From Variovorax sp. CAN15 (GTDB lineage: Bacteria; Pseudomonadota; Gammaproteobacteria; Burkholderiales; Burkholderiaceae_C), in assembly GCF_030462475.1 (NCBI RefSeq), contig NZ_JASMRZ010000003.1, forward strand, positions 128,894 to 192,893: a stretch of DNA of 64,000 bases, in the 5' to 3' direction. The notes beneath the pieces were generated by a model. The model had not been told where the DNA came from. It did no database searches and worked only from the letters and a program-made list of their open reading frames with translations. Within the stretch, counting starts at the first letter, position 1. Each line of letters begins with the position of its first letter. The position numbers were made by a program, and so were the translations under genes. Below are positions 1 to 64,000 of the stretch, in pieces.

Positions 1-1441
1 GTGAAACAGCATCGCGCTTTCGGCTGAAAGCATCCCAGCGCTCGTCATCAACGAGGCCCAGCTTCCGACCGGTTTCGGTCAGGCGCATGTCGGCGTTGTC
101 CTCGCGCAGCTGCAGCCGGAACTCGGCGCGGCTGGTGAACATGCGGTACGGCTCGGTCACGCCCTTGGTGATCAGGTCGTCGACCAGCACGCCCAGATAG
201 GCTTCGTCGCGGCGCGGCAGCCAGGCATCTTCGCCACGGCATTGCAGCGCGGCGTTGATGCCGGCGAACAGCCCTTGGGCCGCGGCTTCTTCGTAGCCAG
301 TGGTGCCATTGATCTGCCCGGCGAAGAACAGCCCCTTGACCGAACGCGTCTCGAAGCTGCTCTTGAGCTCGCGCGGATCGAAGTAGTCGTACTCGATGGC
401 ATAGCCCGGCCGCAGGATGTGCGCGTTCTCCAGCCCAGGCATCGAGCGAACCAGCTGGTACTGGATGTCGAACGGCAGGCTCGTCGAGATCCCGTTCGGG
501 TAGTACTCGTTGGTCGTCAGGCCTTCGGGCTCCAGGAAGATCTGGTGGCTTTCCTTGTCGGCAAAGCGGTTGATCTTGTCTTCCACGCTCGGGCAGTAGC
601 GTGGCCCGACGCCGTCGATCTTGCCGGTGAACATCGGGCTGCGGTCGAAGCCCGAGCGGATGATCTCGTGCGTGCGCGCATTCGTATGGGTGATCCAGCA
701 AGGCATCTGCTGCGGATGCATGTCCGCGCGGCCCATGAAGCTGAACACCGGCATCGGCCCTGCCCCGCCGGGCATGCCGTCGCCCGGCTGCTCGGTGCAC
801 TTCGAGAAATCGATGCTGCGCCCGTCGAGTCGCGGCGGCGTACCGGTCTTGAGCCGGCCTTGCGGCAGCTTCAGCTCCTTGAGCCGCGCAGACAGGCTGA
901 CGGCCGGCGGATCGCCCGCGCGCCCGGCCTGGTAGTTGTCGAGCCCGACGTGGATGCGCCCGTCGAGAAAAGTCCCTGCAGTCAGCACCACGGTCCGCGC
1001 ACGGAAAGCAATGCCCACCTGCGTGACGGCGCCGACCACGCGATCGCCCTCCACCATCAGGTCGTCGACCGCTTGCTGGAACAGGCTCAGGTTCGGCTGG
1101 TTCTCCAGCCGATGACGGATGGCCGCCTTGTACAGAACCCGGTCCGCCTGTGCACGCGTGGCGCGCACGGCCGGACCCTTGCTCGAATTGAGAATGCGGA
1201 ACTGGATGCCGGCCTCGTCCGTCGCGATCGCCATCGCACCGCCAAGCGCATCGACCTCTTTCACCAGATGGCCCTTGCCGATGCCGCCGATCGACGGGTT
1301 GCAGCTCATCTGGCCCAGCGTCTCGATGTTGTGGGAGAGCAGCAGCGTCTTGGCGCCCATGCGCGCGGCGGCGAGCGCGGCTTCGGTGCCGGCATGGCCA
1401 CCGCCGACGACGATCACGTCGAATTCTTCGGGGTACAGCAT
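1..1441 (-). CDS. mnmG: tRNA uridine-5-carboxymethylaminomethyl(34) synthesis enzyme MnmG (GidA), C-terminus truncated by window edge
   Basis: Reverse-strand translation from ATG at 1441 reads [68 protein letters not shown], typical GidA. Absent from the ORF track because it runs off the left edge. Confidence 0.96.
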
Positions 1442-1585
1442 TTGGAGTGGGAGCGCACAACTGACGCGTGCGCGGCGCAAAAGGGGCACCGATTTTAATC
1501 GGCGACACCCTGTTGCGTCCCCTGTGTGGATAAGCCTGGAGAGCGACGCCTAAGGGCTTTCTCCAAGACGATCACTCGATAGTTT

Positions 1586-1602
1586 GCTATCTTTTTAATA
1601 GC
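1586..1602. repeat. GCTAT-N7-ATAGC mini-hairpin, copy A (extended stem 1582-1606)
   Basis: GCTATCTTTTTAATAGC; flanking bases extend the stem to GTTTGCTAT/ATAGCAAAC. Confidence 0.85.
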
Positions 1603-1613
1603 AAACAAGCCTG

Positions 1614-2501
1614 TTAGGCCGCGGCTTCGTCCACCTGTCCCAAGGGCACGGGCTTCTCGATACCCATTACCTCACCCGAGGGCGAAGGCGGCATCGACGG
1701 CTGCAGGCTCTCGTCCTGCAGTTCCTGCACGACAAGTTTCTTGCCCGTCATGCGGACATTGCCAAAGATGGTGCAGAAGGCCACGTCCTTCGCGTCGCGC
1801 CCCGTGCCTACCCGCACGAGCCTGTCGACCGGAGCCATGCGGGTCGGGTCGAACAGCACCCAGCGTCCACCGATCCACGCCTCGAACACGGCATGGAAAT
1901 CCTGCGGAGGCTCGTCGAACCAAACGTAGCCGACGACCAGCCGCGCCGGAATGTTGAGCGCACGGCAGAAGGTGATGCCCAGGTGGGCGAAGTCGCGGCA
2001 CACGCCCGCGCGTTCGACGAACACCTCGCGCGCGGTCGTGGTCGAGTCGCTGCTGCCCGGCTCGTAGGTGATGCTGTCGTGGATCCAGTCGACGATGGCC
2101 TGCACCCGGCCGATGCCGGGCGGCAGGTCGCCGAAGAGCTGCTGGGCGCAGCGCGACATCAGGTCCGACTCGCAATAGCGCGTCGGCGTCATGTAGTGCA
2201 GCACCTCGTCGGGCACCTCGGTCACCGGCATCTCGGCCAGGTCGTCAGGCACCACCACATGGGCACGCCGAACGCTGGCCTTGTAGGCGATCTTCAGCGG
2301 CCCCGGCTTCGCATCGAAACGGAAGAAGCGGTTGCCGCTTCCCTCGTCGCAGAAGAGCCGCAAAGGCGTCGGCGGCTCCACGATCAGTTCCTCCCCGACC
2401 ACGCTCTGCATGTCCGAGCGCGCCGCCTCGATGTTCAGCAGCATGTGCGCGGGGGCGGCAACTTCGTAGTCGAGCTGCGCCTCGATGTGAGAGATGTGCA
2501 T
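1614..2501 (-). CDS. transglutaminase-like (bacterial N-terminal transglutaminase) family protein
   Basis: Start at [14 protein letters not shown]; core ...RAGVCRDFAHLGITFCRALNIPARLVVGYV...DFHAVFEAWIGGRWVLFDPT; Cys-His-Asp order matches transglutaminase-like proteins. Confidence 0.9.
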   Translation of the reverse strand: MHISHIEAQLDYEVAAPAHMLLNIEAARSDMQSVVGEELIVEPPTPLRLFCDEGSGNRFFRFDAKPGPLKIAYKASVRRAHVVVPDDLAEMPVTEVPDEVLHYMTPTRYCESDLMSRCAQQLFGDLPPGIGRVQAIVDWIHDSITYEPGSSDSTTTAREVFVERAGVCRDFAHLGITFCRALNIPARLVVGYVWFDEPPQDFHAVFEAWIGGRWVLFDPTRMAPVDRLVRVGTGRDAKDVAFCTIFGNVRMTGKKLVVQELQDESLQPSMPPSPSGEVMGIEKPVPLGQVDEAAA

Positions 2502-2686
2502 CAGTCGATCGCTTTTTTCACGGCGCCCACGCCCAGCACGGCCAGCACCACGAACAGCAGCGCCAGTACCAGGAACAGGCCGAACAGGAGCTTGGCGATG
2601 CCGGCGGCACCCGCCGCAATGCCGCCGAAGCCGAGCAGCGCGGCCACGAGCGAGATGACTGCAAAAATGATGGCGTACTTCAACAT
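2501..2686 (-). CDS. DUF1328-family small membrane protein
   Basis: [61 protein letters not shown]; overlaps the downstream transglutaminase start. Confidence 0.85.
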
Positions 2687-2870
2687 TCGTTTCTCCTTGC
2701 AGCAGGCCCTGCCCGCCGTGCAACGGAGCTTAGGAAGCGCGGTCTTCCAGCCTGATAGTCGCCCCGCGCGAGAGGCCGTAGGACAAAAACGCGACGCCCT
2801 CAAACCCGCTAGCATCCGCTGCGGTTTACCCAAAAATCCAACCAATCTCGACATTCACTGGAGTTCTCGA

Positions 2871-3479
2871 ATGAAGCTGTACTACTCGCCCGGCGCCTGC
2901 TCGCTCTCCCCCCACATCGCGCTGCATGAAGCGGGCATCGCCGCCGAACCCGTGCTGGCCAGCACCAAGAGCCACAAGCTGCAAGACGGCACCGACTACT
3001 ACGGCATCAACCCCCTGGGCTACGTGCCGATGCTCGAGCTCGACGACGGTACCCGCCTGCGCGAAGGTCCCGCCATCCTGCAGTACATCGCCGACCTTGC
3101 CCCCACCAAGAACCTCGCGCCGGCTGCCGGCACCATCCAGCGCTACCGCCTGCAGGAATGGCTCACCTTCATCGGCACCGAAGTGCACAAGGGCTTCAGC
3201 CCGCTGTTCAACCCGAACATGCCCGAAGAAGCCAAGGCCATCTTCAAGGACAAGCTCAAGTCGCGCTTCCAGTGGCTCGACAATGAACTGGCCAGCAAGG
3301 AATACCTGATGGGCGAGCACTTCAGCGTGGCCGACGGGTACCTGTTCACCGTGACCAACTGGACCAAACCGACCAACGTCAACATCTCCGGCTTCCCCAA
3401 CCTGCTGGCCTGGCACGCACGCGTCGGCGCCCGTCCCGCCGTCCAGGAAGCAATGAAGGCCGAAGGTCTTCTGAAGTAA
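2871..3479 (+). CDS. glutathione S-transferase (GstA-like)
   Basis: MKLYYSPGACSLSPHIALHEAGI... typical bacterial beta-class GST N-terminus. Confidence 0.95.
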   Translation: MKLYYSPGACSLSPHIALHEAGIAAEPVLASTKSHKLQDGTDYYGINPLGYVPMLELDDGTRLREGPAILQYIADLAPTKNLAPAAGTIQRYRLQEWLTFIGTEVHKGFSPLFNPNMPEEAKAIFKDKLKSRFQWLDNELASKEYLMGEHFSVADGYLFTVTNWTKPTNVNISGFPNLLAWHARVGARPAVQEAMKAEGLLK

Positions 3480-3559
3480 GCCGAAGCACGCTAAAGCGTG
3501 CAGAAGCAGCGAGCGGGTCAGGCCTACCCTTCAGGGAAAACCCGAACCGCTTCAGCCAC

Positions 3560-3584
3560 AAGCCGCACGATGCGGCTTTTTTTT
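3560..3584 (+). terminator. Rho-independent terminator
   Basis: AAGCCGCA-cga-TGCGGCTT stem followed by a T run to 3584. Confidence 0.85.
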
Positions 3585-3646
3585 CGGGCCACGCTACGGG
3601 CAGGAGAGAACAAGTCTCCCGACACCGAAGCACAAGGACCCGCGCC

Positions 3647-4429
3647 ATGCCCGAAACACCCCCGTCCACCGAATTGCGCGAAGAGATGCGCGGGCCCGTG
3701 ATGTGGCTCACCATCGACCGCGAAGAGCGCCGCAATGCAATCAGCCCCGCAGTGCTCGCGGGCCTGGGCGACGCCCTCGCCCGCGCCAATAGCGACACCG
3801 CCGTGCGCGCCGTGGTCCTCACCGGCACCGGCACGCGCGCCTTCTGCGCCGGCGCCGACCTGCAAAGCGGCACCTCCTTCAAGTTCGACTACGCCGCGCC
3901 CTACCAGGGCTTCGCCAACCTCTTCCGGCAGGCCCGGCAATCGACCGTGCCGCTGATCGCGCGCGTCAACGGCGCCTGCATGGCGGGCGGCATGGGCCTC
4001 ATGGCGATGTGCGACATGGCCGTGGCGAGCAGCCAGGCCGTGTTCGGCCTGCCCGAGGTGAAGGTCGGTCTCTTTCCCGCCCAGGTGCTCAGCGTGCTCG
4101 GCGGCCTGTTGCCGCGCCGCGTGCTGGCCGAGATGTGCATCACCGGCGAGCCCATCGGCGCCGCGCAGGCGCTGGAACTGAATCTCGTCAACCGCGTGAG
4201 CGACGACGTCGACGAAAGCGTCGACTGGCTGCTTGGGCGCATGCTCGACAAGTCGCCCGCCGCCATCCGCCGCGGCCTCTACACCATGAAGAAGATCGAG
4301 GCCATGGCCTTCGAGGAATCGATGGCCTTCACCGAAAGCCAGATCGGCCTGTTCGCGCTCACCGAGGACGCGGCCGAAGGGCAGCTCGCCTTCCGCGAGA
4401 AGCGCAAGCCGCAGTGGAGCGGCCGATGA
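3647..4429 (+). CDS. enoyl-CoA hydratase/isomerase family protein
   Basis: GTRAFCAGADLQSG and GACMAGGMGLMAMCDMAVAS crotonase-fold motifs. Confidence 0.93.
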   Translation: MPETPPSTELREEMRGPVMWLTIDREERRNAISPAVLAGLGDALARANSDTAVRAVVLTGTGTRAFCAGADLQSGTSFKFDYAAPYQGFANLFRQARQSTVPLIARVNGACMAGGMGLMAMCDMAVASSQAVFGLPEVKVGLFPAQVLSVLGGLLPRRVLAEMCITGEPIGAAQALELNLVNRVSDDVDESVDWLLGRMLDKSPAAIRRGLYTMKKIEAMAFEESMAFTESQIGLFALTEDAAEGQLAFREKRKPQWSGR

Positions 4430-6297
4430 GCAGCAGCAACAACAACAACGACGAACGCATCGTCCGCATCGGCGGCGCCTCAGGCTTCTGGGGCGACAGC
4501 AGCGTGGGCGCGCCGCAGCTCGTGACCAGCGGCCGGATCGACTACCTTGTGTTCGATTACCTCGCCGAACTCACCATGTCGATCCTCGCGGGCGCGCGGC
4601 TCAAGAAGCCAGAGCTGGGCTACGCCACCGACTTCGTTTCGGTGGCCATGAGGTCCGTGCTGAAGGACGTCGTGAGACAAGGCATCCGCGTGGTGAGCAA
4701 TGCCGGCGGCGTCAATCCGCAAGGCTGCGCCGACGCGCTCGCGGCACTGGCCGCCGAGCAGGGCATCGCACTGAAGATCGCCGTGGTGAGTGGCGACGAT
4801 GTGTCGCCGCTGCTGCCGCAACTTCGCCAGGAGCAACCACCGGTGCGCGAACTGCAGAGCGGCGCCGCGCTGCCCGAACGCGTGCTCACCGCCAATGCAT
4901 ATCTCGGCGCGCAGCCCATACGGGCCGCGCTCGACGCGGGCGCGCAGATCGTCATCACCGGCCGCTGCGTCGACTCCGCCGTCACGCTCGGCGTGCTCAT
5001 GCACGAGTTCGAGTGGCAGCCGGGCGACCTCGACCTGCTCGCCGCGGGCAGCCTCGCGGGCCACATCATCGAATGCGGCTGCCAGGCCACCGGCGGCCTG
5101 CACACCGACTGGGACACCGTGCCCGACTGGCCCAACATCGGCTACCCCATCATCGAATGCAGCGCCGACGGCAGCTTCATCGTCACCAAGCCCGCAGGCA
5201 CCGGCGGCAAGGTCACGCCCGCGGTGGTGGGCGAGCAGATGCTCTACGAGATCGGCGACCCCGCCGCCTACCTGCTGCCCGACGTGGTGGCCGACTTCAC
5301 GCAGGTACGCGTCGAGCAGGCCGGCGAGCACCGCGTGCGCGTGCACGGCGCGCGTGGCCATGTGCCCACCGCGAGCTACAAGGTCAGCGCCACCTACGTC
5401 GACGGCTTCAAGACGGCGGCGCAGCTCACCATCGTGGGCTTCGACGCGGTGGCCAAGGCCAAGCGAACGGGCGAGGCCATCCTTGCGCGCACGGGTGCGC
5501 TGTTCTCGCAATACGGCTTCGGCCCCTACAGCGGCACGCAGCTCGAAGTACTGGGCGCGGAGTCGTGCTACGGCCCGCATGCACAGGCATTGCAGACACG
5601 CGAAGCGGTGCTGCGGCTCGCCGTGACGCATCCGCGCAAGGAAGCGCTGGAGCTGTTCGCGCGAGAGGTCGCACCTGCCGGCACGTCGTGGGCACCGGGC
5701 ACCACTGGCGCGGGCGGCGGACGGGCTTCGGTGTCGCCGTCGATCCGGCAATATGCCTTCCTGCTCGACAAGTCGCTGGTCGAGACATCGGTGGCCATCG
5801 ATGGAAAGCGCATCGACATCCCGCGCACCCCAACCTCATCCGCAGCCGAGACGGCCAAGCCCATCTCTTCGCCTGCCGGAGCCACCAGGACGGAGGCCAC
5901 ACCTTCTTCCTCTTCTTCCTCTTCTTCCTCTTCTTCCTCTTCTTCCGATGCGGACAGCATCGAAGTACCCCTGCTGCGCCTGGCCTGGGCGCGCAGCGGC
6001 GACAAGGGCGACACATCGAACATCGGCGTCATCGCACGCCACCCCGCCCTGCTGCCGCTGTTGCGCGAGCAGCTCACCGAAGCGCGCGTGACCGAGTGGC
6101 TCGCGCACCTCGTCAAGGGCCGCGTCACGCGCCACGAGGTGCCCGGCATCGACGCCTTCAACTTCGTCTGCGAGCAGGCGCTGGGCGGCGGCGGCATGGC
6201 CTCGCTGCGCAACGATCCGCTCGGCAAGGGCATGGGGCAGATCCTGCTGGCGATGCCGCTGCGCGTGAGTCCGGCGCTGCTGGCCTTGCTCTCCTAG
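4426..6297 (+). CDS. acyclic terpene utilization AtuA family protein (DUF1446) with C-terminal AtuA-like domain
   Basis: RIGGASGFWGDSSVGAPQLV...DYLVFDYLAELTMSIL; ATGA overlap with the preceding crotonase; C-terminal LARSGDKGDTSNIGV-like motif (here LAWARSGDKGDTSNIGVIARHP). Confidence 0.9.
   Translation: MSSSNNNNDERIVRIGGASGFWGDSSVGAPQLVTSGRIDYLVFDYLAELTMSILAGARLKKPELGYATDFVSVAMRSVLKDVVRQGIRVVSNAGGVNPQGCADALAALAAEQGIALKIAVVSGDDVSPLLPQLRQEQPPVRELQSGAALPERVLTANAYLGAQPIRAALDAGAQIVITGRCVDSAVTLGVLMHEFEWQPGDLDLLAAGSLAGHIIECGCQATGGLHTDWDTVPDWPNIGYPIIECSADGSFIVTKPAGTGGKVTPAVVGEQMLYEIGDPAAYLLPDVVADFTQVRVEQAGEHRVRVHGARGHVPTASYKVSATYVDGFKTAAQLTIVGFDAVAKAKRTGEAILARTGALFSQYGFGPYSGTQLEVLGAESCYGPHAQALQTREAVLRLAVTHPRKEALELFAREVAPAGTSWAPGTTGAGGGRASVSPSIRQYAFLLDKSLVETSVAIDGKRIDIPRTPTSSAAETAKPISSPAGATRTEATPSSSSSSSSSSSSSSDADSIEVPLLRLAWARSGDKGDTSNIGVIARHPALLPLLREQLTEARVTEWLAHLVKGRVTRHEVPGIDAFNFVCEQALGGGGMASLRNDPLGKGMGQILLAMPLRVSPALLALLS
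5904..5946 (+). repeat. in-frame 9-bp tandem microsatellite (TTCTTCCTC, ~4.8 copies) encoding 14 Ser
   Basis: Read directly: ttcttcctc x4 plus ttcttcc inside the AtuA-family CDS. Confidence 0.97.
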
Positions 6298-6382
6298 CAC
6301 CAATCCAGACAACCGTGCGACAGCAGGGTTGAGGCCGGGGCCTTAGCCTTGCGCCCGTATCAACTCTGCTTTCGATCGCACG

Positions 6383-7486
6383 ATGTCCACCCTCTTCGAC
6401 CCCGTACAGGCCGGCGACCTGAAGCTCGCCAACCGCATCGTCATGGCGCCGCTCACGCGCAACCGCTCACCGAACGCCATCCCGCCCGACATCGCCGCCA
6501 CCTACTACGCCCAGCGCGCCAGCGCCGGCCTGCTCATCACCGAAGCCACCGCCATCAGCCACCAGGGCCAGGGCTATTCCGACGTGCCCGGCCTCTACGG
6601 CACCGAGCAGCTCGACAGCTGGAAGCGCGTGACCGAAGCCGTGCACGCCAAGGGCGGCAAGATCGTCGTGCAGCTGTGGCATGTGGGCCGCGTCTCGCAC
6701 AACGAACTGCAACCCGGTGGCGGAAAGCCCGTCGCCCCTTCGGCCATCACCGCCAAGACCAAGACCGTGCTCATCAAGGACGGCGTGCCCACCTTCGTCG
6801 ACACCTCCGAGCCGCGCGCGCTCGACGCCGGCGAACTGCCGGGCATCGTGCATGCCTACGCGGTGGCCGCACGCAGCGCGGTGGAAACCGCTGGCTTCGA
6901 CGGCGTGGAGATCCACGGCGCCAACGGCTACCTGCTCGACCAGTTCCTCAAGGACGGCAGCAACAAGCGCAACGACGACTACGGCGGCAGCATCGAAAAC
7001 CGCGCCCGCCTGCTGCTCGAAGTCACGCGCGCCGTGGTCGACGCCGTGGGCGGCGGCAAGACCGGCATCCGCCTGTCGCCCGTCACGCCAGCCAACGACG
7101 CGTACGACAGCGACCCGCAGCCCCTCTTCACCTACGTGGTGAAGCAGCTCGCCACGCTCAACCTGGCCTACATCCACATCATCGAAGGCGCCACCGGCGG
7201 CCCGCGCGAGATCGAGGACCGCCCCTTCGACTACGAAGCCCTCAAGGCCGCATACCGCGAGGCCGGCGGCAAGGCCGCATGGATGGTCAACAACGGCTAC
7301 GACCGCCCGCTCGCCGAAGAAGCGCTGAAGGAAGGCGACGACCTCGTGGCCTTCGGCAAGCCCTTCATCTCCAACCCCGACCTCGTGCGCCGACTGCGCG
7401 AGAACGCGCCGCTGAACCCGCTCGACAAGGCCACCATGTACGGCGGCGGCGCCAAGGGCTACACGGACTATCCGGCGCTGGCCTGA
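6383..7486 (+). CDS. alkene reductase / old yellow enzyme (NemA-like)
   Basis: MSTLFDPVQAGDLKLANRIVMAPLTRNRSPN...; HGANGYLLDQFLKDGSNKRNDDYGGS; OYE signature. Confidence 0.95.
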   Translation: MSTLFDPVQAGDLKLANRIVMAPLTRNRSPNAIPPDIAATYYAQRASAGLLITEATAISHQGQGYSDVPGLYGTEQLDSWKRVTEAVHAKGGKIVVQLWHVGRVSHNELQPGGGKPVAPSAITAKTKTVLIKDGVPTFVDTSEPRALDAGELPGIVHAYAVAARSAVETAGFDGVEIHGANGYLLDQFLKDGSNKRNDDYGGSIENRARLLLEVTRAVVDAVGGGKTGIRLSPVTPANDAYDSDPQPLFTYVVKQLATLNLAYIHIIEGATGGPREIEDRPFDYEALKAAYREAGGKAAWMVNNGYDRPLAEEALKEGDDLVAFGKPFISNPDLVRRLRENAPLNPLDKATMYGGGAKGYTDYPALA

Positions 7487-7553
7487 GGCCGCGCGCGGCC
7501 ATGGCAAGATGCGGCGGACCCGTTCGTTCGCCGCCAGCAAGGAAGGAAACGCC

Positions 7554-8039
7554 ATGGCCCGCATCGCGCAACGACTGGCCGATTCCGGCCTCGTATTGCC
7601 ACCCGCAGTGACGCCGCCTCCCGGCGTCGCGTTGCCCTTCCAGTTCGTGCGCATCGTCGGCCGACGCGCGTTGATCTCGGGCCACGGCCCGCTCAATGCC
7701 GACGGCACCATCGCCGCGCCGCTGGGCAAGCTGGGCCGCGAATTGAACGTGGAACAGGGCTACACCGCCGCGCGCCTCACCGCGCTCGCGATGCTCGGCA
7801 GCCTGCAGCGCGCCCTCGGCGACCTGGACCGCATCACCGCATGGACGCGCGTGTTCGGCATGGTCGCCTGCGCACCGGGCTTCGACAGGCAACCGGCCGT
7901 CATCAACGGCTTTTCCGATCTCATCCTCGAAATCTTCGGCCCCGACATCGGCGCGCATTCGCGCAGTGCCGTTGGCATGGCGGAGTTGCCGTTCAACATC
8001 CCTGTGGAGATCGAAGGCGAGGTGGAGTTCGACGCATGA
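7554..8039 (+). CDS. RidA (YjgF) family protein
   Basis: MARIAQRLADSGLVLPPAVTPPPG...RRALISGHGPLNADGTI...; RidA-like. Confidence 0.85.
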   Translation: MARIAQRLADSGLVLPPAVTPPPGVALPFQFVRIVGRRALISGHGPLNADGTIAAPLGKLGRELNVEQGYTAARLTALAMLGSLQRALGDLDRITAWTRVFGMVACAPGFDRQPAVINGFSDLILEIFGPDIGAHSRSAVGMAELPFNIPVEIEGEVEFDA

Positions 8040-8497
8040 GCGCCACGCCCTGGACGCTGCGGCGCGCCGATGCTGCCGATGCCGCAGCCATCGCCGAATG
8101 CGCTGTGGAAGCCTTTCGCCACTACATTCCGCGCTTGGGCCTCGAGCCGATTCCCATGACCAAGGACTATGGCGCGTCCATCGCGAATGCGCAGGTCTGG
8201 GTCGCGCAGCGGCAGGAGCAGGTCGTCGCAGCACTGGTGCTCGACATCACCGACGAAGGCTTCCTGATCGATGTGATCGCGGTGCGCCCCGCACAGCAAG
8301 GCACAGGCGTGGGCCGCGCATTGCTCGAGCTTGCGGAGCGCGAGGCACGGCGGCAAGGCCATGACTCGATCTACCTCTTCACCAACGAAAAAATGACCGA
8401 GAACCGCGCGCTCTACGAGCGCATCGGCTACGTCGAATACAAGCGCCTCGTGCTCGCGCAGCGCACGCGCGTTTTCATGCGCAAGCCCTTGAAGTGA
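8036..8497 (+). CDS. GNAT family N-acetyltransferase
   Basis: AVRPAQQGTGVGRALLELAEREARRQGHDSIYLFTNEKMTENRALYERIGY; start overlaps the ridA-like stop (ATGA). Confidence 0.92.
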   Translation: MSATPWTLRRADAADAAAIAECAVEAFRHYIPRLGLEPIPMTKDYGASIANAQVWVAQRQEQVVAALVLDITDEGFLIDVIAVRPAQQGTGVGRALLELAEREARRQGHDSIYLFTNEKMTENRALYERIGYVEYKRLVLAQRTRVFMRKPLK

Positions 8498-8508
8498 GGC
8501 CTCCTGCG

Positions 8509-9261
8509 ATGCAGCTCGAACGCATTCATCACGTCGCCGTCATCTGCTCCGACTACGCGGTGTCGAAGCGCTTCTACACCGAGGTGCTGGGCCTGCGCGT
8601 GGTGGCCGAGAACTACCGCGCCCCGCGCGATTCGTACAAGCTTGATCTCGCTTTGCCCGACGGCTCGCAGATCGAGCTCTTCTCGTTTCCCGGTGCACCC
8701 GCGCGGCCGACGCGGCCCGAAGCGCAGGGACTGCGGCACCTGTCCTTCGAAGTGCACGACGTGCAGGCGGCGGCCGACGAACTCTCGGCACAGGGCATTG
8801 CCGTGGAACCGCTTCGCATCGACGAATACACCGGCCGACGCTTCACCTTCTTCGCCGACCCCGATGGGCTGCCGCTCGAACTCTACGAGGCCGCGCCAGG
8901 CAGGGATCTCGAAGCGCTGCTGCTGGAGCTGGAAGGCGCGCTGCATCTGCGCGAGGTGCGCGCGAGCGCCGCACGGCTGCAGGAACTGCTCGACGACGAC
9001 TTCCACGAACTCGGCGTTTCGGGCACGGTATGGACACGCGCCGCCATCATCGATGCGCTGCGCGACGAAGTCTTTTCGAAACGAACGATCTCGGACTTTC
9101 GCGTTCTGCGCATGGCCCCCGACGTGGCACTGGCCACCTATCGCGCACACCGCGAAGCCATTCCCCAACGTCTGGCAGCGGACTCCCTGCGCAGCTCGCT
9201 ATGGAAGCTGCGCGCAGGCCGCTGGCGCATGGCATTCCACCAGGGCACGCCGCTCGCCTGA
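8509..9261 (+). CDS. VOC (glyoxalase-like) domain protein with C-terminal DUF4440/SnoaL-like extension
   Basis: N-terminus MQLERIHHVAVICSDYAVSKRFYTEVLGL...LPLELYE (GloA2-like); C-terminus resembles DUF4440. Confidence 0.85.
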   Translation: MQLERIHHVAVICSDYAVSKRFYTEVLGLRVVAENYRAPRDSYKLDLALPDGSQIELFSFPGAPARPTRPEAQGLRHLSFEVHDVQAAADELSAQGIAVEPLRIDEYTGRRFTFFADPDGLPLELYEAAPGRDLEALLLELEGALHLREVRASAARLQELLDDDFHELGVSGTVWTRAAIIDALRDEVFSKRTISDFRVLRMAPDVALATYRAHREAIPQRLAADSLRSSLWKLRAGRWRMAFHQGTPLA

Positions 9262-9274
9262 ACGCACAGGCGAT

Positions 9275-10702
9275 TCAGGCCACCTCGCCGAAAGCCACGC
9301 TCACCCGCAGGCCAGTGGGCTCGGCGGCTTCGAGCCGCAGTTCCGCTCCCAGCAGCTCTGCATAGCGCGAGACGATCGACAGGCCCAGCCCCGAGCCCTG
9401 CCCCAGCTTCTCTCCAGCCGGACCTTGCGCCCATCGCTGCATCAGGGCTCGCTGCGCCTCCAGCGGAATGCCCGGCCCATCGTCGATCACGCTCAGCGTG
9501 CGGCCCGCGAGTTCGACGGTGATGGTGCGCCCGCCGTAGCGCAGCGCGTTGTCGATCAGGTTGTCGAGGATGCCTTCCACCAGCGCCTCGTTGGCCTGCA
9601 CGACCACACCGTCGTCGAGGCCGCGCGCGCCCAGGTCGACGCCGCGCGCATCGGCTCTCGCCAGATGCCGCAGCACCGTCTGCTCGGCGAGCACGTCGAG
9701 CCGCACGGGCACGCGTTTGAGCTCGGTGCGAGCCTCCTCGGCCAATGCGAGCGCCAGCAACTGGTCTATGAGGTGGCTGGCGCGCGCCTGGCGCTCCGAC
9801 ACGCGCTCGAGCTGCTCGCGCCATACCTTGGTGTCGTGCTGGGCCAGGCCGTATTCGGCCAGTGCGCGGATGCCCGCCAGCGGCGTGCGCAGTTCGTGCG
9901 CCACGTTGCCCACGAACTCGCGTTGCGCCTGCACGCTGTTGCCCAGCCGCTCGAACAGCGAGTTGACCGCATTGCCCAACCGCTGGATCTCGCGCGAGGT
10001 CTGCGCCACGGCTACCGGAGAAAGGTCGCGCACGTCGCGCCGGTCGAGCGCGCGCTGCAGGTCGCCCAGCGGCCGCAGATCGCTGCGGATGCCGTACCAG
10101 AGCCAGATCGCGAGCAGTATCAGCAGCACGATCTGCGGCGCGAGCGCATAGCCCAGCAGTTGCCGCACCAGCGCAGCGCGGCTCAGCGTGGTCTGCGCGA
10201 TGATCACCCGATAGGGCATGCTGATGTCGGGCTCGGCGTCATGCTCCAGCACCACCGCGCGCAGCGTGCTGCCTTCATAGTTCACGTCGGAGAAACGGTA
10301 GCGCGCACCGTCCACAGGCAGCGGCGCCTGCAGGCCCGCCTGGCCCGAGATCAGCGAGCCGTCGAGCCGCTGCACCGCGAAGTACACCTTGTCGATCTGG
10401 TCGAAGAGCACGGTCGCCACCTCGCGCGGAGAGAGCATCAGCTCGATGCCGCGCTCGCCCGCCTGCACGTTGGCCGACAGCGCATAGGCGTCATCGAGCA
10501 TGCCGCGGTCGAAGGCCTGTTCGGAGAAGTAGTTGGCGATGACCAGCGCGATGACCGCGCCGACCATCCACGTGAGTGCCAGCGGCACCAGCACGTTGCG
10601 CAGCACGCGCTGCGTGAGCGACGGCGCACGCACCGCAGCCGGCTGCGATCCGGCGCTGGTCTGTTGCTGCTGCCCGTTCACTCGCGCACCGGCGTCGATC
10701 AC
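9275..10702 (-). CDS. sensor histidine kinase (QseC/TctE-like)
   Basis: NVAHELRTPLAGIRALAEY H-box; DNLIDNALRYGG N-box; probable GTG start overlapping the regulator stop (GTGA). Confidence 0.9.
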   Translation of the reverse strand: MIDAGARVNGQQQQTSAGSQPAAVRAPSLTQRVLRNVLVPLALTWMVGAVIALVIANYFSEQAFDRGMLDDAYALSANVQAGERGIELMLSPREVATVLFDQIDKVYFAVQRLDGSLISGQAGLQAPLPVDGARYRFSDVNYEGSTLRAVVLEHDAEPDISMPYRVIIAQTTLSRAALVRQLLGYALAPQIVLLILLAIWLWYGIRSDLRPLGDLQRALDRRDVRDLSPVAVAQTSREIQRLGNAVNSLFERLGNSVQAQREFVGNVAHELRTPLAGIRALAEYGLAQHDTKVWREQLERVSERQARASHLIDQLLALALAEEARTELKRVPVRLDVLAEQTVLRHLARADARGVDLGARGLDDGVVVQANEALVEGILDNLIDNALRYGGRTITVELAGRTLSVIDDGPGIPLEAQRALMQRWAQGPAGEKLGQGSGLGLSIVSRYAELLGAELRLEAAEPTGLRVSVAFGEVA

Positions 10703-11388
10703 ACCTCGGCTTCGAGCAGGTAGCCGATGCCGCGCAGCGTGCGGATGCTCGCGCCCGTGCCCTGCAGCTTTTTGCGCAGGCGCGAGATGAAGGCCTCGAG
10801 CGCGTTGTCGCCCAGCGATTCGTCGAAGCTGGAGAGCTTGTCGGACAGCGCACGCTTGCTCACCGTGCGGCCCGGCGGGCTCATGAGCTCCCACAGCACC
10901 TCGAACTCGCGAGCGGGCAGGTCGAGCGGCCCGCTCGCCGTGGAGAAGCGGCGCGCCTTGCGGTCGAGCTTGAGCTGACCGAGCAGCACGATGTCTTCCG
11001 TGCCCTTGGCGCGGCGCACGAGTGCTCGCAGGCGTGCTTCGACCTCCGCCAGGTCGAAGGGCTTGCCGAGGTAGTCGTCGGCGCCCGCGTCGAGACCGGC
11101 GATGCGTTCCTCGGTGCGCCCGCGCGCGGTAAGCACCAGCACCGGCGTGCGGTCGCCGCGTGCGCGTGCCTGCCGCAATGCGGTGAGGCCGCTTGCGAGG
11201 CCGCTGGTCGGGCTCGCGGTGGCGGGCAGGTTGAGGTCGAGCAGCACGGCATCGAAGGGCTGCACGCGCCACAGGTGGTCGGCATCTTCGACGTTGGTGG
11301 AAACATCGACGCGATGGCCTGCATCAGCGAGGCTGCGTACCATCACATCGCGCAAAACGGTGTCGTCTTCGACAAGCAGAATTCGCAT
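10699..11388 (-). CDS. OmpR-family response regulator (QseB/TctD-like)
   Basis: MRILLVEDDTVLRDVMVRSLADAG... receiver; C-terminal winged helix ending RTLRGIGYLLEAEV. Confidence 0.93.
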   Translation of the reverse strand: MRILLVEDDTVLRDVMVRSLADAGHRVDVSTNVEDADHLWRVQPFDAVLLDLNLPATASPTSGLASGLTALRQARARGDRTPVLVLTARGRTEERIAGLDAGADDYLGKPFDLAEVEARLRALVRRAKGTEDIVLLGQLKLDRKARRFSTASGPLDLPAREFEVLWELMSPPGRTVSKRALSDKLSSFDESLGDNALEAFISRLRKKLQGTGASIRTLRGIGYLLEAEV

Positions 11389-11525
11389 GGTCTTTGAATG
11401 GTTGGGGGTAATCTGCCTTGCGAACGACGGGTCAGCAGCCGGTCAGTCGCTCCAAGCGATAAACGCCACATGAGCATACGACAGCACGATGAATCACGGG
11501 CCATTTTCATGGCCCGCGCAACACG

Positions 11526-12386
11526 ATGAGCGCACGCGAACCCTCCGATCTGCTGAGCCTGGTTTCCCCGGAAGTACAAGGCACCGCCGTGGTCCTGCTG
11601 CATGGTTTATGCAGCACGCCTGACGAGTTGCTGACCGTGCAGTCGGCGCTGCGCAGCCGTGGCTATCCGGTTCATCCGCTGTCCATCGAGGGTTACTCGT
11701 TCGACGCCGACGCACCGATGCAGCGCGCGGCGCCGTACGAACGCTGGCTCGACGCGATCCAGATCCAGGTGAAGGCACTGCGCCAGCGTCACGACCGCGT
11801 GATGCTCATCGGCATCTCCGCGGGCTCCTCGCTGGCGCTGGGCGCGGCCATCCGCTGCGGCGGCGACGTCGATGCGCTGGTGCTCATGTCGACCACGCTG
11901 CGCTTCGACGGCTGGGCCATCCCGCGCACGCAGTTCCTGCTGCCGCTGGCCTTCTACACGCCGCTGGGCCGGCTCTGGCAATACCGCGAGCGCCCGCCCT
12001 ATGGCGTGAAGAACGAACGCGTGCGCGCCTGGATCGAACGCGAGCTGCGCCACCGCAAGATCTCGCGCGCCGGCAGTTCTGTCCTCGGCGTGGGTCACCT
12101 TCGCGAGCACGACCGTCTCATCCGCCACGTGCGCCGCAACCTGCACGGCGTGCAGTGCGGCAACGTGCTGGCCCTGCATGCCCAGCAGGACGAGGTGGCC
12201 AGCGTGGCCAACCTGGGCATCCTCGCGCGCGGCCTTCGCTGCCGCGCATTCCGTGCCGTGGTGGTCGCCAACAGCTACCACATGATCACGATCGACAACG
12301 ATCGTCAACAGGTCGTGAGCGAAACGGTGTCATTCGCCGATGCTGTGGCGCATGGCACGATGCCCGAGCATCCGCTGTACGCCTGA
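11526..12386 (+). CDS. alpha/beta hydrolase (carboxylesterase-like)
   Basis: VVLLHGLCSTPDELLTV...; nucleophile elbow GISAGSS. Confidence 0.85.
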   Translation: MSAREPSDLLSLVSPEVQGTAVVLLHGLCSTPDELLTVQSALRSRGYPVHPLSIEGYSFDADAPMQRAAPYERWLDAIQIQVKALRQRHDRVMLIGISAGSSLALGAAIRCGGDVDALVLMSTTLRFDGWAIPRTQFLLPLAFYTPLGRLWQYRERPPYGVKNERVRAWIERELRHRKISRAGSSVLGVGHLREHDRLIRHVRRNLHGVQCGNVLALHAQQDEVASVANLGILARGLRCRAFRAVVVANSYHMITIDNDRQQVVSETVSFADAVAHGTMPEHPLYA

Positions 12387-12420
12387 CAACCTCGATCACG
12401 TCCGAAAGGAAAGCATCCCC

Positions 12421-12717
12421 ATGTCTTCTTCCGATCTCTCCTCGCCCACCTTCAACACCATCGCCGCGATCCTGCGGGACGACTTCCGCGTCGACTCCGC
12501 GGCCATCTCGCCGGCCACCGCGCTGACCGACCTCGGCCTCGACTCGCTCGCGCTGATGGAGTTCGTCTTCGCCGTCGAAGACGCATTCCACCTGCGCATT
12601 CCCGAGGACCGCCTCGACCCGCGCGAAGCCGGCATCACGCTGCAGCGCCTGTGCGAAGTGATCGACACCGAGAGCGCCGGTGCAACCGCGGGCCTGCCCG
12701 CCGAAGCGACGGCATGA
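12421..12717 (+). CDS. acyl carrier protein
   Basis: DLGLDSLALMEFVFAVEDAFHLRIPEDRL; DSL phosphopantetheine attachment motif. Confidence 0.93.
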   Translation: MSSSDLSSPTFNTIAAILRDDFRVDSAAISPATALTDLGLDSLALMEFVFAVEDAFHLRIPEDRLDPREAGITLQRLCEVIDTESAGATAGLPAEATA

Positions 12718-13997
12718 GCAGCGGCGCCGCTCACTCCGTGCTCGCCGCCTCCGCCGCGCGTGTCGCATCGGCGCCCGTGCGCGTCAGCGGCATCGGCTTC
12801 GTCACGCCCATCGGCCGCACCGTGGAGGCCTTCGACGAAGCCCTGTTCGCTGGCCGATCGGCAGTTCGCGCGCAGACGCTGGAGATCAAGGGCATGGACC
12901 CGATGGCGCTCGCCGTCGCCGCCTGCGACTTCGATTCGAACGGCGTGCGCAGCACCTCCCGCCTGCCGCTGGACCGTGGCACCGCCATGGCGCTGGCCGC
13001 CGCGCAGGACGCCGCCGGCGAAGCGAGGATCGACCTCGACACCATCGACCGCGACCGTCTCGGCATCTTCTGGGGCAGCGGCCTCGCGGGCGCCGGCACC
13101 TTCGACAACACCACCAGCACGCTCTACGGCGAACAGCGCCGCATGCGCCCGACCACCGTGCTCACAGTGATGCCCAACGCCGCGGTGGCGGAGCTCGCCC
13201 TGCACTTCGGCGCGCGCGGCTCTGCCATTGCATACGCCTGTGCCTGCGCATCCTCGGCCGTGGCCATCGGCGAGGCGATGCGCGCCATTCGCGGCGGCTG
13301 GATCGACGTCGCCATCGTCGGCGGCCACGACGCCATGCTCACGCCCGGCGTGATGGCCAGCTGGCACGCCATGCGCGTGATGGCGCCGCCGCCGGCCGAT
13401 GCGCCATCGACCGCATGCCGGCCCTTCTCGGGTGACCGCGCGGGCTTTGCCATCGGCGAAGGCGCGGCCGCGCTGGTGCTCGAATCCGAAGCGCACGCGG
13501 CTGCGCGCGGCGCTGAAGCCGCGCCCTTCGTGCTCGCGGGCTACGCCACCAACTGCGACGGCACGCACATCACCAACCCCGACACCGCGGGCCAGGTGCG
13601 CGTGATGCGCGCCGCGCTGCGCGACGCGGGCATCGAGGCTTCCGAGATCGGCCACATCAATGCGCACGGCACGGCCACCTCGGCCGGCGATGCGGCCGAA
13701 GCCGCATCGATCCGCGAAGTGTTCGGCAACACCGTTCCGGTGAGCGCGACCAAGGCCATCCACGGCCACGTGCTTGGCGGCGGCGGTGCGATCGAGCTCG
13801 TCGCCACGCTGCGCGCGCTGGCACGCGAGACGCTGCCGCCCATCGCCAACCTGCAGACGCCCGACGCCGCTTTCGATCTCGACTTCGTGCAGGGCGAGGC
13901 CCGCGAGGCCAAGGGCATGCGCTACGCGCTGTCCAATTCCTTCGCTTTTGGCGGCACCAACGCCGTCATCGTGGCCGGCCGCGCGTCCGATCGCTGA
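12714..13997 (+). CDS. beta-ketoacyl-ACP synthase (FabF-like)
   Basis: VSGIGFVTPIGRTVEAF; active-site YACACASSAVAIGEA; NAHGTATSAGD; ATGA overlap with the ACP. Confidence 0.94.
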   Translation: MSSGAAHSVLAASAARVASAPVRVSGIGFVTPIGRTVEAFDEALFAGRSAVRAQTLEIKGMDPMALAVAACDFDSNGVRSTSRLPLDRGTAMALAAAQDAAGEARIDLDTIDRDRLGIFWGSGLAGAGTFDNTTSTLYGEQRRMRPTTVLTVMPNAAVAELALHFGARGSAIAYACACASSAVAIGEAMRAIRGGWIDVAIVGGHDAMLTPGVMASWHAMRVMAPPPADAPSTACRPFSGDRAGFAIGEGAAALVLESEAHAAARGAEAAPFVLAGYATNCDGTHITNPDTAGQVRVMRAALRDAGIEASEIGHINAHGTATSAGDAAEAASIREVFGNTVPVSATKAIHGHVLGGGGAIELVATLRALARETLPPIANLQTPDAAFDLDFVQGEAREAKGMRYALSNSFAFGGTNAVIVAGRASDR

Positions 13998-14030
13998 AGA
14001 TTCACTGAACGCTTCCTGAAAAATCGCGCG

Positions 14031-15161
14031 GTGCATCGGCTGGTTGTTTTCGTGGTGCCGGTGTTCGCGCTGCTCATGGCGTGCGAGTTCGCCTGGGGCT
14101 GGCTCAAGCGGCGCAACACCTACCGCTTCAGCGACACCATCGGCAGCCTCAGCCAGGGGCTACTGAGCCAGGCGCTCTCGGTGTGCACGCAGCTCTTCCA
14201 GATCGGCCTGTACGCACTGGTCTATCCGCTGGTCGCGATCTGGACGCGGCCCGCCTTCTGGGACAGCGCCATGGGCTGGATCGCCGCGGTGCTGCTGTTC
14301 GACTTCTTCGACTACTGGCTGCATCGCGCCGGGCACGAGTCGGCCGTGTTCTGGGCCGCCCACTCGGTACACCACCAGAGCCAGCACTTCAACTTCTCCA
14401 CCGCACTGCGGCAGGAAAGCACGGTGGCATTTCTCGGCTGGGCCTTCTACCTGCCGATGGCGGTGATCGGAGTGCCGCCGGAGCAGTTCGGGCTCGCGGG
14501 GCTGATCGTGCTGGTCTACCAGTTCTGGATCCACACCGAGCACATCGGCAAGCTGGGCTGGTTCGACCGCGTGTTCTCCTCGCCTTCGAACCACCGCGTG
14601 CATCACGCGGTGAACGACCGGTACATCGACCGCAACTACGGCGGCATGCTCGTGGTGTGGGACCGCATGTTCGGCACCTTCGCCGAGGAAACCGAACGCT
14701 GCGTCTACGGCACGCGCAAGGCGCTCGCCAGCTTCGACCCGATGCGCGCGATCCTCGGCCCCTACATGCCGCTGCTGCGCGACGCCTGGCACACGAAGCG
14801 CTGGCAGGACAAGATCGCCGTGTGGCTCAAGCCGCCGGGCTGGCGGCCGGCCGACGTGGCGGCGCGCTTTCCGGAACCCGCGTTCTCGCTGGAAGAAGCC
14901 ATGCGCATCCACGCCCCCGTGCTCACGCGAGCGCAGGTCGCCTCGGCCACCCTTCACTTCGCATGCTGGGTCGGCGTGACGCTGGCCTTTCTCTGGCGCG
15001 CGGACGATCTCGCTTTCCGCACAGGGCTGTCGCTTCTCGCACTCTCGGTCGGCGGATTCTGGTCGACAGGCGCGGTACTCGATTCGCGCCTGCGTCTGCG
15101 ATGGGCGTGGTGCGCACAAGCGGCACTTCTCGCCATCTCGGCGGTACTGCTCTTCGGCTGA
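14031..15161 (+). CDS. sterol desaturase / fatty acid hydroxylase superfamily protein
   Basis: DYWLHRAGHESAVFWAAHSVHHQSQHFN and SNHRVHHAVNDRYIDRNYGG His clusters; GTG start. Confidence 0.93.
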   Translation: MHRLVVFVVPVFALLMACEFAWGWLKRRNTYRFSDTIGSLSQGLLSQALSVCTQLFQIGLYALVYPLVAIWTRPAFWDSAMGWIAAVLLFDFFDYWLHRAGHESAVFWAAHSVHHQSQHFNFSTALRQESTVAFLGWAFYLPMAVIGVPPEQFGLAGLIVLVYQFWIHTEHIGKLGWFDRVFSSPSNHRVHHAVNDRYIDRNYGGMLVVWDRMFGTFAEETERCVYGTRKALASFDPMRAILGPYMPLLRDAWHTKRWQDKIAVWLKPPGWRPADVAARFPEPAFSLEEAMRIHAPVLTRAQVASATLHFACWVGVTLAFLWRADDLAFRTGLSLLALSVGGFWSTGAVLDSRLRLRWAWCAQAALLAISAVLLFG

Positions 15162-15219
15162 ACGCCGGGCATCCGCCGCCCGCTATGCTCGGCGCCTTCA
15201 CCGTTGCAGGGCACCCATC

Positions 15220-15702
15220 ATGCGCAGGCTGGCCACTCCCGAAGACATCGACACCGTCTTCGCCCTCTACATGCACGAGAAGGTCGTGCCCTACCTGGGC
15301 TACGACCCGATGCCGCTGGAAGACTTCAAGCAGATCTACCGGCAGCTGCTGGATGGCCGCGACTTCTTCGTCTACGAACGCGACGGCCGCATCGCCGGCT
15401 TCTACCGAGCCTCGCGCTACCCGGGCCGCGTGCGGCATGTGGCCGGCCTGGGCACGCTGGCCGTCGACCCTACGCTGCATGGCCAAGGCATCGCGCTGGC
15501 GATGGTCGCGGATGCGATCGAACGGCTGAAGGCGGACGGCGTCAAGCGCATCGAGCTCATCGTGGAAAGCGACAACGCACCAGCGCTGCGCTTCTACGAG
15601 AAGCTCGGCTTCGAAAGGGAAGGCACGCTGCGCAGGTTCTACAAGCGCGCCTCCGACAAGCAGGCCATCGACGACCACATCATGGCGCTGCTGTTCGACT
15701 GA
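15220..15702 (+). CDS. GNAT family N-acetyltransferase
   Basis: LAVDPTLHGQGIALAMVADAIERLKADGVKRIELIVESDNAPALRFYEKLGF. Confidence 0.93.
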   Translation: MRRLATPEDIDTVFALYMHEKVVPYLGYDPMPLEDFKQIYRQLLDGRDFFVYERDGRIAGFYRASRYPGRVRHVAGLGTLAVDPTLHGQGIALAMVADAIERLKADGVKRIELIVESDNAPALRFYEKLGFEREGTLRRFYKRASDKQAIDDHIMALLFD

Positions 15703-15717
15703 ACTTGCGAAGGAGCC

Positions 15718-17961
15718 TCAGGGCTTCCACCGCCGCAGCAGCAGCGCATTGGCCATCACGCTCACGCTCGACAGCGCCATCGCCGCGCCGGCCACCACCG
15801 GGCTCAGCAGGCCGAAGGCCGCGAGCGGAATGCCGGCCACGTTGTAGGCGAAGGCCCAGAACAGGTTCTGCCGGATCTTCGCCACCGTGCGGCCCGAAAG
15901 CTCCAAGGCCTGCGCGACCAGCGCAAGGTCGCCACGCATCAGCGTGATGCCGGCGGCTTCCATCGCCACGTCGGTGCCGCCGCCCGAAGGCGCCATTGCA
16001 ATGCCGACGTCGGCCGCAGCCAGCGCGGGTGCATCGTTGGCACCGTCACCGATCATCGCGACGACATGCCCGTCGCTTCGCAGCGCCGCGACCTGCGCAG
16101 CCTTGTCGGCAGGCAGCACATCGGCGCGCACATCCTCGGCCGCGATGCCCAGCCGTGCTGCCATGGCCTGCGCCGCGCGCAGGTTGTCGCCCGAGATCAT
16201 CACAACGCGCAGTCCACGTGCACGCAGCGTGCGGATGGCTTCGGCGGCCTGCGGCTTGGGCTCGTCGGCGAAGGCGAGCAGGGCCTGCACATGCGCGGCG
16301 CCGGCTTCGTCGAAGCGCAGCAGCGCGGAGACCGTCGCGCCCTGCGATTGAAGATGCTCCACTTCCTCCGCGTCGGGTACCGCGTCGAGTTCGCGGCACC
16401 AGCGCAGGCTGGCGATGGCCCACTGACCGCCCTCTACTTCCCCGCGAACGCCACGGCCCGGCGAGGCCTGCATCGCACCCAGCACGGGTACATGCAGATT
16501 GCGCTGCGCGGCGGCCGACGTCACCGCCTTGGCCAGCGGATGCTCGCTGCCGCCTTGCAGGCTGGCGGCGGTGGCGAGCAGCTGGTCCTGGGAGACCGAA
16601 GCGCCGGCCACGGGCACCAGCGCGGTGAGCACGGGGCGGCCGACGGTCAGCGTGCCAGTCTTGTCGAACGCGGCTGTGTCGACCCGGTGCGCTATTTCCA
16701 GTGCCCGGGCGTCCTTGATGAGCACGCCATGCCGCGCCGCCACGCCAGTACCAGCCATCACCGCCACGGGCGTCGCAAGGCCGAGTGCACACGGACAGGC
16801 GATGACGAGCACCGCCACCGCATGGATCAGCGCGGTCTCGATGCCGGCACCCGCCACCATCCATCCCGCGAAGGTGACCAGCGCGATCAGCAGCACCACC
16901 GGCACGAACACGGCGGCGACCTTGTCCACCAGACGCTGGATCGGCGCCTTGGCGGCCTGCGCGTCCTCGACCAGGCGGATGATGCGCGCCAGCACACTCT
17001 CGGCGCCGACAGCGCTCACCTCGACGACCATGCGGCCGTCGCCGTTCACCGCGCCGCCGGTCAGCGCATCACCCGGTCCCTTGGTCACCGGCAGCGGTTC
17101 GCCGGTGAGCATGGATTCGTCGACTTCGGAATGCCCTTCCAGCACCTTCGCATCGGCCGGCACGCGCTCGCCGGGCCGCACCGCGAGACGGTCGCCAACC
17201 ATCACCTCGGCGAGCGGCACGTCGCTTTCCTTTCCGCGTGCGTCGAGCACGTGCGCCACTTCGGGCCGCAGCTGCTGCAGCGCGCGGATCGCCGAGGTGG
17301 CCTGCCGCTTGGCGCGTGCCTCCAGCCATTTGCCGAGCAGCACCAGCGTGATCACCACCGCCGAGGCCTCGAAGTACAGGTGCGGCACCATGCCATGGCC
17401 CGCATGCTCGCCGGTGGCGGCGCGCCACCAGAGCCAGAGCGAAAGCCCGAAAGCCGCGCTGGTGCCGAGCGCCACCAGCAGGTCCATGTTGCCGGTGCGC
17501 GCCTTCACCGCATGCCAGCCCGCGCGATAGAAACGCGCGCCCAGCCAGAACTGCACCGGCGTCGCGAGCAGCAGCTGCGCCCATGGCGGCAGCATCCAGT
17601 CGAGCCCGAAGAAGCCGCCCAGCATCGGCGCCATCAGCGGGATCGACAGCGCAAGCCCGATCGCGACCGGGGCGAAGCCGGCCCATGGCGAGAGCCTGGC
17701 TTCGTCTGCCGCGCTGCTGGCGGCACGAGGTTCATAGCCGGCGGCGCGCACGGCGCGGCGCAGGCGGACATCGATGTCATCCTCGCCAGAGGCAACCACG
17801 CGGGCCGATTCGGTCGCGAGATTCACGCTCACGTCCTGCACGCCAGGCACGTTCTTCAGGGCACGCTCCACACGCATGACGCAGGAGGCGCAAGTCATGC
17901 CGCCGATGGACAGATCGAGCGTGGCGGTGGCGGGTATTTGCCGGAGCTGAGGTTTTTCCAT
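15718..17961 (-). CDS. copA: copper-translocating P-type ATPase
   Basis: N-terminal GGMTCASC metal-binding motif; [26 protein letters not shown]; CueR-like promoter; linked to copZ and cueR. Confidence 0.96.
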
Positions 17962-17967
17962 GCACCA

Positions 17968-17998
17968 AGGCTAAAGCCTCACACCATGTCAAGGTCAA
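17968..17998 (-). promoter_or_regulatory. CueR/MerR-type copA promoter (-35 TTGACC, 19-bp spacer, -10 TAGCCT)
   Basis: Minus strand: TTGACCTTGACATGGTGTGAGGCTTTAGCCT; same length and layout as the E. coli copA promoter as I recall it; adjacent cueR. Confidence 0.75.
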
Positions 17999-18023
17999 GC
18001 GGAACAATCCAGAACCCCTGTGC

Positions 18024-18054
18024 TGGACGTTGACATCGTGAGAGGGTTCAAACT
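18024..18054 (+). promoter_or_regulatory. second CueR-like box upstream of copZ-cueR
   Basis: TTGACATCGTGAGAGGGTT (18030-18048) matches the copA spacer TTGACATGGTGTGAGGCTT at 16 of 19 positions. Confidence 0.55.
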
Positions 18055-18128
18055 GCGGTTTCCCGGGTCGGTTGGCCGACCACTTCCCTTTCCCACCCAT
18101 CATTTATCTACTTTCAAGGAGTATCACG

Positions 18129-18323
18129 ATGAGCCAGAAATTCCAGGTCACGGGCATGAGCTGCGGCCATTGCGTGAACGCAGTACAGAACGCGGTGCAA
18201 ACGGTGGATCCCGAAGCGCAGGTCACGGTCGACCTGGAAACGGGCCATGTCGACGTGCTGAGCGAACAGCCGCGCAAGGACATCGTGGCCGCCATCGAGA
18301 ACGCGGGGTACGCGGTTCAATGA
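18129..18323 (+). CDS. copZ: heavy-metal-associated domain copper chaperone
   Basis: MSQKFQVTGMSCGHCVNAVQNAVQ... MxCxxC motif, 64 aa. Confidence 0.92.
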   Translation: MSQKFQVTGMSCGHCVNAVQNAVQTVDPEAQVTVDLETGHVDVLSEQPRKDIVAAIENAGYAVQ

Positions 18324-18721
18324 CGACGGGCCCGGTCAGCATCGGCGAGGCGGCGCAAAGATCGGGCGTGTCGGCCCGCATGGTCCGCCACTACGAGGGC
18401 CTGGGCCTGTTGCCCGCGGTGGCGCGCACCGAGAGCGGCTACCGCCAGTACGGCGAAGCCGACATCCACACGCTGCGCTTCATCAAGCGCTCACGCGACC
18501 TCGGCTTCTCGATGGAAGAGATCGCCGAACTGGTCGGGCTATGGAACAACCGGCGCCGCGCCAGCTCGAGCGTGAAGCGCATCGCCGAGAAGCATCTCGG
18601 TGAACTGGAACAGCGCATCGCCGACATGCAGTCCATGCGCAGCACGCTGGCGCACCTGGTGCATTGCTGCCACGGCGACGCGCGCCCCGAGTGCCCGATC
18701 CTCGACGACCTCGCGAAATAG
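18320..18721 (+). CDS. cueR: MerR-family Cu(I)-responsive transcriptional regulator
   Basis: SIGEAAQRSGVSARMVRHYEGLGLLPAVARTESGYRQY; C-terminal CCHGDARPECPIL metal loop; ATGA overlap with copZ. Confidence 0.9.
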   Translation: MTTGPVSIGEAAQRSGVSARMVRHYEGLGLLPAVARTESGYRQYGEADIHTLRFIKRSRDLGFSMEEIAELVGLWNNRRRASSSVKRIAEKHLGELEQRIADMQSMRSTLAHLVHCCHGDARPECPILDDLAK

Positions 18722-18825
18722 GTACTCCCCCAGGCTTCGCGCACTTCGTGTCGCTGCGCCAACCCCTTCGCCGGGGCCAATACCTGTGGCCCGGCGAAGC
18801 CGGTTCCACGGTGTTCCCGGAATAA
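18721..18825 (-). repeat. dispersed intergenic repeat, copy 1
   Basis: Reverse complement contains GGAACCGGCTTCGCCGGGCC...GCCCCGGCGAAGGGGTTGGCG...ACACGAAGTG, closely matching 21166-21262. Confidence 0.85.
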
Positions 18826-18830
18826 GTCCT

Positions 18831-19784
18831 TCAAGCGCCGCGCACCAAGGACAAGACCTTGCCCGCATCCAGCGCGCGGGCCTTTTCCTGGATGGCGGGC
18901 AGATACTGCGTCTGCAGACTCTGCCCTTCCTTCACCACGCCCGAGAACGCGTCCTTCAGCATCTGCGTCGAGAGCGTGCGCCCACCCGCGTAGTAGCGTT
19001 TGGCGACGTGGCCCAGCGCGTAGGTCGACGCGAAACTCATCCCCGAACTCACCGCCTGGTTGCCCAGGCCGCGCAGCAGCCCGCCGCCGACTTTGCCGAG
19101 CAAGCCACCGAGCAGCTTGCGTCCTGCCTGCTCCAGGTACTGCGAGGTCAGGCCCACGCCGACGGTCGCCAGGAAATCCTTGATGTGGCCGCTGTCGAGC
19201 TGGTAGCCATAGGCCTGGCCGATGCGGTAGACCAGCTTCATCTGCAGCGGAATGATCGCCATGGTCGAGAGCGTCTCGGGCAGCAGCTCGAGCGCGCCGT
19301 TCAGGATGGAGGCGTTGAGGATCGACTTGTCCAGCTCCGTCGTGTCGGGGCTCTTCGGCGCTGCGGGCATGGATGCCGGCACCGACGACGCTGCCACAGT
19401 GGCAGCCACCGGCACCGCGGCGATCTCTTCCGCCTTCCGCGAGAAAGCGGCCGCCGAAGCGTCCAGGCCCAGCGAGGTGCGCACGTCCGCCAGGAACATC
19501 CGCTCCGCCTCCGACTGCGCGCCGTCGGCATCGCAGACGCACACAGCCATCTCATAGGCGAGCTGCCTCGATTCCATGCTCTTGAGCTCGCCCGCCACCG
19601 AGGCCAGCGAAACCCGCTTCATCAGCACGTCCTGGTAGAGCGTCGGCAGGTTCAGCCCGTCGGCCTGCCACAGGCCCTCCGCGATGCGCTTGATCTCGGC
19701 GCGCTCGCGCTCGTGCTTCTCGCCATCGACGAAGGCGGCCAGCAGGCTCAGGGTAACGATCGACTTTGTTTCAGAAGGTGTCAT
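18831..19784 (-). CDS. TerB/DUF697 (YcjF-like) domain protein
   Basis: MTPSETKSIVTLSLLAAFVDGEKHERERAEIKRIAEGLW...; C-terminal IPLQMKLVYRIGQAYGYQLDSGHIKDFLATVG. Confidence 0.75.
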   Translation of the reverse strand: MTPSETKSIVTLSLLAAFVDGEKHERERAEIKRIAEGLWQADGLNLPTLYQDVLMKRVSLASVAGELKSMESRQLAYEMAVCVCDADGAQSEAERMFLADVRTSLGLDASAAAFSRKAEEIAAVPVAATVAASSVPASMPAAPKSPDTTELDKSILNASILNGALELLPETLSTMAIIPLQMKLVYRIGQAYGYQLDSGHIKDFLATVGVGLTSQYLEQAGRKLLGGLLGKVGGGLLRGLGNQAVSSGMSFASTYALGHVAKRYYAGGRTLSTQMLKDAFSGVVKEGQSLQTQYLPAIQEKARALDAGKVLSLVRGA

Positions 19785-20351
19785 GTTCGATATTTCCGCA
19801 ATTTCAATGAGTTGGCGGAGTCGCAGCCGCGGTCCGGAGATTCCGTCAGGCGTTCTCCCCACAAACCTTGGGCAACTCTGTGGATAACGTTGGCACTTCC
19901 ATGTAGGGGTTCTGCAAGTTGTTGATTTACAAATGAAATCCATGGATTGCCCAAAATTTCAGCAATGAATTTCTACCGGCAAAAACCGCCTTCGCAGATT
20001 TCTGAAGAGCCGTCAAAGGACAAGTCTGGGGACATTTTTTGAACAAACCATGGTTTATCCACAGGCCCGAAGGGTTACCCAATGTTGTCCATGTCGCGGG
20101 TACAAACCGGAAGCACGGCTGCACACAGTGACGGCGGCATGACAAGTGCTTGTCGCATAACGAAAAAAACGTCATGTCCACAGAGGGATGCGACCCTTAT
20201 CTACTACTACTAATTTGAATAATAAAAACAAGAGATAGGGAACAGGAAAAGCTGCGCCCGAAAAAAAAGGCCGCGAACGGCCGCGCCGGTCCCGGATGCC
20301 TCGGACGAAACCGGTCCTCCCAGCCTTCCTCCCCCTCGCTAACATTCGCGG
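19785..20351. other. candidate oriC-like intergenic region
   Basis: 567-bp noncoding region with perfect DnaA boxes TGTGGATAA (19879-19887) and TTATCCACA (20055-20063), a 7/9 box ATGTCCACA (20174-20182), GC-rich spacer, (CTA)4 at 20201-20212, then an AT-rich stretch. Confidence 0.6.
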
Positions 20352-21143
20352 ATGAGCTTCAAACCCCGGATCCTGATCGCCGAAGACGAGTCGGGCATCG
20401 CCGACACGCTGCAATACGTCCTGAAAAGCGACGGATTCATCCCCGTCTGGTGCGCAACGGCCGAGGAAGCCATCGCCCAGTTCGCGCAGGAGCCGCCGGC
20501 GCTGGCCATCCTGGACATCGGGCTGCCCGATCTCAACGGTTTCGAGCTCTTCAAACGCCTGCAGGCGCTCAATCAGTCCATGGGCGGCCCGGAGGTGCCC
20601 ATGGTGTTCCTGACGGCCCGCAGCGACGAAATAGACCGCGTGGTGGGCCTCGAACTGGGCGCCGACGACTACATTGCCAAGCCCTTTTCTCCACGAGAGC
20701 TCGTCGCCCGGGTACGAACGATCCTGCGGCGCAGCGCCAGAAACGGCTCAGGAGCCCAGCCAGCGGCCGCTGGCGCGAATCACGTGGGGGGGCATCAAAT
20801 ATCCGCGAACGGCGCTCCTGCGGGCTATCAGCCCCCCGCATCGCCCTTCGCGCTGGACACCGAGCGCATGCAGATCCGTTACTACGGACGGCTGCTCGAG
20901 CTATCGCGCTACGAATACGGCTTGCTGAGATTGCTGGTGCAGCGCCCCGGCCGTGTCTTCACACGCGACGAACTGCTCGAACACGTCTGGGACGACTCCA
21001 GCGACAGCTTCGACCGCACCGTCGACGCGCACATCAAGACCTTGCGCGCCAAGCTCAAGGCGATCGCGCCGGACGTGGAGCCGATCCGCACGCTGCGCGG
21101 CACCGGCTACGCACTGAACGAAGAACTGCCATCAAAGGCATGA
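20352..21143 (+). CDS. creB: two-component response regulator CreB
   Basis: MSFKPRILIAEDESGIADTLQYVLKSDGF...LAILDIGLPDLNGFELFKRLQ; followed by creC. Confidence 0.9.
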   Translation: MSFKPRILIAEDESGIADTLQYVLKSDGFIPVWCATAEEAIAQFAQEPPALAILDIGLPDLNGFELFKRLQALNQSMGGPEVPMVFLTARSDEIDRVVGLELGADDYIAKPFSPRELVARVRTILRRSARNGSGAQPAAAGANHVGGHQISANGAPAGYQPPASPFALDTERMQIRYYGRLLELSRYEYGLLRLLVQRPGRVFTRDELLEHVWDDSSDSFDRTVDAHIKTLRAKLKAIAPDVEPIRTLRGTGYALNEELPSKA

Positions 21144-21165
21144 CACCGGCCTTGGCCTGTCTTTT

Positions 21166-21262
21166 CGCGGAATACCGCGGAACCGGCTTTGCCGGGCCGC
21201 TGGTACTGCCCCCGGCGAGGGGGTTGGCGGCCACACGAAGTGGGCAGGCCTGCGGGAGAGCC
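21166..21262 (+). repeat. dispersed intergenic repeat, copy 2
   Basis: GGAATACCGCGGAACCGGCTTTGCCGGGCCGCTGG...CCCCCGGCGAGGGGGTTGGCGG.CACACGAAGTGGGC; matches the reverse complement of 18721-18825. Confidence 0.85.
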
Positions 21263-21267
21263 AGGCT

Positions 21268-22713
21268 TTGACGAGGCGCACCCGGATCTTCATCGGCATC
21301 CTGCTGATCTACACGGCGGGCATCGCCTTCCTGCTCTACCGCGTCGTCTCCGACATCGATCCGCGCTACCGCGAATCCGCCGAGGAATCGCTGGTCGAGA
21401 CCTCGCAGCTCGTGGCCAGCCTGGTCGAGCAGGACGTGATCGCCGGCGCCATCAACACCGCGCGGCTCGAGCCGCTGTTCCGCACGGTCTACGCGCGCGA
21501 GTTCTCGGCGCAGATATACAACCTGCACAAGAGCCGCGTCGAGCTGCGCGTGTACGTCACCGACCGCAACGGCCGCGTGATGTTCGATTCGCTCGGCAGG
21601 CACCTCGGCGCCGACTATTCGAAGTGGAGCGACGTGAGCCGCACGCTTGCCGGCCTGTACGGCGCGCGCACCTCGCGCGACGTCGACGGCGATCCGCGCA
21701 CTTCGGTCATGTACGTGGGCGCCCCGATCCGCTGGAACAACGAGATCGTCGGCATGGTCAGTGTCGGCAAGCCTGTGCAGAGCTTCGGGCAGTTCGTGGA
21801 GGACGCGCGTGGGCGAACCATCTGGGTCGGCGTGGGCTCGGCGCTGGCGCTGCTGCTGCTCACCTTGATCGTCTCGGTCTGGCTGGTACGGCCCTTCGGC
21901 CTGATCCGCGACTACTGGACCTGGGTGCGCGCCCAGCGCAGCCTGAGCCTTTCACGCATGGCAAGGCGCGCGGTCGACGGCGTGCGCACCGGCTTCAGCG
22001 AAATGCGCGACGCGCTCACCGGGCGCAACTACGTGGCCGACTACGTCCAGACCTTCACGCATGAAGTGAAAAGCCCGCTCTCCGCCATCCGCGGCGCGGC
22101 CGAGCTGCTGCAGGAACCGTCGATGCCGCATCCCGAGCGCGAACGCTTCCTGAAGAACATCGAGCGCGAGACCCAGCGCATCCAGGAAATCGTCGACCGC
22201 ATGATGGAGCTCACCGCGCTCGAAACGCGGCGCGCGCTCGATCGCACCGAACCGGTGGCATTGGCCGCGCTGATCGACGACATCGCCACCAGCGCACAGA
22301 CAGCGGCAGCCAAGCGCAACATCAGGCTGCTGGTGAACATTCGCAACGAAGCACGCACCGAAGGCGACCCTTTCCTGCTGCGCCGCGCGATCAGCAACCT
22401 GCTCGACAACGCCATCGATTTTTCGCCGCGTGACAGCGAAGTTCTGCTCACGCTGGAAACGACCTCGAAGCTGGCCCGCGTGAGCGTGCGCGACCACGGC
22501 CCCGGCATTCCGGAGTACGCGCAGGAAAAAGTTTTTGAAAAGTTCTATTCACTCGCCAGGCCGCACAGCCAGAAGAAGAGCACCGGCCTGGGGCTGGCCT
22601 TCGTGAAGGAGATCGCGGCCCTGCACCACGGCCGCATCGACCTGGGTAACGCGTCGCGTGGCGGGGCGGTGGCGACGCTCACGTTGCCGCTGCTGTCTTC
22701 TTCACATCACTGA
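21268..22713 (+). CDS. creC: two-component sensor histidine kinase CreC
   Basis: RIFIGILLIYTAGIAFLLYRVVSDIDPRYRESAEESLVETSQLVAS...; FTHEVKSPLSAIRGAAELL; TTG start. Confidence 0.9.
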   Translation: MTRRTRIFIGILLIYTAGIAFLLYRVVSDIDPRYRESAEESLVETSQLVASLVEQDVIAGAINTARLEPLFRTVYAREFSAQIYNLHKSRVELRVYVTDRNGRVMFDSLGRHLGADYSKWSDVSRTLAGLYGARTSRDVDGDPRTSVMYVGAPIRWNNEIVGMVSVGKPVQSFGQFVEDARGRTIWVGVGSALALLLLTLIVSVWLVRPFGLIRDYWTWVRAQRSLSLSRMARRAVDGVRTGFSEMRDALTGRNYVADYVQTFTHEVKSPLSAIRGAAELLQEPSMPHPERERFLKNIERETQRIQEIVDRMMELTALETRRALDRTEPVALAALIDDIATSAQTAAAKRNIRLLVNIRNEARTEGDPFLLRRAISNLLDNAIDFSPRDSEVLLTLETTSKLARVSVRDHGPGIPEYAQEKVFEKFYSLARPHSQKKSTGLGLAFVKEIAALHHGRIDLGNASRGGAVATLTLPLLSSSHH

Positions 22714-23616
22714 ACGGATTTCGACAAGCTCGGGACGTGGCGGCAGCGATTCCGGCAGACGCAGATCCCAGGCCAGGCCGCAGCGCTCGAACAGCCTGAG
22801 CATCCACCAGCCCGGGTCCCATTCGCCAGGCGCGAGTCCCAGCCGGGCCGAGCCCGGATAGGCATGGTGGTTGTTGTGCCAGCTCTCGCCCATGGTCAGC
22901 AGCGAAGTCCACGGAATATTGCGTCCCTGCACGGCGGCACCGCGCACTTCGTAGTTCATCTTGCCCTGGTTGTGCGCGAACCAGCCGATCAGCCAATGGC
23001 CCAGAACGCCGGCGGTGACGCGTGCGCACACGCCCCAGAAAACGAATGCCCATCCACCCCAGAGATGGAAGAGCAAGGCGATGGGCAATTGCTGGAGCAT
23101 CCAGGTTCTTTCGAGCCAATGCAGGAAGCGATCGTTCGTGACAAGAGGTTCGATCCGGATGCCGGGTGGATTCGCAAGATGGAGTTCGCAGTGAAGCTGC
23201 CACCAGGCATCGGTCCAGAAACCGCGGCCGTGCCGCAGGTAGTCGTGGCAGACCGGCAGGCGTTGTGCATAGTCGCGCAACTCATGCTGGCGAAGAATGC
23301 CCAGCGGACCGGCCAGGCCGACGAGCACGCCGCAATAGATCAAGGTGCAGCGCAGCCATCGGGGGTATTGGAAGCTGTGATGAATCAGCTGGCGATGGCT
23401 GCCCAGCGAGTGGCCGAACAAGAGCACGAACGCGGTGCTCGCGACGAAGAGCGCGAGTGCATCCCACCGGAAAAAGAAAAGGCCGCCGACCAGCGCGGCG
23501 GCGGCCATGCCAGAGAACCAGAACGACTTGACTGGTGAATACAGAACTTCGCCTTCGCAGACGAAATCGGCTTGCCCCGCGTGAACCCGATGGTGATCGA
23601 GACCGGTGGACTGCAT
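22702..23616 (-). CDS. fatty acid / acyl-CoA desaturase family protein
   Basis: GHSLGSHRQLIHHSFQYPRW and TMGESWHNNHHAYPGSARLG His boxes; multiple TM segments. Confidence 0.88.
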   Translation of the reverse strand: MQSTGLDHHRVHAGQADFVCEGEVLYSPVKSFWFSGMAAAALVGGLFFFRWDALALFVASTAFVLLFGHSLGSHRQLIHHSFQYPRWLRCTLIYCGVLVGLAGPLGILRQHELRDYAQRLPVCHDYLRHGRGFWTDAWWQLHCELHLANPPGIRIEPLVTNDRFLHWLERTWMLQQLPIALLFHLWGGWAFVFWGVCARVTAGVLGHWLIGWFAHNQGKMNYEVRGAAVQGRNIPWTSLLTMGESWHNNHHAYPGSARLGLAPGEWDPGWWMLRLFERCGLAWDLRLPESLPPRPELVEIRSVM

Positions 23617-23626
23617 TGCAGGAAGC

Positions 23627-24232
23627 TCAGCGCCCGATCAGCGCGCAATAGGCTTCGCGCGTCTGCGGGCTCACCGCACGCAGTGCCTGCAGGTACTGAG
23701 TCTGGTGCTGCCCGATCATGCGGGCCGAGGCCACCGTCTTCGAGCGGCAATACCAGTGGCAGGTGTGCTGCAGCAGGAACAGCTCGGCCGACATCATGTA
23801 GGCCTTGGACTTGGGCGTGCGGCCCGCTTCGTTGCGCATCACGCCGGCGATGCCGCGTGCGTGGATGAGCAGTGCCTGGCGCATGTCGAAGGTCGCCGAC
23901 GGAAAGAACTGGGTGAATAGCGGAATGGCCACCGGCAGCTTGCTCACGCGGGTGACGGGCTCGGGCATGCGCGAGAACTCGGCTGCGAAGCCGTCGACCT
24001 GGGCGGATAGTTTTTCCTCGGTGGTGTCCAGCAGTTGCCAGATCTGGCGGCGGCGCTCGGCGTCGTCTTCGCCAAGGCAGCGCATGTAGCCGGAGGTGAG
24101 GCTTTCCATCAGCTTCTCGATCTGGTAGCGGCCGAGGTGGCTGGCCAGCAGCGCTATGCGCAGGCGCTGTTCTCTGGACTTGAGAATGTAGAAGCCGGCG
24201 GCGACGAGTGCTACCAGGGTGAGGATTTCCAT
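23627..24232 (-). CDS. hypothetical protein, N-terminal membrane anchor
   Basis: MEILTLVALVAAGFYILKSREQRLRIALLASHLGRYQIEKLMESL...; uninterrupted 201-aa ORF in an operon-like position. Confidence 0.7.
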   Translation of the reverse strand: MEILTLVALVAAGFYILKSREQRLRIALLASHLGRYQIEKLMESLTSGYMRCLGEDDAERRRQIWQLLDTTEEKLSAQVDGFAAEFSRMPEPVTRVSKLPVAIPLFTQFFPSATFDMRQALLIHARGIAGVMRNEAGRTPKSKAYMMSAELFLLQHTCHWYCRSKTVASARMIGQHQTQYLQALRAVSPQTREAYCALIGR

Positions 24233-24251
24233 GGATGCGGGAAGAAGGAGA

Positions 24252-24308
24252 AAAAGAGAAGGCGGGGAGCAGCGCCAAGTGTAGGCACCGCGACCCGCCT
24301 TCTCTTTT
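24252..24308 (-). terminator. perfect 15-bp inverted repeat, probable terminator after the PBP1A gene
   Basis: AAAAGAGAAGGCGGG (24252-24266) / CCCGCCTTCTCTTTT (24294-24308), 27-nt loop. Confidence 0.6.
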
Positions 24309-24340
24309 CAGCTCCGTGAAGAGCGTCGAAAAGCGTCCGG

Positions 24341-26740
24341 CTACCGGAAGAAATCGAGGATCCGGTTGCGCTCCTCCGGCGGGGGCGGCGCACCCACGGG
24401 CGCGCCGGTGAGTTGCTCGACCGGCGGAGGCGGCGTGTCGCTGTTCTCCAGGCCCAGGCTCGCCACGTTGTGGCCCGGCGTGAAGTCGTCGAAGTACCAC
24501 TCGCCGTCGATGCTCACCACGCCCTCGGGCTGGGCCGGATGCGTCACCGGCACGCCCTGCAGCGCGGTCTGCATGTAGCCGGTCCAGATCGGCAGGCTCA
24601 GGCTGCCGCCGGTCTCGCCGCGTACGCCGAGCTGGCGCGGCGTGTCGTAGCCGACCCATGCGATGCCCACCATGGTCGGCTGGAAGCCGGCGAACCATGT
24701 GTCGAAGGAATCGTTGGTGGTGCCGGTCTTGCCGTAGAGGTCGTCGCGCTTGAGTGCCTGGTAGGCCTTGAAGCCGGTGCCGTTTCGCACCACGCTCTGC
24801 AGCAGCGAATCCATGATGAAGGCGTTGCGCTGCGGAATGGCGCGGCGCGTTTCGTCGAGCACGGGCGGCTCGGTTTCCATGATGACCTTGTCGCGCAGGT
24901 CGGTGACGCGGGTGACCAGGTAGGGATTGACGCGGTAGCCGCCGTTGGCGAATACCGAATAACCCACCGCCATCTGCATCGGCGTGACCGAGCCGGCGCC
25001 CAGGCCCATCGGCAGGTTCGCGGGCTGCTTGTCCTTGTCGAAGCCGAACTTCGTGACCCAGTCCTGCGCGTAGGGAGCGCCGATCGACTGCAGAACGCGC
25101 AGCGTTACCAGGTTCTTCGACTTCATCAGCGCGGTGCGCAGCGGCATCGGGCCCTCATAGGTTCCTTCGAAGTTCTTCGGCTCCCAAGGCTGGCCGCCAT
25201 TGGCGCTGGCGTCGAAGTAAAGCGGTGCGTCGTTCACCACGGTGGCGGGCGTGAAGCCTTTTTCAAGCGCGGCCGAATAGATGAAGGGCTTGAAGCTCGA
25301 ACCCGGCTGGCGCCAGGCCTGCGTGACGTGGTTGAACTTGTTCTTGCCGTAGTCGAAGCCGCCCACCAGCGCCTTGATGGCGCCGCTGCGCGGATCCATG
25401 CCGATGAAGGCGCCTTCGACCTCGGGCAGCTGCGTGATCTCCCAGGTGTTCTTCGGCGTCTTCGCCACGCGGATGACGGCGCCGCGGCGGATCTTGATGT
25501 TGGGTGGCGCCTTCGCGGCAAGGCCCGACTGCGCGGGCTTCAGGCCCTCGCCGGTGATCTGGATGGTCTCGCCGTTCGCGCGCACCGCGCTGATTTCCTT
25601 CGCGCTCGCGTCGAGCACCACGGCGGCGATCACGTCGCCGTTGTCGGGATGTTCGGCCAGCGCGTCGTCCACCGCTTCGTCGATCTCCTTCTGCTCGGCC
25701 GGCAGGTCGATGACCTTCTCGGGACCGCGGTAGGGCTGGCGGCGCTCGTAGTCCATGATGCCCTTGCGCAGCGATCTGTAGGCAGCCGCTTGGTCGGCCG
25801 CCACGATGGAGGTGTAGACCTTCATGCCGCTGGTGTAGATGCTGTCGCCGTATTGCGCGTACATCATCTGGCGCACCGTCTCGGCCACGTACTCCGCGTG
25901 CAGACGGTTCGGATCGGCGGCGTCACGCAGGTGCAGCTCTTCCTTCTTCGCGGCGGCCGCCTGCTCAGCGGTGATGAAGCCGGTTTCCTGCATGCGGTCG
26001 ATCACATAGAGCTGGCGTGCGCGTGCGCGGCGCGGGTTGGCCACCGGGTTGTTTGCACCAGGGGCCTTCGGCAGGCCCGCCAGCATCGCGGCCTCGGCGA
26101 TGGTGATGTTCTGCAGCGGCTTGCCGAAATAGGTTTCGGCCGCGGCGGCGAAACCGTAGGCGCGGTTTCCGAGGTAGATCTGGTTCAGGTAGATCTCGAG
26201 GATCTGGTCTTTCGTGAGCTGCTGCTCCAGCCGCATCGCCAGCAGGATCTCGTAGGTCTTGCGGCTCAGCGTCCGCTCTGAGCTCAGGTACACGTTGCGC
26301 GCCACCTGCATCGTGATGGTCGACGCGCCCTGCTGGCGACCGCCCTTCAGGCTGGCGACGGCTGCGCGCACGAAGCCCTTGTAGTCGACGCCGCCGTGGT
26401 CGTAGAAGCGCGCGTCCTCCACGGCCAGCACCGCATCCTTCATCACCTTCGGGATGTTGGCGAAGGGCGTGAGGTTGCGGCGCTCTTCACCGAATTCGCC
26501 GATCAGCTGGCCTTCGGTCGAATACACGCGAAGCGGCAGCTTGGGGCGGTAGTCGGAAAGCTCCGAGACATCGGGCAGCTTCGGATAGATGGTCACGACC
26601 GCGACGATGGCGGCGACCAGCACAACCAGCGCGCCGGAGCCGACACCGATGGCGCCCCAGCCGGCGACGCGCTTCCAGTTGAAGCGTGGTGGCGCCGCGC
26701 CGTCGTCGCCGGGGGCCTTGGAGTTTGAGCGTTTGAACAT
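24341..26740 (-). CDS. mrcA: penicillin-binding protein 1A (GT51 + transpeptidase)
   Basis: EDARFYDHGGVD, GASTITMQVARN, EIYLNQIYLG, PGSSFKPFIYSAAL, GKTGTTNDSFDTWF; start MFKRSNSKAPGDD. Confidence 0.95.
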   Translation of the reverse strand: MFKRSNSKAPGDDGAAPPRFNWKRVAGWGAIGVGSGALVVLVAAIVAVVTIYPKLPDVSELSDYRPKLPLRVYSTEGQLIGEFGEERRNLTPFANIPKVMKDAVLAVEDARFYDHGGVDYKGFVRAAVASLKGGRQQGASTITMQVARNVYLSSERTLSRKTYEILLAMRLEQQLTKDQILEIYLNQIYLGNRAYGFAAAAETYFGKPLQNITIAEAAMLAGLPKAPGANNPVANPRRARARQLYVIDRMQETGFITAEQAAAAKKEELHLRDAADPNRLHAEYVAETVRQMMYAQYGDSIYTSGMKVYTSIVAADQAAAYRSLRKGIMDYERRQPYRGPEKVIDLPAEQKEIDEAVDDALAEHPDNGDVIAAVVLDASAKEISAVRANGETIQITGEGLKPAQSGLAAKAPPNIKIRRGAVIRVAKTPKNTWEITQLPEVEGAFIGMDPRSGAIKALVGGFDYGKNKFNHVTQAWRQPGSSFKPFIYSAALEKGFTPATVVNDAPLYFDASANGGQPWEPKNFEGTYEGPMPLRTALMKSKNLVTLRVLQSIGAPYAQDWVTKFGFDKDKQPANLPMGLGAGSVTPMQMAVGYSVFANGGYRVNPYLVTRVTDLRDKVIMETEPPVLDETRRAIPQRNAFIMDSLLQSVVRNGTGFKAYQALKRDDLYGKTGTTNDSFDTWFAGFQPTMVGIAWVGYDTPRQLGVRGETGGSLSLPIWTGYMQTALQGVPVTHPAQPEGVVSIDGEWYFDDFTPGHNVASLGLENSDTPPPPVEQLTGAPVGAPPPPEERNRILDFFR

Positions 26741-26757
26741 GGGAAATGCCTGTTTGG

Positions 26758-28053
26758 CTAGCGAAAGGATTGGAGCCGCCGCGCGCTGCCGCGTTCCGGC
26801 GTCCGGAGTTCGAGCGTGCCTTGCAGCGCAGCGCGCTGCGCGCAATGCATCGCGTCGAAGTACTTGTCGTGGTCGAAGGCGATAAGCAGAAGATCCACTC
26901 CGGCGTCGAGCGCACGGACGGTGGCGTCGCAGAGACCGCGGTTGTAGGCCGCGCCCATCGTGAGATCGTCGGTGACGAGCAGGCCCTGGTAGCCCCATTC
27001 GCCTCGAATCACCCGCTGCACGATTTTGCGCGAGAAAGAGACCGGATAAGCGGCGTCAAGTTCCGCAAGGATGACATGGCCCAGCATGATCGCCGCATCC
27101 GAATGTTTCGATACGTCTTGAAACGGCTTCCAGTCGTGCTCCGCGAGCCGGGCGACGGGTGTGTGCAGTTCGGCGGCGAAATGGTGGGTGTCCCCGGTCA
27201 CGCCGGCCAGGCCGGGAAAGTGCTTGAGCGTGCCTCGTACGCCAGCGGATTCGAGGCCCAGCTCGTAAGCGAGCGCCACCTGCGCGGTGACCGCCGGGTC
27301 GGCCGATATGGCGCGTTCGTCGATGCGGGTGTGGAAGTCCCAGCGATCCGGCGCGCGCCCGGTGCGCAGGTCGACCACCGGGCTGAAGTTGAGCGTGATG
27401 CCGAGTGCGGCGAGCGCCCTGCCCTGCTGCGCGCCGTAGGCATGGGCGCGCTGGGTGAGTTCGTCGTCGGGCAGGTCGGCATCGTCGAGAAGCGAGGCGA
27501 GCACGGGCTGGCGTTCGACCAATGGGGACAGGCGGGAGACAGCGCCGCCTTCCTGGTCGGTCGCGACGATCAGCGGCGGCAGGCCGGCCGAACGGCGCAG
27601 CGCCTGCAGCCCTGAGATCTCGTCGCGCAGCTCTTCCGCCGTGCGACCCCTGACATTGCGGCCGGTGACGAAGATGCCGCCGATCAGCCCCTTGCGTGCC
27701 AGTTCGCGCAGCTCCTTCGCGTCGTCATAGCCGACGATGAAATGTGCGCCCACCGCCTGCGCGAGCGGGCCTTCCATCGCATTCACTTCGGCGCGGTGCT
27801 GGCGCGACATCGCTTCGTTGCACAGCGCCGTGAGCACGGCCGCGATTGCCAGTCCCAGCGCCACGGGCCGCAGCCTGCCTTGTGCAAAGCGCCAAGCGAT
27901 CGCGATGCTCGCAAGAAGCAAGGCCAGCAGCAGCGGCAGTTCCCACGCACGCATGAAGCGCAGGTGCGGGTCCTTCAGGTGCCAGGCCCAGAACCACAGC
28001 ACGGCCAGCGCCAGCCAGCCCGATGTACCGGCGATGACCCGCAGCAGCTTCAT
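26758..28053 (-). CDS. GH3 beta-N-acetylhexosaminidase-like (NagZ-like) protein with N-terminal TM segments
   Basis: VATDQEGGAVSRLSP, KHFPGLAGVTGDTHH, VTDDLTMGAAY; ATGA overlap with creD. Confidence 0.87.
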   Translation of the reverse strand: MKLLRVIAGTSGWLALAVLWFWAWHLKDPHLRFMRAWELPLLLALLLASIAIAWRFAQGRLRPVALGLAIAAVLTALCNEAMSRQHRAEVNAMEGPLAQAVGAHFIVGYDDAKELRELARKGLIGGIFVTGRNVRGRTAEELRDEISGLQALRRSAGLPPLIVATDQEGGAVSRLSPLVERQPVLASLLDDADLPDDELTQRAHAYGAQQGRALAALGITLNFSPVVDLRTGRAPDRWDFHTRIDERAISADPAVTAQVALAYELGLESAGVRGTLKHFPGLAGVTGDTHHFAAELHTPVARLAEHDWKPFQDVSKHSDAAIMLGHVILAELDAAYPVSFSRKIVQRVIRGEWGYQGLLVTDDLTMGAAYNRGLCDATVRALDAGVDLLLIAFDHDKYFDAMHCAQRAALQGTLELRTPERGSARRLQSFR

Positions 28054-29540
28054 GCGGCCGTCGGCGCTTCAAGTGCCGCTACGGGCGCGGCTTCGTTGCG
28101 GCGCGAGAGCGCGTACCAGTCGACCTTGCGCGTCACGAGCATCAATGTGGCCAGCATGCCGAAGATCAGCAGCGCACCCAGCAGCAGCGCATTGCTTTCC
28201 GACGCCAGCAGGCCGTAGAGCGCACCGTACAGCAGTGCGACGAATGCGCCGAACGACATGCCGCGGCGCCAGCCGCCCAGCACCGCGCTGAAGTACACGG
28301 CCAGCAGCGCGACGCTCGCCGAGGCGGCGCCCGCGTAGGCCATCCAGAAGGCGAACTTCTCGGACAGCGCCAGCAGCAGCAGGAAGAAGAGCGCGATCGA
28401 CAGGCCCACCAGCCCGTACTGGATCGGATGCAGGCGCAGCTTGCGGAACAGCTCGAACATGAAGGCGGCCATCAGCACCAGGCCGATGAAGAGCACGCCG
28501 TACTTGCCCGCGCGCGTGCTCATCGAATAGACGTTGATGGGCTGAGCGAGCGACACGTCGAAGGTCTGCAGCGGGCCCAGGTTCCGGCGCGCCGGAACTA
28601 CGGCGGCAGCTGTCGCTGCCACATCGGCGCTGCTGGCCACATCCACTGCGCCGCCCCGGCCCGAGAGGCCTGCGCGTACCTGCTCGCGCGACGAGGTCAC
28701 GAGCGAGGACACGCGCCAGTGCGCGTCGAAGCCCTGTGGCGTCACGCTGCGCTCGGCCGCGAGAAAGCGGCCGCCGAAGCTGGGGTGTGCCCAGGGCGAG
28801 CTCAGGTGTGCGGTCGTCTCTTCGGCGATGGGCGTGATGGCGAGCGTGTCCTGTCCAACCAGCCCCAGCTTCATCTCGAAAGGAATCGGTGTGCCGGCCT
28901 GCCAGGCGGCGAGCGCGGCGCCGGTGACCGGTGCATGGATGCCGTTGGCGAACCAGGCATCGTCGTCAAGGCCCGGCACGCGTTGCCTGAAGCGCAGGGT
29001 TTCGCCGCCCATGCTCATGGTGGGCGAGCCGTCGAGGCCGCGCAGGTCGCTCACGTTGAAGGCGATGAGCGGCGCCTTGAACTCGATCTTCGAATCGGTC
29101 TCGCTGTGCGGCACGGCCTTGGGGTCGAAGGCGGTGAAGCCGCCGGAGAGCACCGCATCGAGCGTGTAGAAGGGAATCTTGAAGATGCCGCGATAGCGTT
29201 CCTGTGGCGCCATCGTGCCCTCGATGTGCAGCTTGTCGGGGAACACCACGTGGGCCATTTCCTTGCTGCGCGGCTCCTGGCCGATCACCTTGCCCTGCGC
29301 GTTGCGCAGCGGCTCCATCCAGCGTTCCACGTAAGGCACCAGAAGCAGCGGGCCGACCATGGTCTGGCGGCCCGCGTAGGTGGAGGCGAGTTCGTCGGCA
29401 GCCTCGCGCTGGCTCTCGCCGCGGGCACGGTTGATCGAATCGATCTCCCCCAGCGGAATGCAAAGGAGCAGCAGCAGGAAAAGCAGGCCGGCGACCTTGG
29501 CCAGCATGGAACTCATCACGGCCCTGAGCAGCTGAAGCAT
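28050..29540 (-). CDS. creD: cell envelope integrity protein CreD
   Basis: LCIPLGEIDSINRARGESQREAADELASTYAGRQTMVGPLLLVPYVERW; C-terminal IQYGLVGLSIALFFLLLLALSEKFAFWMAY typical CreD. Confidence 0.94.
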   Translation of the reverse strand: MLQLLRAVMSSMLAKVAGLLFLLLLLCIPLGEIDSINRARGESQREAADELASTYAGRQTMVGPLLLVPYVERWMEPLRNAQGKVIGQEPRSKEMAHVVFPDKLHIEGTMAPQERYRGIFKIPFYTLDAVLSGGFTAFDPKAVPHSETDSKIEFKAPLIAFNVSDLRGLDGSPTMSMGGETLRFRQRVPGLDDDAWFANGIHAPVTGAALAAWQAGTPIPFEMKLGLVGQDTLAITPIAEETTAHLSSPWAHPSFGGRFLAAERSVTPQGFDAHWRVSSLVTSSREQVRAGLSGRGGAVDVASSADVAATAAAVVPARRNLGPLQTFDVSLAQPINVYSMSTRAGKYGVLFIGLVLMAAFMFELFRKLRLHPIQYGLVGLSIALFFLLLLALSEKFAFWMAYAGAASASVALLAVYFSAVLGGWRRGMSFGAFVALLYGALYGLLASESNALLLGALLIFGMLATLMLVTRKVDWYALSRRNEAAPVAALEAPTAA

Positions 29541-29589
29541 GTTTTTCTCTCCTCGTCTGTAGCGATGGCCGCGATGCTCGCCGCGCGAG

Positions 29590-29605
29590 CCGAAGGCCGT
29601 GTGAA
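29590..29605 (-). promoter_or_regulatory. degenerate cre-tag oriented toward creD
   Basis: Minus strand TTCAC-ACGGCC-TTCGG: first half perfect, second 3/5, 6-nt spacer. Confidence 0.35.
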
Positions 29606-29623
29606 GGGCACGGGCCGCCTCGC

Positions 29624-29639
29624 TTCACACAGACTTCAC
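29624..29639 (+). promoter_or_regulatory. perfect CreB-type tag TTCAC-N6-TTCAC in the creD / VIT-vWA divergent region
   Basis: TTCAC ACAGAC TTCAC read directly; matches the cre/blr-tag consensus described for CreB/BlrA regulons. Confidence 0.75.
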
Positions 29640-29745
29640 ACAGCGGATGCGGGCGGTCGACGACTTCAAGACGCCTTCCAACTGGCTTCTCGCGCGCTGG
29701 AGAAAGTTGCGGCCGTGCAAGTTCGCACGGACAAGGACCCCCGCC

Positions 29746-31806
29746 ATGGATGCCCAAACCACCCCACGTCCCGGCCGCTGGCTCTGGCTCGCCACCGTGA
29801 GCCTGGCGACCGCGGGCTTCATCGCCATGGGCGTGCGCCCGGTGCACGCGCAGGAAGCGCCAGCCGGCCCGCGCCAGAAGACCGAGAGCCCCTATTTCTT
29901 CGTGAAGAGCGACGATCCCTCGGTCGACCGCCTGCCGCTGAAGGGCACCGAGGTCTCGGTGAAGATCTCGGGCGTGATCGCCGACGTGACGGTCACGCAG
30001 ACCTACCGCAATGAAGGACAGCGCGCCATCGAGGCGAAGTACGTGTTCCCCGGCTCGGCCAAGGCCGCGGTGAGCGGCCTCAACGTGCGGCTGGCCGACC
30101 GGCTCATCACCGCGCAGATCCGCGAGAAGCAGCAGGCGCAGATCGAGTACGACACCGCCAAGAAGGAAGGCAAGACCGCCGCGCTGCTGGAGCAGCACCT
30201 GCCCAACGTGTTCCAGATGAACGTCGCCAACATCCTGCCGGGCGACGACGTGAAGGTGGAGCTGCGCTACACCGAGCTGCTGGTGCCGCAGTCGGGCAAC
30301 TACCAGTTCGTGTTTCCGACGGTGGTGGGGCCGCGCTACAACTCGCCGCAGTCGGAGAACGCACAGGCCAAGTGGGTCGCGCAGCCCACGCTGCCCGCGG
30401 GCACTGCCGCCGGCACCAGCTTCAGGCTCAAGGCCACCATCGACACGCCGATGGGCATCAAGGAGATCCGCTCCGCCACGCACGCCATCGACGTGAAGAA
30501 GAGCGACGAGGACCAGCACGCCGACGTCGTGCTCGCCGCCGATGGCCGTCCCGCCGACAACCGCGACTTCGTGCTCGACTACCGCCTCTCAGGCGAGAAG
30601 ATCGAATCGGGCCTGATGCTCTACAAGGGCCAGGGCAACAACGCCGAGAACTTCTTCCTCGCCATGGTCGAGCCGCCCAAGGCCGTGGCCGCCAGCGCGA
30701 TCTCGCCGCGCGACTACATCTTCGTGGTCGACATTTCGGGCTCGATGCATGGCTTTCCGCTCGACACCGCGAAGACGGTGCTCGAACGCCTGATCGGCGG
30801 CCTGCGCCCCAGCGACACCTTCAACGTGCTGCTCTTTTCGGGCAGCAACAAGATGCTCTCGCCCAAGTCGGTGCCGGCCACGCGCGCCAACATCGAGCAG
30901 GCGCTGTCCACCATCAAGAACTACAGCGGCAGCGGCAGCACCGAACTCATTCCGGCGCTCAAGCGCGTGTACGCCGAACCCAAGGAAAAGAACGTATCGC
31001 GCACCGTGGTGGTGGTGACCGACGGCTACGTGACGGTGGAGCGCGAGGCCTTCGAGCTGGTGCGCAACAACCTGTCGAAAGCCAACGTGTTCGCCTTCGG
31101 CATCGGCTCCTCGGTGAACCGCAGCCTGATGGAAGGCATCGCGCGTGCCGGCATGGGCGAGCCCTTCATCATCACCGACCCGATCCAGGCGCCCGAGCAG
31201 GCCGCGCGCTTTCGCCGCATGGTCGAGTCGCCGGTGCTCACGAACGTGAAGGCCACCTTCGGCGGTCTCGACGTGTACGACGTGGAGCCGCAGGCGCTGC
31301 CCGACGTGCTCGGCGAGCGCCCTGTGATCGTGTTCGGCAAGTGGCGCGGTGAAGCAAAAGGCCGCGTGATCATCGAAGGCCAGAGCGCCAGCGGCCCCTA
31401 TCGCCAGGAAGTGCGCATCGACGGCAACACCCGCCAGGACACGGCCTCGCTGCGCACGCTGTGGGCCCGCCACCGCATCCAGAGCCTGAGCGACCAGGAA
31501 ACGCTGGAAGGCGGCACGGCCCTGAAGGACCGCATCACCGAGCTCGGCTTGAAGTACAGCCTGCTCACCCGGTACACGAGCTTCATCGCCGTCGACAAGG
31601 TGGTGCGCAACATCGCGCCGCAGAACAGCGTGGACGTGAACCAGCCGCTGCCCCTGCCGCAAGGCGTGAGCGAGCTGGCGCTCGGCGCCGAGGTGCCGAG
31701 CACGCCCGAGCCCGAATCGCTGGGTGCCATCGCCGTAGTGCTGTCGATGCTAGCCATGCTGCGCCGCCGCGCGCGCCGCAACGACGCACGCCGCTTCACC
31801 GCCTGA
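29746..31806 (+). CDS. VIT + vWA domain surface protein with PEP-CTERM-like C-terminal sorting signal
   Basis: Signal peptide ending VRPVHAQ; VIT VTVTQTYRNEGQRAIEAKYVFPG; MIDAS DISGSMHG; C-terminus PSTPEPESLGAIAVVLSMLAMLRRRARRN. Confidence 0.92.
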   Translation: MDAQTTPRPGRWLWLATVSLATAGFIAMGVRPVHAQEAPAGPRQKTESPYFFVKSDDPSVDRLPLKGTEVSVKISGVIADVTVTQTYRNEGQRAIEAKYVFPGSAKAAVSGLNVRLADRLITAQIREKQQAQIEYDTAKKEGKTAALLEQHLPNVFQMNVANILPGDDVKVELRYTELLVPQSGNYQFVFPTVVGPRYNSPQSENAQAKWVAQPTLPAGTAAGTSFRLKATIDTPMGIKEIRSATHAIDVKKSDEDQHADVVLAADGRPADNRDFVLDYRLSGEKIESGLMLYKGQGNNAENFFLAMVEPPKAVAASAISPRDYIFVVDISGSMHGFPLDTAKTVLERLIGGLRPSDTFNVLLFSGSNKMLSPKSVPATRANIEQALSTIKNYSGSGSTELIPALKRVYAEPKEKNVSRTVVVVTDGYVTVEREAFELVRNNLSKANVFAFGIGSSVNRSLMEGIARAGMGEPFIITDPIQAPEQAARFRRMVESPVLTNVKATFGGLDVYDVEPQALPDVLGERPVIVFGKWRGEAKGRVIIEGQSASGPYRQEVRIDGNTRQDTASLRTLWARHRIQSLSDQETLEGGTALKDRITELGLKYSLLTRYTSFIAVDKVVRNIAPQNSVDVNQPLPLPQGVSELALGAEVPSTPEPESLGAIAVVLSMLAMLRRRARRNDARRFTA

Positions 31807-31831
31807 TCCATCCGGAAAAAGAAAGAAAAGA

Positions 31832-32761
31832 ATGTCCTTGGCAATGCTTGCCCACCGCCATCCGCGCATCGTGGACTGGGGCATCCACATCGACCGCACG
31901 CCGGCCGCCGGCTGGATCGGCCTGCAGTTCCTTGCGCTGATGCCCACCTGGGTGTGGATGGCCCAGCGCATGCGCGACGGCTCCGACGATCCGCTGGGAC
32001 TGCTGGCACTGGTCGCGCTCGCCGCGCTGGCCTGGAGCCGCAGGCGCGAACTGCGCGCTTCGCCCCGGCTGGGCTGGCTCGCGCTGGCCGGTGCAGGCAC
32101 CGTGCTCGCTACGCTGCTGCGCACGGGGCTCGGCTTCATGCCCGCGCTGCCGCCGCTCGCGGCCGGACTGATCGCTGTGCTGGCCCTGGCCTGCGGGCTG
32201 CTGGCTTTCCTGCCGCGCAAGGTGGCGGCGCTCCCGGTGGCCGGCCTCGCGGTGCTCGCGCTGCCGCTGCTTTCTTCGTTGCAGTTCTATGCTGGCTACC
32301 CGCTGCGCATGGTCACGGCCGAGGTCAGCCGCTGGCTGCTGTCGCCGGGCTTCGAGGTGGCGCGCGAAGGCGCGAGCCTGGCGGTCGATGGCCGGCTGGT
32401 GATCGTCGATGCGCCCTGCTCCGGCGTGCAGATGGTGTGGCTGGGCTACTTCACGGCCTGCGCGGTCGCGCTGTGGGCATCGCGCAGCGGCCGGGACTTC
32501 ATGGCGCGGCTGCCGATGGTCGGGCTTCTGGTGCTCGCCGGGAACATCGTGCGCAACAGCGTGCTGATCGCCTTCGAGGGGGCCGGCCATCCGCTCGCGC
32601 CGTGGGCGCACAACGCGCTGGGCCTCTTGGTGCTGGCCGTGGTGTGCGGCGCCATCGCCCGGCTGATGGTGCCGGCGCGTCCCGCGCCCGAACCCGCCGA
32701 ACTGCCCATTCCGGGCCTGATCACCACCCAGGGAGGCCGCCATGTCGACACCGTTCTTTGA
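31832..32761 (+). CDS. exosortase family protein
   Basis: Multi-TM; DAPCSGVQMVWLGYF (Cys), GNIVRNSVLIAFEG (Arg), PWAHNALGLLVL (His); adjacent to a PEP-CTERM-like target. Confidence 0.92.
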   Translation: MSLAMLAHRHPRIVDWGIHIDRTPAAGWIGLQFLALMPTWVWMAQRMRDGSDDPLGLLALVALAALAWSRRRELRASPRLGWLALAGAGTVLATLLRTGLGFMPALPPLAAGLIAVLALACGLLAFLPRKVAALPVAGLAVLALPLLSSLQFYAGYPLRMVTAEVSRWLLSPGFEVAREGASLAVDGRLVIVDAPCSGVQMVWLGYFTACAVALWASRSGRDFMARLPMVGLLVLAGNIVRNSVLIAFEGAGHPLAPWAHNALGLLVLAVVCGAIARLMVPARPAPEPAELPIPGLITTQGGRHVDTVL

Positions 32762-33314
32762 GCGCTGGTTCGCGAACCATTTCATCAACCGCATCGGCCA
32801 CAAGACCGCTTTCGCGTTCGCGATGCTGCTGTGCATGCTGTGGTCGGCCACGGCGGCGCTGCGCACGCCGGCGGAACCGATGGCGCCTGCCGTCGCTTCG
32901 CACGAATGGCCCAGCGAGTGGGACGGCGCCGCGCTGCGCCCGCTGGCCCTGAGCGACATCGAGCAGCGTTTTGCCGACCGCTTCCCCGGCGCGATCGGCC
33001 GCATGACCGACGGCACGCAGACGCTGGTGATGCGCGAGGTCAGCCAGCCCACGCGCATGCTGCATCCGGCCACCGACTGCTATCGCGCGCTGGGCTACCG
33101 CATCGAGCAGGCGCGCCTGGAACGCGACGCTCGCGAGCGCATGTGGCGCTGTTTTGTTGCGCAACGGCACGGAGCGCAAAAAATCCGCGTCTGCGAGCGC
33201 ATCGTCGACGCCCGGGGCACGGCTTTCACGGACACTTCGAGCTGGTACTGGGCAGCAGCCAGCGGCCAGTCGCATGGGCCGTGGCAAGCTGTCACCGTAG
33301 CGAGACCGATCTGA
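32742..33314 (+). CDS. exosortase-associated (EpsI-like) hypothetical protein with N-terminal TM
   Basis: Overlaps the exosortase 3' end; one N-terminal TM then soluble domain ...TRMLHPATDCYRALGY. Confidence 0.7.
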   Translation: MSTPFFERWFANHFINRIGHKTAFAFAMLLCMLWSATAALRTPAEPMAPAVASHEWPSEWDGAALRPLALSDIEQRFADRFPGAIGRMTDGTQTLVMREVSQPTRMLHPATDCYRALGYRIEQARLERDARERMWRCFVAQRHGAQKIRVCERIVDARGTAFTDTSSWYWAAASGQSHGPWQAVTVARPI

Positions 33315-33326
33315 GAAACCTGCCTG

Positions 33327-34594
33327 TGAAGAAGACCCTGCGATTCATGCTCTATGGCCTGATGGCCCTGGTCATTACGGCCTGTGTAGCTATCTTTTTG
33401 ATAGTCAAGCTGGCGCTCGCGCCGGCTGCCGGCGAATGGAGCACCTCGGTGAAGGCGGGGCCGCTGAATTTCGAGATCGGCGTGCCGACGGCGGTGCGCG
33501 TGGCCACCTCGACATGGTTCGCGCCGCACCTCGATGGCCGTTCCTTCGACACCCGCTTCGGCACCGTGCGCTTCGCCTGGAAGCCAGCCGGCGAACTGCT
33601 GGAAATGCAGTGCGCGCCCTGCAGCGCCGACGTGCCGGCGCTGGGCACTCAGCCGATCCGCGTCGATCGCCTGATCGCCACGGTGAAGCGCGACGGCAAC
33701 ACACTCGCCGGAACCTTCGAGGCCACGCCGCAGAGCAACGACGCGAGCCAGCTTCACGGCCATTGGGACGGCAGGCTTACGCCGAAGAACATCCACCTCG
33801 ATGCCAGCGTGCAGGACGCGCCCATCGCCCGCTGGTACGCGGTGCTGGTGCCCGCCCTGCCCGAGCTGCAGCGCGCGCGCATCGGCGGCACGCTGGCGCT
33901 GCGCGGCCAGCTCGTGCTGCCCGAGGCCACCTTCGCGGTGCAGCCGGCCATCAGCCAGTTCACCGTGGAAGGGCTGGGCACCGAGGCCATGCTGGGCGCG
34001 CGCACCAGCTGCGGCCCGTCGGCGAAGCTGGCGAACGACAGCTGGCTGGCGCGCGCCGTCATCGCGGCCGAAGACCAGCGCTTCTTCACCCACGGCGGCT
34101 ACGACCTCACGGAAATCCTCGCCTCCATCGACAACAACCAGAAGCCCGGCCAGACGCGGCGCGGCGGCAGCACGCTCACGCAGCAGCTCGCCAAGCTGCT
34201 GGTGACGGGCAGCGACCGCACGGCCGAGCGCAAGCTGCGCGAGCTGCTCTACGCGGTCGAGATGGAGCAGACGCTGGGCAAGGCCCGCATCCTGCAGCTG
34301 TACCTGGACAACGCCCCTTGGGGCGGCAATCTCTGCGGCGCCGAGGCCGCGGCGCGGCGCTACTTCAAGCGCAGCGCGCGCACGCTCGAACCGGCGCAGG
34401 CCGTGTGGCTCGCCGCCATGCTGCACAAGCCCCAGGCCGTGCTCGAACAATGGCGGCGCGACGGCCAGGTCGATCCCGATCGCATCAAGTGGATCGCCGA
34501 AGGCATCCGCGGAATCAGCCGCAACCAGCGCGAGGCCCTGCTCAAGAGCGTGGCCGCGGCGAAGTTCAGGGCGCCGGAGGCTGCCACGCAATGA
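33327..34594 (+). CDS. GT51 monofunctional transglycosylase-like protein with distinct N-terminal domain
   Basis: EDQRFFTHGGYDLTEI, RRGGSTLTQQLAKLLVTGSDRTAERKLRELLYAVEMEQTLGKARILQLYLDNAPWG. Confidence 0.88.
33389..33405. repeat. GCTAT-N7-ATAGC mini-hairpin, copy B (one arm mismatch, inside GT51 CDS)
   Basis: GCTATCTTTTTGATAGT. Confidence 0.65.
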
Positions 34595-35361
34595 GCACCT
34601 TCCACCTGTCGGCTACCGAGATCGAGGCCATCGAGCGAGCCACCATCGCGGCGGTGTCGCCCGACGTGACGGAAGAAATCGACGGCTGGCTTCTGCCCTT
34701 CGCGAGCGGTACCGTCAAGCGCGCGAAGTCGGCCGTGCCGCTGCATCGCGACGCGGTCGAAGCCGCCACGCTCGACCGCATCGAGGACCGCTACGACAGT
34801 CGCCAGGCGGCGCCCGCGCTGCGGCTGGCCGACGCGCCGTGCTTCGACAGCCTTCGTGCCGAGCTGGAGCGCAGGCACTACATGGCCGACAGCCCCACCT
34901 GCGTGCAGATCGGCTCGGCACAGCACATGCGGCAGGTGGCCGCGCCGGGCGGCGCATTGGCGGATGTCGACCCGGCGCCCGACAACGCCTGGGCGGCCCT
35001 GTTCCTGGGCGAGGGCTTCGACCCTGTGGATGGCGCCCATCGCGTGCGAATGCTCTCCCGCGCCAAGGGCACGCTCTACGCGAGCGTGCGCGAAGGCGGC
35101 CTCACTGTGGCAGCGGGGGCCATGGCCTTCGGCCACGGCTGGGCCAGCGTGCACGGCATGCGCACCGACCAGGCGCAGCGCGGCCGGGGCCTCGCGGGAC
35201 GCGTGCTGGCCGGGCTGGCGCAGGCCGCTTCGGAGCGCGGCTTCGAGCGGGTGTTTCTGCAGGTCGATGCGGGCAACGACGCGGCGCTGTCGCTGTACCG
35301 ACGCGCCGGCTTCGAGACGCAGTGGAAATACAGCTACTGGCAGCGCCAGCAGTGGCCTTGA
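34591..35361 (+). CDS. GNAT family N-acetyltransferase
   Basis: RTDQAQRGRGLAGRVLAGLAQAASERGFERVFLQVDAGNDAALSLYRRAGFE; ATGA overlap with the GT51 gene. Confidence 0.9.
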   Translation: MSTFHLSATEIEAIERATIAAVSPDVTEEIDGWLLPFASGTVKRAKSAVPLHRDAVEAATLDRIEDRYDSRQAAPALRLADAPCFDSLRAELERRHYMADSPTCVQIGSAQHMRQVAAPGGALADVDPAPDNAWAALFLGEGFDPVDGAHRVRMLSRAKGTLYASVREGGLTVAAGAMAFGHGWASVHGMRTDQAQRGRGLAGRVLAGLAQAASERGFERVFLQVDAGNDAALSLYRRAGFETQWKYSYWQRQQWP

Positions 35362-35436
35362 AGCCGCAGGCCCTGCGAGCCGTTGTCTGACAGCGCACGG
35401 GTGGCGCTGCGCGGGCGTTAGTGCCACCATGGAAGC

Positions 35437-36333
35437 ATGACGAACGCCAACCACCACGCCAACCACCCCACCGATCCCGTCGCCACGCCGCGCGGCATCG
35501 ACCACATCGTGGCCGGTGTTTCCACCAGCGATGGCGACGGCGTGAAACTCACCCGCGTGCTGCAGCAGCCGCTGCAGAAGCGGCTCGATCCCTACCTCAT
35601 GCTCGATGCCTTCGGCAGCGACAACCCGGGCGACTACATCGGCGGCTTTCCGAGCCATCCGCACCGCGGCTTCGAGACCGTCACCTACATGATCGCGGGC
35701 CGCATGCGGCACCGCGACAGCGCGGGTCACGAAGGGCTGCTCGAGAACGGCGGCGTGCAGTGGATGACCGCCGGCCGCGGCCTCGTGCACAGCGAATTGC
35801 CCGAGCAGGAAGAAGGGCTGATGGAAGGCTTCCAGCTCTGGCTCAACCTGCCGGCGAAAGACAAGATGCGCGAGCCCTGGTATCGCGACATCCAGAGTGC
35901 CGAGATTCCCGAATTCACCACCGCCGGCGGTGCGCGGGTGCGCGTGATCGCGGGCGCGAGCCACGGCATCGAGGGCGCCGTGCGGCGCGAGCATACCGAG
36001 CCGCTGTACCTCGACATCGAGCTGCCCCCGGGCGTCGAATTCGCGCAGCCGCTGCCCCATGACCACAACGCGCTGGTCTACGTGTTCCGCGAGTCGCTGT
36101 GGATCGCGGGCAGCGAGATCCCGACGCGGCGCATGGCCATCCTCGCCAACGACGCGGGCAGCGACGGCTTGGTATTGCGCGCCGGCGCGACCAACCACAG
36201 CCCGGCGCGCGCGTTGCTCATTGCCGGCAAGCCGCTGAACGAACCGATCGCACAGTACGGCCCGTTCGTGATGAACACGCCCGAGCAGGTCAGGCAGGCG
36301 GTGCACGACTTCCAGAATGGAAAGCTGGGCTGA
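35437..36333 (+). CDS. pirin family protein
   Basis: DPYLMLDAFGSDNPGDYIGGFPSHPHRGFETVTYMIAGRMRHRDSAGHEGLLENGGVQWMTAGRGLVHSE. Confidence 0.95.
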   Translation: MTNANHHANHPTDPVATPRGIDHIVAGVSTSDGDGVKLTRVLQQPLQKRLDPYLMLDAFGSDNPGDYIGGFPSHPHRGFETVTYMIAGRMRHRDSAGHEGLLENGGVQWMTAGRGLVHSELPEQEEGLMEGFQLWLNLPAKDKMREPWYRDIQSAEIPEFTTAGGARVRVIAGASHGIEGAVRREHTEPLYLDIELPPGVEFAQPLPHDHNALVYVFRESLWIAGSEIPTRRMAILANDAGSDGLVLRAGATNHSPARALLIAGKPLNEPIAQYGPFVMNTPEQVRQAVHDFQNGKLG

Positions 36334-36821
36334 GGCTGCTGCACTCGCCCGCCTTCCAGGCCCCGGCCTTTCGCGCCGCGACAGATTCGCCGCGGCGCAT
36401 CGAACTCACATCTCTGCGACTGGCTCGACTGGATGGGGCTGATCGACACCGGCACGCAGGCGCGGGTGGACCGCTGCATCGGCTACTACGAGCCCTCCGC
36501 CACCAGCCACGACGCTCTCGATGCCGACGCCGCCGTGCAGGAGGAAATCCGCCCGGTGGCCCGCGCCGTCGCCAAGGCGGTCGGTGATCTTCGCGCGGGG
36601 GCAGGCTGCAGCCGCGCGATAGCGGGTTGAAGCGGCCCCGGCCCAAGTGATTCCGAGCCGGCAAGGGCAACAAGTCGCGCCGCAGGCTGCTTGCGCAGGG
36701 CCTGTTCATCATTCTTTACCCAAGCTCACGCAGGGCTAACGCATGCGATACAGAGCGCTTCCACACTCCGTCTCACCTGCTGCCCATCGGCGGCGGGCTT
36801 CTTCGAAAGGAAGCACTTCTC

Positions 36822-37388
36822 ATGATCTCTCTTCGCCAACGCATCGTCTGGGCCAGCCTGCTCGGTTCGGCCGCCCTCGCCTCTTCGGGTGCCTTCGCTC
36901 AAGCGCCGGCAGCCGCTCTGTCCGCAGCCGCGCCCACCGCCGCGGTGGCCCAGGCCGACAACGCCGCCGCGCCCAAGGCGCAGCACAAGCGCATGGACCC
37001 GGCCCAGCGCATGGAGCGCATGAAGGAACACCGCGCCAAGCGCCTCGCGGCCCTGAAGGAAAAGCTCAAGCTCACCTCGGCACAGGAAGGCGCCTGGAGC
37101 ACCTTCACCAGCGCGACGCAGCCGCCCGCCGGTCCGCGTCCGCACATGGACCGAGCCGAGTTCGCCAAGCTGACCACGCCCGAGCGCCTGGAACGCATGC
37201 AGGCCCGTCAGGCCGAGCGCAGCGCGATGTTCGCCAAGCGCGCCGAAGCCACGAAGACCTTCTATGCCGCGCTGACGCCCGAGCAGCAGAAAGCCTTCGA
37301 TGCCGAGACCGCGCACTTCGGCCATCGCGGCCACCGCGGCCATGACGGCGCCAAGCACGGTGCGCCCGCCGCCCCCGCCAAGAGCTGA
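36822..37388 (+). CDS. Spy/CpxP-like LTXXQ-motif periplasmic protein
   Basis: Signal peptide; KLKLTSAQEGAWSTF and FYAALTPEQQKAFDAETAHFGHRGHRGHDG. Confidence 0.8.
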   Translation: MISLRQRIVWASLLGSAALASSGAFAQAPAAALSAAAPTAAVAQADNAAAPKAQHKRMDPAQRMERMKEHRAKRLAALKEKLKLTSAQEGAWSTFTSATQPPAGPRPHMDRAEFAKLTTPERLERMQARQAERSAMFAKRAEATKTFYAALTPEQQKAFDAETAHFGHRGHRGHDGAKHGAPAAPAKS

Positions 37389-37416
37389 TCGATAGCCGTC
37401 CGGCGGCAACCGCAAG

Positions 37417-37449
37417 AAGCCCGCAATGCGAAAGCGCTGCGGGCTTTTT
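37417..37449 (+). terminator. Rho-independent terminator
   Basis: AAGCCCGCA...TGCGGGCTT perfect 9-bp stem followed by Ts. Confidence 0.8.
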
Positions 37450-37465
37450 CACTGGCTGTCGTTCT

Positions 37466-37897
37466 TTACTTCGGCGTGCCGGTCTTGTCGGTCGGGTTCG
37501 TCACCACGTCCGGGCGCTCACCCTTCTGGCCGAAGCGCGGCGTCACCTTGCGGCCGGTCTGGCTGACTTCCGCACGGGACATCTCGCCGGTCGGCTGCGG
37601 CATGGCGTTGGGCTGATGGTTGACCGTGGTGGTCACCTCGCCCTTGGGCACCGGGTTGTTGGCGTTGTTGCGGTTGTGGGCGCGGGCCTCGGCCTTCACC
37701 GCATCCCGCGATGCCGGCATCGTGTTGTCCGGGCGCTGCGGTGGATTCGCCACGCCTGCCGGGGTCATCGTGCTGGCCTGGCCGCCGACCGATGGATCGG
37801 GCTGAGCCGGAATGGAGGTTGCCTGCGCCATGGCCAGCCCCGCGGCGCCGAGCAGCGCAGCGAGAACGGTGGCGCGGATGGAAGCCTGATGTCTCAT
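37466..37897 (-). CDS. small secreted hypothetical protein
   Basis: MRHQASIRATVLAALLGAAGLAMAQA signal peptide followed by a low-complexity Asn/Pro-rich region. Confidence 0.65.
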   Translation of the reverse strand: MRHQASIRATVLAALLGAAGLAMAQATSIPAQPDPSVGGQASTMTPAGVANPPQRPDNTMPASRDAVKAEARAHNRNNANNPVPKGEVTTTVNHQPNAMPQPTGEMSRAEVSQTGRKVTPRFGQKGERPDVVTNPTDKTGTPK

Positions 37898-38140
37898 GGG
37901 TGATCTCCTTGTGGCTTGATCCATTTGTTCATTTCCGCAGGGCGGAGCGGGGTTTCCGTTCCTTCTTTCCTTGCGAAACGTGGAATCACCGTAGGAGCCT
38001 CGGAAAATCGCCCGTGTGAGGGTGCGGCAGGCATGCCTGTAGGAGCCGGCCGTCCGGGCGCGAAGGCGGCGGCAGGATGGCGGCGGGAAGAAGTTGGCGC
38101 GTTCCTACAGTCGGCAAGGACGCGGCCACGTACAACGTGG

Positions 38141-38977
38141 ATGACGATGTCTTCCTCACCCATCATTCCCGACGCCAGCGCGCCCGATGCCCGGACGGCC
38201 AGGCCTGCCGAGGCCGCGATGCAGGTCGCGCCGACCTCGCTCAAGGTCATGACGGTGAACACCCACAAGGGCTTCACCGCGCTGAACCGCAGGTTCATCC
38301 TGCCCGAACTGCGGGATGCGGTGCGCACCGTGGGCGCCGACGTGGTGTTCCTGCAGGAGGTGCTGGGCACCCATTCGCGCCATCCACGCAGGGTGAGCAA
38401 CTGGCCCGAAGCGCCGCACTACGAATTCCTGGCCGACACCATGTGGCCGCAGTTCGCCTACGGCCGCAACGCGGTGTATCCCAAGGGGCATCACGGCAAC
38501 GCGGTACTCTCGAAGTTCCCGATCGTGCATTTCCGCAACCACGACGTGTCCGTCAGCGGTCCCGAGAAGCGCGGCCTGCTGCATTGCGTGCTGCGGCTGC
38601 CGGGCCGCGCGGTCGACGTGCACGTGATCTGTACCCATCTGGGGTTGGCCGAGGCGCACCGGCAGCAGCAGCTGGAGTTGCTGTGCCACATCGTGCGCGA
38701 CGAGGTGCCCGCCGAGGCACCGCTGATCGTGGCGGGCGACTTCAACGACTGGCGCGGCCGCGCGCACGACGTCCTGGAAAGGGGCGCGTCGCTGCGCGAG
38801 GTTTTCGTGCACGCCACCGGCCGCGCGGCCCGGACCTTTCCGGCGCGCTTTCCGGTGCTCTCGCTGGACCGCATCTACGTGCGCAACGCCGGCGCCCATG
38901 CCCCTGTGGTGCTGCCGCGCAGGCCGTGGTCGCATCTGTCGGACCACGCGCCGCTGGTGGCGGACATCGACCTGTGA
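38141..38977 (+). CDS. endonuclease/exonuclease/phosphatase family protein (YbhP-like)
   Basis: [43 protein letters not shown]...[11 protein letters not shown]...[11 protein letters not shown]; precedes clsB. Confidence 0.92.
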
Positions 38978-40269
38978 GCAAGCCAGCCGTGAACAACAAC
39001 AGCAACGACAACCACTGGATCGCCGGCAACCGCATCGGCCTGCTGGAGAACGGCGAGGAGTTCTTTCCGCGCGTGTTCAAGGCCATCCGCCGGGCGCGGC
39101 GCGAGGCGATCGTCGAGACCTTCATCCTGTTCGAGGACAAGGTCGGCCTGCAGCTGCATGCCGCCATGCTCGAGGCGGCGCTGCGCGGCGTGAAGGTCGA
39201 CCTGATGATCGACGGCTTCGGCTCGCCCGACCTCTCGCGCGAATTCATCGAGGGCCTGACCTCGGCCGGCGTGAAGGTGCGGGTGTTCGATCCGGGCCGC
39301 CGCTTCATGGGCCAGCGGCTCAACGTGTTCCGCCGCATGCACCGCAAGATCGTGGTGATCGACGGCGAGCGCGCCTTCGTCGGCGGTATCAACTATTCGG
39401 CCGACCATCTGCTCGACTATGGCCCGATGGCCAAGCAGGACTACGCGGTGGAGCTCGAAGGGCCCATCGTGGGCGAGATCCACCAGTTCGTGCTGCGAGC
39501 CATCGCCCTGGGCGGCAAGGGGGCGGGCTGGTTCCGCCGCAGGCTGCGCCAGTTGCCCGACGCGAGGCATGCGCAGTCCGCCGGCACGGCCGACGCGATG
39601 TTCGTCACGCGCGACAACCGGCGCCACACCAACGACATAGAGCGGCAATACCGCGCCGCGATTCGCGCGGCGCGCGAGCGCATCGTGATCGCCAACGCGT
39701 ATTTCTTTCCGGGCTACCGGCTCATCAAGGAACTGCGGCGCGCGGCGCGGCGCGGCGTGGACGTGCGGCTCATCCTGCAGGGCGAGCCCGACATGCCGAT
39801 CGTGAAGACTGCCGCGAGCATGCTCTACCACCACCTGCTGCACGCGGGCGTGCGCATCTACGAGTACTGCGAACGCCCGCTGCACGGCAAGGTCGCGCTG
39901 ATGGACGGCAAGTGGAGCACCGTGGGCTCGAGCAACCTCGATCCGCTGAGCCTCTCGCTCAACCTCGAGGCCAACGTGGTCGTGCGCGACGAAGCCTTCA
40001 ACACGGTGCTGGCCGAGCGCCTTGAAAAGCTGATGCAGTACAGCTGCAAGCAGGTGGAGGCGGCCGACCTCGCCAGCGAATGGAGCGGCTGGAGGCTGGT
40101 GCGCAGCTTCTTCGTCTTCCACATCCTGCGCTGGTATCCGGCCCTGCTGGGCCGGCTGCCGCGCCACGTGCCGCGCCTGACGCCGGCCGAGGCCACCGAC
40201 CTCGCGAGCCGGCGCGATACCGGGCGCAGCGATCCCACGGGCGGCGCCACGCAGACGGAAGCGGCCTGA
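38974..40269 (+). CDS. clsB: cardiolipin synthase B
   Basis: Two HKD motifs: [21 protein letters not shown] and [24 protein letters not shown] start overlapping upstream stop; synteny ybhP-clsB-ybhN. Confidence 0.94.
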
Positions 40270-40292
40270 GCCGCGACGGAAGCCGTGCTTCG

Positions 40293-41273
40293 ATGAGCAC
40301 CATCGCCCTCTCGCGCCACAACTGGCGGCCCTGGGCCCGCCGCGCGGCGGTGTGGGGCTTCTTCGCACTGATCGCATGGCTGCTCGTGCGGCAGGCGCTC
40401 GCGATCGACTGGGAGGACGTGTTCGACGCGATCCGCGCGCTGCCAGCCACTTCCCTGCTCGCGGCCGCCGCGCTGGCGGCCTGCAGCTTCGCCCTCTACA
40501 GCACCTACGACCTGCTGGGCCGTCGCCTCACGCGGCACAGGCTGGGCACGCCCACGGTGATGGGCGTGACCTTCATCAGCTACGCCTTCAATCTCAACCT
40601 GGGCTCTCTGGTGGGCGGCGTGGCGTTCCGCTACCGGCTCTATTCGCGGCTGGGGCTTTCCAACGACACCATCACGCGCGTGCTTGGCTTCAGCATGCTG
40701 ACGAACTGGCTGGGTTACCTGGTGGTGGCTGGCACGGTCTTCTGCTTCTGGCCGATGACGCTGCCGCCCGAATGGAAGATCGGCAGCGAGGGCCTGCGCA
40801 TCCTCGGCGCGGTGCTGCTCGTGGTCGCGCTGGCCTATCTGGTGCTGTGCGCCGTGGCGCGCGGGCATGTGTGGCGCGTACGCGGATTCGGGCTCAAGGT
40901 GCCGGGGTTCGCGATGGCGGTGCTGCAGCTCGCGATGTCGTGCGCCAACTGGTCGCTGATCGGCGGCGTGATCTGGTTCCTGCTGCAGGGGCAGGTCGCC
41001 TATGCGCAGGTGCTCGCGGTGCTGCTGGCGGCGGCGGTGGCCGGCGTTCTCACGCACGTGCCGGCGGGGCTCGGCGTCCTGGAGGCAGTGTTCGTGGCGC
41101 TGCTCTCGCACGAGGTGCCGCAGGCACAACTGCTCGGCGCGCTGCTGGCGTACAGGGGGCTTTACTACCTGCTGCCGCTGGCGGTGGCCGCGCTGGCCTA
41201 TCTGTTCACCGAGGCGCGGGCCAGGCGGCTGGGTGTGCACACACCTCGGAAGGGCCGCGAGCGTGGGAAGTGA
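40293..41273 (+). CDS. YbhN / lysylphosphatidylglycerol synthase TM family protein (UPF0104)
   Basis: Multi-TM; GTPTVMGVTFISYAFNLNLGSLVGGVAFRYRLYSRLGL. Confidence 0.9.
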   Translation: MSTIALSRHNWRPWARRAAVWGFFALIAWLLVRQALAIDWEDVFDAIRALPATSLLAAAALAACSFALYSTYDLLGRRLTRHRLGTPTVMGVTFISYAFNLNLGSLVGGVAFRYRLYSRLGLSNDTITRVLGFSMLTNWLGYLVVAGTVFCFWPMTLPPEWKIGSEGLRILGAVLLVVALAYLVLCAVARGHVWRVRGFGLKVPGFAMAVLQLAMSCANWSLIGGVIWFLLQGQVAYAQVLAVLLAAAVAGVLTHVPAGLGVLEAVFVALLSHEVPQAQLLGALLAYRGLYYLLPLAVAALAYLFTEARARRLGVHTPRKGRERGK

Positions 41274-41442
41274 CGGGCCCGGCAGCCGAAGAGGCTTTCG
41301 GCCGGCACGTAATTTCCACATCGGAAAGCGGAACTTGATCAACAAAAATGCAGATCTGTTTGGCTTGTGCACCAACTCCTGTCGCCGGCCACCACCTATA
41401 GTGGCCCGACCCCCTTTCACGCGTTCAGTCGCGGCCTCCTAC

Positions 41443-41946
41443 ATGTCGTCCTCCAGTTCAGTCGCCCGTCTCCCGGGCCCGCTCATGCAGCAGTGGTTCG
41501 ACCTGGCGCTCAAGACCCACGAAATGCTGCTGTCGTCCGGCCTCGTGATCGGCATGCGCACCGAGCGCATGGCCCGCGCGGGGCTCGCGCCCAGCGCGGA
41601 CGACCTTGCCGAGTTCCAGCTCATGGGACAGGAAAAGCTCGATGCCGCGAGCGAATCGGGCATCGCGATGGCCAGGCAATGGCACAGCAGCCATTTCTCC
41701 CTCGCCAACCGGGTGCTGCAGCAATGGCTGCAGAGCACGACGGCCTTCTTCTCGCTGGCGGGCAGCGTCACACCCGCGCAGGCGGCCGCGCATGGCGATG
41801 CCTTTGTTCAATCGGCCGCGGATACGGTCGATGCGGCGAGCGAGCTGCCGGGGATCGCGGCACGCATCGCGCGCCAGGGCCTGACGCCGATCCATGCCGC
41901 CGCCACTTCCAACGCGCGCCGGCTCTCGGGGCTCGAGGAATCCTGA
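41443..41946 (+). CDS. phasin-like / polyhydroxyalkanoate granule-associated-like hypothetical protein
   Basis: Alpha-helical MQQWFDLALKTHEMLLSSGLVIGMRTERMARAG...MGQEKLDAASESG. Confidence 0.6.
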   Translation: MSSSSSVARLPGPLMQQWFDLALKTHEMLLSSGLVIGMRTERMARAGLAPSADDLAEFQLMGQEKLDAASESGIAMARQWHSSHFSLANRVLQQWLQSTTAFFSLAGSVTPAQAAAHGDAFVQSAADTVDAASELPGIAARIARQGLTPIHAAATSNARRLSGLEES

Positions 41947-41949
41947 GCC

Positions 41950-43200
41950 TCAGGCCTTCGCCGGCACCAGCGTCAGCAGCGTGATCTCGGAAGGTGCGCC
42001 GAAGCGCTTGGGCGGGCCCCAGTAGCCGGTGCCCCGGCTCACGTAGACCCACATGTCTTGCAGCCGGTGCAGGCCGGCCGTGAAGGGCTGCTGCATCGGC
42101 ACGAACAGGTTCCAAGGAAAGAACTGGCCACCGTGCGTATGGCCCGACAGCTGCAGCTGGTAGCCGGCCGCGGCCGCCAGGGGCGCGCTGCGCGGCTGGT
42201 GCGCGAGCAGCACGCGCGTGTGCACCAGCGGCGGCGCGTCGTGCAGCGCCAGGTGCGGGTCGCTGGCGTGCGCCGCGTCGAAGTGCCCGGCGGTGAAGTC
42301 GGTCACGCCGGCCAGAACCAGCGCGCTTTCGAAAAGCTCCTCGTCGGTCTGCGCGCCGCGCACGTTGCGCGTCTGCAGCACCACGTGCTCGTTGAGCAGC
42401 ACCTTCAGGCCCAGTCGGCGCAGCTCGTCGATCCAGGCATGCGCGCCCGCGTAGTACTCGTGGTTGCCCGTGACCACGAAGGTGCCGTGCCGCGCGCGCA
42501 GCCCGGCCAGCGGCGCGATGTGCTCGCGCAGCTCGGGCACGCTGCCGTCGACCAGGTCGCCGGTGATCGCGATGGCGTCCGCGCCCAGGCGGTTCACCGC
42601 GTCGACGATGCGCTGGATGTAGCTGTTGCGGATCGTCGGCCCCACGTGGATGTCGCTGAGCTGCGCGATGGTGAAGCCTTCGAGCGCCTGCGGCAGGCCG
42701 CGGATCGGCACTTCCACCCGCTTCACGCCGGCCGTGCGGCGCGCGTTCAGGAAGCCGACGACCGAGGTGGCCGTGGCCATCGCCAGCACCGCCAGCGCGC
42801 TCCATGGCAGCAGGGTGCTCCACTGCACCTGGACGCCGCCGACGGCCCCCGCGAGCCAGGCCAGCAGCAGGCCGGCGTCGCGCACCAGCGTGAGCACGAA
42901 CATCGAGGAGAACCAGCCCATGCTGATCAGGCCGGTCCACTTGAGCACGGTGCCGTTTCCAGCGCCCTCGCGAGTACCGCGGCGCGACACGAAGGGCAGC
43001 GGGATGGTCGCCGCAGACACCACCAGCGCGGCGAGCGCCAACGGCCACGCGGGCGTGAGCACGGCCAGCGCGGGCAGCAGGCGCAGCGCGATATAGACGT
43101 GCAACAGCGCGGTCAGGGCGCTCAGGGGACGGATCGGCATCGGGGCAATGGGGTCGGGCACTGCCCGGGACAGGCCATCTGCAAGGCGCATGCCGTGCAT
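41950..43200 (-). CDS. metallophosphoesterase with N-terminal TM domain
   Basis: QLSDIHVGPTI...AITGDLVDGS...VTGNHEYYAGA...QLSGHTHGGQFFPWN. Confidence 0.94.
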   Translation of the reverse strand: MHGMRLADGLSRAVPDPIAPMPIRPLSALTALLHVYIALRLLPALAVLTPAWPLALAALVVSAATIPLPFVSRRGTREGAGNGTVLKWTGLISMGWFSSMFVLTLVRDAGLLLAWLAGAVGGVQVQWSTLLPWSALAVLAMATATSVVGFLNARRTAGVKRVEVPIRGLPQALEGFTIAQLSDIHVGPTIRNSYIQRIVDAVNRLGADAIAITGDLVDGSVPELREHIAPLAGLRARHGTFVVTGNHEYYAGAHAWIDELRRLGLKVLLNEHVVLQTRNVRGAQTDEELFESALVLAGVTDFTAGHFDAAHASDPHLALHDAPPLVHTRVLLAHQPRSAPLAAAAGYQLQLSGHTHGGQFFPWNLFVPMQQPFTAGLHRLQDMWVYVSRGTGYWGPPKRFGAPSEITLLTLVPAKA

Positions 43201-43226
43201 TCAAGATACCGCGAGGCGCCTGGGTC

Positions 43227-43243
43227 GCTATTTTTTCTATAGC
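43227..43243. repeat. GCTAT-N7-ATAGC mini-hairpin, copy C
   Basis: GCTATTTTTTCTATAGC. Confidence 0.8.
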
Positions 43244-43333
43244 GTACAGCGCCCGGATAGCAAGCCTTGAGGCATGGCCCAATCCTCGGATTGTGCGCCG
43301 GCCGGATGCGCGCCGGTGCTCACTTGCGCGGCG

Positions 43334-43828
43334 CTACTGCACCGTGCGCGTGCCGGCTGAAGCCATGTCGGTGCCGGCGGGCCAGACGAAGGTCGCCTTG
43401 GCCGGCGCACCCTGGAGCACGTGCAGGTCCTGCTTGAGCACCTGGCTGCCGATGCGCGCCTCGACCACGTAGTTGCCCGGGTCCAGCCGCGCCACCATGA
43501 AGGGGCCGCCCGACACCACGTTGTCCAGCAGCGCGGTGCCGCTGCCGTCGCGCACCGTCACGCGGACGTTGGCGGCGAAATCGGCGCCCTTGTGGTCCTT
43601 GATCGCGAATTCGAAGGTGGCGGGCCAGCGCGGGGACACGGTCTCCATCAGCTTGGCCTCGTCGCTGCCGATGCCGCCGCTCATGTATTCGACGCCGTGC
43701 GACATGTAGATCGGCGGGTTCACCGCGGCCTGTGCCGGCGTGAACGCACCGAACAGGACGGCGCCGCAGAACATCGCAGCCGCCAGCGGCCGCATCACGC
43801 GCAGCGAGGATGGGAAACGGGAGTTCAT
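43334..43828 (-). CDS. secreted carboxypeptidase-regulatory-like protein, paralog 2
   Basis: Signal peptide; VNPPIYMSHGVEYMSGGIGSDEAKLMETVSPRWPATFEFAIKD... Confidence 0.78.
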   Translation of the reverse strand: MNSRFPSSLRVMRPLAAAMFCGAVLFGAFTPAQAAVNPPIYMSHGVEYMSGGIGSDEAKLMETVSPRWPATFEFAIKDHKGADFAANVRVTVRDGSGTALLDNVVSGGPFMVARLDPGNYVVEARIGSQVLKQDLHVLQGAPAKATFVWPAGTDMASAGTRTVQ

Positions 43829-43935
43829 GCTCAGGTCCTTTCTTTGCTTTTTCGTCGTGGCAAGAGGCCACGAAGCCACTGTGCGGCGCACGGCTTAGGA
43901 AAGTCTGACCTGATGCCCGCCGCGGCGGGCCGGGC

Positions 43936-44457
43936 TCAGCGGACGCTGGCGGAGGACTGCGCGAGCGTCTGCGCCTGCGGCGGCATCACCGAGGCCATGT
44001 CGAAGTTCGACGGCCACGCGAAGGAGGCGCGCGCCGGCACGCCCGCGATCACGACCATCGTCTGCGTCAGCGTGAGGCCTCCGAGCGTCACGTTCACGTC
44101 GTAGGCGCCCGGATTCAGGCGCGCGAGCATGTAGGGGCTCTTCGATTCCACGCTCATCACCGGCTGGCCGGTGTATTTCTGGCGGATTTCCACCGAGGCC
44201 TTGGCCGGAAAGCCCGGCTGCAGCGCCCCCTTGCCATCGCTGATGCCCAGCTCGATGGTGGCTGCCCAGCGCGGCGAGACCATTTCCATGAACGCGGCCT
44301 CGTCCCTGGCGGCGCCGCCGCACATGTATTCGATGCCCTGCGCCATCTGGATGGGCGGGTTGGTGAACGCGTGGGCCGTGCCCATGGCCCCGAGGAATGC
44401 TGCTGTGCCGCCCAATACCAGCGCGGCCAATGGCCGGCGGAGACGCTTAGGGTTCAT
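43936..44457 (-). CDS. secreted carboxypeptidase-regulatory-like protein, paralog 1
   Basis: Signal peptide; TNPPIQMAQGIEYMCGGAARDEAAFMEMVSPRWAATIELGISD...; similar to the adjacent gene. Confidence 0.78.
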   Translation of the reverse strand: MNPKRLRRPLAALVLGGTAAFLGAMGTAHAFTNPPIQMAQGIEYMCGGAARDEAAFMEMVSPRWAATIELGISDGKGALQPGFPAKASVEIRQKYTGQPVMSVESKSPYMLARLNPGAYDVNVTLGGLTLTQTMVVIAGVPARASFAWPSNFDMASVMPPQAQTLAQSSASVR

Positions 44458-44569
44458 TGCTGTGTGGTCCTCGATCTTGCGTGACGTGAAATCCGTCGGG
44501 GATTTTGCTTAGCAAGAGTCGGGCTAGATATAGCGTTTACGAGGAACGATCCGCGGATCGGAACTGAAT

Positions 44570-44586
44570 GCTATTGTTTTCATAGC
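44570..44586. repeat. GCTAT-N7-ATAGC mini-hairpin, copy D
   Basis: GCTATTGTTTTCATAGC. Confidence 0.8.
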
Positions 44587-45038
44587 TGATGACGGCCATG
44601 TGACATGGCCGTCACCCGGTTTCGGCGGCTCGGCTCAGGAAAACCCTGATCGGCGGCTTCACGGCGCCTTCGGCGACGGTCGCACGGCGAACGCCTACAA
44701 CGGTGCACGCCGGCGCGCTGATCGGGCGCGCGGCGAGCGGCACCGGCGGGATCGCCCGGCTGACGCGGCAGATGCAGCGCGTGCTGGAAAGGCAGTTCAG
44801 CCCCGGCTGCGCCCGTACCGGCAACCGTGCGGGCAACGGCACCGACGCGACGTGATCCGACCTGAGGTGGCCTCGCCTGTCGATGGCGCTGCCGTGCGCA
44901 GCGCTTCGACGAGCGTGAGCGTGTTCCGCACCCGTGGGGCGTGTCGCCGCGCGGCGGCAGGGATGTTCGCGGCGCCATATGCTCGGCGCTCCAGAACAAC
45001 AAGCCCCGTCCCGGCCGCCGCCGCGCGACGACCCACCG

Positions 45039-45932
45039 ATGCAACCGACCGGAACCCTGCGCGGCATCGCCGCGATGCTGTTGGCCTGCGCCTTCTTCGC
45101 CTGCATGGACGCCATGCTCAAGACCCTGGCCGGCCACTACCCGCCGCTGCAGGTGACGGCGCTGCGCGGCCTGACCGCCCTGCCTCTGGTGTGCCTGTAC
45201 ATCGCCTGGCGGCGCGAGGCGGGCGGCGTCTTCAACCGCCGGCTGCGCTGGCGGCTGCACCTGCTGCGCGCCACGCTCAACATGGCGATGCTCGTGCTCT
45301 TCGTGCACGGCCTGAAGACGCTGGGGCTGGCCGAAGCCTACACGCTCACCTTCATCGCGCCGCTGCTGATGGTGCTCATCGCGGTGCCGATGCTGGGCGA
45401 ATCGATCCTGCCGCGGCACTGGGTCGCCATCGGGCTGGGCTTCGCGGGCGTCGTGATCGCGCTGCGGCCCGAGCAGGACGCCTTTCTCGCGCCGGGCGCG
45501 CTCGCGATCCTGGTGGCGGCGGTCTGCTATGCGCTGTCGAACATGCTGGGCCGGCTCATCAGCCGCACCGAGCCGAGCGCCGCGCTGGTCTTCTGGACCA
45601 CCGCCGGCATGGCGTTGGGCGGCAGCCTGCTGTCGGCGCCGCAATGGGTGCCGATCCAGCCGCAGCACACCTGGGTGCTCGCGGGCCTGGCCCTGAGCGG
45701 CTTCCTGGGCCAGCTCGCCATTGCAGAGGCGTTCCGCCATGGGCAGGCCGCCGCCATCGCTCCATTCGAATACAGCGCCCTGGCCTGGGGGCTCCTGATC
45801 GACTGGCTGTTCTGGAACGCCGCGCCCGATGCATGGACGCTGGGCGGCGGCGCGCTGATCATCGCGAGCGGGCTGTGGCTGGCGCGAAGCGAGGCGCCGA
45901 GATCAGGAACACAGGAGCGGCGCGCGGCCTGA
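45039..45932 (+). CDS. DMT/EamA family transporter
   Basis: About 10 TM segments; LRGIAAMLLACAFFACMDAMLKTLAGHYPPLQVTALRGL; EamA repeats. Confidence 0.93.
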   Translation: MQPTGTLRGIAAMLLACAFFACMDAMLKTLAGHYPPLQVTALRGLTALPLVCLYIAWRREAGGVFNRRLRWRLHLLRATLNMAMLVLFVHGLKTLGLAEAYTLTFIAPLLMVLIAVPMLGESILPRHWVAIGLGFAGVVIALRPEQDAFLAPGALAILVAAVCYALSNMLGRLISRTEPSAALVFWTTAGMALGGSLLSAPQWVPIQPQHTWVLAGLALSGFLGQLAIAEAFRHGQAAAIAPFEYSALAWGLLIDWLFWNAAPDAWTLGGGALIIASGLWLARSEAPRSGTQERRAA

Positions 45933-45948
45933 GCCGCCCGCCTGCCGA

Positions 45949-46635
45949 TCACTCGATCAGCGCGCGCTTCACGTCTTCCTGCAGGCTGCGCAGGTGATCG
46001 CGCATGGCCACGCGCGCGCGTTCGGCGTCTCGTGCGCGCAGCGCGCGGATGATCTCGCCGTGCTCGTCGTGGTTCTCCGAATGCCTGTGCAGCGGGCTGT
46101 GCAGGCGGAAGAGCCGTGCGTTGACGCGAAGCTCCTCCACCAGCCGCGGGAACACGACGTTGCCGCTGGCCCTGGCGATCAGCAGGTGGAAGCGGTCGTC
46201 GAAGTGCCAGTGCTCGGTCTCGCTGTGCTCGCCGCCGCCCAGCGTCGCGATGTCGGCCTCCAGCGCGTCGATCTCCGCGTCGGTGATCTTGCCCACCGCC
46301 AGTGCGATGGCCTCGCACTCGATGACCTCGCGCGCGCGCATGCAGTCGAAGTATTCCTTGGTGCCTAGCGCGCGCACGGCGTAGGAGCGCGCATCGCGCC
46401 GCACCAGCAGCCCCTCGCCCGCCAGCCGCACCAGCGCTTCGCGCATGGGCGTGCGCGAGATGCGCAGGTCTTCCGCCAGCCGTGCCTCCTGCAGCGGGCT
46501 GCCGGCCGATATCTGGCGATCGAGGATGAGGGTGCGCAGCCGGTCGTAGGCCTGTTCGGCCAGGCTGGCGGAGCGCACCTCCAGGGGGGCGATCGTGATG
46601 GTGGCGGGCTGCGTGGGGCTGGGAAGGCTGGGCAT
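45949..46635 (-). CDS. GntR-family (FCD/FadR-type) transcriptional regulator
   Basis: AYDRLRTLILDRQISAGSPLQEARLAEDLRISRTPMREALVRLAGEGLL; FCD domain. Confidence 0.94.
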   Translation of the reverse strand: MPSLPSPTQPATITIAPLEVRSASLAEQAYDRLRTLILDRQISAGSPLQEARLAEDLRISRTPMREALVRLAGEGLLVRRDARSYAVRALGTKEYFDCMRAREVIECEAIALAVGKITDAEIDALEADIATLGGGEHSETEHWHFDDRFHLLIARASGNVVFPRLVEELRVNARLFRLHSPLHRHSENHDEHGEIIRALRARDAERARVAMRDHLRSLQEDVKRALIE

Positions 46636-46707
46636 GCGGGGATGGGCGAAAGCCGCGAGGGCGGGTGAGCTTAGCAGGGCCGGCCGGGCGCGCTCAGGGC
46701 CATTCTT

Positions 46708-48162
46708 TCAGAGCCATTTGTCCAGCGGATTGCCGTCGTTGGGCGCGCGCGGCCGCAGGCACGGAAGGAACTGGCCGGAGCCGGGCTCGGCCTGGAACAC
46801 GCCGTCCTGCCACACGACGCGCCCGCGCGAGACGGTCAGGCCGGGCCAGGCGCGCAGCCGCATGCCCTCGTAGGGGGTGTAGTCGGCGTCGTGGTGGAGC
46901 ATGTCGTTGGACAGCAGCTTCCCCTGGCCCTCGGGGAACATGTCCCACACCACGAAGTCGGCGTCGCTGCCCACGGCGATGGTGCCCTTGCGCGGGTACA
47001 GGCCGTACAGGCGCGCCGGGTTCGTGGCGGTGAGCTCGACGAAGCGGTGGATGTCGATGCGCCCCTTGAGCACGCCTTCGCTCATGAGCAGCGGCAGGCG
47101 CGTTTCCACGCCTGGGATGCCGTTGGGGATGCGGTCGAAGGAGGCGTTGTCGCCGGCCACGCGCTTGCCGTCGCTGCCGTTCATGTTGAAGGGCGCATGG
47201 TCGGAAGAGACGATGGTGAAGAGCCCGCTCGACAGCCCGTTCCAGATGAACTGCTGGTTCGCCTTGTCGCGCGGCGGCGGGCTGCAGATGCAGCGCGCGC
47301 CGTGCATCGGGTCGTCGGGGTCGATGCCCAGGTCCTCGGCGCTCAGGAACAGGTATTGCGGGCAGGTCTCGGCGTGGATGGGCAGCCCGCGTCCGCGCGC
47401 CCAGTGGATCTGCTCGACGGCCTCGCGGCCCGAGACGTGGACGATCAGGATGGGCGTGTCGACCAGTTCCGCCAGCGCGATGGCGCGGTGCGTGGCCTCG
47501 CGCTCCACCGCCATCGGCCGCGAGCTGGAGTGGTAGCGCGGCGCGGTGAGGCCTGCGTCGAGCAGCTGCTCGGTGAGCCAGGCGATGCAGTCGCTGTTCT
47601 CGGCGTGGATCATCGTCATCGCGCCGTGTCGGCGGGCGGTGGCCAGCACCTCGATGATCTGGCGGTCGTCCAGCTTCAGGTCGTCGTAGGTCATGTAGAT
47701 CTTGAAGGAGGTGTAGCCCTTCTCGATCAAGGCGGGCAGCTCGCGCTGCGTCACGTCGCGCGTGGCGTCGGCCACGATCAGGTGGAAGGCGTAGTCGATC
47801 ACCGCCTTGCCCTCGGCGCGGCGGTGGTAGTCGTCGACGGCCTCCTGCACGCTGCGGCCCTTCTGCTGCGCGGCGAAGGGCAGCACGGTGGTGGTGCCGC
47901 CGCATGCGGCCGAGCGGGTGCCTGAGAGGAAGTCGTCGGCGAAGCGCGAGCCGTCGCTGGTGGGCTGGTCGAAGTGGCAGTGGCCGTCGACGCCGCCGGG
48001 CGTGACCAGCCGGCCGCGCGCGTCGATCTCGCGCGCGGCGCCGGCGTCGAGCCCCTGCGCGATGGCGCAGATGCGCCCGTCGCGCACGCCGATGTCGGCG
48101 GTGTAGCGGTCGCCGGCGGTGGCGATGTCTGCGTTGCGCAGGATCAGGTCGTAGGTGCTCAT
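46708..48162 (-). CDS. dihydropyrimidinase / D-hydantoinase family amidohydrolase
   Basis: GRLVTPGGVDGHCHFDQP; SSDHAPFN; NPARLYGLYPRKGTIAVGSDADFVVWD. Confidence 0.93.
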   Translation of the reverse strand: MSTYDLILRNADIATAGDRYTADIGVRDGRICAIAQGLDAGAAREIDARGRLVTPGGVDGHCHFDQPTSDGSRFADDFLSGTRSAACGGTTTVLPFAAQQKGRSVQEAVDDYHRRAEGKAVIDYAFHLIVADATRDVTQRELPALIEKGYTSFKIYMTYDDLKLDDRQIIEVLATARRHGAMTMIHAENSDCIAWLTEQLLDAGLTAPRYHSSSRPMAVEREATHRAIALAELVDTPILIVHVSGREAVEQIHWARGRGLPIHAETCPQYLFLSAEDLGIDPDDPMHGARCICSPPPRDKANQQFIWNGLSSGLFTIVSSDHAPFNMNGSDGKRVAGDNASFDRIPNGIPGVETRLPLLMSEGVLKGRIDIHRFVELTATNPARLYGLYPRKGTIAVGSDADFVVWDMFPEGQGKLLSNDMLHHDADYTPYEGMRLRAWPGLTVSRGRVVWQDGVFQAEPGSGQFLPCLRPRAPNDGNPLDKWL

Positions 48163-48178
48163 TGGGCTTTCGTCCTCT

Positions 48179-48901
48179 TTAGCGCTGCTCGAGCGCGGGC
48201 TCCGCAGGCACCACCGGCGCCGCAGCGGCATTGCCGTAGGCGCGGCCGTAGTGGCGCTCGATGCGGCGCTGGATGAAGTCCCAGGCGGTGGTCATGAGCA
48301 GGTAGTAGATGGCGGCGACGATGAAGAGCTCGAGCACCATGAACTTCTCCTGGATCAGCACCTGGGTGCGGCGCAGCAGCTCCTCCATCGAGATCACCGA
48401 GGTGATCGATGTGGTCTTGAGCAGGCCGTTGATGCTGTTGCCCAGCGTCGGCACGATCAGGCGCATGGCCTGCGGCAGCACGATGTAGCGCATGGTCTGC
48501 GCGCTGCTGAAGCCCACGGCGCGCGCGGCGTTGGTCTGCCCGGCGGAGATCGACTGGATGCCGCCGCGCACGATCTCGGCGAGGTAGGCCGCCTCGTTGA
48601 GGATCAGGCCCAGCAGCGCCGACTCGATCACCGAGAGCTTCAGCCCCAGCTGCGGCAGCCCCGTGAAGATGATGATGAGCTGCACCAGCAGCGGCGTGCC
48701 GCGGAACACCCAGATGTAGAAGTGCGCCGGCGCCGACAGCCAGCGGTGGCTGGACAGGCGGGCCAGGGCCAGCGCGCAGCCCACCACCAGCCCGCCCGCG
48801 ATCGCCGCGAGCGTGAGCCACAGCGTGGTCACCGCGCCGCTGAGGATGTACGGATTGAACAGGTAGTCGAAGAAGCCCGACCAGCTCCAGCCTTGTCCCA
48901 T
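48179..48901 (-). CDS. polar amino-acid-type ABC transporter permease
   Basis: LNEAAYLAEIVRGGIQSISAGQTNAARAVGFSSAQTMRYIVLPQAMR signature. Confidence 0.94.
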   Translation of the reverse strand: MGQGWSWSGFFDYLFNPYILSGAVTTLWLTLAAIAGGLVVGCALALARLSSHRWLSAPAHFYIWVFRGTPLLVQLIIIFTGLPQLGLKLSVIESALLGLILNEAAYLAEIVRGGIQSISAGQTNAARAVGFSSAQTMRYIVLPQAMRLIVPTLGNSINGLLKTTSITSVISMEELLRRTQVLIQEKFMVLELFIVAAIYYLLMTTAWDFIQRRIERHYGRAYGNAAAAPVVPAEPALEQR

Positions 48902-48953
48902 GGAAGTTTCCTTCGCTTGCTTGCTCTATGGTGATGCGGACGGCGGCACGCCC

Positions 48954-49787
48954 TCAGCTCGCCGGGCCCTTGACCGTCACGGCGCCGTCGGCGGCCTTCA
49001 CGCCGTACTGGTCGAACAGCTTCTGGAAGCTGCCATCGGCCTTCATGTCGTTCATGACCTTGGCCATCGCGGCGGCCAGGTCCTTGTTGCGCGCGGCCAG
49101 TGCGACCGGCGTGGGGAACAGACCGTGCAGCACGCGCTCGAAGTCGCCGCGCTTCTGGTATTCGGCGCCGGTCGAGTCGATGGACAGCGCCACTTCCACC
49201 TGGCCTGCGCGCAGCGCCTGGAAGGCCATCGCGAAGTTCTCGAAGGTGCGGATGGTCATGCCCTTCATGCCCTTGTCGGTGAGCTGCTTGTCGAGCTCGC
49301 GCGCCTTGCGCTCCTCGAAGCCGCCGAGCTCCACGCCGATGCTCTTGCCCGAGAGGTCCTCGGGCTTCGTGATCTTCAGCGGGTTGCCCTTGGCGGCGCT
49401 GATGCTGATGGCCTGGTCTTCGTAGACCAGCATCTGCATGAGCTTGGCGCGCTCGTCGGTGAAGAAGATGCCGGTGTTGATGACGTCCCAGCGGCCGGCC
49501 TGCAGGCCGGGGATCATGGCCGAGAACTCGATGCGCACGTACTCGGGCGTGAGGCACAGGCGCTTGGCGATCTGCTCGCCCAGCTCCACGCGCATGCCCT
49601 TGAGCGCGCCGGTCTGGTCGACGAACTGCATCGGCGGCAGCGTCGGGTTCACCGACATGGTCAGCGTGCCCTTCTTGACGAGGGCCGAGTCGGGCACGGG
49701 CGACTTGCAGGCCTGCTGCGCGTTCGCGGCGCCAGCGCAGGAGATGAAGAGTGCCGTTGCCGACGCGAGAGCGGGGAGCAGTTTCAT
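48954..49787 (-). CDS. ABC transporter substrate-binding protein (family 3)
   Basis: Signal peptide; LTMSVNPTLPPMQFVDQTGALKGMRVELGEQIAKRLCL... Confidence 0.93.
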   Translation of the reverse strand: MKLLPALASATALFISCAGAANAQQACKSPVPDSALVKKGTLTMSVNPTLPPMQFVDQTGALKGMRVELGEQIAKRLCLTPEYVRIEFSAMIPGLQAGRWDVINTGIFFTDERAKLMQMLVYEDQAISISAAKGNPLKITKPEDLSGKSIGVELGGFEERKARELDKQLTDKGMKGMTIRTFENFAMAFQALRAGQVEVALSIDSTGAEYQKRGDFERVLHGLFPTPVALAARNKDLAAAMAKVMNDMKADGSFQKLFDQYGVKAADGAVTVKGPAS

Positions 49788-49857
49788 GGTGTGGTCCTTG
49801 AGGAAGGGATCGAGGCGACGAGGTGGGGAAAAGGAGAACGAGGTGCCGGCGGCCGCT

Positions 49858-50754
49858 TCAGGCGCGGATCGAGTCCAGCAGTTCGAGGCGCGCGAGCTCG
49901 CGGCGCAGGTCGGCGGCGTCGGCATCGGGCAGCGGCAGGCGCGGGGCGCGGGGCTTGCCGACGGGCAGGCCCATCATCGACAGGCCGTCCTTGGAGGCCG
50001 CGACATAGCGGTGGCCGCCGACCCAGCGCACGATCGGCAGCATCTTCCTGTAGAGCGCGAGCGCGGCGGGCATGTCGCGCTCGTCGGCCACCAGCTCGAA
50101 CAGGCGCGCCGACATCTTCGGAATGAGGTTGGAGCACACGGCCACCCAGCCTTGCGCGCCGAGCCAGAACGACTCGTAGCCCAGGATGCCGGCGAACACG
50201 GTCATGCGGTCGCCGCACAGCTCGATGATGTCGCGCACGCGGGTGACCTCGAGCGTCGACTCCTTGATGTACTTGCAGTTGTCGATGCGCGAGAGGCGCG
50301 CCACCAGTTCGGGCTTGAGGTCGACGTTGGCGGTGGCCGGGTTGTTGTAGACCATGATCGGAATGCCGATCGCCTCGCCCACCTTGCGGTAGTGCTCGAA
50401 CAGCTCGTCGTCGGTGGGCGTGCTGTAGAAGGGCGGAATGATCATGACGCCGTCGGCGCCCATGTTCTCGGCCTCGCGGCTCAGCCGCACGCACTCGTCG
50501 GTCCACTCCGCGCCGGTGCCGATCAAGACCGGCACGCGTTTTGCAGCGGTGCTCACGCAGGTTTCGATCACCAGCTGGCGCTCGTCGGGCGTCAGCGAGA
50601 GGAACTCACCGGTGCTCCCCAGGGGGATCAGCCCGTGGATGCCTTCCTCGATTTGCCAGTTGACCAGCTTCTTGAGCGCAGGCACGTCCACGTGCTTGCC
50701 GTCGGCGGTCATGGGGGTGATGAGCACCGTATAGGTGCCGCGGAACGCTGTCAT
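49858..50754 (-). CDS. DapA (dihydrodipicolinate synthase)-family lyase
   Basis: MTAFRGTYTVLITPMTADGKHVD...IPLGSTGEFLSLTPDER...IPIMVYNNPATANVDL...CKYIKEST. Confidence 0.93.
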   Translation of the reverse strand: MTAFRGTYTVLITPMTADGKHVDVPALKKLVNWQIEEGIHGLIPLGSTGEFLSLTPDERQLVIETCVSTAAKRVPVLIGTGAEWTDECVRLSREAENMGADGVMIIPPFYSTPTDDELFEHYRKVGEAIGIPIMVYNNPATANVDLKPELVARLSRIDNCKYIKESTLEVTRVRDIIELCGDRMTVFAGILGYESFWLGAQGWVAVCSNLIPKMSARLFELVADERDMPAALALYRKMLPIVRWVGGHRYVAASKDGLSMMGLPVGKPRAPRLPLPDADAADLRRELARLELLDSIRA

Positions 50755-50792
50755 GGGCAGTCCTTGGGAAAAATTCGGGCGATTCGGTATAT

Positions 50793-50817
50793 GTATACGT
50801 TGAGTATACGTATACAA
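50793..50817. promoter_or_regulatory. GTATAC-based palindromic operator cluster, putative GntR/FCD site
   Basis: GTATAC at 50793, 50804 and 50810; GTATACGTATAC is a 12-bp perfect palindrome in the divergent intergenic region. Confidence 0.6.
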
Positions 50818-50862
50818 TCTGGCGCGTCAACCGTAAGTTGACGTTCTTCCTTCGCACTGACC

Positions 50863-53811
50863 ATGAGCGCCAGACTGACCCACCCTTCCATTACCCCGGC
50901 CGGGCGCCCCGTGCGCTTCTGGTACGACGGTCAGCCCGTCGAGGGCCTGGAGGGTGAAACCATCGCGGCGGCGCTGGCGGCTGGCGGCATCAAGGCGATG
51001 CGCCACACCCGCGGCGGCGAGCGCCGGGGTCTTTATTGCGGCATGGGCGCATGCTTCGACTGCCTGGTCACCGTCGACGGGCAATCCAGCCAGCGTGCCT
51101 GCCTCACGAAGGTGGCCGATGGCCAGCAGGTGCGTTCGGCACAACCCGCCGGCACGCCCGACGACCCGCTGCAGCCGCTCACCCCCCAGGCCGGCGCCGA
51201 ACCCGAGCGCCGGCAGGTCGACGTGCTCGTCGTCGGCGCGGGCCCGGCCGGCCTTTCGGCCGCGCTCGCCGCACGCCGCGCCGGTGCGGGCGTGCTGGTG
51301 CTCGACGAGCGCCCGCAGTCCGGCGGCCAGTTCTACAAGCCGCTCGCGCCTTCGCACTCGGCGCCCTCCCCGGCCGACCGCCAGTTCGCTCAAGGCCTCG
51401 CGCTCGAGCACGAAGTCCGCGCCGCCGGTGTCGCCATTGCCCAGGGCGCACAGGTCTGGGCAGCCTTCTCTCCACGCGAAGTCGCCGCGCTCATCGACGG
51501 ACGAGCTTGTGCCATCAACTGCCGGCAACTCGTCATCGCCCCTGGCGCCTACGAGCGCCCCGTGCCCTTCCCCGGCTGGACCCTCCCCGGCGTGATGACC
51601 ACCGGCGCCGGCCAGACGCTCGCACGCGCATACCGCGTGGCGCCCGGCCGCCGTGTGGTGATCGCCGGCAACGGACCGCTCAACCTGCAGCTCGCTGCCG
51701 AGTTCCTTGCCGGCGGCGCCGAAGTCGTCGCGGTATTGGAATCGGCCCCGCGCCCTTCGCCGAAGCAATGGCGCCATCTGCTGGCCGCGGCGCGCACGGC
51801 CCCCGACTTGCTGCTCGACGGCTGGCGCTACCTGCGAAAACTGCGCGCCCACAAGGTGCCTGTGCTGTGGGAACACGCCGTCGTTTCCGCCGAAGGCTCC
51901 ACCGGATTGCACGCGGTGCAAGTAGCGCAGATCGACGCCCGGGGCCAGGCCATGCCCACGACGGCACGCCGCCTCGAAGCCGACACGCTCTGCCTCGGCT
52001 ACGGCTTCATCCCCTCCACCGAACTCGCGCGCATGCTCGGCTGCGAGCACCGCCTCGCGCCCCGCCATCTGGGCTACCTCGCAACCGTCACGCAGGAAGA
52101 CGGCGCCACCAGCCTGCCCGGCGTGTACGTGGTGGGCGATGGTGCCGACCTCGGCGGCTCCCGCGTCGCGCTCGCGCGCGGCACGCTGGCCGGCACCGCC
52201 GTGGCGCGCAACCTCGGCCTGCAGGCTCCCGAGCCCGGCGAGGCGACGGAAAAACTGCACCGTGCCGAATGCTTCCAGCAGGCGCTGTGGTCGATCTATG
52301 CACCGCCGCCCGTCAACCTCTCGGTGGTGCCCGACGAAACACTGCTGTGCCGCTGCGAGGAAATCACCTTCGGCTCCGTGCGCGAGCAGATCCGCGCCGG
52401 CAGCGACACGCTGGCCGCGCTCAAGCGCAACACCCGCCTCGGCATGGGCCGCTGCCAGGCGCGCTACTGCGCCGTCACCGCCGGCCGGCTGCTGACCGAG
52501 ATGACCGGCCGGCAGCCGCAGGTCGAGCAGTACTTCGCCCCGCGCCCGCCCGCCAAGCCGGTGCCGGCCGGCGCGCTCGGCTTCGAGAAACCCGAGTGGG
52601 GCGGCCACAAGCCCGCCATCACGCCCAATCTCGCGCGGCCGGTGGAACAGGCGCCGTTCGAGACCACGCTGCGCACCGACGTGCTGGTGATCGGCGCCGG
52701 CGTGCTCGGCTCCTGCCTCGGCTACTACCTGTCGAAGGCCGGCCAGGACGTGACGGTGGCCGACCGCGACGACATCAACCTGCAGGCCTCGGGCGCCAAC
52801 GCCGGCAGCCTGCACGTGCAGCTTCTCTCATTCGACTTCGGCGCCAAGGCGCAGGAAGGCGGCGGTCCGGCCGCGGCCACGCTGCCGCTCGGGCCGATGT
52901 CGGTGCGCCTGTGGCAGGAGATCGAGGCCGACTGCGGCGAAGACCTCGAAATCAAGATCACCGGCGGCCTCATGGTGGCCGACAGCGAAGCCGGCATGCG
53001 TTTTCTAGAAGCCAAGGCCGCGCTGGAGCGCAGCCACGGCATCGATGCGCAGGTGATCGACGGCGCCGAGCTGCGGCGCCTTTCGCCCGCGCTGTCCGGG
53101 CAGCTGCTGGGCGCCGAGCTCTGCCCCATGGAAGGCAAGATCAATCCGCTGCGCGCCACCTACGCGGTCGCGCGGCGTGCCCAGCAGCAAGGCGCGCGCA
53201 TGCTGCGCGGCTGCGACGTGCAGTCCATCGAAGCGCTGCCGGGCGAAGGCGGCGGCTTCGTCGTGCGCACATCGCGCGGCAGCATCCACGCAGGGCGCGT
53301 CGTGAATGCGAGCGGCGCGTGGTCGAGTGCGGTCGGCCGCATGCTGGGCGTGAACATCCCCGTCAAGGGCGCGCCGCTGCAGATGATCGTGACGGAGCCT
53401 GCGCCGCCGCTGGTCAACCACCTCGTCGCGCATGCCGATCGGCACCTGAGCCTCAAGCAGGCCGCCAGCGGCGGCCTCATCGTCGGCGGCGGCTGGACGG
53501 CCGCCTTCAACGAAGGCATGCGCCTCAACCGCGCCGAGCGCGAGAGCATCGAAGGCAATCTCTGGGTGGCCGGCCATGTGCTGCCGGCCGTGCGCGGGCT
53601 GCACATGGTGCGCTGCTGGGCCGGCATGAACGTGAACATCGACGGCGCGCCCATCCTCGGCGAAGTGCCGGGCCGCCCCGGCTTCTACAACGCCGTCACT
53701 TCCAACGGCTACACGCTCGCTCCCATCACCGCGCGGCTGGTCACCGACCTCATCGTGCGCGGCCGCACCGACATCGACATCAGCCCCTTCCTCATCGACC
53801 GCTTTCTCTGA
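50863..53811 (+). CDS. fused ferredoxin-like / FAD-NAD(P) oxidoreductase / BFD-like / DAO-type FAD oxidoreductase (HcnABC/LhpBEF-like dehydrogenase in one chain)
   Basis: [18 protein letters not shown] (2Fe-2S); [36 protein letters not shown]...GRCQARYC; second Rossmann [32 protein letters not shown]. Confidence 0.9.
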
Positions 53812-53816
53812 TCGCC

Positions 53817-55064
53817 ATGACCGATACCACCTCCCCGCGCGACACGCTGCGCGATTTCATCGACGCGCACTTCGACGAACAGGTCCGCACCCTCGCCGAG
53901 CTGGTGCGATGCCCTTCCGACAACCCGCCCGGCGATTGCGCCCCGCACGCCGAGCTCACCGCCCGCCTGCTCGAGGCGATGGGCTTCACGGTGGAGCGCC
54001 ACGAAGTACCCGCCGAATTCGCGGCCGCGCACGGCATGCGCAGCGTGACCAACCTGATCGTGCGCGAACGCTTCGGCGACGGCCCGGTGGTGGCGCTGAA
54101 CGCGCACGGCGACGTGGTCCCGCCCGGCGCGGGCTGGAGCGTCGATCCCTACGGCGGCGAGGTGCGCGACGGCTGGCTCTATGGGCGCGGCGCCGCCGTG
54201 TCGAAGTCGGACTTCACCACCTACGCCTTCGCGATGCGCGCACTCAAGCAGCTCGCGGCCTCGGGCACGCCGCTGGCCGGCAGCGTCGAGCTGCACCTGA
54301 CCTACGACGAGGAAACCGGCGGCATGACGGGGCCCGAATGGATCCTCTCCAAGGGCCTGAGCCGGCCCGACTTCGTGCTCTCCGCCGCCTTCTCGCACCA
54401 TGTCGTCGTGGCGCACAACGGCTGCCTGCACCTCGAAGTCGTCGTGCGCGGCACCTCGGCGCATGCCGCGCGGCCCGACACCGGCCACGACGCGATCGAG
54501 GCCGCGGCCACCCTGCTGCCCGCGCTCTACCGCTACCGCGACAGCCTCGCCGGCCGCCCCTCGCGCACGCCGGGCATCACCCATCCCACGATGGTGGTGG
54601 GCCTGATCGACGGCGGCATCAACACCAACGTGGTGTCCGACGTGCTGAGCCTGCGCATCGACCGGCGCATCGTGCCCGAGGAATCGCCCGAAGCCGTCGA
54701 GGCCGAACTGCGCGAGGTGATCGAGTCGGCCTGCCGCCCGCTGCCCGGCATCTCGGTGGAAATCCGCCAGATCCTGCTGGCCCGCCCTTTCGCGCCAGCG
54801 CCTGGCGCCGACGAGTTCGCCGCGCTGGTGTGCCGCGAGGCCAGCGAAGTCATGGGCAAGCCGGTCACGCCGATCGGCGTGCCGCTGTACACCGATGCGC
54901 GCCTCTACAGCGAGGCCGGCATTCCCACCGTGATGTACGGCGCCGGCCCCGAATCGCTGCTCGAAGCCAACGGGCACCGCGCCGACGAGCGCGTGCCGCT
55001 GGACGAACTGCGCAAGGCCACGCGCGTTGTCGCCAACACCCTGCACCGGCTGCTGACACGCTGA
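53817..55064 (+). CDS. M20-family metallopeptidase / ArgE-DapE-like hydrolase
   Basis: [44 protein letters not shown]. Confidence 0.93.
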
Positions 55065-55102
55065 ACCGGACTGCACCGGAGAAGAAAAGAGGAAGACGCA
55101 AC

Positions 55103-55837
<735 letters not shown>

Positions 55838-56017
55838 GGCTGGGTGCTCCGGTGGAGCGCGGTAGTTCTCGGATCCCCATAGCTTCATCCCGATGTGAGT
55901 GGTGCCGGGCAGACACTTCTTGTTTCACAAGGGTGATTGACTGTTACATTGCGTCGGCCGAATCGGCCTCGGCGGCCTTCGGCGTGAAGCAAGTTCAATT
56001 ACTCAATCGGAGGGATC

Positions 56018-56473
56018 TTGAGAAAAATCGCAGTTATTGCCTTGATGTCTGTCCTGTTCACGGGTTGTGCTTCCGTGAAGATGGAAAGTGCGGAGGCCTC
56101 GGCGCAGGCCAAGAAATTCTCGCCACCGTCGGCGGGTAATTCCGGTCTCTATGTCTATCGAGACAGCTTTGTCGGAAAGGCGCTCAAGAAGGACATCTGG
56201 GTCGACGGAAAGTGCCTCGGCGAGTCGGCGCCCGATGTGTTCTTCCGCACGGAGGTCGCAGGCGGCAAGGAGCACGAGATCGCGACGGAATCCGAGTTCT
56301 CGCCCAATACGCTCAAGCTGATGTTCGAGACGGGCAAGAACTACTTCGTGCGCCAATACATCAAGATGGGCGCTTTCGTGGGCGGCGCCAACCTTGAAGT
56401 GATGCCCGAGGCCGAGGGCAAGAAGGCGGTGGCGGCTTTGGGTCTCGCTACGCCGGGAACCTGCAGCAAGTAG
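56018..56473 (+). CDS. DUF2846-like lipoprotein
   Basis: Lipobox [42 protein letters not shown] start likely. Confidence 0.8.
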
Positions 56474-56480
56474 TCCGTCC

Positions 56481-56510
56481 GAACCCGCTCTCACGCGAGA
56501 GAGCGGGTTC
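56481..56510 (+). terminator. strong hairpin downstream of the DUF2846 gene, possibly bidirectional
   Basis: GAACCCGCTCTC-ACGCGA-GAGAGCGGGTTC perfect 12-bp stem; no clear U-tract. Confidence 0.5.
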
Positions 56511-56560
56511 AATGCGCGCTGCTGGCGACTTGGCCGCTGCAGCGTGCTTACACAACAGAA

Positions 56561-59230
<2,670 letters not shown>

Positions 59231-59316
59231 TCAAAAGCTCAATTCGCCGCCTCTTGAAAGCGCAAACCCGCGGAGGGCCGCGGGCTGTGTGCGCAAGGCG
59301 CTTCGGGGTCTGTCTG

Positions 59317-60423
59317 CTAGATACGCATCGGCATCACGACGTACTTGAAGGATGCGTTCTCGGGGATGGTTAACAAGGCCGAACTGTTGGAGTCGGCCAG
59401 ATCCAGCTTGACCATGTCCTGGTCCATGTTCGACAGCGCGTCGATCAGGTAGGTCACGTTGAAGCCGATTTCGATCGTGTCGCCACCGTAGTCGATGTCG
59501 AGTTCGTCCTGGGCTTCTTCCTGCTCGGCGTTGTTCGATGCGATGCGCAGCGTGCCCGGCTCGATGTTCAGGCGCACGCCCTTGAACTTCTCGCTGGTCA
59601 GGATTGCGGTGCGCTGCAGACTGGCCAAGAGCGGCGCGCGGCCCAGGGTGACGGTGTTCTTGTGGTTCTTGGGAATCACGCGGTTGTAGTCGGGGAACTT
59701 GCCTTCGACCAGCTTGGTGACGAACTCCATGCCGCCGAAGCTGAACTTGGCCTGGTTGTTCGCGAACTGCATCTCGATGGCGCCTTCGGCGTCGGACAAG
59801 AGGCGCTGCATTTCGAGCACGGTCTTGCGCGGCAGGATCACTTCCTGGCGCGGCACCTCGACGTCGAGCGTGGCCGACGAGAAGGCCAGGCGGTGGCCGT
59901 CGGTGGCCACCAGGCTCAGCTGCTTGCCTTCGGCAACGAACAGGATGCCGTTCAGGTAGTAGCGGATGTCGTGCACGGCCATCGCGAACGAGACCTGCGA
60001 GAGCAGGTCCTTCAGCGTCTTCTGCGGCACGCTGAACACGGGGCCGAAGTTGGCGGCTTCCTGCACCAGCGGGAAGTCTTCGGCGGGCAGCGACTGCAGC
60101 GTGAAGCGGCTCTTGCCGCCCTTGAGTACCAGCTTGCTGGCGCTGGATTCGAGGCTCACGGTCTGGTCGGCCGGCATGGTGCGCAGGATGTCGATCAGCT
60201 TGCGCGCGCCGATGGTGGTGGTGAAGCTGCCTTCGTCGCCACCGAGCTCGGCGGTGGTGCGGATCTGGATCTCGAGGTCGCTGGTGGTCAGCTGCAACTG
60301 GCCGCCGGTCTTGCGGATCAGCACGTTCGCCAGGATCGGCAAGGTGTGACGCCGCTCCACGATGCCCGCCACCGACTGTAGCGCGGCGAGGACCTTGTCC
60401 TGTGTTGCCTTCAAAACGATCAT
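59317..60423 (-). CDS. dnaN: DNA polymerase III subunit beta
   Basis: MIVLKATQDKVLAALQSVAGIVERRHTLPILANVLI...; ends VVMPMRI. Confidence 0.98.
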   Translation of the reverse strand: MIVLKATQDKVLAALQSVAGIVERRHTLPILANVLIRKTGGQLQLTTSDLEIQIRTTAELGGDEGSFTTTIGARKLIDILRTMPADQTVSLESSASKLVLKGGKSRFTLQSLPAEDFPLVQEAANFGPVFSVPQKTLKDLLSQVSFAMAVHDIRYYLNGILFVAEGKQLSLVATDGHRLAFSSATLDVEVPRQEVILPRKTVLEMQRLLSDAEGAIEMQFANNQAKFSFGGMEFVTKLVEGKFPDYNRVIPKNHKNTVTLGRAPLLASLQRTAILTSEKFKGVRLNIEPGTLRIASNNAEQEEAQDELDIDYGGDTIEIGFNVTYLIDALSNMDQDMVKLDLADSNSSALLTIPENASFKYVVMPMRI

Positions 60424-60523
60424 GTCTTCTTCCTCTTCCTATCTCTTTGAATCAGCATGTAAGGTGCCATTCTCCGCTGTCGCGGGGGGCATCCCCGATG
60501 ACATCCGGCTTCTTCCCGACTGA

Positions 60524-61903
<1,380 letters not shown>

Positions 61904-62003
61904 GGGCGTATGGAAAAGTGAAGGGACCCTCGGGCATTTTTTGGTATAGGTATTGTGGATATTCTCTGCTGGAAGGCGCCCGGCATTCTAACTTGTCAAA
62001 ACC

Positions 62004-62012
62004 TTATCCACA
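62004..62012 (+). promoter_or_regulatory. perfect DnaA box in the dnaA-rpmH intergenic region
   Basis: TTATCCACA read directly; a near match (TTGTGGATATT) lies around 61953-61963. Confidence 0.8.
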
Positions 62013-62221
62013 CGCCGGCAAGTGTGTCGAAAGGCCCGCAAATCTGCTCGAAGATTGTTCCGGGGGCCAATGTTTGCGATAATTGCGGGTTTCCCTGAAA
62101 ACCTCTTTGCGTCTTTCGGGGGCCATCCGAAACACGCCCGCCCCGGCGCCTCGCAGGTACTTCAGGCTTTCAAATGTGAAAGCGCGAAGGGCCAGCGCGA
62201 ACAGGGAATTAGGAAATCACC

Positions 62222-62356
62222 ATGAAACGCACCTACCAAGCATCCAAAGTCCGCCGCGCCCGTACCCACGGCTTCCTGGTCCGCATGAAGACCCGCGGCG
62301 GCCGCGCCGTCATCAACGCACGCCGCGCCAAGGGCCGCAAGCGCCTGGCCGTCTGA
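62222..62356 (+). CDS. rpmH: 50S ribosomal protein L34
   Basis: [44 protein letters not shown]; not in the ORF list (44 aa). Confidence 0.98.
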
Positions 62357-62457
62357 CGGCAGCTCACCTGCCGTTGCCAGCAGCCGACCCGTCAGCGCCA
62401 GCTCCATCCGCCGGGGCTTCCGGCCCGGGCAGGCATGACACAAGCGGCCCGGCTTCC

Positions 62458-62877
62458 ATGCAGCGGCTCAAGTCCCGCGCGCAATTCCAGGCCGTCCTCG
62501 CAGGTGCCACCGTGGCGCGCACTGCTCATTTCGCATTGCACCGCTGTGCGCTCGATCTCGCATCGAGCGCACAGCCGTTGTTCGCGTCCGACGACGTCTG
62601 GCTGGGTGCCATGGTGCCCAAGCGCTGGGCGCGTCGCGCCGTCACGCGCAATGCCATCAAGCGCCAGATCTATTCCGTGAGCGCGCAGTCGGGCGCCGCC
62701 CTGCCCCGTGCCGCGCACGTAGTGCGGCTGCGCGCGGGCTTCGATCGCAAGGAATTCGTGAGCGCCTCTTCGGACAAGCTCAAGGCAGCCGTGCGCGCCG
62801 AACTCCAGCAGCTGCTGGCACGTGCCGCGCGCGCTCCCGCGGCCCCTCCTGCCCCTCCTCCTCCTTTTTCGTCATGA
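62458..62877 (+). CDS. rnpA: ribonuclease P protein component
   Basis: MQRLKSRAQFQAVLAGATVARTAHFALH...RWARRAVTRNAIKRQIY; position after rpmH. Confidence 0.95.
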   Translation: MQRLKSRAQFQAVLAGATVARTAHFALHRCALDLASSAQPLFASDDVWLGAMVPKRWARRAVTRNAIKRQIYSVSAQSGAALPRAAHVVRLRAGFDRKEFVSASSDKLKAAVRAELQQLLARAARAPAAPPAPPPPFSS

Positions 62878-63161
62878 AACGCCTGCTGATCGGCTTCGTG
62901 AAGGCCTACCGCCTGCTGCTGAGCCCTTGGCTCGGCCAGTCGTGCCGCTTCACGCCGACCTGCTCCGTGTATTCGATCGAGGCGCTGGAGGTGCATGGCG
63001 CGCTCAAGGGCAGCTATCTCACCCTGCACCGCATCGCGCGCTGCCAGCCCTGGTGCCAGGGCGGCCACGATCCGGTCCCGCCGAAATCGCAGCGTCGCAC
63101 TGACCGGTCAGGATCGCTGTTTTCGTCTCTTCTCTCTTCCGACAAGAAGTCTTCGTCATGA
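62874..63161 (+). CDS. yidD: membrane protein insertion efficiency factor YidD
   Basis: MKRLLIGFVKAYRLLLSPWLGQSCRFTPTCSVYSIEALEVHG...WCQGGHDPVP. Confidence 0.96.
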   Translation: MKRLLIGFVKAYRLLLSPWLGQSCRFTPTCSVYSIEALEVHGALKGSYLTLHRIARCQPWCQGGHDPVPPKSQRRTDRSGSLFSSLLSSDKKSSS

Positions 63162-64000
63162 ACGATATCCGCCGCACGATACTGTGGGTGATTTTTGGTT
63201 TCTCGCTGGTGCTGCTGTGGGACCAATGGCAGGTCTTCAACGGCAACAAGCCGACCTTCCTGCCGTCGACCAAGCCGGCCGCCACGGCCGCCGCTCCCGC
63301 AACCACCGCTTCCGCAGCCAACAGCAACGGCGTGCCTGCCGCATCCGGTAGCGGCAACGCGGGCGCGGTGCCCACGCAGGCCGTCGCGGCCGCGCCGCGC
63401 GAGCAGGTCAACGTGACCACCGACCTGTTCAAGGCGAGCATCGACAGCGAAGGCGCCACGGTCAACCACCTCGAGCTGCGCAAGTACGACGAAGCCGACC
63501 GCACCAAGCACGTAGTGCTGTTCGAAAACGGCTCGCCCGCCACTCGCTACGTCGCGCAGACCGGCCTGCTGAACCAGGTCGACACCGGCGAGCGCTTCCC
63601 GAACCACCTGACGCAGATGACGCCCCGGACCGGCCCGCGCGAGATGGCCGATGGCCAGAACACGCTGGAAGTGAGCTTCGAAAGCGCTCCCGTCGGCGGC
63701 CTGAAGTACGTCAAGACCTATGTGTTCCACCGCGGCGAGTACACCATCGGCGTGCGCCACGAAGTGGTCAACACCAGCGACCAGCCCCGCGATGCGCAGC
63801 TCTACCTGCAGCTGCAGCGCCACGGCACCGTGGCCGCCGGCACCATGTTCGGCACCAACACCTTCACCGGCCCGGCCGCGTACACCAACGAGAAGAAGTT
63901 CCACAAGCTCGACTTCAAGGACATCGCCAAGGGCAAGGTCGAGCCGCCTCCTGCGGCCAACGACGGCTGGATCGCGATGGTGCAGCACTACTTCGTGTCG
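63158..64000 (+). CDS. yidC: membrane protein insertase YidC, C-terminus truncated by window edge
   Basis: MNDIRRTILWVIFGFSLVLLWDQWQVFNGNKPTF...; ATGA overlap with yidD; runs off the right edge so absent from the ORF track. Confidence 0.96.
   Translation, partial: MNDIRRTILWVIFGFSLVLLWDQWQVFNGNKPTFLPSTKPAATAAAPATTASAANSNGVPAASGSGNAGAVPTQAVAAAPREQVNVTTDLFKASIDSEGATVNHLELRKYDEADRTKHVVLFENGSPATRYVAQTGLLNQVDTGERFPNHLTQMTPRTGPREMADGQNTLEVSFESAPVGGLKYVKTYVFHRGEYTIGVRHEVVNTSDQPRDAQLYLQLQRHGTVAAGTMFGTNTFTGPAAYTNEKKFHKLDFKDIAKGKVEPPPAANDGWIAMVQHYFVS

Follow-up and report, generated by a model that had tools for sequence, protein, structure and literature searches.

Exosortase Q of Variovorax sp. CAN15 is encoded in a putative CreBC-controlled, single-substrate sorting operon

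Organization of the exosortase Q locus

The window analysed in this work is a stretch of 64,000 nt from Variovorax sp. CAN15 (GCF_030462475.1, contig NZ_JASMRZ010000003.1, positions 128,894 to 192,893, forward strand). Every gene listed in an earlier note on this DNA was found where that note had placed it. The features relevant here, numbered within the window, are as follows.

20352..21143, + strand: creB, response regulator of the XrtQ-associated CreBC clade (ORF; its L056 orthologue gives 309 bits against NF008296)
21268..22713, + strand: creC, sensor histidine kinase of the XrtQ-associated clade (NF008312; start codon uncertain)
28050..29540, - strand: creD, divergent neighbour (NF008712, 462.6 bits)
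29624..29639, + strand: CreB box (cre-tag) TTCACACAGACTTCAC, 122 nt upstream of the start codon of the target gene
29746..31806, + strand: VIT/vWA target, 686 aa, with signal peptide (PF08487 118.6 bits, PF00092, PF13768)
31693..31803, + strand: PEP-CTERM-like sorting tail, VPSTPEPE-hydrophobic-RRRARRN (alignment A6)
31832..32761, + strand: exosortase Q (XrtQ), 309 aa (NF012182, 397.9 bits, cut-off 270)
32742..33314, + strand: accessory protein (ACC), one TM helix and a periplasmic domain (NF033770 positions 287-446)
33326..34594, + strand: GT51 peptidoglycan glycosyltransferase, TM helix and private N-terminal domain (PF00912, 151.9 bits)
34591-35361, + strand: GNAT gene, neighbour downstream of GT51

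The operon comprises the VIT/vWA target, XrtQ, the accessory protein and GT51, and this content is conserved within Burkholderiales. Nearly all of approximately 80 loci, from many genera, show the same order of the four genes, and the arrangement is therefore not due to chance. Across these loci the operon junctions consist of short gaps or overlaps with the order kept, and the linkage of target, exosortase and GT51 proposed in the earlier note is conserved in relatives. That note had also described creD and a GNAT gene at the locus, and here both proved to be lineage-specific neighbours rather than conserved parts. Adjacency of creD is confined to Variovorax and some relatives; with 5 of the 21 family loci having it nearby, creD was ruled out as an operon member. 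The GNAT gene was ruled out because it is present only in Variovorax. In a sample of 150 genomes of the family, XrtQ co-occurs with the VIT target (Fisher p 8e-26), with the N-domain of GT51 (p 8e-23) and with CreC (p 8e-11).

Target, exosortase and accessory protein

XrtQ is a full member of the curated exosortase Q family (NF012182), with Cys196, Arg241 and His260 invariant among 26 sequences. Genome G096 carries a second, weakly matching exosortase. The body of the target is homologous to the marine proteobacterial sortase target TIGR03788, although at 425.6 bits (cut-off 551.65) it is not a member of that family, and no match to the XrtN-system VIT protein TIGR04477 was obtained at E<=0.01. 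Within the vWA domain the DxSxS motif (D329, S331, S333) is invariant (alignment A4). In G015 the C-terminal end of a VIT/vWA paralogue is an OmpA-like domain, a peptidoglycan-binding fold.

The C-terminal end of the target reads VPSTPEPES-TM-RRRARRN and so has the PEP-CTERM layout of a PEP motif, a hydrophobic stretch and an Arg-rich end. TPEP is invariant across the 24 tails of alignment A6, as are residues V9, P10, T12, P13, E14 and P15; one extracted tail, from L060, reads STPEQP. The PF07589 (PEP-CTERM) model gives the target tail 16.3 bits, below its cut-off of 20.7, yet this is the best match in the genome. When matching tails were sought genome-wide, the target tail was recovered at E 4e-26 and the next best candidate at E 0.26. 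XrtQ is likewise the one PF09721 exosortase match in the genome. With one exosortase and one matching tail, adjacent to each other in a draft assembly rated 100% complete, the system is a single-substrate one here, as the earlier note had suggested. Neither a set of many PEP-CTERM targets nor a second, EPS-linked exosortase was found genome-wide, and processing of the target by a housekeeping or EPS exosortase was ruled out, since the PF09721 search of the genome returned neither kind.

The general PEP-helix-Arg layout of the tail would also suit an XrtQ whose sole function is proteolytic release or maturation, with the target set free in the periplasm or outside the cell and no covalent anchor formed. 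This role is improbable in our estimation, and set against it is the exosortase homologue archaeosortase ArtA, in which cleavage is coupled to lipid attachment of the substrates (PMC7157517).

The accessory gene overlaps xrtQ by 20 nt. Its product and the C-terminal region of exosortase T are homologous, and all 28 members match the XrtT model NF033770. EpsI/DUF3485 (PF11984) matched one of the 28 at E 0.013. The AlphaFold2 model of the accessory protein has a pLDDT of 87; Foldseek returned no match below E 0.1, and a second fold comparison gave Z scores of at most 6.2, within the level of unrelated folds.

CreBC and the CreB box

CreBC is a regulator known from beta-lactam responses. Its genes lie inside the window, 7 kb from the operon, with a desaturase-like gene, a PBP1A-type gene, a GH3 gene and creD in between. 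CreC matches NF008312 with E 4.7e-177 and 590 bits (cut-off 356) and is the only match in the genome at E<=1e-60, and nearly all of the creC loci examined have a CreB match directly 5’ of that gene.

The CreB box, as defined in PMC3660660, has a single exact match in the window, that at 29624..29639, where 0.03 would be expected. Exact TTCAC-N6-TTCAC was present 5’ of the target gene on the coding strand in 77 of 79 loci, and in all 79 with one mismatch allowed; in a family-wide sample the box was upstream of the target in 19 of 20 cases. Background was low, with 2 exact matches in 1.43 Mb of the same loci, and the controls gave 0-1 matches for other spacers and 0 on the reverse strand. Of 21 family loci, 4 have a creC that is not linked to the operon, and the box is kept where creBC is unlinked (L053, L055, L058). 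It is also found upstream of creD in many genomes that lack XrtQ. The XrtQ-type locus of G293 (L164), outside the family of the window, has neither CreBC nearby nor a CreB box. By analogy with the published E. coli box, we infer that CreB would bind at this site and induce the operon.

CreC proteins from all 25 XrtQ genomes fall in one clade (100/100), which also includes three XrtQ-less genomes (G129, G062 and G090). The clade is no mere echo of species phylogeny, as the XrtQ label requires 4 changes on the CreC tree and 12 on the rpoB tree. Part of the pattern may nonetheless derive from shared ancestry, because the label is somewhat clustered on the rpoB tree too. CreBC had earlier been guessed to occupy the regulatory position; the box and the single CreC clade now give this putative role stronger support.

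GT51 glycosyltransferase

The GT51 gene, which starts with GTG, is the last of the operon and frequently overlaps the accessory gene by 4 nt across loci. Structural comparison assigned its product to the MtgA/PGT fold (Z 14-15), with catalytic Glu249 and Glu306 invariant and the GxSTxxQQ and RKxxE motifs conserved. Against MtgA (TIGR02070) it scores 139.1 bits, below the cut-off of 182.65, and it possesses an additional N-terminal domain. This private domain of 200 residues is beta-rich and belongs to no Pfam family; DUF748, for example, matched 2 of 28 members with E no better than 0.06. Besides this enzyme the genome encodes an MtgA-like protein and class A PBPs. With its N-domain, GT51 is present alongside XrtQ in 23 of 26 genomes.

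This association, the position of the gene, the intact catalytic motifs and the additional nature of the enzyme, together with the OmpA-like ending of the G015 paralogue, would be consistent with a transfer step in which XrtQ joins the cut target to nascent glycan or to a peptidoglycan precursor carried on a lipid, and GT51 polymerizes the conjugate into the wall. Such coupling is nevertheless judged unlikely. GT51 is absent from the otherwise complete VIT-XrtQ-accessory loci of G035 and G293, and in G129 it persists under a CreB box with creBC while the exosortase genes are missing. Substrates of ArtA, moreover, end on a membrane lipid rather than on peptidoglycan (PMC7157517). GT51 is thus dispensable for the core of the exosortase system, and a direct tie to peptidoglycan, as suggested in the earlier note, is at most tentative; given the absence of GT51 from some loci and its solo survival in G129, covalent peptidoglycan attachment is put forward here as a hypothesis.

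The arrangement in G129, and the related loci elsewhere that lack GT51, would instead suit a passenger of the CreB regulon, in which GT51 is a stress-induced spare peptidoglycan polymerase that shares the promoter and has no sorting role. This is a reasonable possibility, if somewhat short of an even chance, as GT51 accompanies XrtQ almost one to one over the 150 genomes, CreC-positive genomes without XrtQ also lack GT51 except for G129, and the N-domain occurs nowhere else in the sample.

Proposed mechanism

On the sequence evidence, the locus very probably represents a dedicated, CreBC-controlled, single-substrate exosortase operon. In the proposed mechanism, the distinct-clade CreC would sense envelope or peptidoglycan stress and phosphorylate CreB; in P. 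aeruginosa, loss of PBP4 activates CreBC (PMC2654508). CreB would then bind the TTCAC-N6-TTCAC box 5’ of the target gene and switch on target, XrtQ, accessory protein and GT51 together. The target would be exported by Sec and held in place by its C-terminal helix, and we infer that XrtQ would cut it at the TPEP motif via a Cys acyl-enzyme. A role in assisting cleavage or supplying the acceptor is proposed for the accessory protein, whose XrtT counterpart is fused to the exosortase. The group to which exosortases would attach their substrates is proposed by analogy with archaeosortase.

Gram-positive sortase A works with lipid II. A stress-induced Gram-negative equivalent, with CreBC-controlled XrtQ coupling the target to a lipid-linked precursor and GT51 incorporating it, is a quite doubtful extension of the mechanism.

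Dissection is difficult in exosortase systems that have numerous substrates and EPS clusters, whereas the XrtQ system has one enzyme, one substrate, one helper and one peptidoglycan polymerase. It also has a predicted inducible switch in CreBC and occurs in a tractable soil genus. The operon offers a handle on what exosortases attach their substrates to.

Comparison with known systems

The literature search, which did not reach subscription papers, found no paper on XrtQ, XrtT or XrtN, and the target of XrtQ, its CreBC wiring and its GT51 partner appear to be undescribed in the literature searched. The earlier note had proposed an exosortase in the slot of a sortase. XrtQ does adjoin the target, but the pairing itself is not new, as shown by TIGR04477 and by published VIT/vWA proteins with swapped exosortase or sortase tails (PMC3237569); it is the dedicated partnership of CreBC and GT51 with an exosortase that appears unreported.

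The proteobacterial dedicated sortase system (TIGR03784/03785/03787/03788) is built similarly, from a single VIT/vWA target, a single adjacent transpeptidase and a linked two-component system. Here the gene adjoining the target encodes an exosortase and not the class GN sortase TIGR03784, the tail is PEP rather than LPXTG, CreBC takes the place of the TIGR03785/03787 pair, and GT51 is added. The XrtN system (TIGR04476/TIGR04477) also pairs an exosortase with a VIT-domain target, and the XrtQ-like loci L165, L166 and L169 match TIGR04477 below its cut-off and therefore bridge the two kinds. The exosortase T (NF033770) locus of G405 (L163) resembles the XrtQ locus in its exosortase, its VIT/vWA target with a PEP-like tail and its CreB/CreC-like two-component system, but the accessory domain is fused to the exosortase, GT51 is absent and no exact CreB box was found. 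The same VIT/vWA body is thus seen on varied anchors (LPXTG with sortase, PEP with exosortase, GlyGly with rhombosortase, an OmpA-like domain or a plain TM), and here again a two-component system accompanies it. The CreBC-CreD regulon shares creBC, the CreB box and a third cre-locus gene under the control of such a box. Most genomes other than the XrtQ genomes have creD in the position following creBC; where XrtQ is present, the sorting operon, an added predicted output of CreBC, lies at or close to that position.

Organization of the operon

The genome carrying the window is Variovorax-like, its exosortase being 95–96% identical to that of the closest named loci. Judged from sequence, the locus is a real and conserved single-substrate exosortase operon, stress-wired by a predicted link to the two-component system CreBC. 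The features are arranged as follows.

29746-31806, + strand: target gene, 686 aa, secreted VIT/vWA protein ending in a PEP-type tail
31832-32761, + strand: xrtQ, directly after the target gene, exosortase Q
32742-33314, + strand: accessory protein, 190 aa, overlapping xrtQ by 20 nt
33326-34594, + strand: GT51 glycosyltransferase, 422 aa, GTG start at 33326
3' of the GT51 gene: GNAT gene
Upstream of the target gene, divergent: creD
7 kb upstream of the operon, same strand as the operon: creB and creC

A single exosortase with a single target

The exosortase scored 397.9 bits against the NCBIfam XrtQ cut-off of 270, and the enzyme family is therefore already curated. Residues Cys196, Arg241 and His260 show no variation across 26 relatives. 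Within the 6.9-Mb draft genome, PF09721 matched XrtQ alone, and a profile built from 24 target tails gave a single strong match, the neighbouring target (E 4e-26; runner-up E 0.26). The general PEP-CTERM model also ranked this tail first in the genome, yet scored it below the cut-off. One enzyme with one target is termed a dedicated system (PMC3237569), a usage that applies here given one exosortase and one matching tail; the single-substrate status proposed in the earlier note thus holds in this draft genome.

Conservation of the unit

A survey of 150 family genomes counted XrtQ in 26 (fragments included), the target in 24 and the N-terminal domain of GT51 in 24, one further weak match to the latter being spurious; their distributions coincide near-exactly, with Fisher p values (8e-26 for XrtQ with target, 8e-23 for XrtQ with the GT51 domain) that are descriptive because the sampled genomes are related. 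Some genomes depart from this pattern: G035 is without GT51; xrtQ is split in G148, where the target is missing; G129 retains creBC and GT51 with target, XrtQ and accessory all absent; and G027 carries a decayed copy (L180:6592-7410), 3' of a CreB box and creBC, with the beginning of xrtQ fused to that of the accessory gene. Outside the family, G293 possesses target, XrtQ and accessory without GT51. Given such GT51-less loci as G035 and G293, the core is target-XrtQ-accessory; GT51 seems to have been added within Burkholderiales, the lineage of the window. Of the locus as originally proposed, the order target-XrtQ-accessory-GT51 was maintained in approximately 80 loci, with gaps mostly short or overlapping; GNAT, limited to Variovorax, and creD, which adjoins the operon in some lineages only, were rejected as operon parts. 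L099 (Variovorax sp. E3) shows a displaced match to xrtQ around 10001-10375, perhaps from a frameshift or sequencing error.

The glycosyltransferase half of GT51 has an MtgA/PBP fold (Z 14-15 by structure comparison) with conserved motifs and unvarying catalytic glutamates E249 and E306. No Pfam family matched the N-terminal 235 residues, which comprise a TM helix and a beta-rich domain with an invariant CxPC pair and are essentially restricted to the XrtQ neighbourhood in the 150 genomes; the window's genome encodes five further GT51 proteins. Cys229 and Cys337 are invariant like the CxPC pair (residues 96 and 99), and these four cysteines possibly form disulphides.

Probable regulation by CreBC

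The published CreB-regulon motif, TTCAC-N6-TTCAC (PMC3660660), occurs exactly at 29624-29639, the sole copy in the window (0.03 expected). A search of the 400 bp preceding the target gene found the exact box, on the coding strand, in 77 of 79 loci, and allowing one mismatch raised this to all 79; control spacings gave 0-1 matches, the opposite strand upstream of the target none, and the other 1.43 Mb of loci two exact matches. In the family-wide sample the box was found in 19/20. Linked creC genes share the strand of the target in every case and precede it by ~140 nt to ~7 kb, and the box persists where creBC is elsewhere in the genome (G005, G105 and G091). Many genomes without XrtQ instead have the box upstream of creD.

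CreC from all 25 XrtQ genomes tested fell in one clade (support 100/100), joined by only three genomes without XrtQ, one of which (G129) keeps GT51. Other CreC proteins are 34–40% identical to that of the window and are mostly encoded immediately before creD. Species phylogeny alone was rejected as the explanation for this clade, since the XrtQ label requires 12 changes on the rpoB tree of the same genomes vs four on the CreC tree. CreBC, at first a guess from creD, is supported as the probable regulator by the conserved box, its retention with unlinked creBC, and the CreC clade.

Genome G000 contains 14 exact CreB boxes (L304-L317), the target operon's among them, and one match to the reversed control pattern. 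In the window (29624-29690) and many related loci, the box is followed by another, less strict pair of CTTC motifs ~11 bp apart (e.g. CTTCAACGCGCCTTC in L040), perhaps a second CreB half-site.

Proposed mechanism

Gene content, conservation, the single tail, active-site residues, box and CreC clade are established. By analogy with known families, the target would be exported via Sec and cleaved near TPEP through a Cys acyl-enzyme, with CreB activated upon cell-wall stress. In P. aeruginosa, loss of PBP4 triggers CreBC (PMC2654508), and the exosortase homologue ArtA joins cleavage to lipid attachment (PMC7157517). The presence of GT51 within the operon suggests that anchoring is coupled to peptidoglycan, as the earlier note held; however, some loci lack GT51 and G129 keeps it without the other three genes, so that GT51 may be no more than co-regulated. 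Putative coupling of anchoring to peptidoglycan is rated as rather unlikely.

Comparison with known systems

Like all 28 members of its family, the accessory protein has its match in the C-terminal region of exosortase T (XrtT), and XrtQ plus accessory therefore looks like a split XrtT; structure comparison of the accessory model (pLDDT 87) returned no convincing relatives. The XrtT locus of G405 (L163) resembles the window in its VIT/vWA target with PEP-type tail and CreB/CreC-like two-component system, but lacks GT51. Loci L165, L166 and L169 pair an XrtQ-like exosortase and accessory with PEP-tailed VIT proteins similar to TIGR04477 (XrtN targets), a CreC-like kinase adjoining the first. 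VIT/vWA paralogues end in an OmpA-like domain in G015 (L179:6612-9143) and in a plain TM helix without PEP in G126 (L178:5892-8276, beside an ECF-sigma-like gene). The vWA/inter-alpha-trypsin family is described as bearing GlyGly-CTERM, PEP-CTERM or LPXTG tails, differing by bacterium (PMC3237569), and the swap of anchoring device is therefore already known. XrtQ as an enzyme family and tail swapping on VIT/vWA proteins as a principle are established knowledge, and what appears to be unreported is the dedicated CreBC clade with its CreB box, together with the GT51 partner.

Follow-up and report, generated by a model that had tools for sequence, protein, structure and literature searches.

A predicted CreB-controlled divergent promoter between creD and a VIT-exosortase operon in Variovorax

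The creD-VIT Locus

The DNA analyzed here is a stretch of 64 kb from Variovorax sp. CAN15 (referred to as the window), in which creD and the gene of a VIT/VWA surface protein are transcribed away from each other. The features of the locus, including the genes for CreB and CreC and the predicted promoter elements, are summarized in Table 1. To the right, the VIT gene is followed by the gene for exosortase Q (XrtQ), by a gene whose product is similar to the C-terminal portion of exosortase T and by the gene for a transglycosylase-domain protein. This transglycosylase gene is the final conserved one observed in the operon, and its true start lies slightly upstream of the position given. The VIT protein scores 425.6 bits against TIGR03788, which has a cut-off of 551.65, and is classed as a homologue of this family, not a member. 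The P-E-P columns of its sorting signal are invariant in 10 aligned proteins and are followed by a hydrophobic stretch and arginines; the PEP-CTERM family PF07589 gave no matches in the source genome and likewise none in the controls. In the nearest named loci, from V. guangxiensis DSM 27352 and other Variovorax, the VIT protein is 97% identical. VIT operons of the family type were also seen in metagenome bins named Azonexus and Desulfobulbus (L243 and L246), which probably reflects mis-binned contigs. To the left, creD overlaps by 4 bp with a NagZ-like glycoside hydrolase family 3 (GH3) gene, and the two probably form one operon. The gene of a PBP1A-family penicillin-binding protein lies beyond them, and where creD is lost it becomes the direct divergent neighbor of VIT.

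Table 1. Genes and promoter features of the locus (positions within the window).
Feature	Position	Strand	Remarks
creB, OmpR/PhoB-type response regulator	20352-21143	+	NCBIfam NF008296 CreB equivalog, 305 bits (cut-off 273)
creC, sensor histidine kinase	21268-22713	+	NCBIfam NF008312 CreC equivalog, 591 bits (cut-off 356)
PBP1A-family penicillin-binding protein gene	24341-26740	-	TIGR02074 above cut-off; downstream of creD, same strand
GH3 (NagZ-like) gene	26758-28053	-	Pfam GH3; NF003740 below cut-off
creD	28050-29540	-	PF06123, 418 bits; NF008712 equivalog
Predicted -10 of creD, GAGCAT	29574-29579	-	Exactly 15 bp past TTCGG
Degenerate CreB box TTCACACGGCCTTCGG	29590-29605	-	2 mismatches; faces creD
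Perfect cre-tag (box 1) TTCAC-ACAGAC-TTCAC, TTCACACAGACTTCAC	29624-29639	+	0 mismatches; faces VIT
Box 2, three degenerate CTTC half-sites	29664-29691	+	11-bp period; TTC at 29665, 29676 and 29687
Predicted -10 of VIT operon, GAAAGT	29702-29707	+	15 bp past last TTC
Hairpin CCGTGC-AAGTTC-GCACGG	29713-29730	+	Near predicted 5' end of VIT mRNA
VIT/VWA surface protein gene, C-terminal PEP sorting signal	29746-31806	+	PF08487, VWA; TIGR03788 homologue below cut-off
Exosortase Q gene (xrtQ)	31832-32761	+	NF012182, 398 bits (cut-off 270)
Gene resembling exosortase T C-terminal part	32742-33314	+	NF033770 profile positions 287-446
Transglycosylase-domain protein gene	33386-34594	+	TIGR02070/TIGR02074 matches below cut-off

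Occurrence and Conservation of the Perfect cre-Tag

The original prediction, made from the sequence of this stretch, had placed an exact TTCAC-N6-TTCAC tag in front of the VIT gene, and the tag is indeed found there without mismatch, as the sole exact match within the 64-kb window. Matches with up to two mismatches are as common in shuffled sequences (mean 27.0) as in the window (24), therefore the degenerate copy is unremarkable by itself. Across Burkholderiaceae_C genomes, exact tags occur at a density of ~0.9 per Mb, alike with or without creC, so the motif itself is unspecific. Since this density corresponds to ~0.06 exact tags per 64 kb and ~2e-4 per 206-bp intergenic region, the mere presence of the perfect tag is modest evidence, and its origin by chance is only moderately unlikely before conservation is weighed. 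Genome-wide tag counts were considered as evidence for a regulon and rejected, because genomes with creC have about the same density as those lacking it and the reversed-pattern control was low in all groups. The Variovorax source genome holds 14 exact tags (~2.0 per Mb, about double the density in the family). Several of the other 13 are located inside open frames, and one (L183:2074-2089) lies 8 bp upstream of an open frame whose product resembles PilB, the ATPase of type IV pilus assembly.

That the tag is real beyond chance follows from its conservation across loci and genera. A search by VIT homology yielded 80 named loci, in which the tag was sought within 400 bp upstream of VIT; the set covers Variovorax, Xenophilus, Polaromonas, Rhodoferax, Ramlibacter, Curvibacter, Pseudorhodoferax, Caldimonas, Rhizobacter, Ottowia, Saezia and others. 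The exact tag was present on the VIT strand in 79 of them and with one mismatch in the remaining locus, while the opposite strand carried an exact tag in none of the 80. VIT-XrtQ loci of 22 other genera, drawn from a separate genome sample that shares some strains with the first set, contained the tag in exact form (27/30) or with one mismatch (3/30). The half-site columns carry 1.65-2.0 bits, compared with ~0.02-0.55 bits for most upstream flank columns and 0.25-1.2 bits for most spacer columns. Both the perfect and the degenerate site are retained in all 30 creD-linked Variovorax loci, although conservation within the genus partly reflects shared descent. The original prediction had proposed to look for TTCAC repeats in orthologous regions as a check on itself; the repeats proved conserved, with the perfect tag before the VIT-exosortase operon in 22 other genera.

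Promoter Anatomy and the Sign of Control

Besides the perfect tag, which the original prediction described correctly, the VIT promoter contains two elements that had been overlooked, i.e., an additional row of weaker half-sites (box 2) and a -10-like hexamer. Box 2 is conserved within the genus, and 26 of the 30 promoters from other genera have a pair of CTTC half-sites downstream of the tag. A hexamer of the pattern NANNNT stands exactly 15 bp past the last TTC in 47 of 49 promoters of the genus and in 24 of the 26 cross-genus promoters with such a pair, compared with a median of 0 for this pattern at other offsets tested; this spacing rule was both spotted and counted on the same promoter set. 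The hexamers are read as putative -10 elements, with the last half-site occupying the -35 position. Promoters of the sigma-54 and sigma-E types were also considered for VIT and were dropped after inspection by eye, as neither fitted. Downstream of the predicted -10, the stem of a hairpin persists with altered sequence in other genera (e.g., GCCGCAC/GTGCGGC and CGTGCCGC/GCGGCACG), and the mean stem length is 5.0 bp vs 3.54 ± 0.18 bp in shuffles. The hairpin probably forms at the extreme 5' end of the VIT mRNA, which it may protect.

On the creD side, the minus-strand site was predicted as a degenerate tag facing creD. Its position, strand and direction are borne out, but instead of a decayed copy it is a conserved site that follows a separate consensus, TTCAYAC-N4-TTCGG. 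This form is kept in 29 of 30 creD-linked loci (TTCTG replaces TTCGG in the remaining one), so that the site is retained before creD throughout the genus, together with the -10-like GAGCAT at 15 bp past TTCGG, which is invariant in all 30. Most creD-less loci show GAGCAT or a close form (GAGTAT, CAGCAT, GAACAT) at the same distance.

It is from the position of the half-sites and the precedent in E. coli and Pseudomonas that we infer activation. In both E. coli and P. aeruginosa, creD is activated (PMC4689548; PMC2654508), and in the latter, CreBC becomes active and creD expression goes up when PBP4 is lost or inhibited (PMC2654508). The sign of control could differ, because creD of Stenotrophomonas is negatively affected by creBC, which lowers its expression (PMC4689548). 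CreB might accordingly bind here and yet repress one or both sides. Such repression is unlikely, given that the half-sites stop upstream of the -10, where an activator replaces the -35, and given the activation of creD in the two other species.

CreBC as the Candidate Reader of the Site

CreB of the window is 46% identical to E. coli CreB, and its recognition helix (DRTVDxHIKTLRAKL) is kept nearly identical. VIT is present in 39 of 250 sampled Burkholderiaceae_C genomes. creC accompanies it in 38 of these 39, compared with 62 of the 211 genomes without VIT (Fisher tests without phylogeny correction), and the lone VIT genome lacking creC is a 76% complete assembly. In eight VIT genomes from six genera, creC and VIT lie on different contigs or are separated by more than 40 kb, and the tag persists nonetheless. 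Among 20 creBC genomes without VIT, all 13 creD genes directly following creC have a tag with at most one mismatch that faces creD. Two nearly complete genomes of the genus (G003 and G064) lack creC, creD and XrtQ jointly.

creD itself was found in 60 of the 62 creC genomes without VIT vs 16 of the 38 with VIT, again without phylogeny correction. Thus two creC genomes were scored as having neither creD nor VIT. In one of them (G632) the exosortase gene is split over contig ends. The other (G613), which also lacks XrtQ, carries at L202:1461-3091 a Cre-type promoter of the VIT layout directly before a transglycosylase gene, the product of which is 44% identical to that of the last operon gene of the window.

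Direct repeats recurring every 11 bp are a generic feature of the OmpR/PhoB family, and another OmpR-family regulator could for this reason read the TTCAC repeats in Burkholderiaceae_C in place of CreB. The co-occurrence of VIT with creC even where the two are far apart, the presence of this repeat before creD in creBC genomes within the family and the conserved recognition helix of CreB all speak against it, and we regard this explanation as improbable, clearly more so than repression by CreB.

The Target of the Perfect Tag

In many genera, creC rather than creD lies directly upstream, in the order creB-creC-tag-VIT-xrtQ. As the E. coli cre-tag sits where creC ends, before creD, the VIT operon occupies the usual place of creD. 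Within the genus, 18 of 19 loci without intact creD have the exact tag, and the remaining one (L081) has one mismatch; the minus-strand site is also kept in most creD-less loci, where it faces the PBP1A gene. By contrast with these loci, two VIT paralogues without a neighboring exosortase (L173 and L174, from two genera) both lack the tag. Its retention without creD, its retention with creC upstream and its absence at exosortase-less paralogues suggest that the perfect tag serves the VIT operon. To take its orientation as the direction of control is sound, since in E. coli the creD, cbrA and cbrB tags each occupy the coding strand of the gene they precede. The assignment of the tag to the exosortase operon in the original prediction is thus upheld by 80 loci with the tag on the VIT strand and by its persistence without creD.

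creD, the classical target of Cre control, is an adjacent gene both in the window and in 30 loci of the genus. CreB could alternatively target creD alone, and the perfect tag would then act on it from a distance and merely be located on the VIT side. This is very improbable, for the place and orientation of the tag are unchanged in creD-less loci and where creC lies upstream, and creD has a box and a -10 of its own. As for a functionless repeat due to chance, exact tags do occur at ~0.9 per Mb regardless of creC, but conservation has already refuted this explanation, with 79 of 80 named loci exact and all oriented alike, and its probability is negligible.

Proposed Mechanism

Taken together, conservation, the spacing rule and co-occurrence support the reading, already put forward in the original prediction, that the intergenic region between creD and VIT forms a divergent promoter under CreB control, serving the VIT operon on the right and creD on the left; on sequence grounds, we assign it a probability of roughly 85%. 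CreC would sense disturbed wall synthesis, the presumed signal being, by analogy with Pseudomonas, the inhibition of a penicillin-binding protein. Phosphorylated CreB, as the putative binder, would then occupy box 1 and the weaker box 2, about three helical turns downstream, and box 2 would substitute for a -35 element. RNA polymerase would start from the -10 GAAAGT and transcribe VIT, xrtQ, the XrtT-C-like gene and the transglycosylase gene, which are the presumed limits of the operon. In the leftward direction, the CreB box TTCAC-N6-TTCGG directly before GAGCAT would activate creD and subsequently the NagZ-like and PBP1A genes. Through CreC, a signal could in this way jointly increase an exosortase-anchored surface protein, a membrane protein and enzymes of the cell wall.

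The conservation of the tag before the VIT-exosortase operon also supports the predicted extension of the Cre regulon to exosortase-dependent sorting, and it is very probable, as judged from sequence, that a cell-wall alarm controls the sorting of a surface protein. On balance, we favor, with less confidence than the divergent promoter itself, a broader view in which the VIT-exosortase-transglycosylase operon is a principal output of CreBC in Burkholderiaceae_C and has taken the place of creD behind creC, cell-wall stress directly drives exosortase-dependent surface display, and box 1, box 2 and the -10 form a general grammar. With a conserved second CreB target, exosortase Q would acquire a regulator and, in cell-wall stress, a likely context, and CreBC would gain an output traceable on the cell surface. 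In addition, the spacing rule could help to locate Cre promoters in other genomes.

Comparison with Known Systems

Some PEP-CTERM/exosortase systems are known to be under RpoN-dependent control by PrsK/PrsR. These systems likewise place a dedicated regulator over genes for exosortase-dependent sorting, whereas in Variovorax the predicted regulator belongs to the OmpR family and has a direct-repeat site, only one target gene lies adjacent, and the enzyme is exosortase Q. An RpoN-dependent PEP-CTERM gene has been described (PMC9850573). The proteobacterial dedicated sortase system (TIGR03788 target; TIGR03785/TIGR03787) combines a homologous VIT/VWA target with one sorting enzyme and, judging by the family names TIGR03785/TIGR03787, is also paired with a two-component system; Variovorax, however, uses a PEP signal and an exosortase, not a sortase. 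The TIGR03788 sortase targets were considered as additional Cre targets and rejected, as none of 30 sampled TIGR03788 loci of Gammaproteobacteria had an exact cre-tag.

The literature searched, with most subscription journals outside its scope, contained no link of CreBC to exosortases, XrtQ or Variovorax, and no description of this target set and bipartite layout. With the regulator and the tag known, and the targets and layout not found described, the locus is considered a Cre-type promoter with new, conserved targets. The E. coli Cre regulon (creD, cbrA, cbrB) and Aeromonas BlrAB have the same TTCAC-N6-TTCAC tag upstream of their genes, likewise on the coding strand, and the cbrA and cbrB tags, each on the strand of its own gene, are the only exact ones in a 49-kb stretch of E. 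coli. A -10-like hexamer is readable 15 bp past the second half-site of cbrA (TAGTCT) and cbrB (TAAATT), as in Variovorax, whereas E. coli creD has no suitable hexamer at this distance and fits the rule only from a later, weaker half-site. Unlike Cre control in E. coli and Aeromonas, that predicted for Variovorax covers a VIT/VWA surface protein together with an exosortase and a transglycosylase, and the VIT promoter possesses a second row of half-sites.
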